Assembly: GCF_030758415.1 (NCBI RefSeq)
Contig: NZ_CP132334.1
Span: 3,174,001 to 3,238,000 of the forward strand
DNA: 64,000 nucleotides
Direction of reading: 5' to 3'
From: Parvularcula sp. IMCC14364
GTDB lineage: Bacteria > Pseudomonadota > Alphaproteobacteria > Caulobacterales > Parvularculaceae
Within the stretch, counting starts at the first letter, position 1; each line of letters begins with the position of its first letter. Shown here in pieces: positions 1-64,000 of this stretch. Below the pieces are notes generated by a model that saw only the letters and a list, made by a program, of their open reading frames with translations, did not search any database and was not told the DNA's origin. A program made the translations under genes and the position numbers.

Positions 1-1007
1 ATTGTGCCGCCCATGGCCTGGACGATGCGCCGGGCAATGGCGAGACCGAGGCCTGTGCCTTCGAATTTTCTTGCGTGGCTCGAGTCAGCCTGGGCAAATT
101 CTTCAAAGATATTGGTCAGGTCCTCTTGAGGAATACCGACACCCGTATCATGCACATCAATGCGAATGTTCTCGACACCCGGCTCATCGTGGTGCTCCGC
201 CCGAATTTCAATCGTGACGCCGCCTGTTTCGGTAAATTTGACGCCATTGCCCGCCAGATTGAGAAGAACCTGGCGCAAACGGGCCTCATCAGCCATCAAT
301 CGAAGCGGTACAGAGGGGTCAACATAGGTTGCGATCTCAAGGTCCTTGTGCGCTGCACGGGGCGACAGAAGCTCCGCGACACTCTGAGCCAGCGAGAGAG
401 GATCAACAACTGACTCTTCAAGATCAATGCGACCAGCGTCAATCTTGGAATAGTCCAGAATGTCGTTGATAAGGGCGAGAAGAGCGGAGCCTGATTCCCG
501 AATGGCCTCGGCATAGGCTTTCTGATTTGCATCAAGCCCTGTGTCCATCATCAAGCCGGTCATGCCAAGAATGCCATTAAGGGGCGTGCGCATCTCGTGG
601 CTCATCGTAGCCAGAAAGCGCATCTTTGTGTCATTGCCGGTTTCTGCGTTGCGGGCTGTGGCCCGCAGCGTAATCTCCTCAGCCTTGCGATCGGTAATAT
701 CGCGCCCGATGAACGTGCGATGACCCGTGACGGAATCTGTTTGTTGCCACTCCAGCCAGTAGACCCGTTCATTGACGGAAAACATGTTTTCAAAGCGGCC
801 TGGTGTGGCGATGTCACCAGAAACGGCATTCAAGCGGGCTGGGGGCCTCTGGGCAAACATCTCCAGAGCCTTGCCCTGCCAGTCAGTCTGAGTCCCGCCG
901 AAAAGTCGGCACCATGCTTCATTAACATAGAGGCATCGTTGTTGCGTGTCAGTGACAACGACAAGTTCACTCAACGTATCCAGAATATCTGTGGGGGTAA
1001 TCGTCAT
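1..1007 (-). CDS. PAS-domain sensor histidine kinase (C-terminus cut by window edge)
   Basis: Reading the minus strand from the ATG at 1007 gives at least 335 residues without a stop, running off the window. Residues about 1-125 form a PAS domain. The H-box MSHEMRTPLNGILG follows, with the phospho-accepting His near residue 137. The HATPase part then shows an N-box (NLAGNGVKF, near 250), a G1 box (DTGVGI, near 286) and a G2 box (GTGLGLAI, near 315). No membrane segment or signal peptide is visible, so it is probably a soluble, cytoplasmic sensor. It lies 140 bp downstream of comM on the same strand, but I see nothing linking the two. A C-terminal receiver domain (hybrid kinase) could lie beyond the edge. 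There is no strong ribosome site at the chosen start; the frame is open back to about 1062. Confidence 0.9.
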   Translation of the reverse strand, partial: MTITPTDILDTLSELVVVTDTQQRCLYVNEAWCRLFGGTQTDWQGKALEMFAQRPPARLNAVSGDIATPGRFENMFSVNERVYWLEWQQTDSVTGHRTFIGRDITDRKAEEITLRATARNAETGNDTKMRFLATMSHEMRTPLNGILGMTGLMMDTGLDANQKAYAEAIRESGSALLALINDILDYSKIDAGRIDLEESVVDPLSLAQSVAELLSPRAAHKDLEIATYVDPSVPLRLMADEARLRQVLLNLAGNGVKFTETGGVTIEIRAEHHDEPGVENIRIDVHDTGVGIPQEDLTNIFEEFAQADSSHARKFEGTGLGLAIARRIVQAMGGT

Positions 1008-1147
1008 CAAAGTGCGCCCTTTCAAAAGGCAAATTTGCAGACAGACTTTGAGAAACGGTTAAGCATAAGCGGGGATTGCAGATGAAAATGACCATGCCTT
1101 CGGTTGCGTAGGAAAATCTGCAGGAGCAGGCATGTCCTTGATCAGTT

Positions 1148-2731
1148 TTAGGTTGCGACCCGGAACTCACTGCCGGCTGATTTTTCTTCGCGTCGGCGAT
1201 AGCTGATGGCTTCTGCAATATGCCGCCGCATAACGGCGTCATTACCATCAAGGTCTGCCAGTGTCCGGGCAACGCGCAAGGTGCGGGTATAGGCTCTGGC
1301 CGTCAGATTCAATGTTTCGGCAGCCCGCACCAGAAGGTTTGCGCCGTCGGCATCCGGTTTGGCGACTTGCTCCAGCAGCGGATCGGGCAGTTTGGCGTTG
1401 GTCAATGCCGGGCTGGTCGCAAATCCGGTTTGGGGCGTGTTGCCTGTATCCGGGGTAAGTTTTTTTGCCCGGTCTTCCTGTGCAGATCTGGCATTGGCGA
1501 CGCGTTTGGCAACGATGGCTGTGGTCTCACCATCTGCCGGTGCGGCGAGATCCATGGCCGTTACAGGGGGCGTCTCGATTGAAAGGTCCATCCGGTCGAG
1601 AAAAGGACCAGAGACACGGGACTGGTAGACTTCTTCACAGTTTGGTCCGCGCCCACAGGCGCGCCCGGACGCTTTGCCATAGCCACAGCGGCACGGGTTC
1701 ATGGCAGCAACAAGCTGAAAACGGGCGGGATATCGTACATGGGCATTGGCCCGCGCGATGATAATGTCACCTGTCTCCAGTGGTTGACGCAGGCTGTCGA
1801 GAACGGGTGCTGAGAATTCCGGCAATTCATCAAGGAACAGGATCCCATGATGAGCGAGCGATGCTTCGCCGGGGCGCACCCGAATGCCGCCGCCAACCAT
1901 GGCTGCCATAGAGGCGGAGTGATGCGGCGCGCGAAAAGGTCTTATGCGGGAAATTTTGCCTCCTTCAATCAATCCGGCAAGAGACTGGATCATTGAAATC
2001 TCAAGCATCTCTGTCGGCGAAAGAGGCGGCAGAAGACCTGGCAGGCGCGCTGCCAGCATGGACTTGCCAGAGCCCGGCGGGCCAGACATGAGGAGGTTAT
2101 GTCCCCCTGCGGCAGCGATTTCCAGCGCCCGTTTGGCACTTTCCTGTCCTTTGACATCACGCAGGTCCGGTGTTGAGGGTGTATCAGACAAGGCGCCGGG
2201 GACGGGGCTTGCAAGGATTTGCGTCCCCTTGAAGTGATTGACCAGCTGGATGAGGCTGCCCGGCGCAATAATCTCGGCCTCACCCCCCGCCCAGGCTGCT
2301 TCCGGGCCATTGGCTGCAGGGCAGATAAACCCGAGGTCAAGGCCATTGGCAGCGACAGCCGCGGGTAATGAACCCATGGTTGGCATGATGCTGCCGTCAA
2401 GACCAACCTCTCCCATGACGGCAAAACCTTCAGCGAGGTCTTTGGAGACAGCCCCAATTTCCATCATGATGGCGAGGGCAATGGGCAAGTCGAAATGACT
2501 GCCTTCCTTGGGCAAATCTGCCGGAGCAAGATTAACTGTAATACGGTCTGGCGGCAGGCCAAGGCCGACAGCTGAAAAAGCGGCCCGCACCCGCTCACGG
2601 GCTTCAGATACCGCTTTGTCGGGCAGGCCTACAATAGTGATGCCGTTATGACCGCCAGTGACCTGCGCCTGCACTTTGACAGGTCGCGCATCCACGCCCT
2701 CAAAAGCAAATGTGGTGACTTCGGCAACCAT
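1148..2731 (-). CDS. comM: ComM/YifB family AAA+ ATPase (Mg chelatase-like)
   Basis: The 527-residue protein has the YifB/ComM order: an N-terminal Lon-like domain (residues about 1-170), an AAA+ Mg-chelatase core with Walker A GPPGSGKS and a FLDELPEF Walker B, and a C-terminal chelatase lid ending near SYRRR. In ComM of naturally transformable bacteria this hexameric ATPase drives branch migration during recombination of incoming DNA; in others its role is unclear. The frame extends to 2779, but the ATG at 2731 has GGAGAG six bases upstream and matches the family start MVAEV, so I use it. Neighbouring gshB and the rsmI-yraN genes are its frequent companions in alphaproteobacteria. Confidence 0.95.
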   Translation of the reverse strand: MVAEVTTFAFEGVDARPVKVQAQVTGGHNGITIVGLPDKAVSEARERVRAAFSAVGLGLPPDRITVNLAPADLPKEGSHFDLPIALAIMMEIGAVSKDLAEGFAVMGEVGLDGSIMPTMGSLPAAVAANGLDLGFICPAANGPEAAWAGGEAEIIAPGSLIQLVNHFKGTQILASPVPGALSDTPSTPDLRDVKGQESAKRALEIAAAGGHNLLMSGPPGSGKSMLAARLPGLLPPLSPTEMLEISMIQSLAGLIEGGKISRIRPFRAPHHSASMAAMVGGGIRVRPGEASLAHHGILFLDELPEFSAPVLDSLRQPLETGDIIIARANAHVRYPARFQLVAAMNPCRCGYGKASGRACGRGPNCEEVYQSRVSGPFLDRMDLSIETPPVTAMDLAAPADGETTAIVAKRVANARSAQEDRAKKLTPDTGNTPQTGFATSPALTNAKLPDPLLEQVAKPDADGANLLVRAAETLNLTARAYTRTLRVARTLADLDGNDAVMRRHIAEAISYRRREEKSAGSEFRVAT

Positions 2732-2816
2732 GCTCTCTCTCCAGTAATGTGGAGAAACCAATATGTCAGATTGGCTCAAGAGTCAAGAACAAAATAAGAA
2801 CATGAGTTTTGCCTGA

Positions 2817-3653
2817 TCAGGTGAGACGATCACCAATCCAACTTGCAATGCGGGCATATACCTGCTCCCGCTCGGGGTCATTATGGATCTCGTGGAAGCC
2901 GTCTGCAACCATTTCGAATGTGCAATGATCCCCTATATCTCTGACGAATGCGGCACTTGCTGCGCAGGAGGTGAGAAGATCCTGATCCCCATGCATCAGC
3001 AGCAGCGGTTCTTGCCACAGCGCTGCATTCTCGCGCACCCAGGCACCGGTATCAATCAGATCCAGGCCGAGTGCGATGCAGATCTTGTCATGCACCAGTG
3101 GGTCATTGATGTAGGCTTTTACAGCTGCTTCGTCTTTTGAAACGGTGCTCGGGTCGATCCCGTTGGAGGCGGCGAGCTTGGGCAGCAGCGGACGCAGCAA
3201 GCGCATGATGGAAAGCTGTATTCCTGGTGGCAGCTCAACGGGCTCCAGAGCTGGTGCCTGAGAAATAAAACCTGCCAGATCTGCTGGCGGGCGTTGCAGG
3301 CCATAGGTCAGCACAAGCAGGCCGCCCATGGAATGCCCCATCAGAAAATGCGGTAGGCCGGGCAAGCCTTCGCGGCTGTAATCGAGCAGCGCGTCGATAT
3401 CATCCAGCATCAGGTCCATGCTTTTACAGACGCCGCGTCCACCGGGTGTTTTGCCATGGCCATGCAGATCAATCAGGTTAACGGCTATGCCCTGCTGATT
3501 CAGCCAGCTGGCCATTTCATGATAGCGGCCGGAATGTTCGCCAAGACCATGAACAAGGCTGAGGACAGCTTTGGGGGCTTCCGGGACGTGACTGCGCCCG
3601 AACAGGGTTTGACCGTCGGTTGCGTTCTGGGTGGTGAAAGTTGTTTCGCTCAT
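2817..3653 (-). CDS. Alpha/beta hydrolase, monoacylglycerol lipase / lysophospholipase type
   Basis: This 278-residue protein begins after GGAGAGG and has the serine hydrolase 4 (PldB / monoglyceride lipase) pattern. HGLGEHSGRY near residue 35 forms the oxyanion region, GHSMGG near residue 107 carries the nucleophile Ser, the acid is probably Asp in HGDQDLLTS, and the catalytic His lies in DGFHEIHND near the C-terminus. The family hydrolyses acyl-glycerols or lysophospholipids. There is no signal peptide, so it is likely cytoplasmic. It is divergent from the DUF817 gene. Exact substrate unknown. Confidence 0.88.
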   Translation of the reverse strand: MSETTFTTQNATDGQTLFGRSHVPEAPKAVLSLVHGLGEHSGRYHEMASWLNQQGIAVNLIDLHGHGKTPGGRGVCKSMDLMLDDIDALLDYSREGLPGLPHFLMGHSMGGLLVLTYGLQRPPADLAGFISQAPALEPVELPPGIQLSIMRLLRPLLPKLAASNGIDPSTVSKDEAAVKAYINDPLVHDKICIALGLDLIDTGAWVRENAALWQEPLLLMHGDQDLLTSCAASAAFVRDIGDHCTFEMVADGFHEIHNDPEREQVYARIASWIGDRLT

Positions 3654-3690
3654 CCTCTCCCTATGCCTGAAATTGAGACCTTTGGCGAGA

Positions 3691-3714
3691 GGCCCGTTAT
3701 CCGGCCCGTTATCC
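3691..3714. repeat. Two tandem copies of a 12-bp unit
   Basis: GGCCCGTTATCC occurs twice head to tail, followed by a partial GGTAT. It lies in the 162-bp divergent region between the lipase and DUF817 genes. It could be a regulatory half-site pair or a simple slippage duplication; nothing else supports a role. Confidence 0.5.
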
Positions 3715-3815
3715 GGTATGGCGTAGCGGGATAGAATTATGGAAAGCCATAATATGATCTCATCATTGCCACAGCCATCAGCATAATATGCATGACACTC
3801 TAACGGGAGGACGGG

Positions 3816-4700
3816 ATGTCCGAGGCCACTTCAGGACAGGGTGACAATCGTGTTGACCGCACGCTGGCGCTTGTCATGCCGCAGCTTGAGCAATGGCTGG
3901 GTAGATCGTTGCCCGGCTGGCTGGTAAAGGCGAGCACGGAGTTTCTGGTTTTCGGCGTCAAACAGGCCTGGGCCTGCCTTTTCGGGGGGCTGCTCCTGTT
4001 CGCGATAGTGGCCACAGGTTTCTGGTATCCAGCGGACTGGGCGCTGGCCCGGTATGACTTTCTGTTTCTCTATGCGGTCGGCATTCAGGTGACTTTCTTG
4101 GTGACCCGACTGGAGCGTCCGCCGGAAGCGCTTGTCATCCTGATCTTTCATGTGGTCGGTACAGTGATGGAATTGTTCAAAACCAGTGTTGGTTCCTGGG
4201 TGTATCCAGAGGCGAATTTCTTCCGGCTGGAGTTTGCCGGTGGCATGGTGCCGCTTTTCTCGGGCTTTATGTATGCAGCGGTCGGGTCTTATCTGGCGCG
4301 CGTTTCCCGAACCCATGATTTTCAGTTCACGCATTATCCACCGCTATGGCAGACAGGCCTGTTGGCCTTAATGGTTTATGTGAATTTTTTCAGTCACCAT
4401 TTCCTGCCGGATATCCGTCTGGCCCTGTTTGGCTTTGCCGGGCTTCTTTACTGGCGCACGTGGGTCTATTTTCGGGTCTGGCGCTGGCAACACAGGATGC
4501 CGCTGTTGCTGGGCTTCCTGCTGGTTGCGCTGTTTATCTGGCTTGCCGAAAATATCGGTACATTCGCCGGGGCGTGGCTCTATCCTGACCAGCAGAGCGG
4601 CTGGCGGATCGTGTCCCTGGCCAAGATGGGCTCATGGTATCTTTTGATGATCATCTCATGGGTGTTGGTAACCTTAGTGCATCGGCCCAAAAAGACATGA
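3816..4700 (+). CDS. DUF817 family integral membrane protein
   Basis: 294 residues preceded by GGGAGGACGGG. After a soluble N-terminus of about 45 residues there are about eight hydrophobic segments, with family motifs KQAWACLFGG, WYPADWALARYDFLFLYAV, GSWVYPE and GAWLYPDQQSGW. The match is to DUF817, a family of multi-pass inner-membrane proteins with no assigned function. It is transcribed alone, away from the lipase gene and convergent with gshB. No catalytic residues are evident. Confidence 0.85.
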   Translation: MSEATSGQGDNRVDRTLALVMPQLEQWLGRSLPGWLVKASTEFLVFGVKQAWACLFGGLLLFAIVATGFWYPADWALARYDFLFLYAVGIQVTFLVTRLERPPEALVILIFHVVGTVMELFKTSVGSWVYPEANFFRLEFAGGMVPLFSGFMYAAVGSYLARVSRTHDFQFTHYPPLWQTGLLALMVYVNFFSHHFLPDIRLALFGFAGLLYWRTWVYFRVWRWQHRMPLLLGFLLVALFIWLAENIGTFAGAWLYPDQQSGWRIVSLAKMGSWYLLMIISWVLVTLVHRPKKT

Positions 4701-4770
4701 GATAGTCATTCCTGGACAGAAAAGGTCCTGCTGTGGGGATAATATGATCCAGAGGCGGATTTATGAGTGT

Positions 4771-5712
4771 CTATTGAGCCTCAACCCAGTCCCAGAAAAG
4801 TATTGAAATATCGGCGCCGCCGAATTTTCGCACCTCTTGTATGCCGGTGGGGGAGGTCACATTGATCTCTGTCAGCCAGTCACCAATCACATCAATGCCC
4901 ACAAATATCAGGCCGCGCTCAGAGAGAGCCGGCCCGATGCGCTCACAGATTTCCCTGTCGCGGGCTGATATATCAACCGCTGTGGCAACGCCGCCAACAT
5001 GCATGTTGGAGCGGACTTCATCGGCACTCGGTATACGATTTATCGCGCCAACGGGTTTTCCATCAATCAGAATGATGCGCTTGTCGCCGGCGCGTACATC
5101 TTTCAGATAGGCTTGGGCGATCACCGGCTCACGGTAAAACTGCGAAAACATTTCCAAAAGCGAAGAGAAGTTCTGGTCATCAGGACGCACACGGAAAACA
5201 CCGGCCCCGCCATTGCCATAAAGCGGCTTCAGGATAATATCTTCATGCTCCTCCCGGAAGCGGCGCAGTGCTGGCTCATCGGATGTGATAAGTGTTGGCG
5301 GGTGCAGGTCGGGAAATTCAGTAACAAATAGTTTTTCCGGGGCGTTGCGGATTTCTTTCGGGTTATTCAGTACCAGCACGTCCTGCATCAGATGTTCGAG
5401 GATGTGGCAGGCGGTGATATAGCCCATGTCGAAGGGAGGATCCTGCCGGACAAGCAACACATCCATATCGTGCAGTGAGACATCTTCCTCGTCGGCCCAG
5501 CTTACATGACCGCCAGCAGTGCGGCCAAAGGTGGCGACCTTTGTGGTGCGAGCCGCAACACGGCCATTTTCAAGGCGCAGGGTTTCCGGCTGATATATCC
5601 AGATGCTGTGACCGCGGCTGAAGGCTTCCAGTGCTAGATCGAACGTGGTGTCAGCGTTGATATCAACCGCTTCCATCGGGTCCATCTGAATGGCAATTTT
5701 CAGCGCAGGCAT
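4771..5712 (-). CDS. gshB: Glutathione synthetase
   Basis: This 313-residue ATP-grasp enzyme joins gamma-glutamylcysteine and glycine with ATP to make glutathione in the cytoplasm. The N-terminus (MPALKIAIQMDPMEAVDIN) is the typical GshB start; the ATP-grasp part shows ILKPLYGNGGAGVFRV and the end has INVTSPTGIQEV, the glutathione/Mg-binding region. Two ATGs lie two codons apart. The inner one at 5712 has AGGAG six bases upstream, while the outer one touches it, so the inner is chosen. Length is normal for the family. Confidence 0.97.
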   Translation of the reverse strand: MPALKIAIQMDPMEAVDINADTTFDLALEAFSRGHSIWIYQPETLRLENGRVAARTTKVATFGRTAGGHVSWADEEDVSLHDMDVLLVRQDPPFDMGYITACHILEHLMQDVLVLNNPKEIRNAPEKLFVTEFPDLHPPTLITSDEPALRRFREEHEDIILKPLYGNGGAGVFRVRPDDQNFSSLLEMFSQFYREPVIAQAYLKDVRAGDKRIILIDGKPVGAINRIPSADEVRSNMHVGGVATAVDISARDREICERIGPALSERGLIFVGIDVIGDWLTEINVTSPTGIQEVRKFGGADISILFWDWVEAQ

Positions 5713-5799
5713 ACGCATCTCCTGAATCTCTGGAGTGGCGTATGAACCTCCTGCCTTGCTGTCAAGCGCAGGCGCGGTTTCGTATCAGGGATTGTGTTG

Positions 5800-6177
5800 T
5801 CAGGGCTTGATGGCGAGCTTGCACAACAGCGCCGCGCCCAGCAGGCCGAGTGCAATGTAATCTGCCCGGACAATATTTCCTATTTGCTCATTATACTCAC
5901 CTGTCATCTGTGCAATCAGGATGAAACCGACCATGCTCACGAAGCCTGCCATGATGGCATATGTGTGAAGCTGCGCGCGAAAAGCGGCGAACATCATAAA
6001 GCCGCCTAGCAGGCCAAAGAGCAAAGCGCGATGACGCAACAGTATTTCTGTATTCGGATCAGAAAGCGTGATGCCATAGGCGCGCGCAATTCGGTCAGCC
6101 GATGTTATCGCCAGAATAGGCAGGAAATTTACCAGGCCCGCCAGAAAAATGAATATGGATGCAATATGGTGCAACAT
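5800..6177 (-). CDS. Small four-helix membrane protein of unknown function
   Basis: The frame opens with a TTG at 6201, but the first ATG is at 6177, giving 125 residues. Hydrophobic stretches near residues 3-22, 45-65, 70-90 and 105-122 suggest four membrane helices. The segment between helices 1 and 2 has ITSADRIARAYGI...DPNTEILLRHRA, a pattern shared by an uncharacterised family of about 130-residue bacterial membrane proteins. No enzymatic motif is visible. It sits between the BON lipoprotein and gshB genes on the same strand, with a weak ribosome site. Confidence 0.7.
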   Translation of the reverse strand: MLHHIASIFIFLAGLVNFLPILAITSADRIARAYGITLSDPNTEILLRHRALLFGLLGGFMMFAAFRAQLHTYAIMAGFVSMVGFILIAQMTGEYNEQIGNIVRADYIALGLLGAALLCKLAIKP

Positions 6178-6254
6178 TCGATCAGATGAGCACCATCGCA
6201 AGGCGTGTTCAATTCTGCGCCATATATCTTTTGTGCATATGGTTTATGCCAGAA

Positions 6255-6824
6255 TCAGTGCGCTGTTGCCCGGGTTTGGCGACGCGGATCACCCACATAG
6301 AGCACATGACTGATGACTTTCCGCACACCCCTGATGTTTCGGGCGTGGTCTGTCACGCGGGTCAGTTCTGCCGGCCCCTGGGAGACGCCGAGGATATAGA
6401 CAATACCACCGGAAACGGCGATCTGGTAATTCGCGCGATACACGCCGTTATCTGCCAATAATGCGAAACCCAGTTTCTCGTCGATTAGTGCATCTGAGGT
6501 GCCCTGATTGAAGGTTGTCTTCGGGCCGATGAAGATTTCGTTCATGACCTCTTCCACATTGGCAGACCGTAAGGCCAGCTCTTCCAGATGTCTCTTGCCC
6601 TCACGGGTGCGCATGGTGCCGGTCAACAGAACACGACCTTCGTAAACGGTCAGGTCCACATCTGAGTAATCATACAACTCGTCATCAAACAGACGCGCAC
6701 GCAGATTGAGGTCTGCAGCAACGTCATCAACGCCGCCGCCAAAAGTCCGGTTCGTGGCGCAGCCGGCAATCATTGTGCTGGCCGCTGCTGCCAAAAGAAA
6801 TGCCTTGATGAATGTGAGCCGCAT
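6255..6824 (-). CDS. BON-domain lipoprotein (OsmY/DolP-like)
   Basis: 189 residues, start preceded by AAGGAGG. The N-terminus MRLTFIKAFLLAAAASTM ends in lipobox IAGC, so the mature lipoprotein starts at Cys22. Two BON repeats follow: one around residues 35-95 (LNLRARLFDD, VLLTGTMRTREGKRHLEELA) and one around 108-175 (DALIDEKLGFALLAD, VYILGVSQGPAELTRVTDHAR). BON domains bind phospholipid or envelope partners, and E. coli DolP protects outer-membrane integrity. The neighbourhood LppC, rsmI, yraN and BON lipoprotein mirrors the E. coli lpoA-yraN-dolP region. Confidence 0.9.
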   Translation of the reverse strand: MRLTFIKAFLLAAAASTMIAGCATNRTFGGGVDDVAADLNLRARLFDDELYDYSDVDLTVYEGRVLLTGTMRTREGKRHLEELALRSANVEEVMNEIFIGPKTTFNQGTSDALIDEKLGFALLADNGVYRANYQIAVSGGIVYILGVSQGPAELTRVTDHARNIRGVRKVISHVLYVGDPRRQTRATAH

Positions 6825-6904
6825 GAAAGCCTCCTTGGTTATATTTCAATCAATAGCCTGTTCATTCTGGCAGAAAAGGGTCTTTACCCTGCAATTGTGT
6901 TTCC

Positions 6905-7267
6905 TCAGTCACCACTGCGCCACGCATCACGCCTGTGCTGCCAGTTTCGCCAGCCCGACATAGCGAAAACGTCAAAGCGAAAGACCGGTACGGGCGTCAG
7001 GCGTTTTGTCTGGGCATAGGCTGACGCAGCCTGCTCGATCCGGCGCCGGTTTTGCCAGCCAACCGCCTCAATGGCAGAAGTCACAGATTTTCGGGACTTT
7101 ACTTCGACAAAGACGAGTGTCCCGTTCCGGCTGGCAATAATATCAATTTCCCCGACGGAGCATTTCCAGCGTCTTGCCAGAATACGGTATCCCTTGAGGC
7201 TGAGTATGGCCACGGCGAAGTGCTCTGCAAACCGGCCCCGGCGTTCTGACTTGCGTTTCTCGGTCAT
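6905..7267 (-). CDS. YraN / UPF0102 family nuclease-like protein
   Basis: 120 residues of the UPF0102 family, which has a restriction-endonuclease-like fold related to Holliday junction resolvases. Visible are RRGRFAEHFAVAILSLKGYRILARRW, the acidic residues of GEIDIIA, and FVEVKSRKS with the ExK active-site pair. Its ATG overlaps the rsmI stop codon (ATGA), indicating translational coupling. In vivo function of the family is unsettled. Confidence 0.92.
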   Translation of the reverse strand: MTEKRKSERRGRFAEHFAVAILSLKGYRILARRWKCSVGEIDIIASRNGTLVFVEVKSRKSVTSAIEAVGWQNRRRIEQAASAYAQTKRLTPVPVFRFDVFAMSGWRNWQHRRDAWRSGD

Positions 7268-8106
7268 GGTCGTTTCAGGCCAAGCGCAAGATTATAAAGG
7301 GTTTTTCTAGACATACTGGTTAGCTCGGCAGCCAGACTGGCCGCGTCTTTCACAGAGTTTTCAGCCAGCAGATCAATCATCAGGCCCGTCAGTTCCTCCT
7401 CAGACCATTGCCGAGCCTGTGGTGGGTGGACAACCAGCACGATCTCTCCGCGTGGTGGCTGGAGCGAGTAATGCGCCGCCAAGTCAGGCGCCATACCTGT
7501 GCGCACTTCTTCGTGCAGTTTGGTCAGCTCCCGCGCGATGGCGATTTCCCGGTCGCCCAGAATGTCGCCAATGTCCAGCAGGGCATCGGCCAATCGCGGG
7601 CCGGTCTCATAAAAGACCAGACTGGCGACCACAGACTTCAACTCAGTCAGCATTTTTTTGCGTGCCATGGTTTTCGTCGGCAAAAAACCGGCAAAAAGGA
7701 ATTGATCGGTTGGGGCGCCAGCAATGGTCAGGCCCGCAATGGCGGCACAGGCACCTGGAATGGTATAAACGGTGATACCGGCTTCACGTACATCCCTGAC
7801 GAGTTTGTATCCCGGATCAGAAATCAATGGTGTACCGGCATCCGAAACCAAGGCAATGACTTGGTCGTTTTGTAACCGTTCCAGTATCTGGGGGCGCATC
7901 TCTTCGCCATTATGGTCATGATACGCCGTGAGCTGGGTCTTGATATCGTAAGCCTGACAGAGTTTGGCGGTGACCCGTTTGTCTTCACAGAGGATCAGGT
8001 CCGCCTGCTGCAGGATTTCGATCGCGCGAAAGGTAATGTCTTTCAGATTACCTATCGGTGTTGCCGTCACATAAAGGCCCGGTTCAAAACTCATGCTGAC
8101 TGCCAT
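7264..8106 (-). CDS. rsmI: 16S rRNA (cytidine1402-2'-O)-methyltransferase
   Basis: RsmI is a SAM-dependent tetrapyrrole-methylase-fold enzyme that 2'-O-methylates C1402 in the ribosomal P-site region of 16S rRNA. Hallmarks are GLYVTATPIGNLKDIT at the N-terminus, ILCEDKRVTAKLCQAY, ALVSDAGTPLISDPGYKLV and a C-terminal small helical domain (MSRKTLYNLALGLK). The frame extends to 8220, but the family start sits near MAVSMSFEPG. The ATG at 8106 has AAGG eight bases upstream and leaves a divergent promoter region facing LppC. Confidence 0.95.
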   Translation of the reverse strand: MAVSMSFEPGLYVTATPIGNLKDITFRAIEILQQADLILCEDKRVTAKLCQAYDIKTQLTAYHDHNGEEMRPQILERLQNDQVIALVSDAGTPLISDPGYKLVRDVREAGITVYTIPGACAAIAGLTIAGAPTDQFLFAGFLPTKTMARKKMLTELKSVVASLVFYETGPRLADALLDIGDILGDREIAIARELTKLHEEVRTGMAPDLAAHYSLQPPRGEIVLVVHPPQARQWSEEELTGLMIDLLAENSVKDAASLAAELTSMSRKTLYNLALGLKRP

Positions 8107-8257
8107 GAAAGGCACCTTGGCTGAGGTCAAGGGTGGTTTGACATGCAGCTGCATGTTTGCGGTTGCTCTTTGGATGCAACCGGATAGTGTACGGGACAAG
8201 TATATGGTTAATGCCGACAAGGGTGCGGCGAGGATGTTTCAGAAAGGTGTCAGAGGT

Positions 8258-9619
8258 ATGATGAACCGTTTCGGCTCTGGAATAATAAAGAAGTCGGCTG
8301 CATTATGTGCGCTTGCCGGTCTGTTGGCGGCCTGTGAGACAATGGACCAGCCGCGTGGACCTGTCATCACGCGACCTGCGCCGCCACAAACTGTTCCCTA
8401 TGAGCCGGAGCCTCAGGAAGAGGTTTACAACGAGGAGGCATTTGTCACCACAGAGGCCCTGCAGGTTGACGGGCGAAAGCCGATCAGGGTGGCGTTACTT
8501 TTACCGTTCACATCCACATCCGAAAATGTGGAAAAAGTTTCTGAGGCCATGTCCAATGCGGCACAGCTGGCTGTTTTTGAAAGCGGCAATGACCGCTTCC
8601 TGCTAATCTCTAAAGACACCAAGGGAACCCCGGAAGGTGCGCAGGCTGCCGCTCAGGAAGCCTTGCGCGAAGGGGCGGAACTGGTGCTTGGGCCGCTGTT
8701 CTCGGACTCTGTTGAGGCAGCCGCGCAGTTAACGCGCTCTGCGGGCGTGCCAATGATCGCCTTTTCTTCCGATATGCGTATCGCGGGTAACGGTGTTTAC
8801 CTGCTCAGCTTCCCGCCCGAGATGGAAATCGCACGGGTAACAGATTACGCAGTGAAGAACGGCTTTATGCGCTTTGGCCTTCTGACTCCCCGCTCGGAAT
8901 ATGGACAGCGCGTCAGCAGTTCCTTTGCCGAGGAAGCCTATGTGCGCGGTGGTATTGTTGTGCATGAGGAGAGCTATGAGCAATCGCCGGATGCAATGTT
9001 GCAACCAGCCAAGAGGCTCGCTCAATATGCCGATAAATGCTCAAGCGAAGATAACGATCTGCGCCTTTCCAATCCTATGCCTGGTGACCCTTACGCGGCA
9101 GGCTCTGGAGGCTTTCAGGCTGTTTTGATGCCGGAACAAGGCACACTTTTACGGGCTCTTGCGCCATTGTTGCCGTATTATGATGTCAATGTGAACTGCA
9201 TCAAGTTGCTGGGTGTCAGTGCCTGGAACAACCCCAGGCTGACTCGTGAACCAGCTCTTGCGGGGGGCTGGTTTGCAGCGCCCGATCCGTCTCAGTCAGA
9301 GAAGTTTCGTAATCAGTATAGCAGCGTTTATGCGGAAAACCCGCCGCGACTGGCATCTCTTGCCTATGATGCAGCCCTGCTGGCGGCCCGTCTTGGTCTG
9401 AATCCAAAGGGAATGCGTTTCGTGCCGCAGAATATTGCAGATCCCAATGGCTTTCTCGGCGCGGACGGACTGTTTCGCCTGACGCAAGATGGTCGTGTCG
9501 AGCGCGGATTGGCAATACTGGAGATACGCCAGTCTGGCATCCGGGTTGTAGACCCTGCACCGCAGAGTTTCATGATGGCGCCCGCCATTGATGCGTACGG
9601 GAACACAACCGGCTTTTAG
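8258..9619 (+). CDS. LppC/LpoA-like periplasmic-binding-fold lipoprotein
   Basis: From the ATG at 8258 (after AGAGGT) the protein has 453 residues, with signal sequence IIKKSAALCALAGLLAAC whose Cys is the likely lipidation site. The rest has the periplasmic-binding-protein type I fold of Peripla_BP_6/LppC: IRVALLLPFTS, DTKGTPEGAQAAAQEAL, LGPLFSDSVEAAAQ and MIAFSSD. E. coli LpoA is an outer-membrane lipoprotein that activates PBP1A; alphaproteobacterial members lack its N-terminal TPR part, as here. The role in peptidoglycan synthesis is inferred from family and from its place opposite rsmI. Another possible ATG lies at 8234. Confidence 0.9.
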   Translation: MMNRFGSGIIKKSAALCALAGLLAACETMDQPRGPVITRPAPPQTVPYEPEPQEEVYNEEAFVTTEALQVDGRKPIRVALLLPFTSTSENVEKVSEAMSNAAQLAVFESGNDRFLLISKDTKGTPEGAQAAAQEALREGAELVLGPLFSDSVEAAAQLTRSAGVPMIAFSSDMRIAGNGVYLLSFPPEMEIARVTDYAVKNGFMRFGLLTPRSEYGQRVSSSFAEEAYVRGGIVVHEESYEQSPDAMLQPAKRLAQYADKCSSEDNDLRLSNPMPGDPYAAGSGGFQAVLMPEQGTLLRALAPLLPYYDVNVNCIKLLGVSAWNNPRLTREPALAGGWFAAPDPSQSEKFRNQYSSVYAENPPRLASLAYDAALLAARLGLNPKGMRFVPQNIADPNGFLGADGLFRLTQDGRVERGLAILEIRQSGIRVVDPAPQSFMMAPAIDAYGNTTGF

Positions 9620-9621
9620 CA

Positions 9622-10776
9622 TCAGCCGGTACGGCCTGACCCTTCGGGGCTTGTCAGCAGTTCGACGGCTATCCTGTTGAGCAGTTTGCGACCCTTGGGC
9701 GTCAGGCAGAGTGTCCTGGCGGTACAATGCGCCAGGTTTTCTCCTTCGAGGTTCTGAATGACCTCTTCAGGCAAGGGCGCGCCGGACAGTTTTTCATAGA
9801 TGTCCATATCAATGCCTGACTGAAGGCGCAGTCCCATCAACAGATATTCTGCGCCCTGGCCCTGTGACGAGAGTGTTTCTGTCTGGAATTTCCGAGAAGG
9901 GGGTTCGGTCAGATAATCCGCAGGCTTGAGGGTTGTGGAAATCGCCAACCTGTCGCTGCCTTGTGAAAGGCGCCCATGGGCACCGGGGCCAATGCCAATA
10001 TAGTCCTTGTGCGTCCAATATAGCATATTGTGCCGGGATTCATCACCTTCTGCGGCGTGATTGGATACCTCATAGGCAGGCTTTCCGGCAGCCGCGCATG
10101 TATCCTGCGTCAGATCGTAGAAATCTGCCTGCAGGGGGTCTGCTGGCAAGGCCCAGTCCTGCCGGTCAACAGCTTTCTGGAAAGCGGTATCCGGTTCAAC
10201 GGTCAGTTGGTACAAGGAGAGATGTTGAACACCTGTTGCCAGTGCCGCGCCCAATTCCTCTGCCCACTGTTTCAGGCTTTGGTCAGGCCGGGCATAGATA
10301 AGGTCCAGCGTGGTGCGGTCAAAAACAGTCAGGGCAAGGTCAAGGGCTGCGCGGGCCTCGGCGGCTGAGTGATTGCGCCCCAGGAATTTCAGGGCATTGG
10401 TATTGAAAGACTGGATGCCCAGAGACAGGCGGTTGATGCCAGCTTTCCTGAAGTCGCTGAAGCGTGCCTGCTCAGCATCTGTCGGATTTGCCTCAAGCGT
10501 AATTTCAATATTATCAGAGGGTGACCAGAGCTCTGCGCATGTCTCAACAAGTCTTCCAACAAGTTCCGGAGGCATCAGGGAAGGTGTGCCACCACCAAAA
10601 TAAATGCTGCTCAGATTGCGCTGTCCGGTCTGTGCGGCAAACCATCGCAAGTCGTCGACCAGCACGCTCTCCCAGAGATCTGCTCGCACGTCACGGTTTC
10701 GATAGACGTTGAAATCGCAATAGGGGCAGATGCGCGTGCAATACGGCCAATGGATATAGACGCCAAATCCCATCAT
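9622..10776 (-). CDS. hemW: Radical SAM heme chaperone HemW
   Basis: 384 residues. The N-terminus GVYIHWPYCTRICPYCDFNVY carries the radical SAM CxxxCxxC triad plus the following Cys-Asp-Phe pattern of HemW, followed by IYFGGGTPSLM and ITLEANPTD. A C-terminal HemN-like domain is present. Members were long annotated as oxygen-independent coproporphyrinogen oxidases, but HemW lacks that activity and inserts heme into membrane proteins. Two adjacent ATGs open the frame right after a TAA. The stop lies two bases from the convergent LppC stop. Confidence 0.95.
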   Translation of the reverse strand: MMGFGVYIHWPYCTRICPYCDFNVYRNRDVRADLWESVLVDDLRWFAAQTGQRNLSSIYFGGGTPSLMPPELVGRLVETCAELWSPSDNIEITLEANPTDAEQARFSDFRKAGINRLSLGIQSFNTNALKFLGRNHSAAEARAALDLALTVFDRTTLDLIYARPDQSLKQWAEELGAALATGVQHLSLYQLTVEPDTAFQKAVDRQDWALPADPLQADFYDLTQDTCAAAGKPAYEVSNHAAEGDESRHNMLYWTHKDYIGIGPGAHGRLSQGSDRLAISTTLKPADYLTEPPSRKFQTETLSSQGQGAEYLLMGLRLQSGIDMDIYEKLSGAPLPEEVIQNLEGENLAHCTARTLCLTPKGRKLLNRIAVELLTSPEGSGRTG

Positions 10777-10873
10777 GCATTAAGCCGTGATGGCTTCCCT
10801 TTCCACGGCTGTGCGCCGGACCTGCGGATACGTCGCGAAGCGAGCCCGATTATCTGGCCGCGTATGGGTAAAG

Positions 10874-11473
10874 TCAGAAACACTTATTCAGCATGGCCTC
10901 TACAGCCAGCGCTCGATGGGAGATGGTTTTCTTTTCATCGGCGGGTATTTCCGCAAATGTCTGGGTTCTGCCAAGCGGCATGAACATCGGATCATAGCCG
11001 AAGCCGCCCTCTCCGCGCGGCGGCCAGATCAGCTTGCCGGCGCATTCCCCGCGCACCACTTCTGTATGGCCATCCGGCCAGGCCAGCGTCAGGACACATA
11101 TAAAGGCAGCAGAGCGGTCTTCATTGCCAGCCGCATGCAACCCGTCTTCCACTCTTTGCATGGCAGCCAGAAAATCTTTTTCTGGTCCGGCCCATCTGGC
11201 GGAATATATGCCAGGATCGCCATTTAGGGCAGTGACAGCGAGGCCGGAATCATCAGCCAGAGCAGGTAATTCACTGGCCTGTGCAGCGGCGAGCGCTTTC
11301 AGGGCGGAATTGGCTTCAAAGGTGTCCCCCGTTTCCTCTGGTTCTGGCAGATTCAGGTCGCCGGCAGAAAGAACGGTGACACCCATCGGGGCTAAAAGAC
11401 CGGAAAATTCGGCCAGTTTGCCCTTGTTGTGGGTCGCGAGGACCAGTTTTTTGTCAAAAAATTTCCTAGTCAT
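10874..11473 (-). CDS. rdgB: XTP/dITP pyrophosphatase
   Basis: This 199-residue house-cleaning NTPase of the Ham1/RdgB family removes dITP, dXTP and ITP from the nucleotide pool. It shows ATHNKGKLAEF at the N-terminus, ALADDSGLAV, the catalytic/binding segment GEGGFGYDPMFMP and the terminal SHRALAVEAM. It precedes hemW by about 97 bp on the same strand, a common pairing. Its 5' side faces the operator array of the small-protein cassette, so regulators bound there could also affect rdgB. Confidence 0.96.
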   Translation of the reverse strand: MTRKFFDKKLVLATHNKGKLAEFSGLLAPMGVTVLSAGDLNLPEPEETGDTFEANSALKALAAAQASELPALADDSGLAVTALNGDPGIYSARWAGPEKDFLAAMQRVEDGLHAAGNEDRSAAFICVLTLAWPDGHTEVVRGECAGKLIWPPRGEGGFGYDPMFMPLGRTQTFAEIPADEKKTISHRALAVEAMLNKCF

Positions 11474-11495
11474 TTCAATGAGTTAAAACACCTCA

Positions 11496-11578
11496 TGTTG
11501 AAAAACGACAAAAAAATATCGTTTTTCAATAAAAAGCACTTGCATCGTTTTTCGATATGTCTATATTGATAAACAATA
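11496..11578. promoter_or_regulatory. Four operator-like 15-bp dyads upstream of the small-protein cassette
   Basis: Four imperfect dyads with the plan TATYG-N5-CRATA lie between rdgB and the first small gene. They are TGTTGAAAAACGACA (11496-11510), TATCGTTTTTCAATA (11517-11531), CATCGTTTTTCGATA (11543-11557) and TATTGATAAACAATA (11564-11578). Start-to-start spacings are 21, 26 and 21 bp, so two pairs each lie about two helical turns apart. Sites 1 and 2 together also form a perfect 11-bp inverted repeat (11498-11508 / 11519-11529). Site 3 sits in the spacer of the likely promoter and site 4 overlaps its -10. The natural candidate ligand is the XRE protein encoded at 12753; this is inference. 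Confidence 0.65.
11540..11567 (+). promoter_or_regulatory. Likely sigma-70 promoter of the small-protein cassette
   Basis: TTGCAT (11540-11545), a 16-bp spacer and TATATT (11562-11567) resemble a vegetative promoter. A start near 11575 would give a leader of about 135 nt before the first small gene. That leader contains two small inverted repeats: GGCCG...CGGCC around 11580-11601 and GGGCGG...CCGCCC at 11635-11663. The promoter is embedded in the dyad array. Confidence 0.5.
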
Positions 11579-11708
11579 AGGCCGAACAAAAAACGACGGC
11601 CAGAGAGTACCGAGTAAGACGACCCAAGAAAAAAGGGCGGAAAAGCAAAAAGCCAAACCGCCCGAAGTTAAAAACGATAGTTTGAGAAACAGAAATTGGA
11701 GATTTCAC

Positions 11709-11840
11709 ATGTCTAACAAACAGAACACTAAATTCGCTGGTTTTGGCCAGTTTGTCAATATCACAGCTTCAGTAGCTGTCGTGGCGTTGATCGCCCTCGG
11801 CTATGCAAGCGCGATTTCCGACCTGCCTGTCACCATCTGA
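11709..11840 (+). CDS. 43-residue single-span membrane peptide, copy 1
   Basis: GGAG lies seven bases before the ATG. The peptide has a polar Lys/Gln/Asn N-terminus (MSNKQNTKFAGFGQ), one hydrophobic helix (about residues 15-35) and the tail SAISDLPVTI. A paralogue of identical length lies at 11993-12124 and ends in TAISDLPVTI. Over the last nine sense codons the copies differ at four third positions, all synonymous, and at no amino acid, which argues for a real, constrained protein. The positive N-terminus suggests N-in/C-out insertion, putting the conserved tail in the periplasm. No known family is recognised. Signalling peptide, small membrane regulator or type I toxin-like peptide are all possible. 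Confidence 0.75.
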   Translation: MSNKQNTKFAGFGQFVNITASVAVVALIALGYASAISDLPVTI

Positions 11841-11853
11841 CGCGGGAACGAAC

Positions 11854-11903
11854 AGGGCGGCATTCATACCTTAAACCCAACGCCCTAACGTGGGTGCCGC
11901 CCT
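11854..11903 (+). ncRNA. Structured hairpin element, copy 1 (3' of the first small peptide gene)
   Basis: Arms AGGGCGGCATTCAT (11854-11867) and GTGGGTGCCGCCCT (11890-11903) form 14 pairs including three G-U wobbles, around a 22-nt loop (11868-11889) identical to that of copy 2. Loop bases CGCCCT (11881-11886) repeat the end of the 3' arm and could pair with the 5' AGGGCG instead, giving two mutually exclusive folds. A short T-run (CTTTT) follows, so it may act as a weak terminator or attenuator in the transcript. Confidence 0.65.
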
Positions 11904-11992
11904 GAACTCTTTTCAACTGCCGCAATACGGACCCAACTCCGCATAACAGGCAAAGCATTGAACCCATCATCTGATCTCCAGGAGAGACCGAA

Positions 11993-12124
11993 ATGACGAA
12001 ACAAAAAGTAACCCAAACCGGCCGTAACAGCAACCTGGCCCATATGATTGCCACAGTCCTGATCGTGGTGATGGTTGCAGCAGGCTACATGACAGCGATT
12101 TCTGACCTGCCTGTTACTATTTGA
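11993..12124 (+). CDS. 43-residue single-span membrane peptide, copy 2
   Basis: AGGAGAG lies seven bases before the ATG. The peptide MTKQKVTQTGRNSN... has one hydrophobic helix (about residues 15-33) and ends GYMTAISDLPVTI. It is the paralogue of the gene at 11709, with the same length, topology and tail; the N-terminal halves have diverged. It is followed 15 bp later by the second copy of the hairpin element, so gene plus hairpin form a duplicated unit of about 200-280 bp. Function unknown. Confidence 0.75.
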   Translation: MTKQKVTQTGRNSNLAHMIATVLIVVMVAAGYMTAISDLPVTI

Positions 12125-12139
12125 CAGGCTGGCCAAAAC

Positions 12140-12189
12140 AGGGCGGCATCCATACCTTAAACCCAACGCCCTAACGTGGATGTCGCCCT
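12140..12189 (+). ncRNA. Structured hairpin element, copy 2 (3' of the second small peptide gene)
   Basis: Arms AGGGCGGCATCCAT (12140-12153) and GTGGATGTCGCCCT (12176-12189) form 14 pairs with two wobbles. The 22-nt loop (12154-12175) is identical to copy 1. The stem differences between copies (T-G to T-A, T-G to C-G, G-C to G-U) all keep pairing. AACTTTTT follows directly, then the DUF2975 start 26 bases on. A partial terminator here would make the peptides more abundant than the downstream membrane protein and regulator; this is inference. Confidence 0.65.
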
Positions 12190-12215
12190 AACTTTTTAAA
12201 CTCGAGGGAACGAGG

Positions 12216-12749
12216 ATGATTAAGAAAAACAAACTGGCCGGATTTCTGTCAGTTATTTTGCGCATCATCTACATCATCTCTCTCGTGGCGATGGTGGTGT
12301 TGGGTATCTTGTCGGTCGCGACTTTTTTTGCTGCGCCGCTTGAGGGGGTTCTGAACCGTATTCATGGTGTGGATCTGGATCTTAATGATTTTGCGATGTC
12401 CGAATTTGTTGATGTCGCCAAGAGTTTCATTACTGCCGTAATGTTTGTGGTGGTTTCCCGTTGTCTGATGGTCGTTCTGCAAACGATCTCCGACGGAACG
12501 CCGTTTGAGACGGATAACGCTGCCAGGTTCAGCATTATTGCCAAAGTGGTGGTGTATGCCGAGCTGGCCAAGTTCGCGGTGGTGCCGGTGTCCGGTCTGA
12601 TCGCAATGATATTGGGTATTGAGTATGGTGAAGGCGGACAGCTTTCTCTCAATCTGACGAATTTTCTGGGCGCCGGGATCGCACTTGTTCTCGCAGAAGT
12701 GTTCCGTGAAGGAGCGCGCCTGCGTGAAGAGCAGGAGTTAACGGTTTAA
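12216..12749 (+). CDS. DUF2975 membrane protein
   Basis: 177 residues with four predicted helices (about 12-40, 70-90, 110-135 and 145-165), matching DUF2975, an uncharacterised family almost always encoded beside a small XRE regulator of the YozG type. That is exactly the arrangement here: the regulator gene starts four bases after this stop. GAGGG lies seven bases before the ATG. By analogy with other membrane protein/regulator pairs it may be a sensor or immunity-like partner that controls the regulator, but that is inference. Confidence 0.8.
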   Translation: MIKKNKLAGFLSVILRIIYIISLVAMVVLGILSVATFFAAPLEGVLNRIHGVDLDLNDFAMSEFVDVAKSFITAVMFVVVSRCLMVVLQTISDGTPFETDNAARFSIIAKVVVYAELAKFAVVPVSGLIAMILGIEYGEGGQLSLNLTNFLGAGIALVLAEVFREGARLREEQELTV

Positions 12750-12752
12750 CGC

Positions 12753-12965
12753 ATGGCAATCAGTGTAAAACTCGACAGGATTTTGCTGGAACGCGGCATG
12801 TCACTGACTGAATTGTCAGAGCGGGTCGGTGTGACCATCGCCAATCTGTCCATTCTGAAAACCGGCAAAGCCAAAGCGATCCGATTTTCCACGCTGGAAG
12901 CGATCTGCAAGGAGCTGGAATGTCAGCCGGGCGATATTTTGAGCTTTGACGAAGAGGGAAATTGA
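12753..12965 (+). CDS. Small XRE-family (YozG-like) transcriptional regulator
   Basis: A 70-residue protein that is essentially one helix-turn-helix domain: LDRILLERGMSLTELSERVGVTIANLSILKTGKAKAIRFSTLEAICKELECQPGDIL. There is no ligand or dimerisation domain. It is closely spaced after DUF2975, as in many genomes. It is the best candidate to bind the four dyads at 11496-11578 and control its own operon. A second, related regulator of the same size occurs at 23448. Confidence 0.88.
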   Translation: MAISVKLDRILLERGMSLTELSERVGVTIANLSILKTGKAKAIRFSTLEAICKELECQPGDILSFDEEGN

Positions 12966-12982
12966 TACTACATTATTAGTAT
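12965..12982. promoter_or_regulatory. Short dyad between the XRE gene and the 73-residue membrane protein
   Basis: ATACTA-CATTAT-TAGTAT is a perfect 6-bp dyad starting at the last base of the XRE stop codon, just before AGGAGAG of the next gene. It could be an internal operator or a small RNA hairpin affecting translation. It does not match the upstream dyad consensus. Confidence 0.35.
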
Positions 12983-12996
12983 TAAGGAGAGAAATC

Positions 12997-13218
12997 ATGC
13001 AGGCGCGCAAGGATACCATGTTGTCACAAACCAACCATGTTGCCTCAAGGGGGTTCAGCCTGTTTGTGCGGAACGCCGTCATGCTCTCGGCTATTGTCAC
13101 CGTTCTTGCGCTTGTCGTGCTCAATTTCACGCTCCCCGCCGCCCCTCATTCGGATACAGTCATCTATTCAACGGCAGGCGTTGACAGATCACAACCCGTC
13201 GGCCGGGATAGCCGATAG
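12997..13218 (+). CDS. 73-residue single-span membrane protein
   Basis: The ATG at 12997 follows AGGAGAGAAATC; a longer in-frame start at 12946 would overlap the XRE gene and lacks a ribosome site. The protein has a Lys/Arg-containing N-terminus, one strong hydrophobic segment (NAVMLSAIVTVLALVVLNF, about residues 24-42) and a polar C-terminus likely facing the periplasm. No family is recognised. Its place directly behind the DUF2975/XRE pair suggests the same operon. Confidence 0.65.
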   Translation: MQARKDTMLSQTNHVASRGFSLFVRNAVMLSAIVTVLALVVLNFTLPAAPHSDTVIYSTAGVDRSQPVGRDSR

Positions 13219-13286
13219 GCCTTCTTGAAGCGGCCAGCGGGAAGCACCATTTCAGTGTCAGGGCGTTACAACAGGAGGGACTATCC

Positions 13287-13436
13287 ATGTGGCTATGGCT
13301 ATTATGGTGGTGTGTTGATGATCATCTGGCGGAAGCGTTTGAAACACCTGGCCTTGGCGAACTGCCAATATGGTTGCCGCTGATCATCAGTCTGGCAATA
13401 TCATTCACATTCTCGAAAAATGTCAGTAATGGCTGA
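13287..13436 (+). CDS. 49-residue Trp-rich membrane micro-protein
   Basis: AGGAGG stands eight bases before the ATG, the strongest ribosome site in this cassette. The peptide starts MWLWLLWWCVDDHLAEAFE, then GELPIWLPLIISLAISF and a short polar end. Four of the first eight residues are Trp. It probably has one membrane helix plus an interfacial N-terminus. No homologue is recognised. It is 68 bp behind the 73-residue gene and likely the last member of the cassette; the next gene is convergent. Confidence 0.6.
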   Translation: MWLWLLWWCVDDHLAEAFETPGLGELPIWLPLIISLAISFTFSKNVSNG

Positions 13437-13450
13437 ACCGGACTTCTGCT

Positions 13451-13990
13451 TTAGCGGGCCCTGATGACTTCATCACGCAAAAGGCCCGGTCTGCGTTGGT
13501 GATAGCGGCGCATGTAAAACCCAACGATCGCAACCCAGAAAAGCAGCATCCCGAAAAAATAATAAAAACCGCCAAGGTCATGCACATAATATTGCAATGC
13601 CTCAGGCGGAATGTCGGTGACGATCCGGGTTTGCCCGCTGTCATCGAGCATGACAGTGGCGACAACTTCAGACGGGTTCGGAATAAACCCGAACCGATGC
13701 ATGGCCCAGTCACCGCCTGCCAGCAGGCCCATCATCAAGGGGGAGCCAAGCAGAAATGTTGCAATAACCGCCAGACAATAGCCAGGGCCCCGTGGGCGCT
13801 CTGCCCGTGTGTAAATGCTGGCGAAAGTCTCTGCGGTAAAGCCTTCCACGAATTCCGGCTCGGCAGATTTCAGGCGCTCATACTCAAACTGGGCTCCTTC
13901 TGCCAGCTCACGTTCAATGCGGGCACACCACCATCGATAAAGCGCATAAAGCCCGCCAACGATAACCAGACAGAACAGAATGTAACTCAA
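13451..13990 (-). CDS. Membrane protein of unknown function, about 179 residues
   Basis: The frame is open from a TTG at 14062, but a TTG at 13990 with GAGGTG just upstream gives a start directly at the first helix (MSYILFCLVIVGGLYALYRWW). Three helices are predicted: near the N-terminus, near the middle (CLAVIATFLLGSPLMMGLL) and near the C-terminus (FYYFFGMLLFWVAIVGFYM), with a charged basic end. No family recognised. It follows the DUF2244 gene on the same strand with an 83-bp gap to the chosen start. The start is uncertain. Confidence 0.6.
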   Translation of the reverse strand: MSYILFCLVIVGGLYALYRWWCARIERELAEGAQFEYERLKSAEPEFVEGFTAETFASIYTRAERPRGPGYCLAVIATFLLGSPLMMGLLAGGDWAMHRFGFIPNPSEVVATVMLDDSGQTRIVTDIPPEALQYYVHDLGGFYYFFGMLLFWVAIVGFYMRRYHQRRPGLLRDEVIRAR

Positions 13991-14073
13991 CAAGGCGCAC
14001 CTCAGAATAACACGACACCAGACAGTAGACGGGATGAGACTGTTTGCAAAGCGCCCGGCCAAATGCTGAAGTT

Positions 14074-14598
14074 TTAATTATTGTCCGGCGGCATGGTTGC
14101 GGTCTGCTCACGCATTTTGTGCAATGCCCTTTGCAGCGCGTCGGCTAGTTCTCCGCGTTCCGCCGGTGACAGAAAAGCCCCGAGCACCAGCGTCTTGCCG
14201 TGACTGACAAGCTGCAACTGGCTTTCATGTTGTACGGGGCGCTCCATTTCCACGCGAGTCCAGAACGGCTGGAGCCGCCACCGGCTTTCATGACCGGACG
14301 GGAGAACGCGGCAGACCCATAATTCGTCGGCGGTCATGAGCACCCGCTCATGCAGTCGGCCCTGTTTGTAGCTGAGGCGAAAAGCCAGCCAGACAGCGAA
14401 AATATCAAGGCCTGCAAAAAACAGGACAGGCCATGCTCCCAGAACCAGATACCAGATGCCAGCGAGGACATTGAAGACGATCACAACTGTCATGACCGCG
14501 ATAAAGCCTGCATTTGGCAGAGAGCGGTTGGGATAAAGGAGTGCGTTAAAGAGCAATGGTTCTTCAGATTGATCCCCGGTGGGCGAGGCGTCAGCCAT
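14074..14598 (-). CDS. DUF2244 family membrane protein
   Basis: From the ATG at 14598 the protein has 174 residues; in-frame starts at 14652 and 14658 are alternatives. It has the DUF2244 pattern: LLFNALLYPNRSLPNAGF, two adjacent helices (about residues 27-70) and a C-terminal region with WVCRVLPSGHESRWRLQPFWTRV and LGAFLSPAERGELADALQRAL. The family is found in alphaproteobacteria, often near nth, as here. The C-terminal part resembles a PH-like sheet; function unknown. Confidence 0.82.
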   Translation of the reverse strand: MADASPTGDQSEEPLLFNALLYPNRSLPNAGFIAVMTVVIVFNVLAGIWYLVLGAWPVLFFAGLDIFAVWLAFRLSYKQGRLHERVLMTADELWVCRVLPSGHESRWRLQPFWTRVEMERPVQHESQLQLVSHGKTLVLGAFLSPAERGELADALQRALHKMREQTATMPPDNN

Positions 14599-14856
14599 TG
14601 CTTTGCCTTGTATCAGGGGGGGCATGTTCTCGATGACCTGTGTGCGTGCCATGGACAAAATCTAGGCCGCACACCGTATGGCGGCAAGTTAAAGACAGGT
14701 TGGTCTAGTGGTAATTACCCGGCCAGGCGCTGCTATGATGGCATGAAAAAAATGCCTGCGGCACTGGCGAAAGCCCCCAAAACCGGCTTAGGTAAGGTAT
14801 TATTAACCAAGTTAATGGGCTTCGCGGCCCGACATCGCCACAAAAGGGAGACCCAG

Positions 14857-15174
14857 ATGAGCGACTACATCGAGAACGTCCGCAAATACCGCTCCAACGC
14901 CAGTGAGGAAACAGTCGACAAGATCGTCAAGCATCTCGGCATTGCCCTGCGCAACCGGGACTCTTCTCTTGTTTCCTGTTCAGACAAGTCCGAGCTGGAG
15001 CGTGTGCGCGAGAGCTGGTGCAAGAAAAAGCTGGCCTCAGACAAGTCTGACGCAGAGCTGGACGAAGTAATCAATGAAGTTTGTGTGCAGATGGCTGATG
15101 AAAAAAGCAACAAGCACCGCGTCACTTTTTATTACCTGGTCGCCGATAAGCTGGACAAGCTCGTAACGCTTTAA
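14857..15174 (+). CDS. DUF2853 family small soluble protein
   Basis: 105 residues after GGGAGACCCAG. It is charged and helical (SDYIENVRKYRSNASEETVDKIVKHLGIAL, then LERVRESWCKKKL and TFYYLVADKLDKL), matching DUF2853, a small soluble alpha-helical family of unknown function. It is followed by a clear intrinsic terminator, so it is probably monocistronic. Confidence 0.82.
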   Translation: MSDYIENVRKYRSNASEETVDKIVKHLGIALRNRDSSLVSCSDKSELERVRESWCKKKLASDKSDAELDEVINEVCVQMADEKSNKHRVTFYYLVADKLDKLVTL

Positions 15175-15199
15175 GCAACCTTATTGAGCATTTAATCTC

Positions 15200-15233
15200 G
15201 GGCAGGTCGCAGTGATGCGCACCTGCCCTTTTG
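15200..15233 (+). terminator. Rho-independent terminator of the DUF2853 gene
   Basis: GGGCAGGT (15200-15207) pairs with ACCTGCCC (15221-15228). An inner CGCA-gtga-TGCG stem extends it with one bulge, and TTTTGTTT follows. It lies 26 bp after the stop at 15174. Confidence 0.85.
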
Positions 15234-15255
15234 TTTGATGAATATGAGGGGCGCC

Positions 15256-16020
15256 ATGCCCAAAAATATGACCCGTGCCAATGTTGCGGCATTTTATGAA
15301 ACTCTGTCGAAGGTTAAACCAGAACCTGATACAGAACTGACCTATCACGATCCGTACACCCTCCTTGTGGCTGTGACGCTTTCTGCACAGGCAACAGATG
15401 TTGGTGTCAACAAGGCAACGGCAAGACTTTTCCCGGTGGCTGATACGCCGGAGAAGATGGTCGCGCTTGGCGAAGAAAAACTGGGCGAGCATATACGGAC
15501 AATTGGGCTGTGGCGCAATAAGGCAAAGAATGTCATCAAACTTTCCCAGATCCTGCTTGATGAGCATGGCGGAATTGTACCCGAAGACCGGGATGCTTTG
15601 CAAAAGCTGCCGGGCGTTGGTCGCAAGACAGCCAATGTTGTCTGCAATGTTGCTTTTGGCCAGCCGACCATTGCCGTGGATACCCATATTTTTCGGGTCT
15701 CAAATCGCACGGGTCTTGCCCGTGGCAAGGACGTCTTGGCCGTTGAGCAGCGCCTGGAGAAAGTGACCCCGCCAGAATATTTGCAGCATGCCCACCACTG
15801 GCTGATCCTGCATGGCCGCTACATTTGCAAGGCAATGGGCGACCCGGAATGCTGGCGTTGCCCGGTCAGGGATCTGTGCCTTTATGCGCCAAAGACACCG
15901 GAAGGGGGCTTCCCCAAGCAGAAGAAAACGGTCAGTAAGAAGGCGGCAAAATCAATGCGCAGCAAACCAGCCCTAAAATCTGCTCGCAAAAAGAAACCAT
16001 CTGTGAAGGACAAGGCATGA
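15256..16020 (+). CDS. nth: Endonuclease III, base-excision repair glycosylase/AP lyase
   Basis: From the ATG at 15256 (GAGGGG upstream) there are 254 residues. The helix-hairpin-helix LPGVGRKTANVV carries the catalytic Lys, VDTHIFRVSNR the catalytic Asp, and CKAMGDPECWRCPVRDLC the four Cys of the [4Fe-4S] cluster. It excises oxidised pyrimidines and nicks the DNA. Unusually, about 35 extra residues follow the cluster and are very Lys/Arg-rich (KQKKTVSKKAAKSMRSKP and on), probably a disordered DNA-binding tail. The stop overlaps the pyrF start. Confidence 0.96.
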   Translation: MPKNMTRANVAAFYETLSKVKPEPDTELTYHDPYTLLVAVTLSAQATDVGVNKATARLFPVADTPEKMVALGEEKLGEHIRTIGLWRNKAKNVIKLSQILLDEHGGIVPEDRDALQKLPGVGRKTANVVCNVAFGQPTIAVDTHIFRVSNRTGLARGKDVLAVEQRLEKVTPPEYLQHAHHWLILHGRYICKAMGDPECWRCPVRDLCLYAPKTPEGGFPKQKKTVSKKAAKSMRSKPALKSARKKKPSVKDKA

Positions 16021-16742
16021 CGGATTCCCCCCCCGACCTTATAGACCGCCTGATTGTGCCCCTGGATGTGGCAACGCCAGAAGAAGCAGAAACAACGGTT
16101 GCGTTACTCGGTGATGCAGCGAGATTTTACAAGATTGGTTATCAGTTGATGCCGGTGGGGGGCTCAGGCCTTGCCCGCCGCCTGTTGAACAAGGGCAAGA
16201 AGGTTTTCCTCGATTTCAAGTTTCTTGATATTGGGGCGACCGTTGAAAAAGGCGTCGCCAGTGCTGCACGACTGGGCGGTGATTTTATTACCATACACGC
16301 AGACCCGGACGCGCTGGCGGGCGCATTGCAGGGTCGGGGAAGTAATGAACGTCTGAAGATACTGGCTGTGACAGTTCTGACCAGCTGGAATGCGGACACA
16401 CTGAAGGCTTACAAAATTGATATGTCAGTGCACGATCTTGTTTTGTATCGGGCGGAAATGGCAGCCAATGCCGGGGTGGACGGTATTGTCGCTTCTGCAC
16501 AGGAGGCTGCCTCTATCAGAGCGCGCTTTGGCCATGACCTGACGATTGTAACACCGGGCATTCGCCCAAAGGGTGCCCGAACTGACGATCAGAAGCGTGT
16601 TGTAACGCCCGCAGAAGCCATTCGCGCCGGCTCGGATCATCTGGTCATCGGCCGCCCTATTCTCAATGCACCAAATCCCAAGGATGCTGTTCGTGTTGTC
16701 ATGGAGGAGATGACCTCTGCCCTGGCAGAGGGTGAGGGTTGA
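16017..16742 (+). CDS. pyrF: Orotidine 5'-phosphate decarboxylase
   Basis: 241 residues, overlapping nth by four bases (ATGA). It converts OMP to UMP, the last step of de novo pyrimidine synthesis. Motifs are IVPLDVATPEEAE at the N-terminus, the catalytic DFKFLDIGATV (the D-x-K-x-x-D array), VTPGIRPKGARTDDQKRV and the phosphate-binding GSDHLVIGRPI. Length and order fit group I enzymes. Confidence 0.95.
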   Translation: MTDSPPDLIDRLIVPLDVATPEEAETTVALLGDAARFYKIGYQLMPVGGSGLARRLLNKGKKVFLDFKFLDIGATVEKGVASAARLGGDFITIHADPDALAGALQGRGSNERLKILAVTVLTSWNADTLKAYKIDMSVHDLVLYRAEMAANAGVDGIVASAQEAASIRARFGHDLTIVTPGIRPKGARTDDQKRVVTPAEAIRAGSDHLVIGRPILNAPNPKDAVRVVMEEMTSALAEGEG

Positions 16743-16817
16743 GGAGGCTGACAGCCATCTGCGGGCTTTGCAGTTGTATCATTTGCGTTTTATACTTTCC
16801 CAAAACAGGAGACGCTT

Positions 16818-17420
16818 ATGGCTGATGCCAGTACACCGGAAGCACGCGCTACCTTTTCATCGATGACAGAGGGCACCCAGGAAGACTGGATGAAAATTGC
16901 CGTTAATGCGATGGCCTTCAACAAGGGGCTTGCCACGCGTGTGCTCGATCACTTGCGCATTCTCGATGGGGATTTCGGGGGTTTCCCGGTGGATCGTCTG
17001 GAGCACAGCCTGCAGACAGCAACGCGCGCGCATCGTGACGGGCGAGATGAAGAATATGTCGTTTGCGCCCTATTACACGATATTGGGGATACGCTCGGGT
17101 CCTACAACCATCCTGACATTGCGGCGGCAATTCTCAAACCGTTCGTATCCGAAAAGAACCACTGGATGGTTGAGCAGCATGGCATTTTCCAAGGGTACTA
17201 TTTCTTTCATCATATCGGTATTGACCGAAACATGCGTGACCGGTTCGAGGGGCATGAGTTTTATCAATATACGGCAGAATTCTGCCACAAATACGATCAG
17301 GCCGCCTTTGACACTGATTATGATACGATGCCGCTGGAGGCCTTTGAGCCGATGGTCCAGCGTGTTTTTGAAGCGCCCAAGCGCTCAATTTACATGGATG
17401 CGCTGAAAGATGATGCGTGA
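16818..17420 (+). CDS. HD-domain metal-dependent protein
   Basis: 200 residues after CAGGAGACGCTT. Metal-binding positions of an HD fold are visible: LEHSLQTATRAHRDG, LLHDIGDTLG (the HD pair), EQHGIFQGYYFFHHIG and CHKYDQAAFD. The spacing resembles the HD proteins related to the diiron oxygenase PhnZ rather than signalling HD-GYP proteins, so it could be a hydrolase or an oxygenase. Substrate unknown. It is convergent with a 2OG oxygenase gene 12 bp away. Confidence 0.78.
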   Translation: MADASTPEARATFSSMTEGTQEDWMKIAVNAMAFNKGLATRVLDHLRILDGDFGGFPVDRLEHSLQTATRAHRDGRDEEYVVCALLHDIGDTLGSYNHPDIAAAILKPFVSEKNHWMVEQHGIFQGYYFFHHIGIDRNMRDRFEGHEFYQYTAEFCHKYDQAAFDTDYDTMPLEAFEPMVQRVFEAPKRSIYMDALKDDA

Positions 17421-17431
17421 GCTGGAGACGC

Positions 17432-18070
17432 TTACATCTCTTTGCTTTTACCCTCGAAAGGGTTCAGCTTTTTGAGCAGTAATTGCAGTCCGCCCCGGTT
17501 TTCCTTCCGTGCCAGCGCTTCTTCGCTGATCAGGAAAGTAGTCTGAATGACATACCGCTCACCGGCGAATGGCGGGTGCCCATGCCAGCTTGTGTCTGAT
17601 CTGGCAAAGGCAAAAACATTGCCGGCCAGCGGTGAGACTTCTTCTGCAAAATCATCCATATCCTGATCGCCATTCAGAGCGCGAATGGCACCGCCCGCCG
17701 CATCGTCCCAGCCATCGTTAAGATAGATCAGCATGGTGCAGATTTTTGACAGGCTGTCATTATGGATACGCCCGTCGCCCACCTTTGAAAGCTTGCGCAC
17801 AGTTATCATGCGCGGCTTGTCCCGCAATTCAAGGTTCAATTTGTCAGATAGCACGTCGGCGAGTTCAGGTGACTGCAGGTCGTCAATCAGGCCAGCAAAT
17901 GCACCATGGCTGTCGAGCTTTGACAGGGGCAGATACCCGGTTTTACGAATATCAGGGTAATCCTGACGCACCTGTGCGGCCTGGTCCGGGGTGACAGCCC
18001 CCTCAGCAACGATATAGGTAAATGGTGTGGTCCGGGTCTGGGCGGCCCGCAGGGCATCAAAATTCAACAT
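17432..18070 (-). CDS. 2-oxoglutarate/Fe(II)-dependent oxygenase superfamily protein
   Basis: 212 residues. The iron triad is visible: HxD in RIHNDSLSK (about residue 101) and the distal His in SWHGHPPFAGERYVIQ, whose Arg would bind 2-oxoglutarate. The strand between has TMLIYLNDGWDDAAGGAIR, typical of prolyl-hydroxylase-like members. The start ATG at 18070 follows GAGAG. Substrate unknown. The 183 bp upstream to the glycosyltransferase operon hold no gene that I can see. Confidence 0.83.
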   Translation of the reverse strand: MLNFDALRAAQTRTTPFTYIVAEGAVTPDQAAQVRQDYPDIRKTGYLPLSKLDSHGAFAGLIDDLQSPELADVLSDKLNLELRDKPRMITVRKLSKVGDGRIHNDSLSKICTMLIYLNDGWDDAAGGAIRALNGDQDMDDFAEEVSPLAGNVFAFARSDTSWHGHPPFAGERYVIQTTFLISEEALARKENRGGLQLLLKKLNPFEGKSKEM

Positions 18071-18253
18071 CTCTCAATCACACGACAATCTGTTAGCAGT
18101 TTAGCATCATCAATTTTGGGCGTAATACTGCAAAAATGAGGCAAATGCCAGATTTGAAAACCGGATCATTGATAATGCCAGCGGGTAAAAAACCGGCTGG
18201 ACAATTTGCGCGTGGCGGGTTCTTTTCTGCGACGAACTGGATGTGAGGTAACG

Positions 18254-18988
18254 GTGAGTCAGAAGACCGTCATTTGCATGAAATGGGGTACCCGCTATGG
18301 GCCGGAATTTGTCAACCGGCTTTACGGCGGGGTCACGCGCAATATCACTGGCCCTTTGCGTTTTATCTGTTTTACTGACGACAAGACAGGTCTGTCACAA
18401 GGTATCGAAGTACAGCCGCTGCCCCGTATCAACCTGCCAGAGAAGTATGAATGGACGCCATGGCGCAAGCTTTCCTGCTGGCAGTACCCCCTTGCTGATA
18501 TCGAAGGAGATATCCTTTTTCTGGATATTGATCTGATTGTTGTTGGCTCGCTTGATGACCTGTTCGCGTTTGCGCCGGGTGAATATTGCGTGATCGAAAA
18601 CTGGACCCAGAAAGGAAAGGGCATCGGTAATACGTCTGCCTACAGATTTCCAGCCGGGAAATATGAGCAACTGTTCGAGATATTTGATTCAGACCCGGGA
18701 AAAGTGCTGGAAGAGTGTGGGATTGAGCAGCAATATATTTCCAAATATATCCCCAACCAGCGTTTCTGGCCCGCAGAGTGGTGTCTTTCCTACAAGCATG
18801 ACCTCGTGCCTAAATTCCCGATGAACTGGCTCAAACCCCCGGCACTGCCAGAAAATGCACGACTTATCGCCTTTACGGGTCGTCCTGACCCTGATGAAGC
18901 AAGAGCTGGCCAGTGGGAGGCACCCTGGTACAAGAAGTTCTACAAGCACGCCAAACCGGCAAGCTGGATTGATGATCACTGGCGTTAG
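18254..18988 (+). CDS. GT-A fold glycosyltransferase (GT8-like)
   Basis: The GTG at 18254 has GAGG five bases upstream and gives 244 residues; the longer frame from 18206 has no ribosome site. Features are VICMKWGTRYGPEFVNRLYGG, FICFTDD and the metal-binding DxD in FLDIDLIVVGSLDDLF, as in GT8-type transferases. It is the first of three consecutive glycosyltransferase genes with small gaps, suggesting an operon for a surface glycan or glycolipid. Donor and acceptor cannot be told. Confidence 0.78.
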   Translation: MSQKTVICMKWGTRYGPEFVNRLYGGVTRNITGPLRFICFTDDKTGLSQGIEVQPLPRINLPEKYEWTPWRKLSCWQYPLADIEGDILFLDIDLIVVGSLDDLFAFAPGEYCVIENWTQKGKGIGNTSAYRFPAGKYEQLFEIFDSDPGKVLEECGIEQQYISKYIPNQRFWPAEWCLSYKHDLVPKFPMNWLKPPALPENARLIAFTGRPDPDEARAGQWEAPWYKKFYKHAKPASWIDDHWR

Positions 18989-19009
18989 GTGTCTGGAGGC
19001 TTGAGATAA

Positions 19010-20203
19010 ATGGCAGACCGTAAAAGCAGATTGAAGCGCAAGCTCAATGGTCGATACATTGCCTGGCAAGCATCATATGCGCTCGTGAATACGTTGCCTT
19101 TCTTGCGTGCGCCATTGAATTTTTTTGGACGTGCAGTATCAGCGGCGACACTGCCGGAAGCTGAAATTATTCAGACGTCAACAAGGCATTCCACCCCCTT
19201 CACTGACGCCCAGCAGGCATTTATTCGTGATGCCTGTGGTGATGACAAGGGACGCTATCTCAGCGCGCCGCCGCCGGACTACTGGGCTGGCGATGTAACG
19301 GTTTCAGTCCGTTATGCACTTTTGCAGGAAGCGACCTTCTATGCACATGCAGGCTCGATCGCGGATAAAAGTCGCGGCGTTATCGTCTCTGACACGCCTG
19401 AACGCCCTAACTGGAACCATGATAAAATTCGTTTCAGGACACAGAAGACAAGGGCACAAGCTGCCCTTTCCATTCCTGTTCGTCGCTATACAAATTATTC
19501 TCACTTTCTGTTTGATTACGCTCTTCCGGTTATTCGCTTCCTGCAGGAAAATCCTGAAAGGCGGCAGGGGGCTGCATTTTATCTCGTCGAAGGGCAGCCT
19601 GCATTTGTGCATATTCTCATTACCAAAGTGGCCAGTCATTTTGGCATGAGCGTTCATGAAATTCCGCGCAATGCTCAACTTACAGCGCCTCTCATGTTGC
19701 AATACGAAGTAGAGGCGCCTTGCAGCACGTGGACATGCGCGACACCGGAACTGGCCGCGACGGTGCGGCAGATTTTGCTGGGTAGTGGGCCGGTGGAGAA
19801 CAACGCGCCGTGGCGCAAGGTTTATCTGCATCGCGATGGAGCGAAATGGCGGAACCTCGATAATGCAACTGAAATTCGTCACTTCATGCAGGCTCAGGGT
19901 TTTGAGGTCTTTACGCCGCAGCAGGACAATTTTCTCGATCAGGTGCAGCTGATGTCGGAAACCAGCGTGCTTGTCTCCGCGCATGGTGCGGCCTTGACAA
20001 ATCTTCTGTTCATGCCGGTAGGAGGGCACGTCATAGAGTTCTTTCCGGAAGATTTTGCCATAAGTTGTTACTTGAGTGCTGCCAGATTCGCCGGGCACGC
20101 GCATGCATCAGTGTGCGGCATCAATACTGGCGGCAGGCAGAATTACGCTATTGCAGAACCTGCCCTGCAATCTGTAATCGAACAATTTTTGGACTCAGCT
20201 TAG
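19010..20203 (+). CDS. Glycosyltransferase family 61 (DUF563) protein
   Basis: 397 residues. The C-terminal half has the GT61 hallmarks: NYSHFLFDYALPVIRFL, KVYLHRDGAKWRNLDN and VSAHGAALTNLLFMPVGGHVIEFFPE. GT61 enzymes transfer xylose, GlcNAc or other sugars to glycans. The N-terminus is basic without a clear anchor. Only one base separates its stop from the next ATG, so translation is probably coupled. Confidence 0.85.
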   Translation: MADRKSRLKRKLNGRYIAWQASYALVNTLPFLRAPLNFFGRAVSAATLPEAEIIQTSTRHSTPFTDAQQAFIRDACGDDKGRYLSAPPPDYWAGDVTVSVRYALLQEATFYAHAGSIADKSRGVIVSDTPERPNWNHDKIRFRTQKTRAQAALSIPVRRYTNYSHFLFDYALPVIRFLQENPERRQGAAFYLVEGQPAFVHILITKVASHFGMSVHEIPRNAQLTAPLMLQYEVEAPCSTWTCATPELAATVRQILLGSGPVENNAPWRKVYLHRDGAKWRNLDNATEIRHFMQAQGFEVFTPQQDNFLDQVQLMSETSVLVSAHGAALTNLLFMPVGGHVIEFFPEDFAISCYLSAARFAGHAHASVCGINTGGRQNYAIAEPALQSVIEQFLDSA

Positions 20204-20204
20204 T

Positions 20205-21239
20205 ATGAAGATCCTTTTCGCCAACAGGCTCTTTCCAGATGGTTTCACCAGTTCCAGTACAACCGCAGACGGGCTGGGAGGGATTGAAATTGCGACCCAG
20301 CACATAGCCAGAGAGCTGGTGTTGATGGGGCATGAAGTGTCGGTTGCCGTGAATATACAACGTACAGTGAAAGAGCAGGGAATAACCTGGCAGCCTGCCT
20401 GTGAGTTGCAGTCCTGTCTCTCCGAGGATCATGGGCTGGATGCAATTATTTCCAGTAATGATTCCATGCCCTTTGTATGGCGTGGAAATAGCAATAGGGC
20501 CCTTTGTTTTCTCTGGCAGCATAATCCGATGCCTCTGGTGAAGGCATGGCGGAAGAAACAACTTTCACCCATCCTGAAGACAAAACCTCATTTGGTGTGT
20601 GTGGGGAGCTATCTTAAGAAAAGCTTCTCATCACTGTATCCCTTTGCATCCCGGGCGGTAATTGGGCTGGGCGTCAGCGACATATTCAAGCATGACCCAG
20701 TGGGGTATATTCCCCGGCGGGCAATCTGGCTTTCACAGTCACAGCGCGGCCTGAAGGAAACGCTGACGCTCTGGATGGAGAAGATTGCGCCAAATGTGCC
20801 TGACTCAGAGATGCTTGTGTTTAGTTGTCAGCACCGCGAGAAGGAATATGACCCTGACGCGCTGAAAAGAGCTGGTATCAAGTTCATGCCGCGTATCTCT
20901 CAGGAGAAGTTAGCACATTACTTGAATCGTTCACGGATCATGATTTATCCGGGCGCAAGGGACGAAACATTTTGCCTGGCCGCAGCCGAAGCGTTGTGTA
21001 GCGGCGTGCCTGTTGTCACGCGTGGCATTGGTTCGCTTTCAGAGCGAGTCAGGCATGGCGTGGATGGGTTAATTCTGCAGTCTGACCAAGAAACGGCGGA
21101 AGCCGGCATCAGGATACTATCTGATGATGCATACTGGCGGAATTTACGAGATGGCGCACTTGCGGCTCGCGATCAGTTGAGTTGGTCAAGCGTTGCGCAA
21201 GAGTGGGTTTCGCATATCGATGCTTTGAAAAGACAGTAG
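20205..21239 (+). CDS. Family 4 (group 1) glycosyltransferase
   Basis: 344 residues with the GT-B fold: MKILFANRLFPDG, GGIEIATQHIARELVLMGHEV at the N-terminal domain, and the donor-binding region IMIYPGARDETFCLAAAEAL with GVPVVTRGIGSLSERVRHG. The EX7E-like region is DETFCLAAAE. It is the third gene of the glycosyltransferase operon. It contains no membrane span and is probably cytoplasmic or peripheral. Confidence 0.88.
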   Translation: MKILFANRLFPDGFTSSSTTADGLGGIEIATQHIARELVLMGHEVSVAVNIQRTVKEQGITWQPACELQSCLSEDHGLDAIISSNDSMPFVWRGNSNRALCFLWQHNPMPLVKAWRKKQLSPILKTKPHLVCVGSYLKKSFSSLYPFASRAVIGLGVSDIFKHDPVGYIPRRAIWLSQSQRGLKETLTLWMEKIAPNVPDSEMLVFSCQHREKEYDPDALKRAGIKFMPRISQEKLAHYLNRSRIMIYPGARDETFCLAAAEALCSGVPVVTRGIGSLSERVRHGVDGLILQSDQETAEAGIRILSDDAYWRNLRDGALAARDQLSWSSVAQEWVSHIDALKRQ

Positions 21240-21315
21240 TGATCTGGCCTTGCGCTGATATGCTTCATATTACCGTTTGTGAAGGATGATCCATCACAAA
21301 CGGCTTGCCGGTAGC

Positions 21316-22239
21316 CTATAGCTGGTTGGCGCTGAATGTATCGCAGTCTTCCATCCGCCCGCTGTCAAACCCGGATCTGAACCAGCGCTTGCGCTGATCG
21401 GAAGATCCGTGTGTGAAGGAATCCGGCATTGGGGTGCGACCGGCTTGACGCTGCAGGGTGTCATCACCAATAGCATTTGCTGCATTAAGCGCCTCTTCAA
21501 GGTCGCCAGCTTCAAGGGCAAACATATTGTTCTCATGATAGGCCCACACACCGGCCAGACAGTCTGCCTGGAGTTCCATCTTCACCTGCAGAAGGTTCTG
21601 TTCTGACTGTGGCTGACCCTGCTTGGCGCGCTGCACCTGCTCAGATACGCCGGTTATGGTTTGAATATGATGGCCGACCTCGTGGGCAATAACGTAGGCC
21701 TGTGCAAAATCACCGTCTGCGCCGAAACGCTGGGCGAGTTCCTTGAAAAAACCTGTGTCGAGATAAACTTCTCTGGTTGCCGGACAATAGAAAGGGCCGA
21801 CAGCCGATGTTGCATAGCCACAGGCACCGGCCTGAACGCCGCCCGAGAACAGATTAAGCTTTGGCTCCTCATAGGCCATCCCGCGTTTGCGGAATTCGGC
21901 GTTCCAGACATCTTCTGTGGAGGCGAGAACCGTGCAGACGAACTGGTCTGTCTGGTCCCCCTCAGTGCAGGGATTTATATTGGACTGGCTTGAGCCACCA
22001 CCAACTTGCGCTGTTTGTGGGGCTCCGCCCATCAACAGGCGCAAGGGGTCAACGCCTGCAGCTTGAAGGGCGAAGAAGGCGACAACCAGGATCAGGATGC
22101 CGCCAATGCCAAACTTCGAAAAGATGAAGCGAATGGCAAGAAAGATGAGACCGCCGCTGGCAAGGCCCCCGCCGGAACCGCCGCCTTCACCGCGCCGGTT
22201 CACCACATTGTCACTTTTCCGTCTGTTCTGCCAGCGCAT
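21316..22239 (-). CDS. YpfJ-type neutral zinc metallopeptidase
   Basis: The ATG at 22239 has GGAGGG six bases upstream (an in-frame GTG at 22242 is less likely); 307 residues. A Gly-rich N-terminus precedes one membrane helix (LIFLAIRFIFSKFGIGGILILVVAFF), so the rest is probably periplasmic. The zinc motif HExxH is in VIAHEVGHHIQTITG, with QADCLAGVWAYH downstream, as in PF04228. Substrates are unknown. Confidence 0.9.
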   Translation of the reverse strand: MRWQNRRKSDNVVNRRGEGGGSGGGLASGGLIFLAIRFIFSKFGIGGILILVVAFFALQAAGVDPLRLLMGGAPQTAQVGGGSSQSNINPCTEGDQTDQFVCTVLASTEDVWNAEFRKRGMAYEEPKLNLFSGGVQAGACGYATSAVGPFYCPATREVYLDTGFFKELAQRFGADGDFAQAYVIAHEVGHHIQTITGVSEQVQRAKQGQPQSEQNLLQVKMELQADCLAGVWAYHENNMFALEAGDLEEALNAANAIGDDTLQRQAGRTPMPDSFTHGSSDQRKRWFRSGFDSGRMEDCDTFSANQL

Positions 22240-22374
22240 CACACCCTCCTTGAAATGGATCCGGCCATGGCCAGATCTTCAAACCTCGGGCGAAAGACAA
22301 CCACGCCGCGCGGTAAAATGCAATGGCACTGAGGGCTCCACCCGATGACAGGCGAACCCTCAAGAGGCGCTAGC

Positions 22375-23382
22375 TCAGGCGCGTTTGCTGCGATTGAGGA
22401 ACCAGATTCCGATACCCACAGGAACCAGTAACCTGATTGCCATATCAGCAAGCAGGGCGACGCCAATCGGTGGGAATTCAATGTCCGAGACGTCAAGGAT
22501 AGACATAAAGGACTCCAGAATACTGCCACCGTCTCCCATCGCGACAATATAGGCTGCGCCACCAGCCAGAAGCGTCAGGTTGTAGCCTGTGTGTGCCCCT
22601 GCTGCCGCTGCAACAGACCCGGTTGCACGGGACATGGCTGCAAACATGTACCCAAGTGCGGCCGTGAGAATGATGTAATACACACCAACGGCAGGATTAA
22701 CCAGCAAGCGGTCTCCATGCGCGAAACCGAAAAACAGCGATGACAGGAGAATGCCGGCAGAAAGTCCATGACGGGCGCCAAAGCCACTATACATCCAGCC
22801 GCGGAACATGACTTCTTCACTGGGTGCTTGCACCATCACGACGACAAACAGAATAACAAGAGCGATGGCAAACTGACTGGTTTGCACCAGTGACCAGTCA
22901 GGCTCTCCTTCGGGAACGGCGCCCCAGATATCGCCCAGAAAGACTGTCGGAATTGTCAGCAATAAAGCCAACGTGATGCCGCCAATGAAGCCGGGCCAGA
23001 ATTTTGCGCCATAAAGGAAATCTCCCAGACCAGCCGAGGCAAGGGACCGCTTCTCCATTTTTACCTTCACTATAGAGAGTAAAATTGTACCGCCAAAGAA
23101 GCCTATGACAAAGCCCACAACCGCAGGGACCACAATTTCGGCAGGCGGGTTGGCCGCCAGCGCTTCCTGGTCCATATTCTCGCCCAGAAGCATGGCAGCG
23201 GAAACACCGGCCAGAATCCCGGCAACGATTATGCCGATGACTGCGGCAAGAAGCCACATGACCAGTCCCTGCAGCCACCCCCACCAGCCGCTGACGGGCC
23301 TGGCTGTTTCCGGTATTTCAGCAAAGACATGTGCCTTTGCCTGGAATTTTTTAGTCGTATCAATTTGTGTTTCGTCAGTCAT
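22375..23382 (-). CDS. CPBP (CAAX/Abi) family intramembrane metalloprotease
   Basis: 335 residues with about eight helices, after GGAGGGG. The CPBP motifs are present in order: EExxxR in APSEEVMFRGWMYSG, FxxxH in SLFFGFAHGD and HxxxN in GAHTGYNL. Family members cleave within membranes; in bacteria many sit beside bacteriocin or small-peptide genes and some give self-immunity. Here it is the last gene of a run that starts at 25057 with small membrane proteins and a small XRE regulator, 65 bp after the regulator gene. Its target is not known. Confidence 0.88.
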   Translation of the reverse strand: MTDETQIDTTKKFQAKAHVFAEIPETARPVSGWWGWLQGLVMWLLAAVIGIIVAGILAGVSAAMLLGENMDQEALAANPPAEIVVPAVVGFVIGFFGGTILLSIVKVKMEKRSLASAGLGDFLYGAKFWPGFIGGITLALLLTIPTVFLGDIWGAVPEGEPDWSLVQTSQFAIALVILFVVVMVQAPSEEVMFRGWMYSGFGARHGLSAGILLSSLFFGFAHGDRLLVNPAVGVYYIILTAALGYMFAAMSRATGSVAAAAGAHTGYNLTLLAGGAAYIVAMGDGGSILESFMSILDVSDIEFPPIGVALLADMAIRLLVPVGIGIWFLNRSKRA

Positions 23383-23447
23383 TTTACCCCTCCAAAGGTC
23401 TGGTTGACGTTTTTTGCAGTCTGCTTTCGGGAATAGGCATCGTCAGT

Positions 23448-23645
23448 TTACGCCTCTTCATCCTGAAAAATCTGTTCAATCGGCTTTTTGAATAGTTTTG
23501 CAATTTTGAATGCCAGCGGCAGGGACGGGTCGTAGCGTCCTTTCTCAAGCGCATTAACGGTTTGTCGCGAAACACCGAGGCGCTTTGCAAGTTCGCCCTG
23601 ACTCCAGCCATGCTCATCTCTCAGTTGTGGTAACATGTTGTTCAT
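23448..23645 (-). CDS. Small XRE-family regulator of the membrane-protein module
   Basis: 65 residues, a lone helix-turn-helix domain: LRDEHGWSQGELAKRLGVSRQTVNALEKGRYDPSLPLAFKIAKLFKKPIEQIF. This sequence type (YgzD/YozG-like) is usually encoded with small membrane proteins. Only seven bases separate it from the upstream membrane protein gene, so it is co-transcribed. It is the likely ligand of the three TGTAAAG-N4-CTTTACA dyads at 25078-25178, which would make the operon autoregulated. Confidence 0.9.
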   Translation of the reverse strand: MNNMLPQLRDEHGWSQGELAKRLGVSRQTVNALEKGRYDPSLPLAFKIAKLFKKPIEQIFQDEEA

Positions 23646-23652
23646 CTGTGAC

Positions 23653-24282
23653 TTACCGTGCCTGCCTTTTTTTACTCAGCATAAGGAGCATAGCAGTCAG
23701 CCAGTAAACGGCATATATCGCCGCTACATGGATATCCGGTGCACCGAGATAGTCTCTTGCCAGTCCCCACAGTGTTGTCATCAGCAACAGGACGACGCCT
23801 GCAGATGCAATCGGGCCGACAGACATAGTTCGCCAGAACTCGTCAATGTTATAAAAGCGCCAGCATTCATAGACGCACCAGAACAGGCTGAGCACGAAGA
23901 CTGATACCAGTAAGAAAGTGCCGGTTTCGTCAGGACCGATGCCATCCATGATATTTATGGGACTCATGTCATTATCAAGAATGAGTCTGCTCAATACCAG
24001 ACCATGAATGAGTGAAGCGATGGTCATGCGAAATATAATCGCGCGCTGCAGGGGATCAGTCATGTCCCCAAAGATCATATCCATCAGCTCGCGCCCTTCT
24101 TCGTCTTTAGGTCGCAAGTTGTAACCGATAGTTAGAATAACGCCCGCGAGTGCCAAGCCTATAATCACCCAGAGCGGGTTGCCCGTATCTTCTGTTCGGG
24201 CCACCGTGAAGCGGAGGATACCGGCAGAGAAAGCCACGATAAGAAAGAACATTCCAATCAGTCTAAAAGCACGCATGGACAT
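23653..24282 (-). CDS. Six-helix membrane protein of the XRE/CPBP module
   Basis: 209 residues after AGGAG-N8. Helices are predicted near residues 8-26, 38-55, 82-100, 120-140, 155-175 and 185-203. An acidic cytoplasmic loop (RPKDEEGRELMDMIFGDMTD) lies between helices 2 and 3. No family recognised with confidence. The architecture, a membrane protein followed at once by a lone XRE gene, parallels the DUF2975/XRE pair at 12216 and suggests a membrane partner for the regulator. Confidence 0.72.
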   Translation of the reverse strand: MSMRAFRLIGMFFLIVAFSAGILRFTVARTEDTGNPLWVIIGLALAGVILTIGYNLRPKDEEGRELMDMIFGDMTDPLQRAIIFRMTIASLIHGLVLSRLILDNDMSPINIMDGIGPDETGTFLLVSVFVLSLFWCVYECWRFYNIDEFWRTMSVGPIASAGVVLLLMTTLWGLARDYLGAPDIHVAAIYAVYWLTAMLLMLSKKRQAR

Positions 24283-24285
24283 GTT

Positions 24286-24483
24286 TTATACTCCTGGCCG
24301 TTGAAAATGACGCATGGCCATATAGGCAGTGGGAATTGCCAGCAGAACGACGGCGATTGCATCAATGGTGAAATCGAGTCCGTGAGTTGAGCGATAGAGA
24401 ATCTTGCCAGTGAAGAAGCCGAGCACGGACAGCAATCCGCAAAAAAGCAAATGCAATCCAAAAACCTTCGGTAATCTTTCCAT
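24286..24483 (-). CDS. 65-residue two-helix membrane protein
   Basis: AAGGAGG precedes two adjacent ATGs; the second (24483) has the better spacing. Two hydrophobic helices (LHLLFCGLLSVLGFFTG and FTIDAIAVVLLAIPTAYM) and a basic C-terminus are seen. It ends three bases before the next gene. No family recognised. Confidence 0.68.
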   Translation of the reverse strand: MERLPKVFGLHLLFCGLLSVLGFFTGKILYRSTHGLDFTIDAIAVVLLAIPTAYMAMRHFQRPGV

Positions 24484-24493
24484 CATGTCCTCC

Positions 24494-24724
24494 TTACCCG
24501 GTATTCCTGCGAGAAAAACGCGTCAGGTACACGCCCACCTTCATTGCGACGAAAGTGGCTGCGGCAAAAAACGTGAGGAAAAGGAACGCCGACAAGGCGA
24601 ACGGCTCTCCCTGCTGGATCAGATAAATCATCTCGCCACAGAACTTGCCTGACCAGTAAAAAAGCGTAATGCCCAGAAAGCAGGCCAGAATGTTCCGTAA
24701 AAACAGGGTGTCAGAAATATTCAT
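24494..24724 (-). CDS. 76-residue two-helix membrane protein
   Basis: AAAGGAG precedes the ATG. Two helices (RNILACFLGITLFYWSGKF and LSAFLFLTFFAAATFVAM) are followed by a basic tail (YLTRFSRRNTG). Size and plan resemble the next gene downstream, and the two may be distant paralogues; I see conserved hydrophobicity but little identity. Function unknown. Confidence 0.68.
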   Translation of the reverse strand: MNISDTLFLRNILACFLGITLFYWSGKFCGEMIYLIQQGEPFALSAFLFLTFFAAATFVAMKVGVYLTRFSRRNTG

Positions 24725-24748
24725 TTTTGAACTCCTTTCAGGTCTTGG

Positions 24749-25057
24749 TTATTCGGCCAGAGCAGGTTGATCTTCCTGGCCGTCCTTTTTCTTGCCCCGC
24801 TTGAGAAAGCGGTCTTTCAGCTCACCAAAGCTGTCGAACTTGATAAGAACCAGGCCCATCAGCAGGAACCAGCTGGTGAACGTGAAGGCAGCGGGAATAT
24901 TCAGCAGGAAAATCTTTCCTATATGCTTGCGGTTGCGGATCAGACCCAGAAATGTGGGAATGAACCAGATAACCAGTGTGACAACGCCAATAATGGCAAT
25001 CTGCATTGGGGTGAATGATTTCACCTGTTCAATCATGCTTGAGAAGCCGTCGGTCAT
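24749..25057 (-). CDS. Imm_superinfect-like small membrane protein
   Basis: The ATG at 25057 follows GGAGGG; the frame extends to 25087 but that start overlaps the operator. The 102-residue protein has two helices, with the core IPTFLGLIRNRKHIGKIF and LNIPAAFTFTSWFLLMGLVL. This resembles PF14373 (superinfection immunity protein, named after T4 Imm): Pro before a polar turn, Arg-Asn-x-x-His, then Asn...Trp in helix 2. The C-terminus is a charged tail. It is the first gene of the module. In T4, Imm blocks entry of DNA from later phages; cellular homologues are mostly uncharacterised. Confidence 0.68.
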   Translation of the reverse strand: MTDGFSSMIEQVKSFTPMQIAIIGVVTLVIWFIPTFLGLIRNRKHIGKIFLLNIPAAFTFTSWFLLMGLVLIKFDSFGELKDRFLKRGKKKDGQEDQPALAE

Positions 25058-25077
25058 TTGACCCTCCAATGTTATGT

Positions 25078-25178
25078 TGTAAAGCATCCTTTACACCTCT
25101 AGTCAAAAAAATTCAGAACAATGTCTCTGTAAAGCCACCTTTACAGAACAGGATATAGGTTGTCAAGCGAGCTTTACA
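25078..25178 (-). promoter_or_regulatory. Three-operator promoter region of the XRE/CPBP module
   Basis: Three 18-bp dyads of plan TGTAAAG-N4-CTTTACA lie upstream of the gene at 25057: 25078-25095 (perfect), 25128-25145 (perfect) and 25161-25178 (one mismatch, TGTCAAG). On the minus strand TTGACA (25166-25161), a 17-bp spacer and TAAAGG make one possible promoter whose -35 lies in site 3 and whose -10 lies in site 2. TTGACT (25106-25101) with a 17-bp spacer reaches a -10 in site 1. Repression by the XRE protein at 23448 is the simplest model; binding is inferred. Confidence 0.72.
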
Positions 25179-25210
25179 ACGCGCTAGAATTTATTTGCTG
25201 AAATTGTTTG

Positions 25211-25712
25211 TCAGGCACCGGTGCGGTTGGCCGTGACCTGTTTGATGAAGGAATCGATAACCCCTTTCCAGCGGGAGAGGCGGCTGGAAACATGCTCTGT
25301 CGTGACGCCGCCGGTCAGATCAATATGATAGTCGACGCCAATCTGGTTCTTTCCTTCAATAAGGTTAAGCGCGCCCATCAAAATGAGCCTCGTTGAAATT
25401 GTTGACGACCCGGAAGTCACCTGCATTAACCGGACGATTCAGGTCAAAGTTGGCAAAGAAGAGGAGCCGACGGCAGGCCAGAGGGTCTCCGCCGCAATCC
25501 ATGGCGCGAACGACAAAGTTCAGATCACCAGCTGTTCCCATGGCGACCGGCGCGCCAGTGTCGCGATCCGCAATGATACGGCCACCAAATCCGGCATCTG
25601 CCAGCAATTTCTCAATATCATCCCCAGACATGCTGTCTTTTATTTCGGCCGCAGTTGCGCTTCCGGCAAAGACGAAAAGCGTAATGATAACAGATAGAAA
25701 TACCGACTTCAT
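25211..25712 (-). pseudogene. YbjN-domain exported protein, broken by a one-base frameshift
   Basis: The first frame starts at 25712 after CAGGGGG: signal peptide MKSVFLSVIITLFVFAGSATA, cleavage before AEIKDSM, then a YbjN-type domain (GDDIEKLLADAGFGGRI) to NNFNEAHFDGRA and a TAA at 25367-25365. The shifted frame continues with IEGKNQIGVDYHIDLTGGVT and a C-terminal helix, stopping at 25211. Removing one A in GCTTAACC restores GRAYLIEGKNQIGVDYH, the expected family run. So an insertion of one base, or a sequencing error, splits the gene. Intact, it would be a periplasmic protein of about 166 residues. Confidence 0.8.
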
Positions 25713-25921
25713 GGTGAAACCCCCTGATAGATACCCAACTTCAGGGTACACTGGCTCAAAAACAGCCTCTTTGTCCATGGGTGATTGATCTCGCGATGGC
25801 GGTCTTGTCCATCACAAAAAACAGCCATTGGGGCTGTATGCACCGGAAAACAGGTGTAACGCGTTGACAGTCAGGGCTTCTCATCTATTTTCTGCCCTCG
25901 AGGGATTTCAACAAGGTTCAC

Positions 25922-26320
25922 ATGGCCAATCACGCAACTGCACCCGTTTCACCCCATCTTCAAATCTGGCGCTGGACTGTCACCATGGCAGCTTCGATTT
26001 TTCAGCGTGTAACCGGTGTCGCTCAATATTTCGGCGCTATCCTGCTGACGATCTGGCTGGCGTCTGCTGCCATGGGTGACCAGGCGTTCAATACAGTGCA
26101 GTCACTATTCGCCTCGCCATTGGGTACGATCGTTCTGTTTGGCTATTCCTGGTCAATCTCATTTCACCTGATTAATGGATTGCGCTTTCTTTTTTGGGAT
26201 GCCGGCTACGGATTTAAAATCAAGACCGCAAACCTCACCGGCTGGCTCGCATTTGGTGGTTCAATCATCTTAACGGCAATCATCTGGGCCGTGGTTATTT
26301 TAACTGGCGGGGGGAGCTGA
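25922..26320 (+). CDS. sdhC: Succinate dehydrogenase cytochrome b556 subunit
   Basis: 132 residues with three helices. Motifs are SPHLQIWRWTVTMAASIFQRVTGV, with the Ser/Arg quinone-site region near the start, and SFHLINGLRFLFWD, whose His is the heme b ligand. It anchors complex II in the inner membrane and helps form the ubiquinone site. AAGG lies before the ATG. First gene of sdhCDAB, with sdhD three bases after it. Confidence 0.95.
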   Translation: MANHATAPVSPHLQIWRWTVTMAASIFQRVTGVAQYFGAILLTIWLASAAMGDQAFNTVQSLFASPLGTIVLFGYSWSISFHLINGLRFLFWDAGYGFKIKTANLTGWLAFGGSIILTAIIWAVVILTGGGS

Positions 26321-26323
26321 GAC

Positions 26324-26662
26324 ATGGCTGAAAAAGGTACGCCGCATTTCATTTTTCAGCGCGTTACGGCGCTTGTCATGGTGCCGCTGACGGTCTGGTT
26401 TGTCGCCTCACTCATCGCACATTCCGGTGACTCCCGGATGGAGCTGATGGAATGGATCGCCCACTGGCATGTGGCTGTGCCATTGTCCATTCTGCTGCTG
26501 GCCGGGTTTTTTCACATGCGGCTGGGCATTGAGGTGGTCATTGATGACTACATCCACAAACCCGATACGCGCGGGATGCTGCATTTCCTCAATACACTCT
26601 TTGCCCTGATCCTTGGCGCGATCGCCGTATGGTCGGTCATCGCCATTACCCTGATCGTTTGA
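26324..26662 (+). CDS. sdhD: Succinate dehydrogenase membrane anchor subunit
   Basis: 112 residues and three helices. QRVTALVMVPLTVWF opens the first helix, and GFFHMRLGIEVVIDDYIH carries the second heme-ligand His and the Asp-Tyr pair near the quinone pocket. It pairs with SdhC as the anchor of complex II. It follows sdhC by three bases and precedes sdhA by 21. Confidence 0.94.
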   Translation: MAEKGTPHFIFQRVTALVMVPLTVWFVASLIAHSGDSRMELMEWIAHWHVAVPLSILLLAGFFHMRLGIEVVIDDYIHKPDTRGMLHFLNTLFALILGAIAVWSVIAITLIV

Positions 26663-26683
26663 TCTCTGACAAAAGGCTTTTGA

Positions 26684-28498
26684 ATGAGCGCTTCTTATAC
26701 ATATGTGGACCATGCTTATGACGTGGTGGTGGTCGGTGCTGGTGGCGCTGGCCTGCGGGCGACGTTGGGCATGGCTGAGCAGGGGCTCAGCACCGCCTGT
26801 ATCACCAAGGTTTTTCCGACCCGGTCCCACACGGTTGCAGCACAAGGCGGTATCGCAGCATCCCTCACGAACATGACGCCGGATTCCTGGCAATGGCATA
26901 TGTATGATACCGTCAAGGGGTCTGACTGGCTCGGTGATGTGGATGCGATGCAATATCTTGCCATGGAAGCGCCACAGGCTGTTTACGAACTGGAGCATTA
27001 CGGTGTCCCGTTCAGCCGGACAGAAGATGGCAAAATCTATCAGCGCCCTTTTGGCGGCCACATGCAGAATTATGGCGAAGGCCCGCCTGTGCAGCGCACC
27101 TGTGCCGCCGCAGACCGGACAGGTCATGCGATCCTGCATACACTGTACGGACAGTCTCTCAAAAATAACGCCAAATTCTTCATTGAGTATTTCGCGCTTG
27201 ACCTGATCATGTCTGATGACGGCCAGTGTACTGGTGTTGTGGCCTGGAATCTGGATGACGGAACCATCCACCGCTTCAGCGCCAAGATGGTGGTGCTGGC
27301 AACCGGCGGTTATGGTCGTTCGTACTTCTCAGCGACTTCAGCCCACACTTGCACCGGGGATGGCGGTGGCATGATTGCCCGCGCCGGGCTGCCGCTTCAG
27401 GATATGGAGTTTGTGCAGTTCCACCCGACGGGGATTTATGGCTCCGGCTGCCTGATTACAGAAGGTGCCAGAGGTGAGGGTGGGTATCTGACCAATTCAG
27501 AAGGCGAACGGTTCATGGAGCGTTATGCGCCGAACGCCAAAGACCTTGCGTCTCGCGACGTGGTCTCGCGATGTATGACAATCGAGATTCGTGAAGGCCG
27601 GGGCGTTGGTAAGGATGGTGACCACATCCATCTCAACCTAAACCATATCCCGGCTGATGTTCTGGCGGAGCGTCTTCCCGGCATCTCGGAGTCGGCGAAG
27701 ATTTTTGCCGGCGTGGATGTCACCAAGGAACCGATACCTGTTCTCCCGACGGTCCATTACAATATGGGGGGCATCCCGACCAATTACTGGGGGGAAGTCC
27801 TCAACCCGACGCCGAATGATCCGGACGCTGTAGCCCCTGGCCTGATGGCAGTGGGTGAGGCGGGCTGTGCTTCTGTGCATGGGGCAAACCGTCTTGGGTC
27901 GAACTCATTGATTGATCTGGTTGTGTTTGGTCGTGCGGCGGCTATCAGGGCCAATGATGTGGTTGACAAGGATGCCGCAATCCCTGCCCTAAACGAAGCT
28001 GCCTGTGACAGGATCATGGGGCATTTCGATCAGGTCCGACATGCAAAGGGGAGTACCGCAACTGCGGACCTTCGTACCCGAATGCAAAAAATCATGCAGG
28101 AAGATGCAGCGGTGTTCCGCACACAGGAAACCCTCGAACAGGGCTGTCGCCGTATGGATGAAGCATGGTCCGGCCTGTCTGATTTGCATGTTACGGACAA
28201 ATCTCTGATCTGGAATACAGATCTAATGGAGACTCTTGAACTGGAAAACCTGATGGCCAATGCCATTACCACGGTTTATTCAGCAGAGGCCCGCAAGGAA
28301 AGTCGCGGCGCTCATGCAAGGGAAGATTACAAAGACGGCGAGATGGATGGCCGTGACGATGCAAACTGGCGCAAGCATACCCTGTCCTGGGTGAATACTG
28401 AGGGTAAAGTCGATCTGGATTACCGTCCTGTGCACACAGACCTCATTGCTGACGGTATCGAGATTGCAAAAATTGCTCCCAAAGCACGCGTTTACTGA
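26684..28498 (+). CDS. sdhA: Succinate dehydrogenase flavoprotein subunit
   Basis: 604 residues. It oxidises succinate to fumarate in the TCA cycle. The FAD Rossmann motif is [12 protein letters not shown] near residue 15, the covalent-FAD His is in [11 protein letters not shown] near residue 47, and substrate/catalytic segments are [24 protein letters not shown] and the proton-relay Arg region [10 protein letters not shown]-like ([12 protein letters not shown]). [11 protein letters not shown] binds FAD near the C-terminal part. Length is typical. Confidence 0.98.
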
Positions 28499-28509
28499 GG
28501 AACAGGATC

Positions 28510-29307
28510 ATGGTTGAGCTGACACTGCCGAAAAATTCCAAGGTTAAAAAGGGCAAAACCTGGCCAAAGCCGGAAGGTGCCGCGAATTTACGCGAATATC
28601 GTGTCTATCGCTGGTCACCTGATGATGATGAAAATCCACAGGTCGACACTTATTATGTTGATACGGACGATTGTGGCCCCATGATCCTGGATGCGCTTTT
28701 GTGGATCAAGAGCAATATTGACCCGACATTGACCCTGCGCCGTTCTTGCCGCGAGGGTATCTGCGGTTCCTGCGCGATGAATATTGACGGCGGCAACACG
28801 CTGGCTTGTACCAAGGGTACGGATGAAGTCGGGCGCGGTCCAATCGCTGTCTACCCGTTGCCGCATCAACCGGTCGTCAAGGATCTGGTAACGGATTTGA
28901 CCAATTTTTATGAGCAACACGCCTCAATTCAGCCTTTCCTGCAAGCGTCAGAGACCCCTGAAACAGAACATCTGCAGACCCCTGAAGACCGGGAAAAGCT
29001 GGATGGTCTCTATGAATGCATCCTGTGTGCATCCTGCTCTACGTCCTGCCCGTCTTACTGGTGGAATGGCAGCACGGAAGATGGCAAGAACGAGTATCTT
29101 GGTCCGGCAGCACTCTTACAGGCCTACCGCTGGCTGGTGGATTCGCGCGATGATGAGCGCAATCGTCGTCTGGATTTTCTTGAAGACAACTTTTCTCTAT
29201 ACCGTTGCCACACGATCATGAACTGTGCCCAGGTCTGCCCAAAAGGGTTGAACCCCGCAGAAGCCATCGCAGGCATCAAGCGGATGATGGTTGAGCGATC
29301 CCGCTAG
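28510..29307 (+). CDS. sdhB: Succinate dehydrogenase iron-sulfur subunit
   Basis: 265 residues. The [2Fe-2S] site is [21 protein letters not shown], the [4Fe-4S] site [12 protein letters not shown] and the [3Fe-4S] site [17 protein letters not shown]. It relays electrons from FAD to ubiquinone. Last gene of sdhCDAB; the downstream neighbour is convergent. Confidence 0.98.
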
Positions 29308-29330
29308 AGAAATATATCAGATCAAAACCA

Positions 29331-29954
29331 TCAGGCGAAGGCAGGCTGTGAGATTGTCGGAGATGTCCTGCGTCTGCCTGCATTGCGGCGTTTGGCGACT
29401 TTCAGTTGCCAGGCGATGAAAGCAAAGCCGATCAACATCATGGCCCATGTGCCGGGTTCCGGCGTGGCGGCTACCATGTTGGCCGTCAGGTCTACACTGT
29501 CCACCTGGATCGACTGACCGGACTCGAAGTTGTAAACGATAAATGTGTCGCAGCCGCCGATTGACACGCAGAAGTCCGAGAGCCTCTGGCTGACGATATT
29601 GTTTGCGCCGTTGACTGCTTCAAAGAAGGTCGTGCGCAGTTGTGAAAACCCGCCGCTGCCGTTGGTGGTGCCCGCGAAAATGGCGAGCGTTGTCGAGCCG
29701 GTAAGGCCACTCAGTTCCACGGTAATATCGAAAGCGTTGAATAGCGCGTCTGTCTGATAGGCGATCCAGCCAAAAGGCGCGAGCGTGGCTGAGTTGCCAT
29801 CTGCAGCCCCGAGTGAGAAACCCGGATTATCAACCGGTCGACCATTGGCGCTGGCCAGTTCGCTGGTGTTGTAGATAACCGTCTCCGCGTGGGCTGGCAT
29901 AGCCATGAGACCGCTGAGGACGGCAAGGCCGACGATGATAAATGACTTACGCAT
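29331..29954 (-). CDS. PEP-CTERM sorting-domain exported protein
   Basis: From the ATG at 29954 there are 207 residues: signal peptide MRKSFIIVGLAVLSGLMAMPAHA, a beta-rich body, and the C-terminal PEP-CTERM module ATPEPGTWAMMLIGFAFIAWQL with the Arg-rich end KVAKRRNAGRRR. Such proteins are cleaved and sorted by an exosortase, often with exopolysaccharide export. No exosortase is in this window. The body has one Cys pair (CVSIGGC) and no recognised catalytic site. Start choice is uncertain (GTG at 29966). Confidence 0.82.
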   Translation of the reverse strand: MRKSFIIVGLAVLSGLMAMPAHAETVIYNTSELASANGRPVDNPGFSLGAADGNSATLAPFGWIAYQTDALFNAFDITVELSGLTGSTTLAIFAGTTNGSGGFSQLRTTFFEAVNGANNIVSQRLSDFCVSIGGCDTFIVYNFESGQSIQVDSVDLTANMVAATPEPGTWAMMLIGFAFIAWQLKVAKRRNAGRRRTSPTISQPAFA

Positions 29955-30142
29955 AATACTGTACACACTCTTCTGGCCAGCAGACGCACCACTGGCATGT
30001 GATGGTGATACCGCAAGCGTGTAAAATTGCTGTTACGCGCTCCCGTAAAATTTTAGATTTCTGATGTTATGGAAATTCCGCACAGGAGGCTGGATAGCAC
30101 GAAGCAGATGTCGCATAAGTTGGCCTGATAAAGGAGAGACGT

Positions 30143-30760
30143 ATGATTCTAGTCCATCATTTGCGTGTCGGGCGTTCTGTTTTTACGGTCTGGCTACTGG
30201 AAGAACTTGGCCTTGACTATGAACTGAAAATTTATATCCGCAATGAGCAGGGGCGCGCGCAGGCAGACCTGAAGGTGGCGCACCCGCTGGGCAAGTCCCC
30301 GGTTATTGAGGATCAGGGCATGGTGATCGCAGAATCCGGGGCCATCGCCACCTACCTGATCGACACATATGACACTGATGGCTTGCTGAAACCTGCCGCA
30401 GGTGATGTTGCTGCACATGTTGAGTGGACCCAGTGGCTGCATTATTCGGAGGCCTCGGCCTTTGCGCCCTTACTGCTGAAACTGCTGTTGATGCGCGAAG
30501 CAACACCGCACCCGCCATTGATTTCCGGCTTTGCTACGGGGGAGGTTGCCCTGCACCTGACATATCTGCAGGACTTTCTGGGGGATAAGGAATTCATTCT
30601 TGGGGACAGGTTACAGGCGCCTGACTTTGGTATTACTTATATCTGTCAGATGGCGGAACGTCTTGGTGAAATTGCGCCGTACCCGAAATTGAAAGCCTAT
30701 CTTGATCGGCAGACGGCGCGCCCGGCCTTCCAGCGCGCCGTGGAAAAAACCGGCGGCTAG
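30143..30760 (+). CDS. Glutathione S-transferase family protein
   Basis: 205 residues with an N-terminal thioredoxin-like domain (LVHHLRVGRSVFTVWLLEELGLDYEL, GKSPVIEDQGMVIAESGAIATYLI) and a C-terminal helical domain. The ESGAI segment binds glutathione. GshB elsewhere in the window would supply the cofactor. It is followed after 26 bp by an ArsC-like gene in the same direction, so they may share a transcript. Confidence 0.9.
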   Translation: MILVHHLRVGRSVFTVWLLEELGLDYELKIYIRNEQGRAQADLKVAHPLGKSPVIEDQGMVIAESGAIATYLIDTYDTDGLLKPAAGDVAAHVEWTQWLHYSEASAFAPLLLKLLLMREATPHPPLISGFATGEVALHLTYLQDFLGDKEFILGDRLQAPDFGITYICQMAERLGEIAPYPKLKAYLDRQTARPAFQRAVEKTGG

Positions 30761-30786
30761 AACGCGACATTGACAGGAAAACTATC

Positions 30787-31242
30787 ATGAAAAACATGCT
30801 CTTTCTTTGCACGGGCAATTCCGCCCGTTCAGTGTTGTCTGAATGCTGGCTCAACCATGTCGGGGGAGATAAGTGGCGCGGATTTTCCGCTGGCTCACAC
30901 CCGACGGGAACACCTAATCCGTATGCGCTGAAAACACTGGAAAAGCATGACATTGCAGCTGTCGCCGGGGAAGGCGGCCCGGTGCGATCCAAAAGCTGGG
31001 ATGAATTTGCCCTGCCAGATGCGCCGTTAATGGATGTGGTCGTCACTGTTTGTGATAATGCAGCGGGTGAGGTCTGTCCCGTCTGGCCGGTTCGTGCTGG
31101 TGGTGCGCCACCCGTCAAACTCCATTGGGCGTATCCTGACCCGGCGGCTGTACCGGGTAGTGATGAAGAGATTCTGGCTGCCTTTGAGGAAGTTTTCAAG
31201 GATATCCGTGAGCGGATTGGTACTTATGTGAGTGAGCATTAA
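30787..31242 (+). CDS. ArsC-like low-molecular-weight phosphatase (arsenate reductase type)
   Basis: 151 residues. The P-loop CTGNSARS (Cys8, Arg14) and the Asp in YPDPAAVPG fit the LMW phosphatase fold. The pair CDNAAGEVC provides the two further Cys used by thioredoxin-coupled arsenate reductases. Members reduce arsenate to arsenite. No arsR or arsenite pump gene is adjacent, so a role in arsenic resistance is likely only by family. Confidence 0.82.
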   Translation: MKNMLFLCTGNSARSVLSECWLNHVGGDKWRGFSAGSHPTGTPNPYALKTLEKHDIAAVAGEGGPVRSKSWDEFALPDAPLMDVVVTVCDNAAGEVCPVWPVRAGGAPPVKLHWAYPDPAAVPGSDEEILAAFEEVFKDIRERIGTYVSEH

Positions 31243-31307
31243 AGCGAGATGCTCTGGATATACTTATCCGCGCGATCTCGCTGCGAGAGGGCAGAGTTGA
31301 AGCCTGA

Positions 31308-32162
31308 TCAGTCTGTGTCTCTTTCTGCAATGGTGATGCGGTGTAACAGACGGTCATATCCCTCATAGCCGCTGGTGGCCTTGTGAAGGACGCTGCGATT
31401 ATCCCACATAATGAGCATGTTCTCCTGCCATTTATGGGTATAGACGAAGGCGTCCTGTGTTTGCCAGGCGCTAAGTTCTGACAACAGGACAAGGGACTCA
31501 TCCGGGCGCATCCCTTCAACGCCAATGACATAGGCACCGATGGTGCCAAAAATTCCCGGTCTGCCTGTTTCAGGGTGCTGACGGATCAAAGGGTGCGACT
31601 GCTGTTCCAGTGCTTTGTCAGATGGCCGAATATCCATGCTGCGCCCCTTCTCCTTATCGCTGTCACCATACGCACCCCCTTTGGCATAGCCAAGGGCGGC
31701 AGAGTGAATCCCCGTGCGCAGGGCAATTTTTTCACGCAGCCCGTGTGGCATCTTCTCCAGTGCAAGGTGCTGGTTCGCGAAAAGTGTATCGCCGCCTATC
31801 GGGGGAATTTTAATGCCATATAATATCGTAGCTGCGGGCGGGTGTGCCTGAAAACTCCAGTCCGTATGCCACACATCAGCAAAGATCGGAGTTGTTTCGT
31901 CGGCACCCCGTTTGATGGCGGCGATGTGAGTGCGTCCCGCGATTGGCCCAAAGAAAGTATCTTCGCCGAAGTCACCGAAATAAAGGGCAAAGCGCTCCAG
32001 GTCATCATCAGACAGTTTCTGGTCCGGGAAACTCACCACATGATGTGTCAGCCAGGCATCACGGATTTCACGCACTGTCTCTGGTGTTAGCGGTTGTGAG
32101 ATATCCAGGCCTGTAATTTCCGCACCGCAGGCTGTGCCAGATGGCGTGACTTTTATGGACAT
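31308..32162 (-). CDS. TauD/TfdA family 2-oxoglutarate dioxygenase
   Basis: 284 residues after AAGGAAGG. Iron ligands are H-x-D in VWHTDWSF (about residue 100) and the distal His in RLLHRITIAERD with the 2OG-binding Arg. The N-terminus (MSIKVTPSGTACGAEITGLDISQPL) is typical of TauD. Family members release sulfite from taurine or hydroxylate 2,4-D, carnitine precursors and other carboxylates. No transporter neighbours, so substrate is open. Confidence 0.9.
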   Translation of the reverse strand: MSIKVTPSGTACGAEITGLDISQPLTPETVREIRDAWLTHHVVSFPDQKLSDDDLERFALYFGDFGEDTFFGPIAGRTHIAAIKRGADETTPIFADVWHTDWSFQAHPPAATILYGIKIPPIGGDTLFANQHLALEKMPHGLREKIALRTGIHSAALGYAKGGAYGDSDKEKGRSMDIRPSDKALEQQSHPLIRQHPETGRPGIFGTIGAYVIGVEGMRPDESLVLLSELSAWQTQDAFVYTHKWQENMLIMWDNRSVLHKATSGYEGYDRLLHRITIAERDTD

Positions 32163-32268
32163 GAAACCTTCCTTTTGGGGGCAGGCTACCGTCCCTTCGC
32201 CGTGCCAGCAAGGTGCCCTGCAATCGCACTAGGCTGGCAGCGATGCGCTGGCTACCACTTGGCCTGCG

Positions 32269-34101
32269 TTATTCAGCTTCATCCGTACTGCCGGAGACCC
32301 GCATCTGCGCGCGGGCAGTGTTGGGGCCATCGAGGAAAATGACCTGCTGATTGCCGATATCGAGCGTGCGATATGTTACCGTGCCCGGCGTGGCCTCGCC
32401 TGAGCGCAGGCTTTCGAAAAGCGCGTCCTGATCTGCCGATGGAACAGGTAGCTGGGCACCATAAAGCGTCCGCCAGACATTTTCTTCCTGGTAAAGAAGT
32501 TGGGTATTGATGGTATCCGTTTCTCTGCCCCAGGTCGAGAAGAGAACATATTGATCTGTATCCAGCTCAAAGGCCTGCGTTCTCAGAAGCAGGCAGCGCC
32601 CGGCACGCGTCTCGGCACCGCAGGTGTTCGAAATCAGTCTTTCTTCTTCCAGAAAGGACACAAGATCTGCTGTCAGTTTGTGGTTGGCAGGCACCAGTTC
32701 CAGCCTGCCTCGCTCGATGAGGCTTGTCAGGCGGTCTCTGTCTCTGACGCTTTCCCGGCGGAACGCATAGCGGCTTTGAGCATTCTCAACGCGGTTGATC
32801 TCGGCAAGGATGATTTCACGATTAGGCAGATTTTCATCTTCTTTCAGTTGTTGCAAAGCCCTTTTACCGGCGCTGCCAAGATCAAACTGAAAGTATGCAT
32901 AATCAAACTCCTCAGCGCTGATACGGCCATCTTTCAGCCGGGCCACTTGGTCAGCGGCACTGATAGCCCAGGTATTGAGGATGGGTGTCTGCACGAGCAC
33001 CGCGACGCTAAACAGAATGCCCGCAAGAACAATATTTGCCTGTCTCAGGAAGCCATATCCTTCCCGGCGCAGGGCGCTGACAGACCAGACAATGGCATAG
33101 GCGCTAGCAAACAGGACGATGATAAGAGCGTAAATCCGCGCAACTGTGAGGCCATATTCCGACAGGCGCAAATACATTGCGTATAAGGCAAATATGGCGA
33201 GTAGAGGCAATACGAATGCCTGCAGGCGGACAGACCAGCGCAGGATGGTACTGTCCGGGCGTCCTTCATCTCCGATTACGGCATTGCTCAGTATAACGGC
33301 CATGGCAATGGCTGACACCATCAGTGTTGCCGCGCTCCAGCCTTCCCATAACTGGTCAAGGCCGGAAAGAAGTGCAGATACGGCAAACAGTACCGTGGCA
33401 GACGCGAGTATCGGCGAGAGCACTTTCAACAGGGCAAAAAGAACATTGCGCAGGGCAAGGACAATACCCTCCCGCTCGCGCACAATACCAATGGCCGCGC
33501 CCATGGCCCCGAATGTTGCCGGGAAGGCGAAGTGGGCATCAAAAAAGATATCCTCGAACAAGTCTATCCCGATCAGATTGAACAGTGCCGCCCAGATGCC
33601 CAACACGGCCCAGAAGGCGAGCGTAAACAAGCCTGCCGCCGCTCCAATGACAGGCAGATTCCAGGCAAATTCAAACAGAGAGGGGTAATGATTGGCGGGT
33701 TGCTGTCGCTCAAAAACTGTTCGGAAAAATGGTACGGCGATATAGCAGATCAACAGATTGGCAAAAAAGCTGACAGCCAGAACGGCTTCTGTGCTCTCGC
33801 CCGGATTGCCGAATGAGGCTTCTGCCAGAAAATATAAAACCGCTATGGCGAGCCCCAATATGCCGGCAAAGAGCCCCGCTTTCAGGCGCATGCCGATTGT
33901 TGTGGTGAGGAAGTGGGCGGCGGGGGCCACAAGGGCAAAGAACAGGAGCGCAACAACAAGCGGCGGCGGTGCATCCTGGTCTGCCTGCTCTATCAGGCCC
34001 CAGACAGCAAGGCCTTGTATGATACCCGGCAGGAGAAACAGCAGCGCGGCCTCTCTCGGGTTTTTGTAGATCTCGCCTGAGGGCCTGTTTGCCTCTGCCA
34101 T
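32269..34101 (-). CDS. DUF4153 multi-pass membrane protein
   Basis: 610 residues. The first 390 hold about eleven hydrophobic helices; the last 220 are soluble and charged (DQVARLKDGRISAEEFDYAYFQFDLGSAGKRAL). This plan, and segments such as FEDIFFDAHFAFPATFGAMGA and LILRWSVRLQAFVLPLLAI, match DUF4153, an uncharacterised inner-membrane family common in alphaproteobacteria. It lies alone between TauD and aceA. Confidence 0.82.
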   Translation of the reverse strand: MAEANRPSGEIYKNPREAALLFLLPGIIQGLAVWGLIEQADQDAPPPLVVALLFFALVAPAAHFLTTTIGMRLKAGLFAGILGLAIAVLYFLAEASFGNPGESTEAVLAVSFFANLLICYIAVPFFRTVFERQQPANHYPSLFEFAWNLPVIGAAAGLFTLAFWAVLGIWAALFNLIGIDLFEDIFFDAHFAFPATFGAMGAAIGIVREREGIVLALRNVLFALLKVLSPILASATVLFAVSALLSGLDQLWEGWSAATLMVSAIAMAVILSNAVIGDEGRPDSTILRWSVRLQAFVLPLLAIFALYAMYLRLSEYGLTVARIYALIIVLFASAYAIVWSVSALRREGYGFLRQANIVLAGILFSVAVLVQTPILNTWAISAADQVARLKDGRISAEEFDYAYFQFDLGSAGKRALQQLKEDENLPNREIILAEINRVENAQSRYAFRRESVRDRDRLTSLIERGRLELVPANHKLTADLVSFLEEERLISNTCGAETRAGRCLLLRTQAFELDTDQYVLFSTWGRETDTINTQLLYQEENVWRTLYGAQLPVPSADQDALFESLRSGEATPGTVTYRTLDIGNQQVIFLDGPNTARAQMRVSGSTDEAE

Positions 34102-34168
34102 CGCTGGTCTCCATCAATTTACACCGATCATGCCTGCTTTAGTGGCTAAATTGAAGCGTTGGCATGAC

Positions 34169-34201
34169 AAAAAAGCGCCCGGGGATTTCTCCCGCGGGCG
34201 C
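34169..34201 (-). terminator. Rho-independent terminator of aceA
   Basis: Read on the minus strand, GCGCCCG and CGGGCGC (34201-34195 and 34181-34175) form the stem, with an inner GGGA/TCCC pair, followed by six T (34174-34169). It starts 24 bp after the aceA stop. Confidence 0.88.
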
Positions 34202-34224
34202 CTGTTCTGCGTAGGCTGAACGGA

Positions 34225-35844
34225 TCAGCCGAACTGGTGCATGGTGTTGTCTTCACCGGCAGCTTTCAGGGCTGCATCCCCGGCGAAATATTCCTTATGA
34301 TCGTCGCCAATGTCGGAGCCAGCCATGTTCTGGTGCTTGACGCAAGCGATACCCTGGCGGATTTCCTCGCGCTGAACATTCTTGACATATCCAAGCATGG
34401 CTTCATCGCCGAAATATTCCTTCGCCAGATTGTCCGTAGACAGGGCTGCCGTGTGATAGGTTGGCAGCGTTATCAAGTGGTGGAAAATACCAGCGCGTTT
34501 GGATCCGTCCGCCTGGAAACTGCGGATGCGATTATCTGCTTCTGTGGCAAGGTCCGTGCCGTCATAATCGACACTCATCAGGTTTTCGCGATCATAGGCA
34601 GAGAGGTCCTTACCTTCTTCTGTCCACGCATCAAAGACTTGTTGCCGGAAGCTGAGTGTCCAGTTGAAAGACGGCGAGTTGTTATAGACCAGCTTTGCAT
34701 TTGGAATAACCTCGCGGATGCGATCAACCATGCTGGCAATCTGTTCCACATGCGGCTTCTCGGTTTCAATCCAGAGCAGGTCTGCCCCGTTTTGCAGGGA
34801 CGCAATACAGTCCATCACACAGCGGTCAGCGCCCGTGCCCGGCTTGAACTGGTAGAGGTTGGATGCGAGGCGCTTCGGGCGTAGCAGCTTGCCACCACGG
34901 TTGATAATGACATCACCGTCCTGAACAGCGTCAGGTCCAACTTCATCGCAATCAAGATAGGAATTGTACTGATCCCCAAGATCGCCCGGCTTGTGGCTGA
35001 TTGCGATCTGCTTGGTGAGGCCAGCGCCAAGTGAGTCTGTCCGTGTGACAACAATACCATCTTCAACACCAAGCTCAAGAAAAGCATAGCGACAGGCACG
35101 TACCTTGGCGAGGAAATCCTCATGCGGCACAGTGACCTTGCCATCCTGGTGTCCACACTGCTTTTCATCAGAAACCTGATTTTCGATTTGCAAAGCGCAG
35201 GCGCCTGCCTCAATCATTTTCTTGGCGAGGAGATATGTTGCCTCGGCGTTGCCGAAACCGGCGTCAATATCGGCGATAACCGGGACGACATGTGTCTCGT
35301 AATTATCGACAGCCGCCAGCAATTCTGCCTCGCGGGCGCTGTCACCAGCAGCTCTGGCAGCGTCAATGTCGCGGAACATGAGGCCCAGTTCGCGCGCATC
35401 TGCCTGGCGCAGGAAGGTGTAGAGTTCTTCGATCAATGCCGGGACGGATGTTTTTTCATGCATGGACTGGTCCGGCAGCGGCCCAAAATCCGAGCGCAAG
35501 GCAGCAACCATCCAGCCAGAGAGATAGAGATAGCGGCGCTTGGTGCTGCCGAAATGCTTTTTGATCGAAATCATCTTCTGCTGGCCGATAAAGCCATGCC
35601 AGCAGCCGAGCGACTGGGTGTAGTCTGCAGGGTTAGCGTCATAGGCCGCCATGTCTTCGCGCATGATCTTCGCGGTGTAGCGGGCAATATCAAGGCCGGA
35701 CTTGAAGCGGTTCTGCGCGCGCATCCGGGCGACGGATTCAGGGTCAATCCCGTCCCACGTGCCGTCATAGGTTTTGATCAGCTGGCTGATCTGGGAAATA
35801 TTTTCGCTGTAGCTGTTTGGCAGGTTTGCATCTGAATAGGGCAT
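34225..35844 (-). CDS. aceA: Isocitrate lyase, long form
   Basis: 539 residues from the ATG at 35844 (GGAG six bases upstream). It splits isocitrate into succinate and glyoxylate, the first step of the glyoxylate shunt for growth on acetate and fatty acids. The catalytic Cys lies in EKQCGHQDGKV; DIDAGFGNAEATYLLAKKMIEAGA and VTRTDSLGAG are further signatures. The length of about 540 is the long form seen in Pseudomonas and several alphaproteobacteria, compared with about 430 in E. coli. Malate synthase is not in the window. It faces a ScfR-type regulator gene. Confidence 0.96.
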   Translation of the reverse strand: MPYSDANLPNSYSENISQISQLIKTYDGTWDGIDPESVARMRAQNRFKSGLDIARYTAKIMREDMAAYDANPADYTQSLGCWHGFIGQQKMISIKKHFGSTKRRYLYLSGWMVAALRSDFGPLPDQSMHEKTSVPALIEELYTFLRQADARELGLMFRDIDAARAAGDSAREAELLAAVDNYETHVVPVIADIDAGFGNAEATYLLAKKMIEAGACALQIENQVSDEKQCGHQDGKVTVPHEDFLAKVRACRYAFLELGVEDGIVVTRTDSLGAGLTKQIAISHKPGDLGDQYNSYLDCDEVGPDAVQDGDVIINRGGKLLRPKRLASNLYQFKPGTGADRCVMDCIASLQNGADLLWIETEKPHVEQIASMVDRIREVIPNAKLVYNNSPSFNWTLSFRQQVFDAWTEEGKDLSAYDRENLMSVDYDGTDLATEADNRIRSFQADGSKRAGIFHHLITLPTYHTAALSTDNLAKEYFGDEAMLGYVKNVQREEIRQGIACVKHQNMAGSDIGDDHKEYFAGDAALKAAGEDNTMHQFG

Positions 35845-35946
35845 GAATGTCTCCTTCAATCGGTATTGTTGCGCAGACCATGTCTTTTGCAGTGCAGCAT
35901 GTCATCTGAAATAGTGTGAATTTGTTGCATGAATGAACTAATTTTC

Positions 35947-35983
35947 TTGTCATTTTGTAAAATCTTTACATTATGACAAAATG
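35947..35983. promoter_or_regulatory. Nested dyads and likely leaderless promoter at the regulator start
   Basis: Two nested inverted repeats lie here: CATTTTGT (35951-35958) with ACAAAATG (35976-35983), and inside it TGTAAA-ATC-TTTACA (35956-35970). The outer right arm includes the ATG of the regulator gene. TTGTCA (35947-35952) and CATTAT (35969-35974) with a 16-bp spacer make a plausible promoter whose start would fall at or next to that ATG, and there is no ribosome site, so the message may be leaderless. Regulators of this family bind such dyads at aceA/aceB and their own genes. Confidence 0.6.
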
Positions 35984-37393
35984 GATAAGAAGAAGCTGTA
36001 TATCGGACCACGTCTGCGCCGGTTGCGCCGTGAGCAAGGATTGACCCAGAGCAGGCTGGCCGAGGAGCTCGGTGTTTCAGCTTCCTATATCAACCTGATA
36101 GAGCGAAACCAGCGCCCGCTCTCTGCGGCGTTGCTGATAAAGCTGGCAGATACATATAAAATCGACCTGCAGGACTTCGCGGGCGATGGCGGTGAGGCGA
36201 TGCTGGATCGCCTGACAGAAGCGTTTCGGGACCCGATCTTTCAGGAGCTGGAGATCACCCGGGCGGATTTGCAGGAGATGGCGTCTGGCAACCCGGCCAT
36301 GGCAGAAGCGATGGCTGCGCTCTATAAAGCCTACAGAGATACAGCCCAGAGCCTGACCGATCAGGAGAACAGTGCCTCGCTGGAAACAGCAACAAAGCCG
36401 CTCGAAGAAGCCTGGAGCTTTGTGCAGGCGAACAACAACTATTTTGCGTCACTGGATGAGGCAGCGGAGCGGCTGGCGCGAGAAATCGGCCTGCGCTCCG
36501 GCAATATTCAGGCGAGTTTGGCAGACCGTTTTCAGGCAGCGCATGATTTGAGCCTGAAAACCTTGCCAGCAGACGTGATGATGGGCGCTTTCCGGCGCCT
36601 CGACAGGCATCGCAATCAGGTCGTGATTTCCGAAACGCTTGATATGGCGAGCCGGCATTTTCAGCTCGCCCTTCAGCTGGTGTATCTCGAAATGGGCACG
36701 CGGCTGACAACGGTACTCGGCGATCTCTATAAAGGATCACCAGAGGGGGAGCGGCTGGTGCGCATCGCGTTGGCCAACTATACCGCTGGCGCGCTGTTGA
36801 TGCCCTATGGTGAATTCCGGGCCAGCGCGGTGGAGTTGAAATTCGATGTGGAAGCGTTGGCGCGCCGTTTTGACGCAAGTTTTGAGCAGGTCTGCCACCG
36901 CCTGACCACCTTGCAACGGCCGGGCTTTGAGGGCGTGCCCTTCTTCTTTTTGCGCGTGGATGCCGCAGGGAATGTTTCCAAGCGCTATGATGGCGGTGGT
37001 TTTCCCTTTGCCCGTCATGGCGGCTCCTGCCCGTTATGGAATGTGCATAGTGCTTTCAAAATGCCGCGGCAGGTGCAAACCCAGATTATCGAATTGCCAG
37101 GCGGCGAGCAGTTTTTTTCGATCGCCCGGACAGTTTCCGGCGGCGGGGCGGGCTATGATGCGCCGCGGGCTGAGCGGGCTGTAGCCTTGGGCTGCCCGAT
37201 CAAACACGCAAAAGAACTTGTCTATGCGCAAGGTGTAGACCTCGAGGCTGCGCGCGCCACGCCGATTGGCATTACCTGCCGTCTTTGCGATCGACAGGAT
37301 TGTATCGCCCGCGCGCACCCGCCCTTGCGCAAGCGCCTTCTTTCAGATGACTATCGCCGCACTGCGGCCCCCTTTGCCTTCGCCTTTGATTAG
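35981..37393 (+). CDS. ScfR/RamB-type short-chain acyl-CoA metabolism regulator
   Basis: 470 residues: an N-terminal XRE domain (LRRLRREQGLTQSRLAEELGVSASYINLIERNQRPLS), a long middle with the IrrE-like DUF955 region, and a C-terminal Cys-rich DUF2083 domain (GGSCPLWNVHSAFK, ITCRLCDRQDCIAR). RamB and ScfR-type proteins of this layout control glyoxylate shunt and propionate genes. Its divergent position next to aceA supports that role. Autoregulation is likely from the dyads over its start. Confidence 0.9.
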   Translation: MDKKKLYIGPRLRRLRREQGLTQSRLAEELGVSASYINLIERNQRPLSAALLIKLADTYKIDLQDFAGDGGEAMLDRLTEAFRDPIFQELEITRADLQEMASGNPAMAEAMAALYKAYRDTAQSLTDQENSASLETATKPLEEAWSFVQANNNYFASLDEAAERLAREIGLRSGNIQASLADRFQAAHDLSLKTLPADVMMGAFRRLDRHRNQVVISETLDMASRHFQLALQLVYLEMGTRLTTVLGDLYKGSPEGERLVRIALANYTAGALLMPYGEFRASAVELKFDVEALARRFDASFEQVCHRLTTLQRPGFEGVPFFFLRVDAAGNVSKRYDGGGFPFARHGGSCPLWNVHSAFKMPRQVQTQIIELPGGEQFFSIARTVSGGGAGYDAPRAERAVALGCPIKHAKELVYAQGVDLEAARATPIGITCRLCDRQDCIARAHPPLRKRLLSDDYRRTAAPFAFAFD

Positions 37394-37429
37394 GGCATAA
37401 GCCGACGCGATATAATTGAAAGCAGGATC

Positions 37430-38245
37430 TTGGAAGCAGCAGACATACCCCCCCCAATCTCGGCATATATCCGCACTCTGAATGAGGAGCGGATGATTGC
37501 TGATGTTGTGCGCGCTGCACTCACGCTCGCGCAGGAAGTGATTGTCGTTGATTCTGGCTCAACGGACCGCACCATTGAACTGGCAGAAGCGGCCGGGGCG
37601 ATCGTGCATCATCGTGACTGGCACGGCAATGGCGGCCAAAAGCGCATTGGCGAGGATCTTGCCAGTCATGACTGGGTTCTTGATCTTGATGCAGATGAAA
37701 TCCTGACGCCTGAATTTGTTCAGGAGGTGCGGGAGCTGTTTCGGGCAGGGCATCCGCCGCATGAGGTTTACAATACGCCGCTGGTGAATGTGCCGGCGGT
37801 GGGCAAGCCATGGTACGGCTATGGTCAGGCTGTGCGACATAAACTTTACAACAAAAGCAGCATACGCATTCCCGATCATGAAGCCTGGGATCAGTTCAGA
37901 ATTCCTGTGGGGATGCGCGTCGGCAAATTGAAGAAGCCGATACTGCATTACGCTTTTGATGGGTCAGAGTTGCTGATCCAGAAGCTGAACAAGAATTCTT
38001 CCACGCGCGCCCGTGTGCTGAAGCCAAAGCCGTTGCCATGGCTTGCTATACGGATCATTTTCGGCTTGCCGGTCTACTTTGGCAAAAGATACCTGGTCAA
38101 TGGCCTGTGGCGAGGCGGCCTTTACGGCTTTGCGTTCTCTCTCATGTCGGGTTTTGGGCGCTGGCTTCGAGACGTTAAGATGTATGAGCGGATCATGAAG
38201 GAAAAAGGTAGAACGCTCTATGAAAAGCCGCAGACGAAGGAATGA
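37430..38245 (+). CDS. Family 2 glycosyltransferase (WaaE/KdtX-like)
   Basis: 271 residues from a TTG at 37430 with AGG four bases upstream; no suitable ATG exists before the conserved start. The GT-A core is ISAYIRTLNEERMIADVV, EVIVVDSGSTDRTIELAE, QKRIGEDLASHDWVLDLDADEIL (DxD), like LPS core glucosyltransferases WaaE. A hydrophobic C-terminal segment suggests membrane association. Its stop overlaps the next start (ATGA). Confidence 0.87.
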   Translation: MEAADIPPPISAYIRTLNEERMIADVVRAALTLAQEVIVVDSGSTDRTIELAEAAGAIVHHRDWHGNGGQKRIGEDLASHDWVLDLDADEILTPEFVQEVRELFRAGHPPHEVYNTPLVNVPAVGKPWYGYGQAVRHKLYNKSSIRIPDHEAWDQFRIPVGMRVGKLKKPILHYAFDGSELLIQKLNKNSSTRARVLKPKPLPWLAIRIIFGLPVYFGKRYLVNGLWRGGLYGFAFSLMSGFGRWLRDVKMYERIMKEKGRTLYEKPQTKE

Positions 38246-39105
38246 CAGTGACCGTAGAATCTCAGGGAATACCAGCACGCAAGCCAACGGCATTTGAAGA
38301 ATCCGTACGCCGCTTGGGCCAAAAGCTGCCGCAGAACGGTTTTGGCCATAAGCTCGCATCACTGTTGTTACGCCTTGCCGGCGGCAAGAAGCGCGTAGGC
38401 TTTGATGTGCCGGTTTTTGGAACGCAAATGGCGCGACTGCACCCCTTTGATAATATCTGTGAAAAGCGCGTCTATATCACGCCGCAATTCTGGGATCTCG
38501 AGGAGCGGGAATTTTTGCAGAGACACATGAGAAGTCTGAGGACAGATGATATTTATTTTCTGGATATTGGGGCGAATGCAGGCCTTTATTCCCTTTTCGC
38601 GCTGGCCGCCAGCAAGGAGGCCGGGCGACAAGTGCATATCATCGCCGTGGAACCGGACCCGACCATGCGCGGGCGAATGGAGCATAATGTAATGGCTTCC
38701 GATGCGCAGGCCTACGTCACGCTTTTGCCGTGGGCGATTACGGGGCAGGCAGAGGAAGTCACCTTGCTGCTAAACCTGAAGAGCCGGGGCATGAGCCATA
38801 TCAGCAATGCAAAGCATCAGCAGGGGCAGCAATCAGTTATCGTAGAAGGACATCCCCTTGTTGATATATTTGCCGAAAAGAACTGGCCACGTATTGATAT
38901 CCTGAAGATTGATATTGAGGGAGCGGAATATCCAGCGCTTGAGGCGTTCTTCAGGGAGGCTTCACCTGAGCAGATGCCAGGGCTTGTCCTGATTGAGATT
39001 TCCCATGAAGCAGAAAGCCATTCAGCTTACAGATTATGCCTTGAGAACGGATATGAAGTTGCTTTCAGTAACAACCTGAACGCCGTTCTGGTCCGTAAGG
39101 TTTGA
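38242..39105 (+). CDS. FkbM family methyltransferase
   Basis: 287 residues with a SAM-binding fold: FLDIGANAGLYSLFALA (motif I), IIAVEPDPTMRGRMEHN, and ILKIDIEGAEYPALEAFF. FkbM enzymes O-methylate sugars or polyketides; after a glycosyltransferase gene, methylation of a surface sugar is a reasonable guess. Overlaps the GT2 gene by four bases. Confidence 0.88.
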   Translation: MTVTVESQGIPARKPTAFEESVRRLGQKLPQNGFGHKLASLLLRLAGGKKRVGFDVPVFGTQMARLHPFDNICEKRVYITPQFWDLEEREFLQRHMRSLRTDDIYFLDIGANAGLYSLFALAASKEAGRQVHIIAVEPDPTMRGRMEHNVMASDAQAYVTLLPWAITGQAEEVTLLLNLKSRGMSHISNAKHQQGQQSVIVEGHPLVDIFAEKNWPRIDILKIDIEGAEYPALEAFFREASPEQMPGLVLIEISHEAESHSAYRLCLENGYEVAFSNNLNAVLVRKV

Positions 39106-39114
39106 GGCCCGCGC

Positions 39115-40026
39115 ATGTCGCACGATTTTGAACCTGATCCGCGCAACGACAAAATTCTGATTGATATTAATGGGGAGCTGTTCCCCCGTGCTGAAGCGAA
39201 AATTTCCGTATTCGATTCAGGCTTCATGCTGGGTGATGGTGTCTGGGAGGGATTGCGCGTTTACAAGGGCAGGATTGTTTTTCTGGACAGGCATCTTGAT
39301 CGCCTGTGGGAGGGCGCCAAGGCGCTGGACTTCACACTACCTCTTACAAAAGCCGCCCTGACAAGGCGTCTCCATGATTGCCTGGCGGCGAATAATATGT
39401 CCGATCACGTACATATTCGCCTGATGGTTACACGCGGCACACGCTCGACGCCCTATCAGGACCCGCGGGTCACGGTCACGCCGCCAACCATTGTGATTAT
39501 TCCTGAATACAAGAGGCCGGTATTCCCCACACAGGGCCTGTCCCTCTTCACGGTGCATGTGCGACGCGGGTTTCCTGACGTGCAGGACCAGAAACTGAAT
39601 TCCCACTCCAAGATTAACTGCATCACGGCTTGCATTCAGGCGACTCAAGCCGGGGCAGATGAAGCCCTGATGCTGGACCCGCATGGATTCGTGGCGACCT
39701 GTAACTCGACGCACTTTTTCATTTTCCGTCGGGGAGAATTATGGACCTCTACAGGGGATTACTGCCTTGGCGGTATCACGCGCTCTGTCGTGCTGGAGTT
39801 GGCAAGAGAGAATGGCCTCCCGGTGTTTGAGAAGAACTTTTCCCTCACAGATGTTTATGGTGCAGAGGAGGCTTTTGTCACGGGCACTTTTGCGGGCCTG
39901 ACGCCTGTGCGTGCCGTGGATGGGCGCATAATCGGTGATGGCACATCCCGGCCACTGATGCAGAAGCTGCAACAACTCTATATCGAAAGAGTGGAGACGC
40001 GAGATGAGGAACAGGTGCGGCGCTAG
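39115..40026 (+). CDS. Class IV (branched-chain/D-amino-acid type) aminotransferase
   Basis: 303 residues. A PLP enzyme of fold type IV with SVFDSGFMLGDGVWEGLRVYKG near residue 35, the Schiff-base Lys in KLNSHSKINCITACIQA (near 166), and the phosphate-binding end VTGTFAGLTPVRAVDGR. Could be a branched-chain transaminase, a D-alanine transaminase or 4-amino-4-deoxychorismate lyase-like; sequence features lean to the first type. It begins nine bases after the FkbM stop. Confidence 0.86.
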   Translation: MSHDFEPDPRNDKILIDINGELFPRAEAKISVFDSGFMLGDGVWEGLRVYKGRIVFLDRHLDRLWEGAKALDFTLPLTKAALTRRLHDCLAANNMSDHVHIRLMVTRGTRSTPYQDPRVTVTPPTIVIIPEYKRPVFPTQGLSLFTVHVRRGFPDVQDQKLNSHSKINCITACIQATQAGADEALMLDPHGFVATCNSTHFFIFRRGELWTSTGDYCLGGITRSVVLELARENGLPVFEKNFSLTDVYGAEEAFVTGTFAGLTPVRAVDGRIIGDGTSRPLMQKLQQLYIERVETRDEEQVRR

Positions 40027-40098
40027 AAGCCTCTCTTTCCTCTTCGCAGAACAGCTTTTTTGCGCTAAGGGCGCTTGCCGCCAGTTGGACCCGAATTG

Positions 40099-41262
40099 AT
40101 GACCGTTTCTCTTGATCTTGATGCCGGTGCACGCGCCCTGCCTGATGAGCCACAAGGTCTGATCGGATTGACGCGCGCAAAAATGGTAGCTCAACTGACA
40201 GAGGATTTTGGCTTTGATCCCAAGCAGGCGCGAATGCGCACCAGCCAGATATTCCGGTGGCTCTACAATTTTGGCGTCACTGATTTTGACAGTATGACCA
40301 ATGTTTCCAAGGGGTTGAAGGCCTCACTGGCGCAGCGGTATGGCCAGTTGCAGGAACAGGCCAGACCGGAAATTACGGAACGACAGGTCTCCTCTGATGG
40401 TACCCGGAAATATCTTTTGCGCTTCGCACCGGGCGTAGAAGCAGAGTGCGTCTTCATCCCGGATGTCGGGCGCTCTGGCGCTTTGTGTGTGTCTTCTCAG
40501 GTCGGCTGCACCCTTAACTGCACTTTTTGCCACACCGGCACGCAGAAGTTGGTGCGCAATCTTACCCCGGCAGAGATTGTCGGTCAGGTGATGGTGGTGA
40601 AGGACGACCTTGAGGAGTGGCCGTCAACCGAGCATGGGCGCCAGCTCACCAACATCGTCTTCATGGGTATGGGCGAGCCGCTCTATAATCTGGACAACGT
40701 GTCAGAAGCGATTGAGATTATTTCAGACAATGAAGGCCTTGGTATCTCACGCCGCCGGATAACTGTTTCAACTTCAGGTATCGTTCCGGAAGTAAAACGG
40801 TTGGGTGAAGAGACACAGGCCATGCTGGCCATCTCTCTACATGCCACAAATGACGCGTTGCGTGATGTGCTGGTGCCAATCAACCGAAAATACCCGCTGG
40901 AAGAACTCTTGGAGGCCTGTCGCACCTATCCTGGTGTCTCAAATGCGCGCCGCATCACCTTTGAATACGTGATGTTGAAGGGGGTGAATGACAGCGATGC
41001 GGAGGCAAAGAAGCTTGTTTCGCTTCTCAAAGGAATCCCGACAAAGATCAATCTTATCCCCTTCAACCCGTGGCCGGGTGCACCCTACGAATGCTCCGAC
41101 TGGGACAGGATCGAGGCATTTGCAGATATCGTAAATCGGGCGGGTTATGCTTCTCCCATACGCACGCCACGCGGTCGCGACATTGCCGCTGCCTGCGGTC
41201 AGCTCAAAACCGAAAGCATCAAGCAACGGGCAAGTGAACGGCGCAAATCAGCCATCATCTGA
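40099..41262 (+). CDS. rlmN: Dual-specificity 23S rRNA/tRNA adenine C2 methyltransferase
   Basis: 387 residues from ATG 40099. The radical SAM CxxxCxxC is [62 protein letters not shown] and the C-terminal Cys in [10 protein letters not shown] complete the RlmN pattern with two catalytic Cys. It methylates A2503 of 23S rRNA and A37 of some tRNAs. Its end overlaps the convergent neighbour by eight bases. Confidence 0.97.
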
Positions 41263-41848
41263 TGGCTTTGCCGCGATAAGCATTCATTACCCGTGCAAGG
41301 TCTTCTGCATCCAGTTTGCCATAGACGGCATTGATGGTGATCTTGCTGGTATCTTCCTGTAGGAGATGTTTGGAAATGATGTCCTGCTGTTCGGTCGGGA
41401 TATAGGTGATGACCTGCGAGACCATAAAACCGCTGCCTGCGACCTCGAAGGTGGTTGTGTCCCGCCACATGACTTTTTCTTCCATGGAGCCCTGAATCTT
41501 GAAGCCTTCACGGTCCAGCAACAGGTCATCCGGAGAGAAACGCTCCACGATGAGGCTGATCAGCGGAGATATCAGCAGGGCGATGGCCGGGCCGAGCAAT
41601 ACATCAAAGTCAAACTCGATTTCGTCGAGGCCGCCTTCTCCAAAAAAGACTGTAAAACCAAGGGTGACGAGTAGACCAAACAGGGCAGCGCCAACCAAGA
41701 TAAAAATGGCGCGGGTATCCTTCCTCAGGACCAGGTCATCCGGCAACATATCCGGCTGGAAGCCATAGATGCGCAGCGTTTCGACATCCTCCGAGAAGGA
41801 ACGGTTGAGCGCGTAGCGCACACGGTCAAACAGTGATTTATCACTCAT
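41255..41848 (-). CDS. Membrane protein with a PH-like C-terminal domain, unknown family
   Basis: 197 residues. Two helices ([22 protein letters not shown] and [18 protein letters not shown]) are separated by an acidic loop. The C-terminal 95 residues ([51 protein letters not shown]) resemble bacterial PH-like sheets followed by a helix. No firm family. It overlaps the rlmN end and lies 63 bp before alkB on the same strand. Confidence 0.75.
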
Positions 41849-41911
41849 GGCAGTAAAACCCCGAACTCGCGCAGCAGCCTATCGCGAAAAATCGCCGGGA
41901 TCACCCGATAA

Positions 41912-43102
41912 TCAGGCAGAAACCTGATTTTCTGTCTGGCCATACCGATTAAAGAGTTGATCTTTCGCCTTCGGGCAGACATTCACACGGGTAATATCCC
42001 CCTTGGCCCAATCCATCACTTTCGGGTCCATGACCTTGAACCAGAGCGGCGGTATGGCGGCGAGCGCCAGACATCCGGGATAGCCGGATGGCAGGCGTGG
42101 CAGGTCAGGAAAATTGCGCAACGCTTGGTATGGCCGCATCGGGTTGGCATGATGGTCAGAGTGTCGCTGCAGGTGGATCTGGGTCAGATTGGAAACAATG
42201 TGATTGGTGTTCCAGGAGTGGTGTGGCTGGCAAGGTTCATATTTGCCGTTCTTCCGTTTCTGCCGGAGCAGGCCGTAATGCTCGATATAGTTCACCTGTG
42301 TCAGGCCATACCAGCTGATGAAATGATGGGCGATGATAAATGGTAAAACAGCCCAGCCAACGCACATGACCAGCGCAACGGCTATGACTGTTGTCATCGC
42401 ATAGACCTGTAAAATCTCGTTCTGCCAGTGGAACAGCGGCAGCCCCTTGTTGCGCAGGCGCTTTGCCTCATGGGCCCAGCCACCTTTGAAGGCACCTGGC
42501 AATTCGCGCAGGGCAAAAGCATAAACGCTCTCTCCCATGCGGCCGGAGGCACAATCTTCAGGTGTGGAAACATGCACATGATGACCGCGATTATGCTCCA
42601 CCGTGAAGTGACCGTACCCTACCACGCCCAAGGCCATTTTCGCCATAAAGCGATTGAGCTTGTCTGTCTTGTGCCCGAGTTCATGACCAAGATTGATCGC
42701 ATTGCCGTTGAGCGTGCCCACGCCAAGTAGCAGCATAATGATCGCCCAGATCGGCAGATCCTGCGTCCCGACAAACCACACCGTAGCAATGAACATGGCA
42801 TAGTGAAGCGGGATAAGAGAATATGCGACCTGATCGTAGAACCTGTCCGCACTCATGGCAGGCACAACTTCCTCTGGCGGGTTATGCGGGTCCTCGCCTG
42901 CGATCCAGTCGAGGAACGGGATAAAGGCAAAGACGTAAAGGAAGGGAATAAGAACAACCAAGGGGTTCTTTTCGAGAACGAAATAAAGCCAGAAAGTGAA
43001 AACCGGTACCAGCACGAACAGATGCCCGGTAAACCAGAGCCAGCGCTTGCCATCCTTGTAGGCGATCTGGCTGCCATCTTCTTTTGTGGCTGTGAATTGC
43101 AT
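41912..43102 (-). CDS. alkB: Alkane 1-monooxygenase
   Basis: 396 residues from the ATG at 43102 (GGGAG six bases upstream); an in-frame extension to 43222 would cross the operator and overlap tetR. This membrane diiron hydroxylase oxidises the terminal carbon of medium-chain n-alkanes. The His boxes are NLGHELGHKTD, EHNRGHHVHVSTPED, NYIEHYGL and LQRHSDHHANPMRPYQALR, with about six helices. It needs rubredoxin and its reductase, which are not in the window. It diverges from a TetR gene with a palindrome between them. Confidence 0.96.
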   Translation of the reverse strand: MQFTATKEDGSQIAYKDGKRWLWFTGHLFVLVPVFTFWLYFVLEKNPLVVLIPFLYVFAFIPFLDWIAGEDPHNPPEEVVPAMSADRFYDQVAYSLIPLHYAMFIATVWFVGTQDLPIWAIIMLLLGVGTLNGNAINLGHELGHKTDKLNRFMAKMALGVVGYGHFTVEHNRGHHVHVSTPEDCASGRMGESVYAFALRELPGAFKGGWAHEAKRLRNKGLPLFHWQNEILQVYAMTTVIAVALVMCVGWAVLPFIIAHHFISWYGLTQVNYIEHYGLLRQKRKNGKYEPCQPHHSWNTNHIVSNLTQIHLQRHSDHHANPMRPYQALRNFPDLPRLPSGYPGCLALAAIPPLWFKVMDPKVMDWAKGDITRVNVCPKAKDQLFNRYGQTENQVSA

Positions 43103-43138
43103 CGAAGTCTCCCTATTGATATGCGGAGCATAGCATGA

Positions 43139-43159
43139 AATGTTGTCACTGACAACATT
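43139..43159. promoter_or_regulatory. Perfect 21-bp palindrome, likely TetR operator
   Basis: AATGTTGTCA, a single C, then its exact reverse complement TGACAACATT lies in the 77-bp region between alkB and tetR. The size, the single-base centre and the position over both presumed promoters fit a TetR dimer site controlling both genes. Confidence 0.85.
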
Positions 43160-43179
43160 GAAGTTGAAAGACAGGATAA

Positions 43180-43776
43180 ATGCAAGCCACGAGCTATCAT
43201 CATGGAAATTTGCGCGAAGCACTGATCGACAGGGCGGCGGAAGTCATTGGCGAGAAGGGGGTCGAGGGTGTTTCCCTGCGCAGTCTCGCGCGTGATCTTG
43301 GTGTATCCCATGCTGCACCGTCGCGGCATTTCCCCACCAAGGCGGACTTGCTGGCGGCGGTCGTGCGCAAGGGCTATGAGCTGATGACACAGGCCACCAT
43401 GCAGGCGGGTGCGCAAGCAGGTGACAATCCTGTATTGCGGCTAAACCTTATGGTCAAATGCGGTATCCGCTGGGCCGTTGAAAACCGCTCCTACTTCATG
43501 GCGTTGATGAACCCTGATGTGCGCCATTTTGCAGATGCTGATCTCAGAGCTGCCCTCAGTGAGTATTATGCGATGTTGACGGAAGCCGCCGCCGGCGCGC
43601 AACAGGCTGGCCTGTTTGACGATATGCCAACCAGAGCCGCGCTGCTGCATGGATTTGCTGCGACAACTGGGGCGCAGATGATCTTTACCGATGAGTTGAT
43701 TGGCGAGACGGTCGGCGGCGTTAGCGACAGCCTGATCGATGAAATCGCTGACATGATCGTGCCTTTGAATGGCTAG
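43180..43776 (+). CDS. TetR/AcrR family regulator divergent from alkB
   Basis: 198 residues. N-terminal HTH: YHHGNLREALIDRAAEVIGEKGVEGVSLRSLARDLGVSHAAPSRHFPTKADLLAAV. The C-terminal ligand domain looks like the WHG type. It probably represses alkB and itself from the palindrome at 43139 and releases it on binding an alkane product or fatty acid; the inducer is inferred. Confidence 0.92.
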   Translation: MQATSYHHGNLREALIDRAAEVIGEKGVEGVSLRSLARDLGVSHAAPSRHFPTKADLLAAVVRKGYELMTQATMQAGAQAGDNPVLRLNLMVKCGIRWAVENRSYFMALMNPDVRHFADADLRAALSEYYAMLTEAAAGAQQAGLFDDMPTRAALLHGFAATTGAQMIFTDELIGETVGGVSDSLIDEIADMIVPLNG

Positions 43777-43788
43777 TGGCGAAGGCTG

Positions 43789-43914
43789 TCAGGTCTGCCA
43801 CGGGTTGATCAGCTTCAGTCCACAGCCATCAAAGTCACGGATATTCCGAGTTGCAACCTGTGCCGCCGTCTCTTGAGCAATGAAGTCGGCTTCCAATAAA
43901 TACGCGCTGGCCAT
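43789..43914 (-). pseudogene. C-terminal remnant of a VapC/PIN-domain toxin gene
   Basis: On the minus strand a 41-residue frame ends [34 protein letters not shown], closely fitting the last third of VapC toxins (ATRNVRDF...G....NPW). The N-terminal about 90 residues with the first catalytic acids are missing; a TAA lies three codons before the ATG at 43914. No vapB antitoxin is seen. VapC proteins are PIN-fold RNases of type II toxin-antitoxin pairs; this piece cannot be active. Confidence 0.75.
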
Positions 43915-43981
43915 AAAAACTTATGTGCCCGCTTTGGTCATGCACTATAAGCCTCTGGGAGACACAGGTTTTGAGAGCGAC

Positions 43982-45193
43982 ATGAACAAAAAAGACATCA
44001 ACAAGGTTGTGCTGGCATATTCTGGCGGCCTCGATACATCCGTTATCCTGAAATGGTTACAGGTCGAATATGATTGCGAAGTCGTGACGTTCACGGCGGA
44101 TCTCGGACAGGGTGAAGAGCTGGCACCTGCGCGTAAAAAAGCCGAACAGGCAGGCGTGAAAGACATTTTCATTGAGGACCTGCGCGAGGAATTTGTGCGC
44201 GATTATGTCTTCCCGATGTTCCGGGCCAATGCGGTTTATGAAGGCCTTTACCTACTCGGCACATCTATCGCCCGGCCGCTCATCGCAAAGCGCCTGGTGC
44301 AGATTGCAGAGGCAACAGGCGCTGATGCCATTTCCCACGGTGCCACCGGCAAGGGTAATGATCAGGTGCGGTTTGAATTAAATGCCTATGCGCTCAATCC
44401 CAATATCAAGGTGATCGCGCCCTGGCGCGAATGGGATCTGACCAGCCGCACAAAGCTGATCGACTTTGCCGAAAAACATCAGATTGCCGTGTCGAAGGAC
44501 AAACGCGGCGAAGCGCCATTCTCCGTGGATGCAAATCTACTGCACACGTCTTCGGAAGGAAAAGTGCTGGAAGACCCGGCGGAGCCAGCGCCGGATTATG
44601 TCTATTCGCGCACTGTCGATCCGGTAGACGCGCCTGACCAGCCGGAGATCATCGAGGTCGGTTTCACTAAAGGCGATGCAACTTCGATCAACGGGGAGGT
44701 CCTTTCGCCTGCGGAACTATTGAGTAAACTCAATGATTATGGCTGCAAGCACGGCATTGGGCGGTTGGACCTGGTGGAGAACCGGTTTGTCGGCATGAAG
44801 TCCCGCGGTATCTACGAAACGCCAGGCGGCACGATCCTGCTGGCAGCTCATCGTGGCATCGAGCAGATTACATTGGATCGGGGTGCCGCACATCTGAAAG
44901 ATGAGCTGATGCCGCGCTATGCCGAGCTAATTTACAACGGATTCTGGTTCGCCCCCGAACGGGAAATGCTGCAGGCGGCTATAGACCACAGTCAGGAAAA
45001 TGTGACGGGCTGGGTGAAGCTGCAGCTTTATAAAGGATCAGCCACTATTGTCGGGCGTGAAAGCCCGAAGTCACTCTATTCTGAGGCCCATGTGACGTTT
45101 GAGGATGATGCTGGCGCGTATGACCAGAAAGATGCTGAAGGCTTTATTCGCCTTAATGCATTGCGTCTGAAACTGCTCGGCCAGCAAAAATAG
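43982..45193 (+). CDS. argG: Argininosuccinate synthase
   Basis: 403 residues from the ATG at 43982; the frame extends to 43880 into the VapC remnant, but [15 protein letters not shown] is the family start. It joins citrulline and aspartate with ATP in arginine synthesis. Motifs are the PP-loop [22 protein letters not shown] and [11 protein letters not shown]. Length is typical of type 1 enzymes. Confidence 0.97.
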
Positions 45194-45254
45194 AAGAAAG
45201 AGAGTATTCCGGCTTTGTCGGACACTCCCCATATCAGCTCATGGAGGTGACACC

Positions 45255-46109
45255 ATGATCACCCTTGAAAATGTCAGCTATAGCTATCCGCGCAACAAGG
45301 CCGGCATCCTGTCGGGATTGACGCTTGATGTGGCGGATGGCGAGATTTTCGGCCTGCTCGGCCCCTCAGGGGCGGGCAAGTCTACAACCCAGAAAATAAC
45401 GATGGGTCTTTTGCGCGGTTTCAGTGGATCGGCGAGTGTTTTCGGTAAGCCTGTTGGCACAATGGGCCGGGATTTTTTCAATCGTATCGGCGTGTCGTTT
45501 GAGTTGCCAACACTGTATCTGCGTCTGACGGCATTTGAGAATCTCAGGCTCTATGCGGCTCTCTACAAAGGGCCGACCAGGGCACCAATGGAGCTTTTGT
45601 CGCTGGTTGGTCTTGAAGAAGATGCGCACAAGCGCGTCGCAGACTTTTCCAAGGGTATGAAGATGCGGCTCAACTTGTGCCGGGCGCTGGTGAATGATCC
45701 CGACCTGTTGTTCCTTGATGAGCCGACCACGGGGCAGGACCCCGCCCGGGCCCGTCTGACGCGTGATCTGATCCGTCAGTTAAAGCAGCAGGGCAAAACC
45801 ATTTTTCTGACCACGCATAATATGGCCGAGGCAGATGAAATCTGTGATCGGGTCGGGTTCCTGGTCAATGGTCGTGCGGATGTGATTGACGCGCCGACCA
45901 CCCTCAAGAAAAAGCATGGCGCCCCCGTGCTGGAAGTCACCAGCGACAGTGAAAACGGCACAGAACGCCAGACATTCCCCATGGAGACGATTGGTAAGAA
46001 CCAGACTTTTCTGAGCCTTGTTCAGGCCGGCAGTATTCAGACCATGCACACGCTGGAGGCGAGTCTGGATGATGTTTTCATCAAGGTTGCAGGAGGTGCG
46101 CGTGACTGA
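45255..46109 (+). CDS. ABC transporter ATP-binding protein (DrrA-like exporter)
   Basis: 284 residues after GGAGGTGACACC. Walker A GPSGAGKS, an atypical signature FSKGMKMRLNLCRAL, Walker B LLFLDEPTTGQDP and the switch His in TTHNMAEADE. The C-terminal extension is typical of export ATPases. Two permease genes follow with overlapping starts. The set resembles reported fluoroquinolone/drug or lipid exporters; substrate unknown. Confidence 0.92.
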   Translation: MITLENVSYSYPRNKAGILSGLTLDVADGEIFGLLGPSGAGKSTTQKITMGLLRGFSGSASVFGKPVGTMGRDFFNRIGVSFELPTLYLRLTAFENLRLYAALYKGPTRAPMELLSLVGLEEDAHKRVADFSKGMKMRLNLCRALVNDPDLLFLDEPTTGQDPARARLTRDLIRQLKQQGKTIFLTTHNMAEADEICDRVGFLVNGRADVIDAPTTLKKKHGAPVLEVTSDSENGTERQTFPMETIGKNQTFLSLVQAGSIQTMHTLEASLDDVFIKVAGGARD

Positions 46110-46803
46110 CCGGCTGTTGGTCTTGCTCGCTCATGACCTGCGTCTTCAATGGCGCTATGGCATTCTGGCAGCCTATATGGTGGTGGTCCTGATGACGGGT
46201 GTCCTCATCTGGTTGTTGCGGGATATTATGCCAAGCTGGTTCATCAGTCTGGTAATCTTTACAGACAATGCGCCGGTCGGCTTTTTCTTCCTCGGTGGTT
46301 TACTGATGCTTGAGCGGGCAGAGAATGTACGGGACACGCTCGCCATGACACCCGTTTCCGCAACTGAATACCTGACGGCCAAAATTCTCACATTTCTGGC
46401 GCTGTCCCTGGCAGCGATTGTGGTCGTGGGGCTGGCCAGCGGCAAGCCGGTCAACTGGCCGCTCTTTCTGGTAGCTGCGAGCATCACGTCGGTTTTCTAT
46501 CTGGGTCTTGGTGCCTTTGTTGCGGCACGGACGAAAACAGTCACCGGATATGTCACCAGTGCTGTCATCTGGTTTTTGCCCCTGCTATTGCCAGCGGGCG
46601 TTGCTTTTCTGGGCCCGATGCCGTTGTGGATGGCCTTGCTGCCAACAGCCGCGCAACTGGACCTGATTATTGCCGCACTCGATGGCGAGCAGATTTCTGT
46701 CGGGAGGGTTTCTCTTCTGATGCTGTCGGCCAGCCTTGCTGCCGCTTTTTCTGTTCATATGGGGATTAGGTCCTTGACGTCAGACTTTGGCCGCAAGTCA
46801 TGA
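46102..46803 (+). CDS. ABC-2 type exporter permease 1
   Basis: The GTG at 46102 has a full AGGAGGTG upstream and overlaps the ATPase end by eight bases; 233 residues. Six helices are predicted. Segments such as LMLERAENVRDTLAMTPVSATEYLTAKI match ABC-2 exporter subunits. It probably forms a heterodimer with the next gene product. Confidence 0.87.
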   Translation: MTDRLLVLLAHDLRLQWRYGILAAYMVVVLMTGVLIWLLRDIMPSWFISLVIFTDNAPVGFFFLGGLLMLERAENVRDTLAMTPVSATEYLTAKILTFLALSLAAIVVVGLASGKPVNWPLFLVAASITSVFYLGLGAFVAARTKTVTGYVTSAVIWFLPLLLPAGVAFLGPMPLWMALLPTAAQLDLIIAALDGEQISVGRVSLLMLSASLAAAFSVHMGIRSLTSDFGRKS

Positions 46804-47528
46804 GCGCGCTGTCAGCTCTCGCACCCCAGCGACTGCTGGCACTTTTCCGTGCTGACGCCATCAGTGTCGCGCGTGAACCTGTATTGTTTGTAAACTTATT
46901 CATCGGGCTGATTCTGCCGATCCTGCTGGCGGCCTTTGGCGACCAGATTGATGCGTATGCAGGGCAATCTCTCGGCATTACCGGTTTCTCGGCTTATGCC
47001 GTGCCTTTCGCGCTGATCACACCTGCGATCCTTATCGGTTGGGTCACGGGCATGTTGTTGCTAGAGGACCGGGATGACGGGCCTCTGCTCGCGCTGGAAG
47101 TCACCGCCATCGGCAAAGGGGGCTTCCTTCTCTATCGCACTTTTGTATTGATGCTGATTGCCTCTGCCGCGACACTTTTTACTTTAACCCTTCTGCTACC
47201 GGATCAGCCGGGATTGTACTTTCCGTTGGTGCTGCTGATCAGTCTTGAAAGCGTGTTCATCAGTTTTGCGCTGGTGGCTTTGGCCGGGAACAAGGTTGAA
47301 GGCATGGCTCTATCGAAGATCCTTAACATGCTGGCGCTTGTCCCCTTGCTGGCTCTGCTGGCAACGCCATGGCGCTATGCTGCCGGTATCATCCCCAGCT
47401 TCTGGATCGGTGAAATCCTGTTGCGGGCTGACGGGCACCTCTCAGGACTGACATTCCTGATTGCGCTGGTTGTGCATATCGCCAGCCTTGTCTTCCTGTT
47501 CAGGCTGGTGACGCGTCGTCTCGGTTAG
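46800..47528 (+). CDS. ABC-2 type exporter permease 2
   Basis: 242 residues, start overlapping the previous stop (ATGA). Six helices; ALFRADAISVAREPVLFVNLF at the N-terminus and GMLLLEDRDDGPLLALEVTAI fit the ABC-2 fold. Third member of the exporter operon; the next gene is convergent. Confidence 0.86.
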   Translation: MSALSALAPQRLLALFRADAISVAREPVLFVNLFIGLILPILLAAFGDQIDAYAGQSLGITGFSAYAVPFALITPAILIGWVTGMLLLEDRDDGPLLALEVTAIGKGGFLLYRTFVLMLIASAATLFTLTLLLPDQPGLYFPLVLLISLESVFISFALVALAGNKVEGMALSKILNMLALVPLLALLATPWRYAAGIIPSFWIGEILLRADGHLSGLTFLIALVVHIASLVFLFRLVTRRLG

Positions 47529-47556
47529 GGCCGGTGGTGAAGGGCGCGCAGAAACC

Positions 47557-47748
47557 TTAGGCATCATCAAGATGCCGGGCCTCCGCTTCCAGCATGATCG
47601 GAATGCCATCACGGATAGGGTAGGCAAGGCGTGCTTTCTGACTCACCAGTTCCTGCTGGTCGGCATTATATTCCAGCGGCCCCCGGCTGACCGGACAGAC
47701 GAGAATTTCAAGCAGTTTAGGGTCAATTTCAGAACTGGACTTTTCCAT
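47557..47748 (-). CDS. Trm112 / UPF0434 family protein
   Basis: 63 residues: [21 protein letters not shown] and [19 protein letters not shown] are the family pattern. Only one of the usual Cys is kept, as in many bacterial members. Eukaryotic Trm112 activates methyltransferases; bacterial function is unclear. In many alphaproteobacteria it follows LON-domain and CnoX genes directly; here two opposite-strand genes lie between. Confidence 0.9.
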
Positions 47749-47880
47749 GCTTCAGACGCTCCCGTTACATATCGGCTCTGATGCTGAAACAATTAGCCGA
47801 AACATGGTGGAAACCCAAATAGTTATCTCGGCGCAATCATGATATTGTCCAGAACGAATGCTAACTTTCAGAGTAAGAGA

Positions 47881-49668
47881 ATGAACGCTATTTTTGCAGA
47901 ACTGAACAGACGCGGCGTCCTGCGCACAGGTTCTGCCTATATTGTGCTCAGCTGGTTAATGCTTCAGGTTTCGGGCATTCTTGTGCCCGCGATGGAATTA
48001 CCACCTGTTGTTCTAACGGTCACAGGCTGGTTTCTCTTCTTCTGCTTCCCGTTTGTCGTGCTTGCGTCATGGCTGGTTGATGTGACGCCTGAAGGGATTG
48101 TGCTGACAAAAACATTGGAGAAGCGGGAAGAGCAACATACGCAGCAGACGGAAGTTGCGCGCTCCGTTATCGACGTTTTGCCCACAAGTGCAGGACCTGA
48201 ATTCATGTCATCTGCAAATTTAGCAGGGCAGAAATCTGTTGCTGTTCTGCCATTCAGGGATGTTAGTCCGCAGAACGATCAGGCGCACCTGTCAGAGGGG
48301 GTCGCAGAAGAAGTGCGCAACCTTCTTTCCACAGCAACTGATCTGCGTGTGGTTGGTCGTTCTTCCTCCAAAGCCTTTCAGGACAAATACAGGGAGCCGC
48401 GCGAGATTGGCCAGCTTCTGCATGTGCAATATGTGCTGACGGGCGAAATCAGCCGTGTCGCGGACACATTGTCGGTCAGGGCACAGCTAATAAATGTAAC
48501 GAGTGGCTTTCAGCTCTGGGCCAAACCTTATGAGCGCAATCTGAAAGATATCTTCGATATTCAGGAAGATATTGCTGCGATCATCGCAAGAGAACTTGGT
48601 GTGTCCCTGGATAGGGGGCAGGCAGAAGATACATCGCAGCGCCTGACTGAAAATGAAGGCGCTTACGCATTATATATGCGCGCTCATACACTTATTCAGC
48701 ATCATATTACCACGGGGCTTGAGGAGGCGATTGGCCTGTTGGAGCAGGCACTCAGGATTGATGACAAATTCGCACGTGCATGGGCCGCTCTGGCAGGGGC
48801 GCATGTTGCCTCAAGTGTACATCTAAATCGACGGTTGTCCGAAGCTCAGGCAGCGGCAGAGCGGTGTTGCCGCCAGGCGATTGCCTGTGATCCGCATTAT
48901 GCTGCGCCACATGCAGTACTTGGGCGCGTATTCATGCAACACCGGGCCTATACTGCCATGCAGATGTCTTTTGATACCGCCCTTTCTCTGGACCCGGACG
49001 ATACAACCACCCTGCACCATGCGGGGATGGCAATGATCAATGTGGGGCGTATTCAGGAAGCAGCGCAGCACTGCCAGCGCCTGCACGATATCGATCCCAT
49101 GATGCCATTTGCTCTGAGTGGTATGGCAATTTGCCGTCTGTTGAGCGGAGACCTGGTGGCAGCAGAAGAGTATGCCACCCGTGTTGCGGCGCTTGGCTTC
49201 GGGCCAGCCCTCCTTACCTTGGCTGATATCGCTTGGTTGCAGCAGGATCTTGAGAAAGCAGCTCGGCTGCAGGATCAGGCGATGAGTGCCGGTCTGGTGC
49301 ATGAATTCACGCAAGAGCAGATTAAAATCCTGTCACGGAGCATTTATTTCGATGACCGGAAAGAGGAGGCGCTGGAGATTGTCGCTGAATATGTGCGGGA
49401 CCCAGCACCTGAAACGGAGGGTTTTGCACCAGTGATGCTGTTGCGCCTTGGTCGTATTGAAGAAGCATTTGACATTTTTGCCCGAAACAAATTCGCCTTT
49501 GACAGTTATTTCCTTGCGGCCCTTTGGTCGCCTTCAGGTGCGCAGGCGCGGCGGCATCCGGCCTTCCGGGATTTTGTCAAACGTATTGGCCTTGTTGATT
49601 ACTGGCAGCAATATGGCTGGGCGCATCATTGCCAGCCGATTTCCGACACTGATTTTGAGGTGGCCTGA
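47881..49668 (+). CDS. Membrane TolB-like/TPR protein beside a PycTM-like gene
   Basis: 595 residues from the ATG at 47881. MNAIFAELNRRGVLRTGSAYIVLSWLMLQVSG and two helices (about residues 15-70) form the membrane part. Then KSVAVLPFRDVSPQND...LSEGVAEEVRNLLS is a TolB-like (FlgO-type) domain at about 120-260, followed by tetratricopeptide repeats (about 275-520). This module is often fused C-terminal to class III adenylate/guanylate cyclases or winged-helix sensors; no cyclase or DNA-binding domain is present here. Its stop touches the next start (TGAATG), so the two are translationally coupled. Function unknown. Confidence 0.85.
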   Translation: MNAIFAELNRRGVLRTGSAYIVLSWLMLQVSGILVPAMELPPVVLTVTGWFLFFCFPFVVLASWLVDVTPEGIVLTKTLEKREEQHTQQTEVARSVIDVLPTSAGPEFMSSANLAGQKSVAVLPFRDVSPQNDQAHLSEGVAEEVRNLLSTATDLRVVGRSSSKAFQDKYREPREIGQLLHVQYVLTGEISRVADTLSVRAQLINVTSGFQLWAKPYERNLKDIFDIQEDIAAIIARELGVSLDRGQAEDTSQRLTENEGAYALYMRAHTLIQHHITTGLEEAIGLLEQALRIDDKFARAWAALAGAHVASSVHLNRRLSEAQAAAERCCRQAIACDPHYAAPHAVLGRVFMQHRAYTAMQMSFDTALSLDPDDTTTLHHAGMAMINVGRIQEAAQHCQRLHDIDPMMPFALSGMAICRLLSGDLVAAEEYATRVAALGFGPALLTLADIAWLQQDLEKAARLQDQAMSAGLVHEFTQEQIKILSRSIYFDDRKEEALEIVAEYVRDPAPETEGFAPVMLLRLGRIEEAFDIFARNKFAFDSYFLAALWSPSGAQARRHPAFRDFVKRIGLVDYWQQYGWAHHCQPISDTDFEVA

Positions 49669-50208
49669 ATGATAAAAAACGATCCCACTCCACAAGTTTC
49701 GGCGGCAACATCCGCTGATCCGGTACTCTCTCTCAGGTTACAGTTTCTGCTGGGGCAGGCAGATGCCCTGGGCCAGCAAATTCAGTTTGCTGACATGAAA
49801 GCGGTCGCCCTGTTTGCTCTGATTGGCGTGATTGCTGCCAATGCCATTCTGAATATCGAGTCTGTTGACTATGCGGGGGCCTTGGTCGCGTTGATCCAGA
49901 TCAAGGCTGTCATCATGGCGATCTGTCTGTTTGTGGTCCTGCCGCGCCTTGCCAGCAAGGAAGACAGTAAGAAGATGGTTTTGCAGGACAGGTTTTCGTG
50001 GCCAGCTCTCACCAGTGAAACATATGGGCCGGAAGAACACGCGGCCTATATGCGGACCAGTGAAGTGTCTGAACTGATTATTTCAGTCGCCCGCAGCAAC
50101 GTCATTGTGGCGCGCATATTGCGGCGTAAATTTTCGCTGTTGCGCTGGGCATTCCTACTGGCAATGGTGGATGTGCCGGTCACAATCATCCTCTATCTGG
50201 CAGCTTGA
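49669..50208 (+). CDS. PycTM-like (Pycsar effector family, formerly DUF5706) membrane protein
   Basis: 179 residues. A soluble N-terminal helix leads to QQIQFADMKAVALFALIGVIAANAIL, resembling the ADTKA motif and first helix of Pycsar effector proteins. A second helix (AVIMAICLFVVLPRL), a polar loop with FSWPALTSETYGPEEHAAYM, a long amphipathic stretch and a last helix (WAFLLAMVDVPVTIILYLA) follow. In Pycsar defence, such proteins break the membrane when cCMP or cUMP made by PycC binds. No cyclase gene is adjacent. The match is by pattern only. Its stop lies three bases from the convergent LON gene. Confidence 0.62.
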   Translation: MIKNDPTPQVSAATSADPVLSLRLQFLLGQADALGQQIQFADMKAVALFALIGVIAANAILNIESVDYAGALVALIQIKAVIMAICLFVVLPRLASKEDSKKMVLQDRFSWPALTSETYGPEEHAAYMRTSEVSELIISVARSNVIVARILRRKFSLLRWAFLLAMVDVPVTIILYLAA

Positions 50209-50211
50209 TTA

Positions 50212-50901
50212 TTATTGCAGCCGACCGGGTTTTTTATCCGGGTCAGACATGTCTGCGTGGCTTTCCGCCACTGATATTTCCATGAGGGAGACCAACGCAC
50301 GGGCACGGTCTTCGATGCTTCCGGCTTCAAGAATAGCCTGTTGTTCGTCTGGCTCAAACGGGCAGCTCATGGCAATGGAGTTGACAATCGAGTCGACGGA
50401 CGCGTCCTTGATCGCATCCCAGTCAGCTTTCAGGCCAGCTTCGTTGAGGTATGAAAGTAATACATCAAGCAATCTGCTTCTGATGTCAGAGTCCTGATCT
50501 GCATCGACTTCCTGCTGCCAGAGGTCCATGGTGTAGGGCGTCCAGTCCAGCCGTGCCTGCCGGAATGCTGTATCTGGATCGAGTTCATCCTTTATCAGAA
50601 ACCTCGATATACCTGTCAGGGTAATGAGATACCTGCCGTCATCTGTTTCCATGAATGACGTAATACGGCCAGCACAGCCTATAGTATATAAATCAGAAGG
50701 GTCGCTGTCCTTTTTCGGGCGGACCATGCCAATAAGCCGCCCTGCGGCCAGAGCGTGGTCAGCCATCATCAGGTAGCGTGGCTCAAAAATATTCAATGGC
50801 AAGCGGCCGCGCGGCAGCAACAAGGCATTGCGCAAGGGGAAAATCGGTAGAGTCTCCGGCTGTTGCCGTCCGTACCCCCCTCGTTCTGTATCACTTGCCA
50901 T
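50212..50901 (-). CDS. Stand-alone LON substrate-binding domain protein
   Basis: 229 residues: LPIFPLRNALLLPRGRLPLNIFEPRYLMM, IGMVRPKK and TIGCAGRITSFMETDDGRYLITLTGISRFLI match the Lon N-terminal (PUA-like) domain without ATPase or protease parts. Probably binds unfolded protein or acts as an adaptor. It begins 30 bp after the cnoX stop on the same strand, a conserved pair. Confidence 0.92.
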   Translation of the reverse strand: MASDTERGGYGRQQPETLPIFPLRNALLLPRGRLPLNIFEPRYLMMADHALAAGRLIGMVRPKKDSDPSDLYTIGCAGRITSFMETDDGRYLITLTGISRFLIKDELDPDTAFRQARLDWTPYTMDLWQQEVDADQDSDIRSRLLDVLLSYLNEAGLKADWDAIKDASVDSIVNSIAMSCPFEPDEQQAILEAGSIEDRARALVSLMEISVAESHADMSDPDKKPGRLQ

Positions 50902-50930
50902 TCTGCCTCCAGTATGTTCGGTACAACCTG

Positions 50931-51893
50931 TCAGGAAAAAAGTATCGAAGACAAGCGGCGACGCGCGTCTTTGGTAACAGGGTGCTTTGCGCCAAGCGCT
51001 TCAAAAAGGGTGACCAGTTTTGTGCGCGCGGCTTCTTCATTCCAGCTGCGGTCCCGGGCGACAATTGCCAGTAATGTATCTGCTGCCTGCTCGACATGAC
51101 CATTACCGATCAGCGCTTCCGCATAGGCGTACTGAGCGTCCATATCTTCAGGTGCGTTTTCAGCGGCCGCCTGCGCGCTGGAAAGGTCTGCGCCGTTTGC
51201 GCCGGTCTCGGCGAGGTCAATCATGGCGTGCACGCTCGATACGCTTGCGAGCGAGCGTAGTTTTTCCGGTATCAGTTCCAGCATCTGTCTTGCTTCTGCC
51301 AGGTTGCCGCCCGCCACATGACAATGCGCCAGACCCGCCAGTGCCCGGGCTTTCTCTTCGTTTTCTTCGCTCAGGGTCTGAGCAAGCTGGCCGTATAGCT
51401 GTGCTGCGGCAGGCAGGTTATTTTCAGCGAGTGCAGCATCTGCTGCATCAAGTATTTCTTCCGTCGTGGGTTCATTCCCGGCGCCGCCCGCGCTCAGGCC
51501 TGCCTGTTCCGCAATCTGTAGCGCACGCTCGAGAAACTGTTTGATCTGGCTTTCCGGCAGGGCACCAGCAAACCCGTCTACCGGCTGTCCGGCGATGAAA
51601 AGCATGACTGTTGGCACAGACTGAATGCGCAATTGCTGGGCAAGCATCTGGTTCTGGTCAATATCGACCTTGACCATAAGGACTTTGCCTTTGAGGTCAT
51701 TGACGGCTTTTTCCAGCAATGGGCCCAGTGTCTTGCAGGGGCCGCACCAGGGAGCCCAGAAGTCTACGATCACAGGCACTTCGCGTGAGGCGTTCATCAC
51801 ATCCTCGGCGAAGGTTTCGATGCTTGAATCTCTGATATAGGCGCTTTGTTGCGCAGTCCCTGCTGGTGCAGCGGTGCCCAGAATATCTGTCAT
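50931..51893 (-). CDS. cnoX: CnoX-type thioredoxin-TPR co-chaperone
   Basis: 320 residues after CAGGAG. Thioredoxin domain (about residues 20-130) with active site FWAPWCGPCKTL, then a TPR-like tail (ADAALAENNLPAAAQLYGQLAQ, EALIGNGHVEQAADTLLAIVARDRSW). CnoX/YbbN protects proteins from aggregation under hypochlorous-acid stress and hands them to chaperones. The CGPC keeps both Cys, unlike E. coli CnoX, which lacks the redox pair. Confidence 0.9.
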   Translation of the reverse strand: MTDILGTAAPAGTAQQSAYIRDSSIETFAEDVMNASREVPVIVDFWAPWCGPCKTLGPLLEKAVNDLKGKVLMVKVDIDQNQMLAQQLRIQSVPTVMLFIAGQPVDGFAGALPESQIKQFLERALQIAEQAGLSAGGAGNEPTTEEILDAADAALAENNLPAAAQLYGQLAQTLSEENEEKARALAGLAHCHVAGGNLAEARQMLELIPEKLRSLASVSSVHAMIDLAETGANGADLSSAQAAAENAPEDMDAQYAYAEALIGNGHVEQAADTLLAIVARDRSWNEEAARTKLVTLFEALGAKHPVTKDARRRLSSILFS

Positions 51894-51963
51894 GGTTTAT
51901 CTCCTGAAGACAGCTACATGGCGTTGCCAGTGCGATAGTTCAAGTTTTCTCTGGCGCGGCACA

Positions 51964-52485
51964 TCATACTCCCGGATTGGCAAGATGCATAATTGCAGGG
52001 TCGTGACCGCAAGCATGGATGAACACTTGCAGGTTCTTGAATGATATAGCCGTGGAGGCAGTATTTTCCAGTGGATGGAACCACGCCTGCTCGCAATCGG
52101 CGAATCTTTCATCAAGTATAACATGGCTGATGCGTTGCTGCCGGTCATTGATTAGTGCGAAAGGTGTCACCGCGCCGGGTATCACGCCAAGAATTTCTGT
52201 CATCAGGTCAGGCTTGCCAAACGAAAGGCGCTGCTTTGCGCCAATAGCCTTGCCAAGCGCCTTCAGGTCTACCTGCGTCTCTGCCACAGCCACCACCAGG
52301 CTTAGTGTTCCGGCTTTATCCTTGAGGAAAAGGTTCTTGGAATGGCAGCCGGGCATATTTTTCTTGATCGACTGGCTTTCCTCTACCGTAAAAACGGCAT
52401 CATGATCCTGCGTTTCATAGGCAAGACCGAGCTCGTCGAGAAAGCTGAACAGATCCTGCCGTGTGGCCGGTTGCGGTACTGCCAT
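51964..52485 (-). CDS. Prolyl-tRNA deacylase (YbaK/ProX family)
   Basis: 173 residues after CAGGGAGACATC. Editing-domain pattern: AYETQDHDAVFTVEES, PGCHSKNLFLKDK (the invariant Lys), LSFGKPDLMTEILGVIPGAVTPFAL and the C-terminal FIHACGHDPAIM. It removes wrongly attached alanine from tRNA-Pro in trans. Monocistronic in appearance. Confidence 0.9.
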   Translation of the reverse strand: MAVPQPATRQDLFSFLDELGLAYETQDHDAVFTVEESQSIKKNMPGCHSKNLFLKDKAGTLSLVVAVAETQVDLKALGKAIGAKQRLSFGKPDLMTEILGVIPGAVTPFALINDRQQRISHVILDERFADCEQAWFHPLENTASTAISFKNLQVFIHACGHDPAIMHLANPGV

Positions 52486-52593
52486 ATAGATGTCTCCCTG
52501 GGGCTCTCATAATATCATGTGACTATGGCATAATTTTCCACTTGCACTTCTGCAAGTGATGCGCTTTATAGCGGTTCTGCCTTCACGGCGTGA

Positions 52594-52668
52594 GCGGGCG
52601 TAGCTCAGGGGTAGAGCATCACCTTGCCAAGGTGAGGGTCGTGCGTTCGAATCGCATCGCCCGCTCCA
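52594..52668 (+). tRNA. tRNA-Gly (GCC anticodon)
   Basis: All arms fold: acceptor GCGGGCG/CGCCCGC, D stem GCTC/GAGC, anticodon stem TCACC/GGTGA with loop TTGCCAA (anticodon 52626-52628), T stem GTGCG/CGCAT with TTCGAAT loop. The discriminator is T and the CCA end is encoded. It decodes GGC and GGU. Confidence 0.96.
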
Positions 52669-52714
52669 GTGACGGTATTTCCCCTGTATATATTTTGAAT
52701 ATATCGAGACAAAC

Positions 52715-53461
52715 TCAGGTCTGCACCGGCGGATAGCCATAGATGTCAAAATCGTCTTTGTATGCCTTGATGAGCTTTGAGGTGGTTCTGCCGTTGTAAT
52801 AGCGGCGCAGTTTGTCATCTGCGTTCGTGGCATGGGGATTGAAGACTTGTGAGTGTTTGCCCAGTTGCGGGGTCGTGCGCTCAATCACCTGCTGCCAGTC
52901 AGCAGCAAAAGTCTCAAACCGCCCAATGAAATGGAAATCAAGTAATCCATGCAACAGCATCTGGTTTTGCGGGCGCCAGTGTTTATCCTGTTTGAGGGCA
53001 GGTGTCTCGAGCACAAAACTCAAAAACTCCTCATACGACATATCAATGGATGACCCCGGCATAACTCCGAGGGCGCGACTTATACTGCCGGCTAGTTTCT
53101 CGGGGCGTTGGATTTTGTCGATATAGGCGGACAATGTGCGCGTATAAGGGTTGCGAACAAAAGAAAACCGGAAAAAACGATCAGAGAAAAGGACTTCATG
53201 CAGAAGGTCCGTATCCAGCTGATACGGCTTGACTGTAGGCATATTGTAGAATGCCAGATGCGGATCCTCGATCCTGAGCGCGAAATCTTCAAGTTCGAGA
53301 TGCATCATCGCGAACTTGATCGAGCTGCAACCAACTTTCGGCGTCTCCAGATAGACAAACTCATGCTTCAGGGAGATATGACAGTTGAAATTGAACTCCC
53401 GCCACGACATATATGTCGAGATGCGTTGCTTGAGTTCTGGTAAATCGATTTTTTTAACCAT
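52715..53461 (-). CDS. Sulfotransferase family protein
   Basis: 248 residues. The PAPS-binding loop is VYLETPKVGCSSIKFAMM near residue 37 and the 3'-phosphate segment FSFVRNPYTRTLSAYIDKI near 99, as in carbohydrate sulfotransferases (Sulfotransfer_2). Together with the glycosyltransferases of the window it might decorate surface glycans. It lies beside tRNA-Gly, a frequent integration spot, and its surroundings are AT-richer than most of the window; I see no integrase. Confidence 0.85.
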   Translation of the reverse strand: MVKKIDLPELKQRISTYMSWREFNFNCHISLKHEFVYLETPKVGCSSIKFAMMHLELEDFALRIEDPHLAFYNMPTVKPYQLDTDLLHEVLFSDRFFRFSFVRNPYTRTLSAYIDKIQRPEKLAGSISRALGVMPGSSIDMSYEEFLSFVLETPALKQDKHWRPQNQMLLHGLLDFHFIGRFETFAADWQQVIERTTPQLGKHSQVFNPHATNADDKLRRYYNGRTTSKLIKAYKDDFDIYGYPPVQT

Positions 53462-53703
53462 TGATGTACACTGCTGCCCATCCCTTTATGGCTTGATTTT
53501 TGTGCATTTTCAGCAAGGGCTGCTCTGTGTTGAAAATCAGCCAAGCACATTTCAATAATTATTGGTGCCAGCTGGGTCAAGTCTATTTTCTATATGGTTT
53601 TCGCCCATAGATGCTTCTATGCCTGATTATGCTTGTGCGCTGACAGAGGTGCATATCAGACAAAAATATCAATCTGCGTAATTACCATAAAGGATATACT
53701 TCA

Positions 53704-53847
53704 ATGGTGGTGGGAGATGGTGAGCTGATGTTTGATATAAATCATGAAGGCCGTGGCTGGAGTAATGGCAAAATGAGCGGCCTCTGGGATGATGAGCATG
53801 CCGCGAGCGACCCAAGAAGTCGCTATCGCGGCAAGGAAGACCAGTAA
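53704..53847 (+). CDS. Possible 47-residue hydrophilic protein in a long intergenic stretch
   Basis: In the 412 bp between the sulfotransferase and cytochrome c genes, an ATG at 53704 follows AAAGGA at nine bases. The peptide (MVVGDGELMFDINHEGRG... to SRYRGKEDQ) is charged and Gly/Asp-rich, without a membrane helix or known motif. An internal Met at residue 9 is another possible start. The rest of the gap (53462-53703) is AT-rich and shows no gene. Confidence 0.4.
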   Translation: MVVGDGELMFDINHEGRGWSNGKMSGLWDDEHAASDPRSRYRGKEDQ

Positions 53848-53873
53848 GTTCTATACTCAAGTGGTTACTCTTC

Positions 53874-54476
53874 TCACTGATCTTCAGCTTCCAGCGTTGG
53901 GATGCGCGAGCCACGGGATTTGTATTCTTCCCAGTTGCCGGTGATCCAGTAGCGGTCATTTAGGAACCAGTCCTGCATTTCTGCTCCCACACTGTCTATT
54001 GTGAACAGGGCCTGCTCTTCGGGGCTTTCGGCAAACGCGGCCAGATCAGCGAAATCCTGGTCATCCAGTTCAATCGTGTAGCCGAGCTCGATGTTCTGTA
54101 ATTGAGTCATCGCCGCTGCGCCGCGCCACATGCGTGCGGTGAAAGTAAGCGGATTGATGCTTTCCGGCTGGCGACTGGCAGAAAGAGCGGGCGCTGCAGT
54201 GCCACCAACGCCGTTGACCTGATGGCAGATAACGCACCCTTTGACTGTGAAGAGGATCCGCCCACGCCGTGCGTTCACTTCCGGCACCTCTACAGTGATT
54301 GCTGAGGGTGGCTGGGCAAGTGCGGCGGTTGTGTCATCAACTTCAACAATCTCTTCCGGGATAACCGCGATCACTTCCTCTGCAACCGGGTCAACTTCTT
54401 CCGGTGCGTTGTTGCCACAGGCCGTGACCATGGCGGCCGTTAGAGCGAGGGCGGTGGATAAGCGGAAAGACATCAT
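53874..54476 (-). CDS. Monoheme c-type cytochrome lipoprotein
   Basis: 200 residues. Signal MMSFRLSTALALTAAM ends in lipobox VTAC, so the protein is lipid-anchored in the periplasm. An acidic Val/Glu/Pro-rich linker follows, then the heme site CVICH in ILFTVKGCVICHQVNGVGG. A Met downstream (FTARMWRG) may be the sixth ligand. It is likely an electron carrier of the respiratory chain; partner unknown. The neighbouring P450 gene is upstream on the same strand. Confidence 0.85.
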   Translation of the reverse strand: MMSFRLSTALALTAAMVTACGNNAPEEVDPVAEEVIAVIPEEIVEVDDTTAALAQPPSAITVEVPEVNARRGRILFTVKGCVICHQVNGVGGTAAPALSASRQPESINPLTFTARMWRGAAAMTQLQNIELGYTIELDDQDFADLAAFAESPEEQALFTIDSVGAEMQDWFLNDRYWITGNWEEYKSRGSRIPTLEAEDQ

Positions 54477-54537
54477 GGAAATTACTCTTGGTTGCTGAAA
54501 TTTCTATACATCGTGCTACCGCAATTACCAAGGCCTC

Positions 54538-55860
54538 TCAGCGCTCTGACAGATTGACCTCAAGGCGGCTGATCGCGTGCACAAAATTTGACGGCGCAAT
54601 TTCCATGTCGCCCGTGCAGGTGATCCCGGGAAAGCGCGCCAGAATTTGTGCAAAAGCAGCTTCCAGCTGCATGTTGGCAACGCGCTGACCAAGGCAGACA
54701 TGTGGCCCTAGGCCAAAGGCGATATGATCCCGGGCATTATTGCGCGTAATATCGAACTGATCCGGATTGGTAAAAACAGCCGGGTCGCGATTGGCCGCGG
54801 CGTAATACATCAGCACCTTCTCTCCCTCGGCGATTTTCTGACCATTGATTTCAGTATCTCTGGTTGCCGTGCGACGCATATAGATAACAGGAGACACCAT
54901 ACGAATAGATTCGTGCACGAACCCTGGCAGCAAGGACGGTGTTGTCACCAGCTTGTCTCTCTGATCCGGGAAAGCGTTGAGCAGGCGCATTGCCCCTGAG
55001 ATGGAGTTACGCGTTGTGTCATTCCCGGCAAAGACGATCAATAACCAGGAACCGTCCAGAAACTCGTCAGGTAAGGGTGCGCCATCAATTTCCGCATTCG
55101 CGATGGCGGAAAGAAGGTCATCGCGCGGGTCTGCCCGGCGCGCTTGAAGCATGGACTGTCCGTAATCGAACATCTCCTGTACGTTGGTCAGGAATTCAAA
55201 CATGAAGGCCGGGTCCATGTCGCCCACAGCATCGCGGGTAAGTGCATCCTGTGCCTGCTCGAGATAATGCATCCAGCGCACAAGTTTTGGCCTGTCCATT
55301 TCAGGGATGCCGAGAATTTCGCTCAGCGTAAAGAGGGGGAGTTCAGCTGAAAAATTCTCTACAAGGTCAAGGGTAGGGCCCTTCGCGGCCATGGCATCCA
55401 GTAAACTTGAAACCTGTGCGTCTACCTTGCGGCGCAGTTCAGCCACATAGTTGGCCGTGAAGAATGGCATGTGCTCACGGCGCAACTGCAGATGAACCGG
55501 TGCGTCCAGACAAATCATGTTGTCGAAGGAGGCCCGGTTCAGCAGGGGGTGCCGCGTCTCCTGGGGGCCATAATTCATGTTGATCCCGCCGCGCTGGGAG
55601 GAGAAGGTCTGCGTGTCGAGCTCAACCTTGCGAATATCTTCATATCGGGTCAGTGCCCAGAAACCTGAGAATTCATCCTCCGTGCACCAGCATACGGGGG
55701 CATTTTCACGCATGGCTGCATAGGCGGCATAAGGCTGCCCCTCGGTATAGACCATGTAGTCCGAAAGCTGCACAGGCGGCACATAATCATAGTGGCGCGC
55801 GAAGGCCGGGTCTTTTGGCGGCGTATCTTCCTGCGCTGTTGTGCTGACGAGATCAAGCAT
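54538..55860 (-). CDS. Cytochrome P450
   Basis: The frame opens with a TTG at 55941, but the first ATG is at 55860; 440 residues. I-helix AGNDTTRNSISGAM (acid-Thr pair), ExxR in VHESIRM and the heme-Cys loop AFGLGPHVCLGQRVA are all present. The AGNDTTRNSISG form resembles bacterial steroid- or terpene-oxidising groups such as CYP125/CYP142, but I cannot set the subfamily. With AlkB it widens the hydrocarbon-oxidising capacity. No ferredoxin gene is adjacent. Confidence 0.93.
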   Translation of the reverse strand: MLDLVSTTAQEDTPPKDPAFARHYDYVPPVQLSDYMVYTEGQPYAAYAAMRENAPVCWCTEDEFSGFWALTRYEDIRKVELDTQTFSSQRGGINMNYGPQETRHPLLNRASFDNMICLDAPVHLQLRREHMPFFTANYVAELRRKVDAQVSSLLDAMAAKGPTLDLVENFSAELPLFTLSEILGIPEMDRPKLVRWMHYLEQAQDALTRDAVGDMDPAFMFEFLTNVQEMFDYGQSMLQARRADPRDDLLSAIANAEIDGAPLPDEFLDGSWLLIVFAGNDTTRNSISGAMRLLNAFPDQRDKLVTTPSLLPGFVHESIRMVSPVIYMRRTATRDTEINGQKIAEGEKVLMYYAAANRDPAVFTNPDQFDITRNNARDHIAFGLGPHVCLGQRVANMQLEAAFAQILARFPGITCTGDMEIAPSNFVHAISRLEVNLSER

Positions 55861-55954
55861 GTGGCGGGCATCCTGTGGCTGAAGTCTCGAAGAATCTAGG
55901 CTGTATGGCAGGAAGGGAAAAGCCCGGGCAGCAGATTTCAATATGAAAAATGCT

Positions 55955-55984
55955 GCCCCGCTGGCGTGCCCTCACCAGCGGGGC
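55955..55984. repeat. Perfect 10-bp inverted repeat between the P450 and RluA genes
   Basis: GCCCCGCTGG (55955-55964) and CCAGCGGGGC (55975-55984) flank a 10-nt loop. No T-run follows on either strand, so it is not a standard terminator. It lies in the divergent region and could be an operator or a leader hairpin of the P450 mRNA. Confidence 0.5.
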
Positions 55985-56109
55985 TGACAGGACACAGTAG
56001 GGGGAGAGTTACTGTGCATCCACCTGCCGCGTTTACTTTATAGCACTTTTGTGACCATGAACAGTCGTGCAAAATGACTAATATGCCTTTCGGGCGAGGC
56101 TTTTTATCC

Positions 56110-56781
56110 ATGCAGAGAGCGACAGCGCCGAGCTTTACATATGTGCCACCCCACCCGCCCTGGTTCAGTGTCCTTCATGCTGACAGCCATGTACTGGTGC
56201 TGGACAAGCCTTCAGGTTTGTTGAGTGTGCCGGGCAAGGCTCCCGAGCACAAAGATTGTCTGGAGACCCGTGTCCAAGCTTGGTTCCCGGAGGCGCGAAC
56301 GGTGCATCGGCTGGATATGGACACATCCGGCGTTTGCGTGATGGGCCTGACGGCCGATGCCCATCGGAATCTTTCCATGCAGTTCCAGCGACGAAAGACG
56401 GCAAAGACCTATCTCGCGCGAGTGCAAGGCAGATTACCCGCGCCGGAAGGTGAGATAGACCTGCCCCTCCTCTGTGACTGGCCCAACAGGCCGCGTCAGA
56501 TGGTTGACCATGCAAATGGCCGCGCAGCACTGACGCGCTGGCAGGTGCTGGCAGAAGAAGCGGAGACAAGCCGGGTGCTGCTCTTCCCGGTGACAGGCCG
56601 CTCGCATCAGTTGCGTGTGCACATGCAGTCGCAAGGTTGCCCGATCCTGGGAGACCGGTTCTATGCGCCGCCATCTGTCGAGAAGGCAGCATCAAGATTG
56701 CAGCTACACGCCCATCAACTGACTTTTCACCACCCGGCGGATGGGGGGCGTGTCACATTTACCTCACCCGTGCCGTTTTAG
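56110..56781 (+). CDS. RluA-family pseudouridine synthase
   Basis: From the ATG at 56110 there are 223 residues; ATGs at 56074 and 56083 are alternatives. VLVLDKPSGLLSVPGK, the catalytic Asp in RTVHRLDMDTSGVCVM, and FPVTGRSHQLRVHM match RluA, which modifies U746 of 23S rRNA and U32 of some tRNAs. The protein is short like E. coli RluA and lacks the S4 domain of RluC/D. Confidence 0.9.
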   Translation: MQRATAPSFTYVPPHPPWFSVLHADSHVLVLDKPSGLLSVPGKAPEHKDCLETRVQAWFPEARTVHRLDMDTSGVCVMGLTADAHRNLSMQFQRRKTAKTYLARVQGRLPAPEGEIDLPLLCDWPNRPRQMVDHANGRAALTRWQVLAEEAETSRVLLFPVTGRSHQLRVHMQSQGCPILGDRFYAPPSVEKAASRLQLHAHQLTFHHPADGGRVTFTSPVPF

Positions 56782-56790
56782 GCAGGGTGG

Positions 56791-57762
56791 TCAGGCCAGA
56801 GTTCTTGAGCAGGTGCTGGCGGAGGCTGCTTCTTTCAAAACGTCCAGATAGGAGCGTTTTTGTGGAATGCGCGCGCTATGGCCTTTTTCTACCAGCAGGC
56901 GGTGCGCTGCAGGCAGGCGATAGCAGGGCAGATGCATGAACGCATGATGTTCTGAATGATAATTCACCCAGTAGGGCGCGATGAAAAACCGTTCCCACCA
57001 GCTTGCATGGGTGGTGCGGGCGTGGGCCAGTGGGTCTTCGCTGTCAGGCACGCAGGCATGTTCGGCAATGTTGCGAATACGGGTGATGAGCTGCAGCCAG
57101 GTTGCCATGGCGACAAGCCATATTGCCGGGTAGATCCACCAGACACCGGCGAGGGCTAAAACGCCAAAGATCACAAGATTGACAATGGCATGATCGCGGA
57201 AGGCGCGCTTGGAGGAGAGGACTTCGGCCTGCTTCGCTGCTGCGCCCTTGTCATTGCCTGACGCTGTTTTCAGCGCCTTGAAGCCGCCAAGGCGCTGACG
57301 AAGGAATGTCTGCCCAGTCAGGTCGCGGATGATTTTGCGCTTCAAGCTGTCACGGGAGGCAGGGAACGGTGCTGCCAGCACCAGATCCGGGTCTTCAGGC
57401 TGCTGCACATATTGATGATGTTTGAGATGATAGGCGCGGTATTGCGCGAGGCTGGCGCCGATAGGGGCTGCGCCCAGCCAGTGGCCGAGAAAGTCGTTAA
57501 TCTTTCGGTTGGGATGCAGGGCGCCGTGGGCAGCTTCATGCATGAGGATGGAAACACCCAGCTGCCGGCTGCCAGTGATCATCACCGACAGCAAGAAGGT
57601 CAGCGGATTGGGAAACAGAGCGAAGAGCGCGAAGGCTGCAATGATCCAGCCCCAGGCATGTGCGACAAGAACAAGTCCGCGCCAGTTATCACGGCGCGAT
57701 AGCTTAGCCCACTCGGCGTCGGTAAAAACATCCTTCGGTCGTATGCGATTTGCTGCTGCCAT
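56791..57762 (-). CDS. Membrane fatty acid desaturase
   Basis: 323 residues after AAGGAAAATA. Three His boxes: HEAAHGALH, HLKHHQYVQ and YHSEHHAFMHLPCYRLP, with about four helices. It introduces a double bond into an acyl chain of lipids or acyl-CoA. It ends 10 bp from the convergent RluA stop. Position of the double bond cannot be told; a carotenoid-type hydroxylase/ketolase is less likely. Confidence 0.9.
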   Translation of the reverse strand: MAAANRIRPKDVFTDAEWAKLSRRDNWRGLVLVAHAWGWIIAAFALFALFPNPLTFLLSVMITGSRQLGVSILMHEAAHGALHPNRKINDFLGHWLGAAPIGASLAQYRAYHLKHHQYVQQPEDPDLVLAAPFPASRDSLKRKIIRDLTGQTFLRQRLGGFKALKTASGNDKGAAAKQAEVLSSKRAFRDHAIVNLVIFGVLALAGVWWIYPAIWLVAMATWLQLITRIRNIAEHACVPDSEDPLAHARTTHASWWERFFIAPYWVNYHSEHHAFMHLPCYRLPAAHRLLVEKGHSARIPQKRSYLDVLKEAASASTCSRTLA

Positions 57763-57845
57763 TATTTTCCTTGCAGGTAATCATACCACATCTGAACTTT
57801 TCAGCGCCAGCATGATGTGCAGTCAGGCAAAATGCATATGTTGGC

Positions 57846-58319
57846 TCAGGATGGTCCGATCGCTCTGTAAATCTCGGTGCGGACTTCCTCTTCCGGCTTG
57901 GTTGTCGGGTCATCAACATAGATTTCCCAGACAGGCATGGCGCCGGGAATGCCGTTTTCTTCCATATGATTCCACAAGGCCTGATGGCTCTGGTTCATCG
58001 TGGCATAGGAGCCAATATGGGTGGTTGTCATCACTTCACCGGCGGGCATGGTAGCGGCCTTGATGTTTCCCTCAGCACGGGCTGCATCTTCCTCGCTCAC
58101 GAAGAGGGCCGTGCGGAAAGTCATTTTGTCACCCGCTGGCATGTCCATATAAATGGCCATCGGCATGGCAAGTCGCGCCATATTATTTTCTTCCGTAAAC
58201 ATATAAACTTCCCCGAAACCGGAGCCCATGGCTTCCGCAATCTCGTTGCCCGCATAGGATGCCTCACGTTCCACATAAACATAATGCTGCTCCGGCAGGG
58301 TTTTGCGTTCAAATGTCAT
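57846..58319 (-). CDS. GyrI-like small-molecule binding protein
   Basis: 157 residues after AAGGAGG. HYVYVEREASYAGNEIAEAMGSGFGEVYMF and PAGEVMTTTHIGSYATMNQSHQALWNHME fit the GyrI/AraC effector-binding fold (SHS2 type), with no DNA-binding domain. Such free-standing domains bind hydrophobic compounds or hydrolyse some esters. Function here unknown. Confidence 0.82.
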   Translation of the reverse strand: MTFERKTLPEQHYVYVEREASYAGNEIAEAMGSGFGEVYMFTEENNMARLAMPMAIYMDMPAGDKMTFRTALFVSEEDAARAEGNIKAATMPAGEVMTTTHIGSYATMNQSHQALWNHMEENGIPGAMPVWEIYVDDPTTKPEEEVRTEIYRAIGPS

Positions 58320-58393
58320 GTTTTCCTCCTTATTGTTGCGTCAATACTGCCACATAAACGGACAAAAGACAGGGGCAATAATTTATCCCGGCC

Positions 58394-59731
58394 TCAGGCG
58401 TTTTCGCGCAGAATCTCACCGGCAAGATACAGCGAGCCGCAGATTAACAACCGTGGCGCTCCTTCCCCGGAGCGAAAAGCGATATCCAGGGCAGCGGCCA
58501 TGGCCTGTGAGACAGAGGCCGCAGCTGTTGCGGGCAGCCCTGCTTTTTGCGCTTTGGCGGCGAGCAAGTCAGCGTCTGTTGCGGCAGCGTGTTCCGCCTG
58601 CACCGTAAAGACGGTAGAGACAAGGTCGGTAAAGCAGGTGAAGTACCCTTCGGCATCTTTATTGTTCTGCATACCGCATATCATGATAAGCGGGCGTGGC
58701 TGGCGCTCTTCAAGATCGGCCATGGCTCTTGCAAGTGCCCGGCCCGCATGGGGGTTGTGGCCGCCATCAAGCCAGATTTCAACATCCTCGTGGGCGCGCT
58801 CATAAGCAGCATCAACCAGCGGGCCATTGGTCAGGCGTTGCAGCCTTGCGGGCCAGAAAACATTTTCCAGGCCTTCGGAAATTTTTTCGTCATCAGGTGC
58901 AAGGCCCGCAGCCCTCAGAGCTGCAATGGCAAGGCCTGCATTTTCTATCTGGTGGTTGCCATATAGTCTTGGCAGGGATAAATCGGACAAGCTATTCTCG
59001 TCCTGAAAGATAAAGCGTCCCTGTTCCACAAAGGCGTGCCATTCCTCGCTGGCGCTATGGGTCTCTGCACCCAGCAACAGGGCACGATTCAAAATGGCGT
59101 CATGCGCTTCATTGCGCTGTGGCCCGATAATCACCGGGCGCCCTTTCTTGATGATGCCTGCCTTTTCTTCGGCGATGCCCGCCAGGGTGTCGCCCAGATA
59201 TTCCTGATGATCATAACCGATAGGCGTGATCACGCTGGCCAGTGGTTCTTCAATCACATTGGTCGCATCCAGTCGCCCGCCAAGGCCGACTTCCAGCAGC
59301 AATACATCCGCGCGCGTTTCGGCAAAGGCGAGAAAGGCCGCACAGGTCACGGCTTCAAAATATGTCAGTTCCAGATCACCCGCCGCCGCCTCACACTTGC
59401 CGAGGACCCGGGCAAGTTCGCTGTCGCTGATCTCTTCCCCGGCGAGCACAATGCGCTCATTGAAGCGTACAAGATCCGGAGAGGTGTAGACATGGACTTT
59501 CAATCCGGCGGCGGTGAGAATTGCCCGCATGAAGGCGATGGTCGAGCCTTTGCCGTTGGTGCCGGCAACATGCAGGGTCGGCGGCAGGCGTAAATGGGGG
59601 TTGCCCAGTCGCTCCAGCGCTTTCAGGATTCGGGTGAGGCCAAGATCAATCTTGCGCGGGCGTGTTTCTGCAAGGCGCGCCAGCAGGACGCGGACATCAG
59701 CCGCCGCTACATCACCCGGATCTGCGGCCAT
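58394..59731 (-). CDS. folC: Folylpolyglutamate synthase / dihydrofolate synthase
   Basis: 445 residues. P-loop HVAGTNGKGSTIAFM near residue 50, ITPIGYDHQEYLGDTLAGIAEEKAGIIKKG and the C-terminal WLDGGHNPHAGRALA region. It adds glutamate to dihydropteroate and folates. It starts three bases after the accD stop; trpA-accD-folC is a common alphaproteobacterial run. The nearby AbgT transporter handles a folate breakdown product, an intriguing link. Confidence 0.95.
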   Translation of the reverse strand: MAADPGDVAAADVRVLLARLAETRPRKIDLGLTRILKALERLGNPHLRLPPTLHVAGTNGKGSTIAFMRAILTAAGLKVHVYTSPDLVRFNERIVLAGEEISDSELARVLGKCEAAAGDLELTYFEAVTCAAFLAFAETRADVLLLEVGLGGRLDATNVIEEPLASVITPIGYDHQEYLGDTLAGIAEEKAGIIKKGRPVIIGPQRNEAHDAILNRALLLGAETHSASEEWHAFVEQGRFIFQDENSLSDLSLPRLYGNHQIENAGLAIAALRAAGLAPDDEKISEGLENVFWPARLQRLTNGPLVDAAYERAHEDVEIWLDGGHNPHAGRALARAMADLEERQPRPLIMICGMQNNKDAEGYFTCFTDLVSTVFTVQAEHAAATDADLLAAKAQKAGLPATAAASVSQAMAAALDIAFRSGEGAPRLLICGSLYLAGEILRENA

Positions 59732-59734
59732 GAA

Positions 59735-60715
59735 TTATTCCGCGGCTTTGTCGAGTGCGTCTTTGTCGCTCACCTCGGCGCCAGTTTCAGCAGCCTCCCC
59801 GTCGGGTGCGGTCATCACCGGCAGGGGCGTAACATTATCCGGCATTTCGGCAGCTTTCACGCCATGGCGCATGAACACGCGCAACAGGCCAGAGAGTGTT
59901 TTCTTCATCTCTGCGCGCGGCACGACCATATCGACCATGCCCTTTTCGTTGAGATACTCGGCGCGCTGGAAGCCTTCCGGAAGTTTCTCGCGAATGGTCT
60001 GTTCAATGACGCGCGGCCCGGCGAAACCGATCAGCGCCCCTGGCTCTGCCAGATGTACGTCGCCCAGCATGGCGTAAGAGGCGGTGACCCCGCCCGTAGT
60101 CGGGTGCGTGAGCACGACGATATATGGCAGGCCTGCTTCCTTCACCATCTGCACTGCGATGGTTGTGCGCGGCATCTGCATCAGGGAGAGAATGCCTTCC
60201 TGCATCCGCGCTCCGCCGGACGCAGTGAAGATAACCAGTGGTGCTTTACGAAATACGGCTTCCTGTGCTGCTTTCAGAATCCCGTCGCCCAGTCCCATGC
60301 CCATGGAGCCACCCATAAACGCAAAATTCTGGACAGCAATAACGGTATCAACGCCGTCAATCTTGCCCGCGCCGATGGTCAGCGCATCTTTCTCGCCGGT
60401 TTTGCGACGATATTCCTTGAGCCGGTCCGTATATTTCTTTTCATCACGGAACTTCAGCGGGTCAGCGACCACGTCGGGCAGCTCAATCTTGTCCCAGTTG
60501 CCGTCATCAAACAGGCCGCAGAGGCGCTGTGTGGCATTGATCGCCATGTGATGATTACAGGCCGGGCAGACATGCTGGGCCGCTTCGAGATCTTTATGGA
60601 AGACCATCTCGCCGCAGGACGCGCATTTGGTCCACAGCTTGTTGTCATTGCCATCATCGAGCTGGCGCAGCATCTTCTTGATCCCCGGCGGTGTGATATT
60701 CGACAGCCAGTTCAT
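59735..60715 (-). CDS. accD: Acetyl-CoA carboxylase carboxyltransferase subunit beta
   Basis: 326 residues after AAAGGAG. The N-terminal zinc ribbon [23 protein letters not shown], then the crotonase-like core with [34 protein letters not shown] and [17 protein letters not shown]. It transfers the carboxyl group from biotin to acetyl-CoA in fatty acid synthesis, with AccA. An acidic tail follows residue 290. Confidence 0.97.
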
Positions 60716-60790
60716 AGCAGAAGCTCCTTTATATCCTCTTAGTGGTGGCAGCAGGCGGAAAAGTCATGTCTCGCGCCGCCAAAATTCTGT

Positions 60791-61615
60791 TCAATCTCTT
60801 GCAGTATGCACAGCCTGCGCCAGAAGGCGGGCCTTTTCCCTGACAGTTGAAACGACATTATCAGGGTTTTCCGGGCTATTATCCAGTGTTTTTGCTAATG
60901 CTTCGATAAGTGCTGACCCGACAACGACGGCATCTGCTGTGCGGGCAACATCCCGCGCTTTCTCAGGGGTTTTGACGCCAAATCCCACAGCCACGGGCAG
61001 GCCAGACGCAGTTTTCAGTCTGTTGACCGCCTCGGAGACGCTGGACGAGCCGCCGCTGGCCCCGCCGGTGATGCCCGCCACGGACACATAATAGACAAAA
61101 CCTGACGTATTTTTAATCACATGTGGCAGGCGGGCGTCATCCGTGGTGGGGGTCGCTAGGCGGATGAAATCGATACCCGCCGCCTGAGCAGGCAGGCACA
61201 ATTCTTCGTCTTCTTCCGGTGGCAGGTCGACGATTATCAGGCCATCTACGCCGGCTTGTGTCGCTGCCGTAAGAAATGGCGCTACGCCCATCGCGTAGAC
61301 CGGATTATAATAGCCCATCAGGATGATCGGTGTGTCCTGATCTTCTTCCCGGAAGGCAACAACCATATCGAGCGTGCGTTGCAGCGTTTGGCCCGCAGCC
61401 AGTGCCCGCTGTCCGGCGACCTGAATGGTAGCGCCATCGGCCATCGGGTCAGTGAAACAGACGCCCAGTTCAATCAGGTCTGCCCCGGCTCCGGGTAATT
61501 CTTTCAGCAGCTTGAGAGATGTCTGATAGTCCGGGTCCCCCGCCATCAGGAAGGGAATGAAAGCAGCACGGTTCTCGGCTTTCAGCTGTGCAAAACGGGT
61601 GGCGATACGACTCAT
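60791..61615 (-). CDS. trpA: Tryptophan synthase alpha subunit
   Basis: 274 residues. It cleaves indole-3-glycerol phosphate to indole, passed to TrpB. The catalytic Glu is in [16 protein letters not shown] and the catalytic Asp in the same segment (Asp of MADG). In this loop the usual Pro (E. coli Pro53) is Cys, and the Pro after ADG is Ala. [10 protein letters not shown] and phosphate-binding [18 protein letters not shown] are normal. An AbgT gene separates it from trpB. Confidence 0.95.
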
Positions 61616-61781
61616 CGGGCGGTGATAGGCGAGCAGACAGTCAAGCGCAATGGCCGCGTGCGTGGAGGGCGTGAGATGAAAAATCTCGAAAAAAACTTAT
61701 GGGCCCCCCTTTGCCATGACCTATTATCCGTCGCAGACCTTTTCCAGAGAGGGTAAGGCAGATCAGCATCTGTGCGTAATC

Positions 61782-63389
61782 TCACGGCGTGTAATAAGTC
61801 GGGGAGCCGGGGCCGACTGGAAGGCCAAGGCCGAAAGTCCAGAGTACGAAGAAAGCAGACCATATCAGGATGAAGAACATGGAATAGGGGAGCATCATGG
61901 CAATCAATGTGCCAACACCAAGGTTTTTATCGTACCGTGTTGCCCAGGCAAGGATAAGGCCGAAATAGCTCATCATTGGTGTAATGATGTTCGTGCTGGA
62001 GTCACCAATACGATAGGCAGCCTGAATGGTTTCCGGTGAATAGCCAATAAGCATCAGCATGGGCACGAAAATGGGGGCAGTGACCGCCCACTGGGCAGAA
62101 GCCGAGCCAAGCGAGAGATTGATGATAGCGCACATGAGGATGAAAAAGAAAAAGACGGCAGGGCCGGTCATGCCCGTATCCTGCAGGAACTGCGCGCCGG
62201 TCACCGCACTGATTGCACCGAGATTGGTCCACCCGAAAAAGGCTACAAACTGTGCCGCAAAAAATACCAGCACGATATAAAGCCCGAGAGAGGCGAGCGC
62301 GGCAGACATGGCGTCGATCACATCACGGTCGGTTTTCATCGTCCCGACCACACGTCCATAGGCATAGCCAGTAACAATGAAGAAAATCAGTATCCAGACA
62401 ACAAAACCACGGAAGAAAGGAGAATTGATCCGGTCCCCGGTGTCGGGGTTTCGTAAAATGCCCCATTCCGGCAGCAGTGTGATCGCCATCAGGGCGAGGA
62501 CACCCAGCAGGGCAATACCGGCCCAGAGCAGGCCTTTTTTCTCTTCGCCCGTCAGTTGCTCCATCATGCGCTTGTCGAGAATGTCAGGGTCAGCGCGGGA
62601 GGTGTCATACGTGCCGAGTTTCGGTTCAACGATGAAGATTGTCACCAGTGAGCCGACCAGCGTGATCAGGAAGGTGGAGGCGACCATGAAATACCAGTTT
62701 GCCGTGGCCACCACCACATATCCCGGATCTATCAGGCGGGCAGCTTCTTGCGTGATCCCGGCGAGCAGCGGGTCAATGGTGCCGATCAGCAGGTTGGCGC
62801 TGTAGCCGCCCGAAACACCTGCAAAGGCTGCGGCCATGCCCGCGAGCGGGTGGCGGCCAAGGGCATAGAAGATTGCCCCTGCAAGCGGGATGAGCACAAC
62901 ATACCCAACTTCGGACGCGGTGTTGGAGACAATCCCGGCAAAGACGATCGCGACTGTGACCACATGGCGCGGCGCAGACAGCACCATTGCCCTCACAGCA
63001 GCGGACAGCAGGCCAGAGCGTTCAGCCACACCGACGCCAAGCATGGCAACGAGCACGACGCCGAGCGGGGCAAAGCCGGTAAAGTTCGTCGTCAGACTGG
63101 TAAATATGCGTCGTACACCATCACCGTTCAAAAGACTGACGGCGCGGATCATGCCATCATCGGCAACGCCTGCTGCCCCTGCCGGGCGCGGGTCGACGAC
63201 CGCAAGGCCGAGCCAGCCAAACAGACCGGACAGGAGGACAATGCCTACGGCGAGAATGGCGAAAAGAGTGACCGGATGGGGCAGGAGATTGCCGAGCCAT
63301 TCAACGGTATCAAGAAAACGGGTGAAACTGTTGCGCTTTGGCGCCTGCGCCTTTGCATCGGATGGGGCTTTGGCTGGAGCTTTGGTCAT
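61782..63389 (-). CDS. AbgT family p-aminobenzoyl-glutamate type transporter
   Basis: 535 residues with about thirteen helices. Family motifs are RFLDTVEWLGNLLPHPVTLF at the N-terminus, GVAERSGLLSAAVRAM, SEVGYVVLIPLAG, and GSASAQWAVTAPIFVPML plus GDSSTNIITPMMSYF near the C-terminus. AbgT members import p-aminobenzoyl-glutamate (E. coli) or export antimetabolites and p-aminobenzoate (MtrF/YdaH). It lies between trpB (30 bp upstream) and trpA (166 bp downstream) on the same strand. Confidence 0.92.
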   Translation of the reverse strand: MTKAPAKAPSDAKAQAPKRNSFTRFLDTVEWLGNLLPHPVTLFAILAVGIVLLSGLFGWLGLAVVDPRPAGAAGVADDGMIRAVSLLNGDGVRRIFTSLTTNFTGFAPLGVVLVAMLGVGVAERSGLLSAAVRAMVLSAPRHVVTVAIVFAGIVSNTASEVGYVVLIPLAGAIFYALGRHPLAGMAAAFAGVSGGYSANLLIGTIDPLLAGITQEAARLIDPGYVVVATANWYFMVASTFLITLVGSLVTIFIVEPKLGTYDTSRADPDILDKRMMEQLTGEEKKGLLWAGIALLGVLALMAITLLPEWGILRNPDTGDRINSPFFRGFVVWILIFFIVTGYAYGRVVGTMKTDRDVIDAMSAALASLGLYIVLVFFAAQFVAFFGWTNLGAISAVTGAQFLQDTGMTGPAVFFFFILMCAIINLSLGSASAQWAVTAPIFVPMLMLIGYSPETIQAAYRIGDSSTNIITPMMSYFGLILAWATRYDKNLGVGTLIAMMLPYSMFFILIWSAFFVLWTFGLGLPVGPGSPTYYTP

Positions 63390-63419
63390 GGTGCAGGGGT
63401 CCCCCGTGAAAATCAGTCT

Positions 63420-64000
63420 CTATACGGCTGCGCCCAATGCGTCAGCGACGGTGAAGATGTCCTTGTCACCGCGCCCGCACATGTTCAGGAGCAAAATCTG
63501 ATCGTTGCGCATCTCGCGGGCCTTGTCGATGGCACGGGCAAGGGCGTGCGATGGCTCCAGCGCCGGAATGATACCTTCCTGCGCGCAGCATATCTGAAAC
63601 GCGGCCAGTGCTTCTTCATCGGTGGCCGAGAGATAGGAAACGCGGCCGGTCTCATGCAGCCAGGAATGTTCAGGGCCGATGCCGGGATAGTCGAGACCGG
63701 CGGAGATTGAATGAGCGTCGGCAATCTGTCCGTGATCATCCTGCAGGAGGTAAGTGCGGTTGCCATGCAGGACGCCAGGCTTGCCACCTGTCAGCGAGGC
63801 GGCGTGTTTGTCTGTCGTGACCCCATGGCCAGCTGCTTCAACGCCAATCATCTCGACCTCGCGGTCATCCAGGAAGGGATGGAACAGGCCAATGGCGTTG
63901 GAGCCGCCGCCGATGCAGGCCATAATAACATCCGGCAGGCGGCCTTCTGCTTCGTGCATCTGTTCTTTGGCTTCATGGCCGATCACGGACTGAAAATCAC
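63420..64000 (-). CDS. trpB: Tryptophan synthase beta subunit (N-terminus beyond the window)
   Basis: The last 193 residues are present; the frame is open at the window edge. [24 protein letters not shown] binds the PLP phosphate (GGGSNA), followed by [30 protein letters not shown] and [16 protein letters not shown], the conserved C-terminal half of TrpB. It joins indole and serine to make tryptophan. Confidence 0.97.

Follow-up and report, generated by a model that had tools for sequence, protein, structure and literature searches.

The window analysed here, a 64,000-nucleotide stretch of the Parvularcula sp. IMCC14364 genome (NZ_CP132334.1, 3,174,001 bp–3,238,000 bp), encodes two tandem copies of a small peptide gene which we have designated pepA. 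Judged by its homologues and by its pattern of substitution, pepA is a real, previously unannotated micropeptide family. As this family is found in a fixed operon together with a membrane protein and a putative repressor that is highly conserved across the order, the locus probably represents a small, built-in module for control of the cell envelope, as opposed to a toxin. The novelty of pepA, and of a second peptide designated pepB, holds within the databases and open-access papers searched. The features of the locus are given in Table 1.

Table 1. Features of the pepA locus, with positions numbered from the first nucleotide of the window
Feature	Position	Strand	Description	Evidence
rdgB (non-canonical purine NTP pyrophosphatase, presumed)	10874..11473	-	divergent neighbour, fixed landmark	tblastn
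Operator-like palindrome 1, TATCGTTTTTCAATA	11517..11531	.	TATYG-N5-CRATA	position and spacing kept in family
Operator-like palindrome 2, CATCGTTTTTCGATA	11543..11557	.	overlaps -35 box	
Operator-like palindrome 3, TATTGATAAACAATA	11564..11578	.	overlaps -10 box	
Probable promoter	11540..11567	+	-35 TTGCAT (11540), 16-bp spacer, -10 TATATT (11562)	sequence reading, kept in relatives
5′ leader hairpin GGGCGG...CCGCCC	11635..11663	+	upstream of pepA ribosome-binding site	family-wide stem comparison
pepA1	11709..11840	+	43-aa peptide, predicted single-helix membrane peptide	family homologues, dN/dS, hydrophobic segment 18-36
Hairpin after pepA1	11853..11904	+	15-bp stem, 22-nt C-rich loop	folding and relatives' stem comparison
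pepA2	11993..12124	+	tandem pepA copy, 43 aa	homologue profile search
Hairpin after pepA2	12140..12189	+	same 22-nt loop	folding and relatives' stem comparison
DUF2975 membrane protein, conserved tail VLAEVFREGARLREEQELTV	12216..12749	+		Pfam, structure model, segment conservation
HTH_26 (Cro/C1-type, XRE) regulator	12753..12965	+	proposed operon repressor	Pfam, identity, order-wide presence

Both pepA ORFs were confirmed to be of equal length, as an earlier sequence-only reading of the window had claimed, and each is preceded by a Shine-Dalgarno-like sequence. The two copies showed 40% identity over the whole ORF and both end in AISDLPVTI. The codons of this tail (35–43) differ at four synonymous positions (TCC/TCT, GTC/GTT, ACC/ACT and ATC/ATT) and at no non-synonymous position, a count which agrees with that reading. 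The predicted hydrophobic segment had a mean hydropathy of 2.1–2.3, and the N-terminal MTK..VTQ pattern of pepA2 is common to copies 2 and 3 of genome G003. The peptide had been said to belong to no known family; it indeed gave no meaningful score to any Pfam, NCBIfam, PHROGs or PADLOC family.

A profile built from the peptides of the genus found relatives in the family, and the family pepA profile (31 rows; cut-off E ≤ 0.001) matched 47/62 genomes of the Parvularculaceae, in which NCBI places the genus Aquisalinus; the window genome was counted within this genus. The sequence-only reading had called for such a search and had named an absence of homologues as evidence against the peptide, so this objection failed. 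At the same cut-off there was no match in 286 other genomes of the order. The best match in every family locus opened lay between a divergent rdgB and a DUF2975–HTH_26 gene pair, unless the contig ended first, and conserved linkage of this kind had been put forward as support for a new system. Chance does not account for the duplication, the hairpin or the reading frame, because homologues are found at this position throughout the genus and the family. Weak secondary matches (G000:C1:691696, G004:C8, G001:C19, G030:C1:651601 and G077:C73/C114) had no DUF2975 or HTH gene alongside and were dropped as chance.

The dN/dS of window copy 1 was 0.20 against its G001 orthologue and 0.11 against that of G004, and these two orthologues are separated by five synonymous changes and no non-synonymous change. 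The median for pepA in the sister genus was 0.22 (284 pairs). These values, far below one, indicate that pepA is under purifying selection, as had been proposed; a dN/dS near one, the other ground on which the sequence-only reading would have been refuted here, was thus not observed. Most family members, G002 and G005 among them, carry a single pepA, against two copies in the window and a tandem run of three in G003, and on these counts the duplication is local to Aquisalinus. In the metagenome-assembled G004, one contig stops just past a first hairpin, and the start of another falls within a hairpin that precedes DUF2975 and differs from the first. These contig ends suggest that G004 has a second pepA unit that was not assembled, and G001 possibly has one too. 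DNA searches of phage and plasmid records returned nothing for the locus and a scan of viral contigs with the hairpin-loop sequence gave no match, which speaks against a mobile element.

The divergent neighbour of the operon, which we take to be rdgB from recognition of its sequence, adjoins nearly every relative's operon in a tblastn search with the window protein. The linked DUF2975/XRE pair that had been read from the window was verified by Pfam: the DUF2975 gene product matched PF11188 (E = 1.3e-11, 45 bits, gathering threshold 27) and the HTH_26 gene product matched PF13443 (E = 7.7e-22, 77.8 bits, gathering threshold 22). The median identity within the family was 90% for HTH_26, 54% for rdgB and 33% for DUF2975. 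The HTH_26 protein was present in 321/348 genomes of the order (E ≤ 1e-14) and, at the different cut-off of E ≤ 1e-20, in 28/385 genomes of a class-wide sample. Downstream of HTH_26 in the window there is an ORF with one hydrophobic segment (12997-13218).

The AlphaFold model of DUF2975 (mean pLDDT 90) has four long helices, and a Foldseek comparison of it with the PDB revealed no significant fold match (best E 0.45). Conservation was 0.83 and 0.89 in the presumed cytoplasmic segments, 86-106 and 158-177, and 0.35 and 0.26 in the presumed outside loops; this orientation would follow from an N-terminus on the inside, placing the conserved segments in the cytoplasm and the variable ones outward. 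The conserved face of DUF2975, together with a regulator of median 90% identity, suggests that this face may meet the repressor and that the variable face may meet the peptides or the envelope. No function for DUF2975/HTH_26 pairs was found in the open-access papers searched, where DUF2975 was named once in each of two papers on other subjects. Tandem DUF2975 gene pairs were seen in some family members (L088, L089, L058, L067 and L072). The window ORF downstream of HTH_26 has a counterpart in G003 (L024:3565-4386), where a similar stretch, LVYTTLDYDR against VIYSTAGVDR, is followed by an ankyrin-like repeat region.

The three operator-like palindromes in the rdgB–pepA gap of the window are spaced 26 and 21 bp. 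As the consensus promoter scan did not list the TTGCAT/TATATT promoter before pepA1, we infer this promoter as probable. With at most one mismatch allowed, an operator-like site was found at 63/66 loci, compared with 0–1 in the flanking kilobases, and one was also found at 40/40 further loci. The AT-spaced operator pattern occurs at three places in the window genome and its reversed control pattern occurs once. Two of the three places are palindromes 1 and 3, and the third lies 54 bp upstream of a gene for a 149-amino acid Gly-rich hydrophobic membrane protein (G000:C1:2117565-2118065; L185:1502-2004). The site is kept before the orthologues of this gene in eight genomes, namely all six of Aquisalinus, G012 and G022. 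Across 24 genomes of the order the pattern was rare, being present at 0–11 places, compared with 0–1 for the control. The linkage and conservation of the TATYG-N5-CRATA sites point to HTH_26 as the protein that would bind them.

In other families the ORFs nearest to the pattern encoded Imm_superinfect, DUF2807 GIN-domain, OEP, GPP34 and sub-threshold PspB-like products, and others without a family; several of these nearest ORFs were family-less or housekeeping-looking. In family f5, the operator-like site has among its neighbours a lipoprotein-like gene, in which SLVGSD/SIAGGD-like units are repeated, and an Imm_superinfect gene (L241, L244, L246; L242, L243, L245, L247).

The rdgB–DUF2975–HTH layout persists in other families of the order. 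Upstream of DUF2975, membrane peptides of 37–41 amino acids were encoded at 18/20 f5 loci and at 7/12 f3 loci opened, with one of the f3 ORFs counted being read with a longer N-terminus. No peptide was found before DUF2975 in most f2 loci (most genera) or in 3/3 f4 loci opened; the operator, DUF2975 and HTH were present there, and therefore the peptide is dispensable to the core. Alignment of the 38-amino acid peptides with pepA by hhalign gave a probability of 70%. Their place, their size, a shared G...A register and this profile match moderately support the suggestion that the 37–41-amino acid peptides are homologous to pepA.

A second unannotated peptide of 47–55 amino acids, pepB, follows pepA in sister genera. 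It was seen at L088:2408-2557, L038, L041 and most loci of genera g2, g6 and g7. The stop codon of pepA and the start codon of pepB overlap as TAATG in 27/27 g2 genomes examined. PepB has a signal-like hydrophobic N-terminus and, at the C-terminus, CxxxxC and four to five mostly hydrophobic residues; among 24 sequences the only invariant positions were M1 and the two cysteines. The median dN/dS of pepB in g2 was 0.28 (ungapped part). A search of Aquisalinus did not find pepB, and we attribute to chance four weak matches (E 5e-4 to 8e-4) that fell outside the family.

We consider it fairly probable that the locus is a chromosomal, vertically inherited and autorepressed envelope operon of leader, pepA, DUF2975 and HTH_26, in which DUF2975 controls the repressor and pepA is a membrane partner. 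The operon would run from the 5′ leader through pepA (in the window two copies, each then followed by a hairpin) to DUF2975 and HTH_26. HTH_26 probably binds the promoter-overlapping palindromes and so represses its own operon and, in the window genome, one other gene, that of the 149-amino acid membrane protein. DUF2975, as a predicted four-helix inner-membrane protein, is probably the sensor of some state of the membrane or envelope and, through its conserved tail, probably controls the repressor. PepA, predicted to be a single-helix membrane protein, would be either an effector on the membrane or a modulator of DUF2975. The sequences themselves show the peptide family, its synteny and selection, and the conservation of the operator-like sites and RNA stems; repression, sensing by DUF2975, membrane insertion, the role of the hairpins and the envelope-stress theme are inferred. 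Counting against this reading are the families in which no peptide was found, the absence of a solved fold resembling DUF2975, the moderate support for homology of the 38-amino acid peptides to pepA, and the choice of nearest ORFs as the genes beside sites in other families. A more tentative reading, to which we give distinctly less weight, is that of a peptide-sensing module inherited vertically throughout the order, with PepA and PepB as ligands or subunits of DUF2975 that would so be controlling the core HTH_26 repressor as a minimal kinase-free membrane circuit.

Somewhat less likely again, in our judgement, is an Sdp-like locus in which PepA and/or PepB would be exported or membrane-active, DUF2975 would serve as immunity protein or receptor, and peptide-bound DUF2975 would lift repression by HTH_26. 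The SdpR repressor and SdpI anti-toxin of Bacillus subtilis have been described (PMC6818787), and SdpC–SdpI–SdpR brings a small membrane-active peptide, an integral membrane partner and an autorepressor together in one locus; here autorepression would follow from the operator-like sites over the likely promoter. The linked DUF2975/XRE pair had suggested a peptide/immunity/regulator system to the sequence-only reading, and in this form the idea is kept as a rival. The gene order, in which one or two genes for small hydrophobic peptides accompany those of a probable autorepressor and a multi-pass membrane protein, agrees with such a system, as do the signal-like N-terminus of pepB with its two invariant cysteines near a hydrophobic C-terminus and the Imm_superinfect-like genes behind the operator in another family. 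So does the distribution of change: variation falls on the peptides and on those loops of DUF2975 presumed to lie outside, conservation on its presumed cytoplasmic side and on the HTH protein. Unlike patchy bacteriocin loci, however, this locus is inherited in a fixed place across the order with a near-universal regulator; no SdpA/SdpB-like or export genes were seen beside it, some families had no peptide found, and Pfam and NCBIfam scans of the locus gave no match to an Sdp family.

PSP/Lia envelope-stress networks have among their parts PspB and the Toastrack domain, to which DUF2807 belongs (PMC11237479), an account in which DUF2975 is not mentioned. Any likeness of the present locus to these networks would lie in two genes that follow sites in a single genome from another family, a clear DUF2807 gene and a PspB-like gene below threshold. 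Such genes were not among the two probable targets in the window genome, the regulator here is HTH_26 instead, and no PspA, PspF or LiaRS gene was found at the locus, the genes of which are rdgB, the peptides, DUF2975 and HTH_26. As an analogy, the probably autorepressed operon may be set beside peptide/membrane-partner/repressor circuits and envelope-stress modules; membership in the type I toxin-antitoxin or Sdp systems was not supported by the tests run.

The hairpins that follow the pepA genes start 12 nt (pepA1) and 15 nt (pepA2) past the stop codons and have an identical loop, in keeping with the claim of the sequence-only reading that each lies within 16 bp of its gene. Their folding z-scores were −4.7 and −4.8 relative to shuffles, and the 22-nt loop was absent elsewhere in the 3.42-Mb single-contig genome with up to three mismatches allowed. 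In the 3′ stem, compared over eight distinct copies, 93% of cells were paired versus 34–44% in slid controls, and two pairs were changed on both sides with pairing kept in relatives; as the sequences are few and related, this covariation is supportive and not strong. The leader hairpin was common to 23 family sequences, with 87.6% of cells paired and changes to both partners in four pairs. The pepA hairpins were not called by the terminator scan, as their loops exceed its limit, and an Rfam search of the region revealed only sub-threshold chance matches. Within the proposed operon the hairpins probably determine where the RNA ends or how stable it is, with the result that more pepA than regulator would be made. 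A different inverted repeat, GGGGGG...CCCCCC, was read by eye between pepA and DUF2975 in genus g5 (L046, L081), and another was read in the same way in this gap of G012.

Very unlikely is a reading in which the hairpin with its conserved loop is itself the functional element, acting as attenuator or regulatory RNA, while the peptide is a minor leader product. The loop is strongly conserved within the genus, the stem covaries and the leader hairpin is conserved family-wide, but sightings of the hairpin with the 22-nt loop were confined to Aquisalinus; the peptide, by contrast, occurs across the family and is selected at the protein level.

Least probable of all, and not supported, is a type I toxin-antitoxin system, the comparison with type I toxins having been drawn by the sequence-only reading; PepA would then be a membrane toxin that an antisense RNA keeps silent, with the hairpins as RNA parts. 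Tandem small hydrophobic peptides with structured RNA do recall such systems, but the locus is single-copy, fixed beside rdgB family-wide and order-wide and strongly linked to DUF2975 and a probable protein repressor, a gene for an antisense RNA was not seen, the scan revealed no promoter-like site on the minus strand over the peptides, no Rfam family scored above threshold, and the phage and plasmid records searched did not contain it. DinQ is a toxic single transmembrane peptide with antisense RNAs (PMC3567139). PepA is like DinQ-like toxins in its size and its single, here predicted, hydrophobic helix, and differs in having a probable protein repressor instead of antisense RNA and in being conserved family-wide in one place.

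The single-copy form of pepA across the family, the existence of pepB, the operators, a probable further member of the regulon and the distinction between genus-specific and family-wide hairpins all go beyond the sequence-only reading, because they lie outside the window or need relatives to be seen. To the known DUF2975/HTH_26 pairs, the micropeptides, the probable operator and the predicted regulon are additions made here. Two undescribed micropeptide families can now be placed in a genomic setting, with a probable regulator and operator and a predicted regulon of few members; the DUF2975/HTH_26 pairs gain a testable role. As the regulator is present in over 90% of the sampled genomes of the order, the model is testable in genetically tractable members of it. 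If the peptide-sensing reading is true, a minimal, kinase-free membrane signalling circuit would have kept its position throughout the order.
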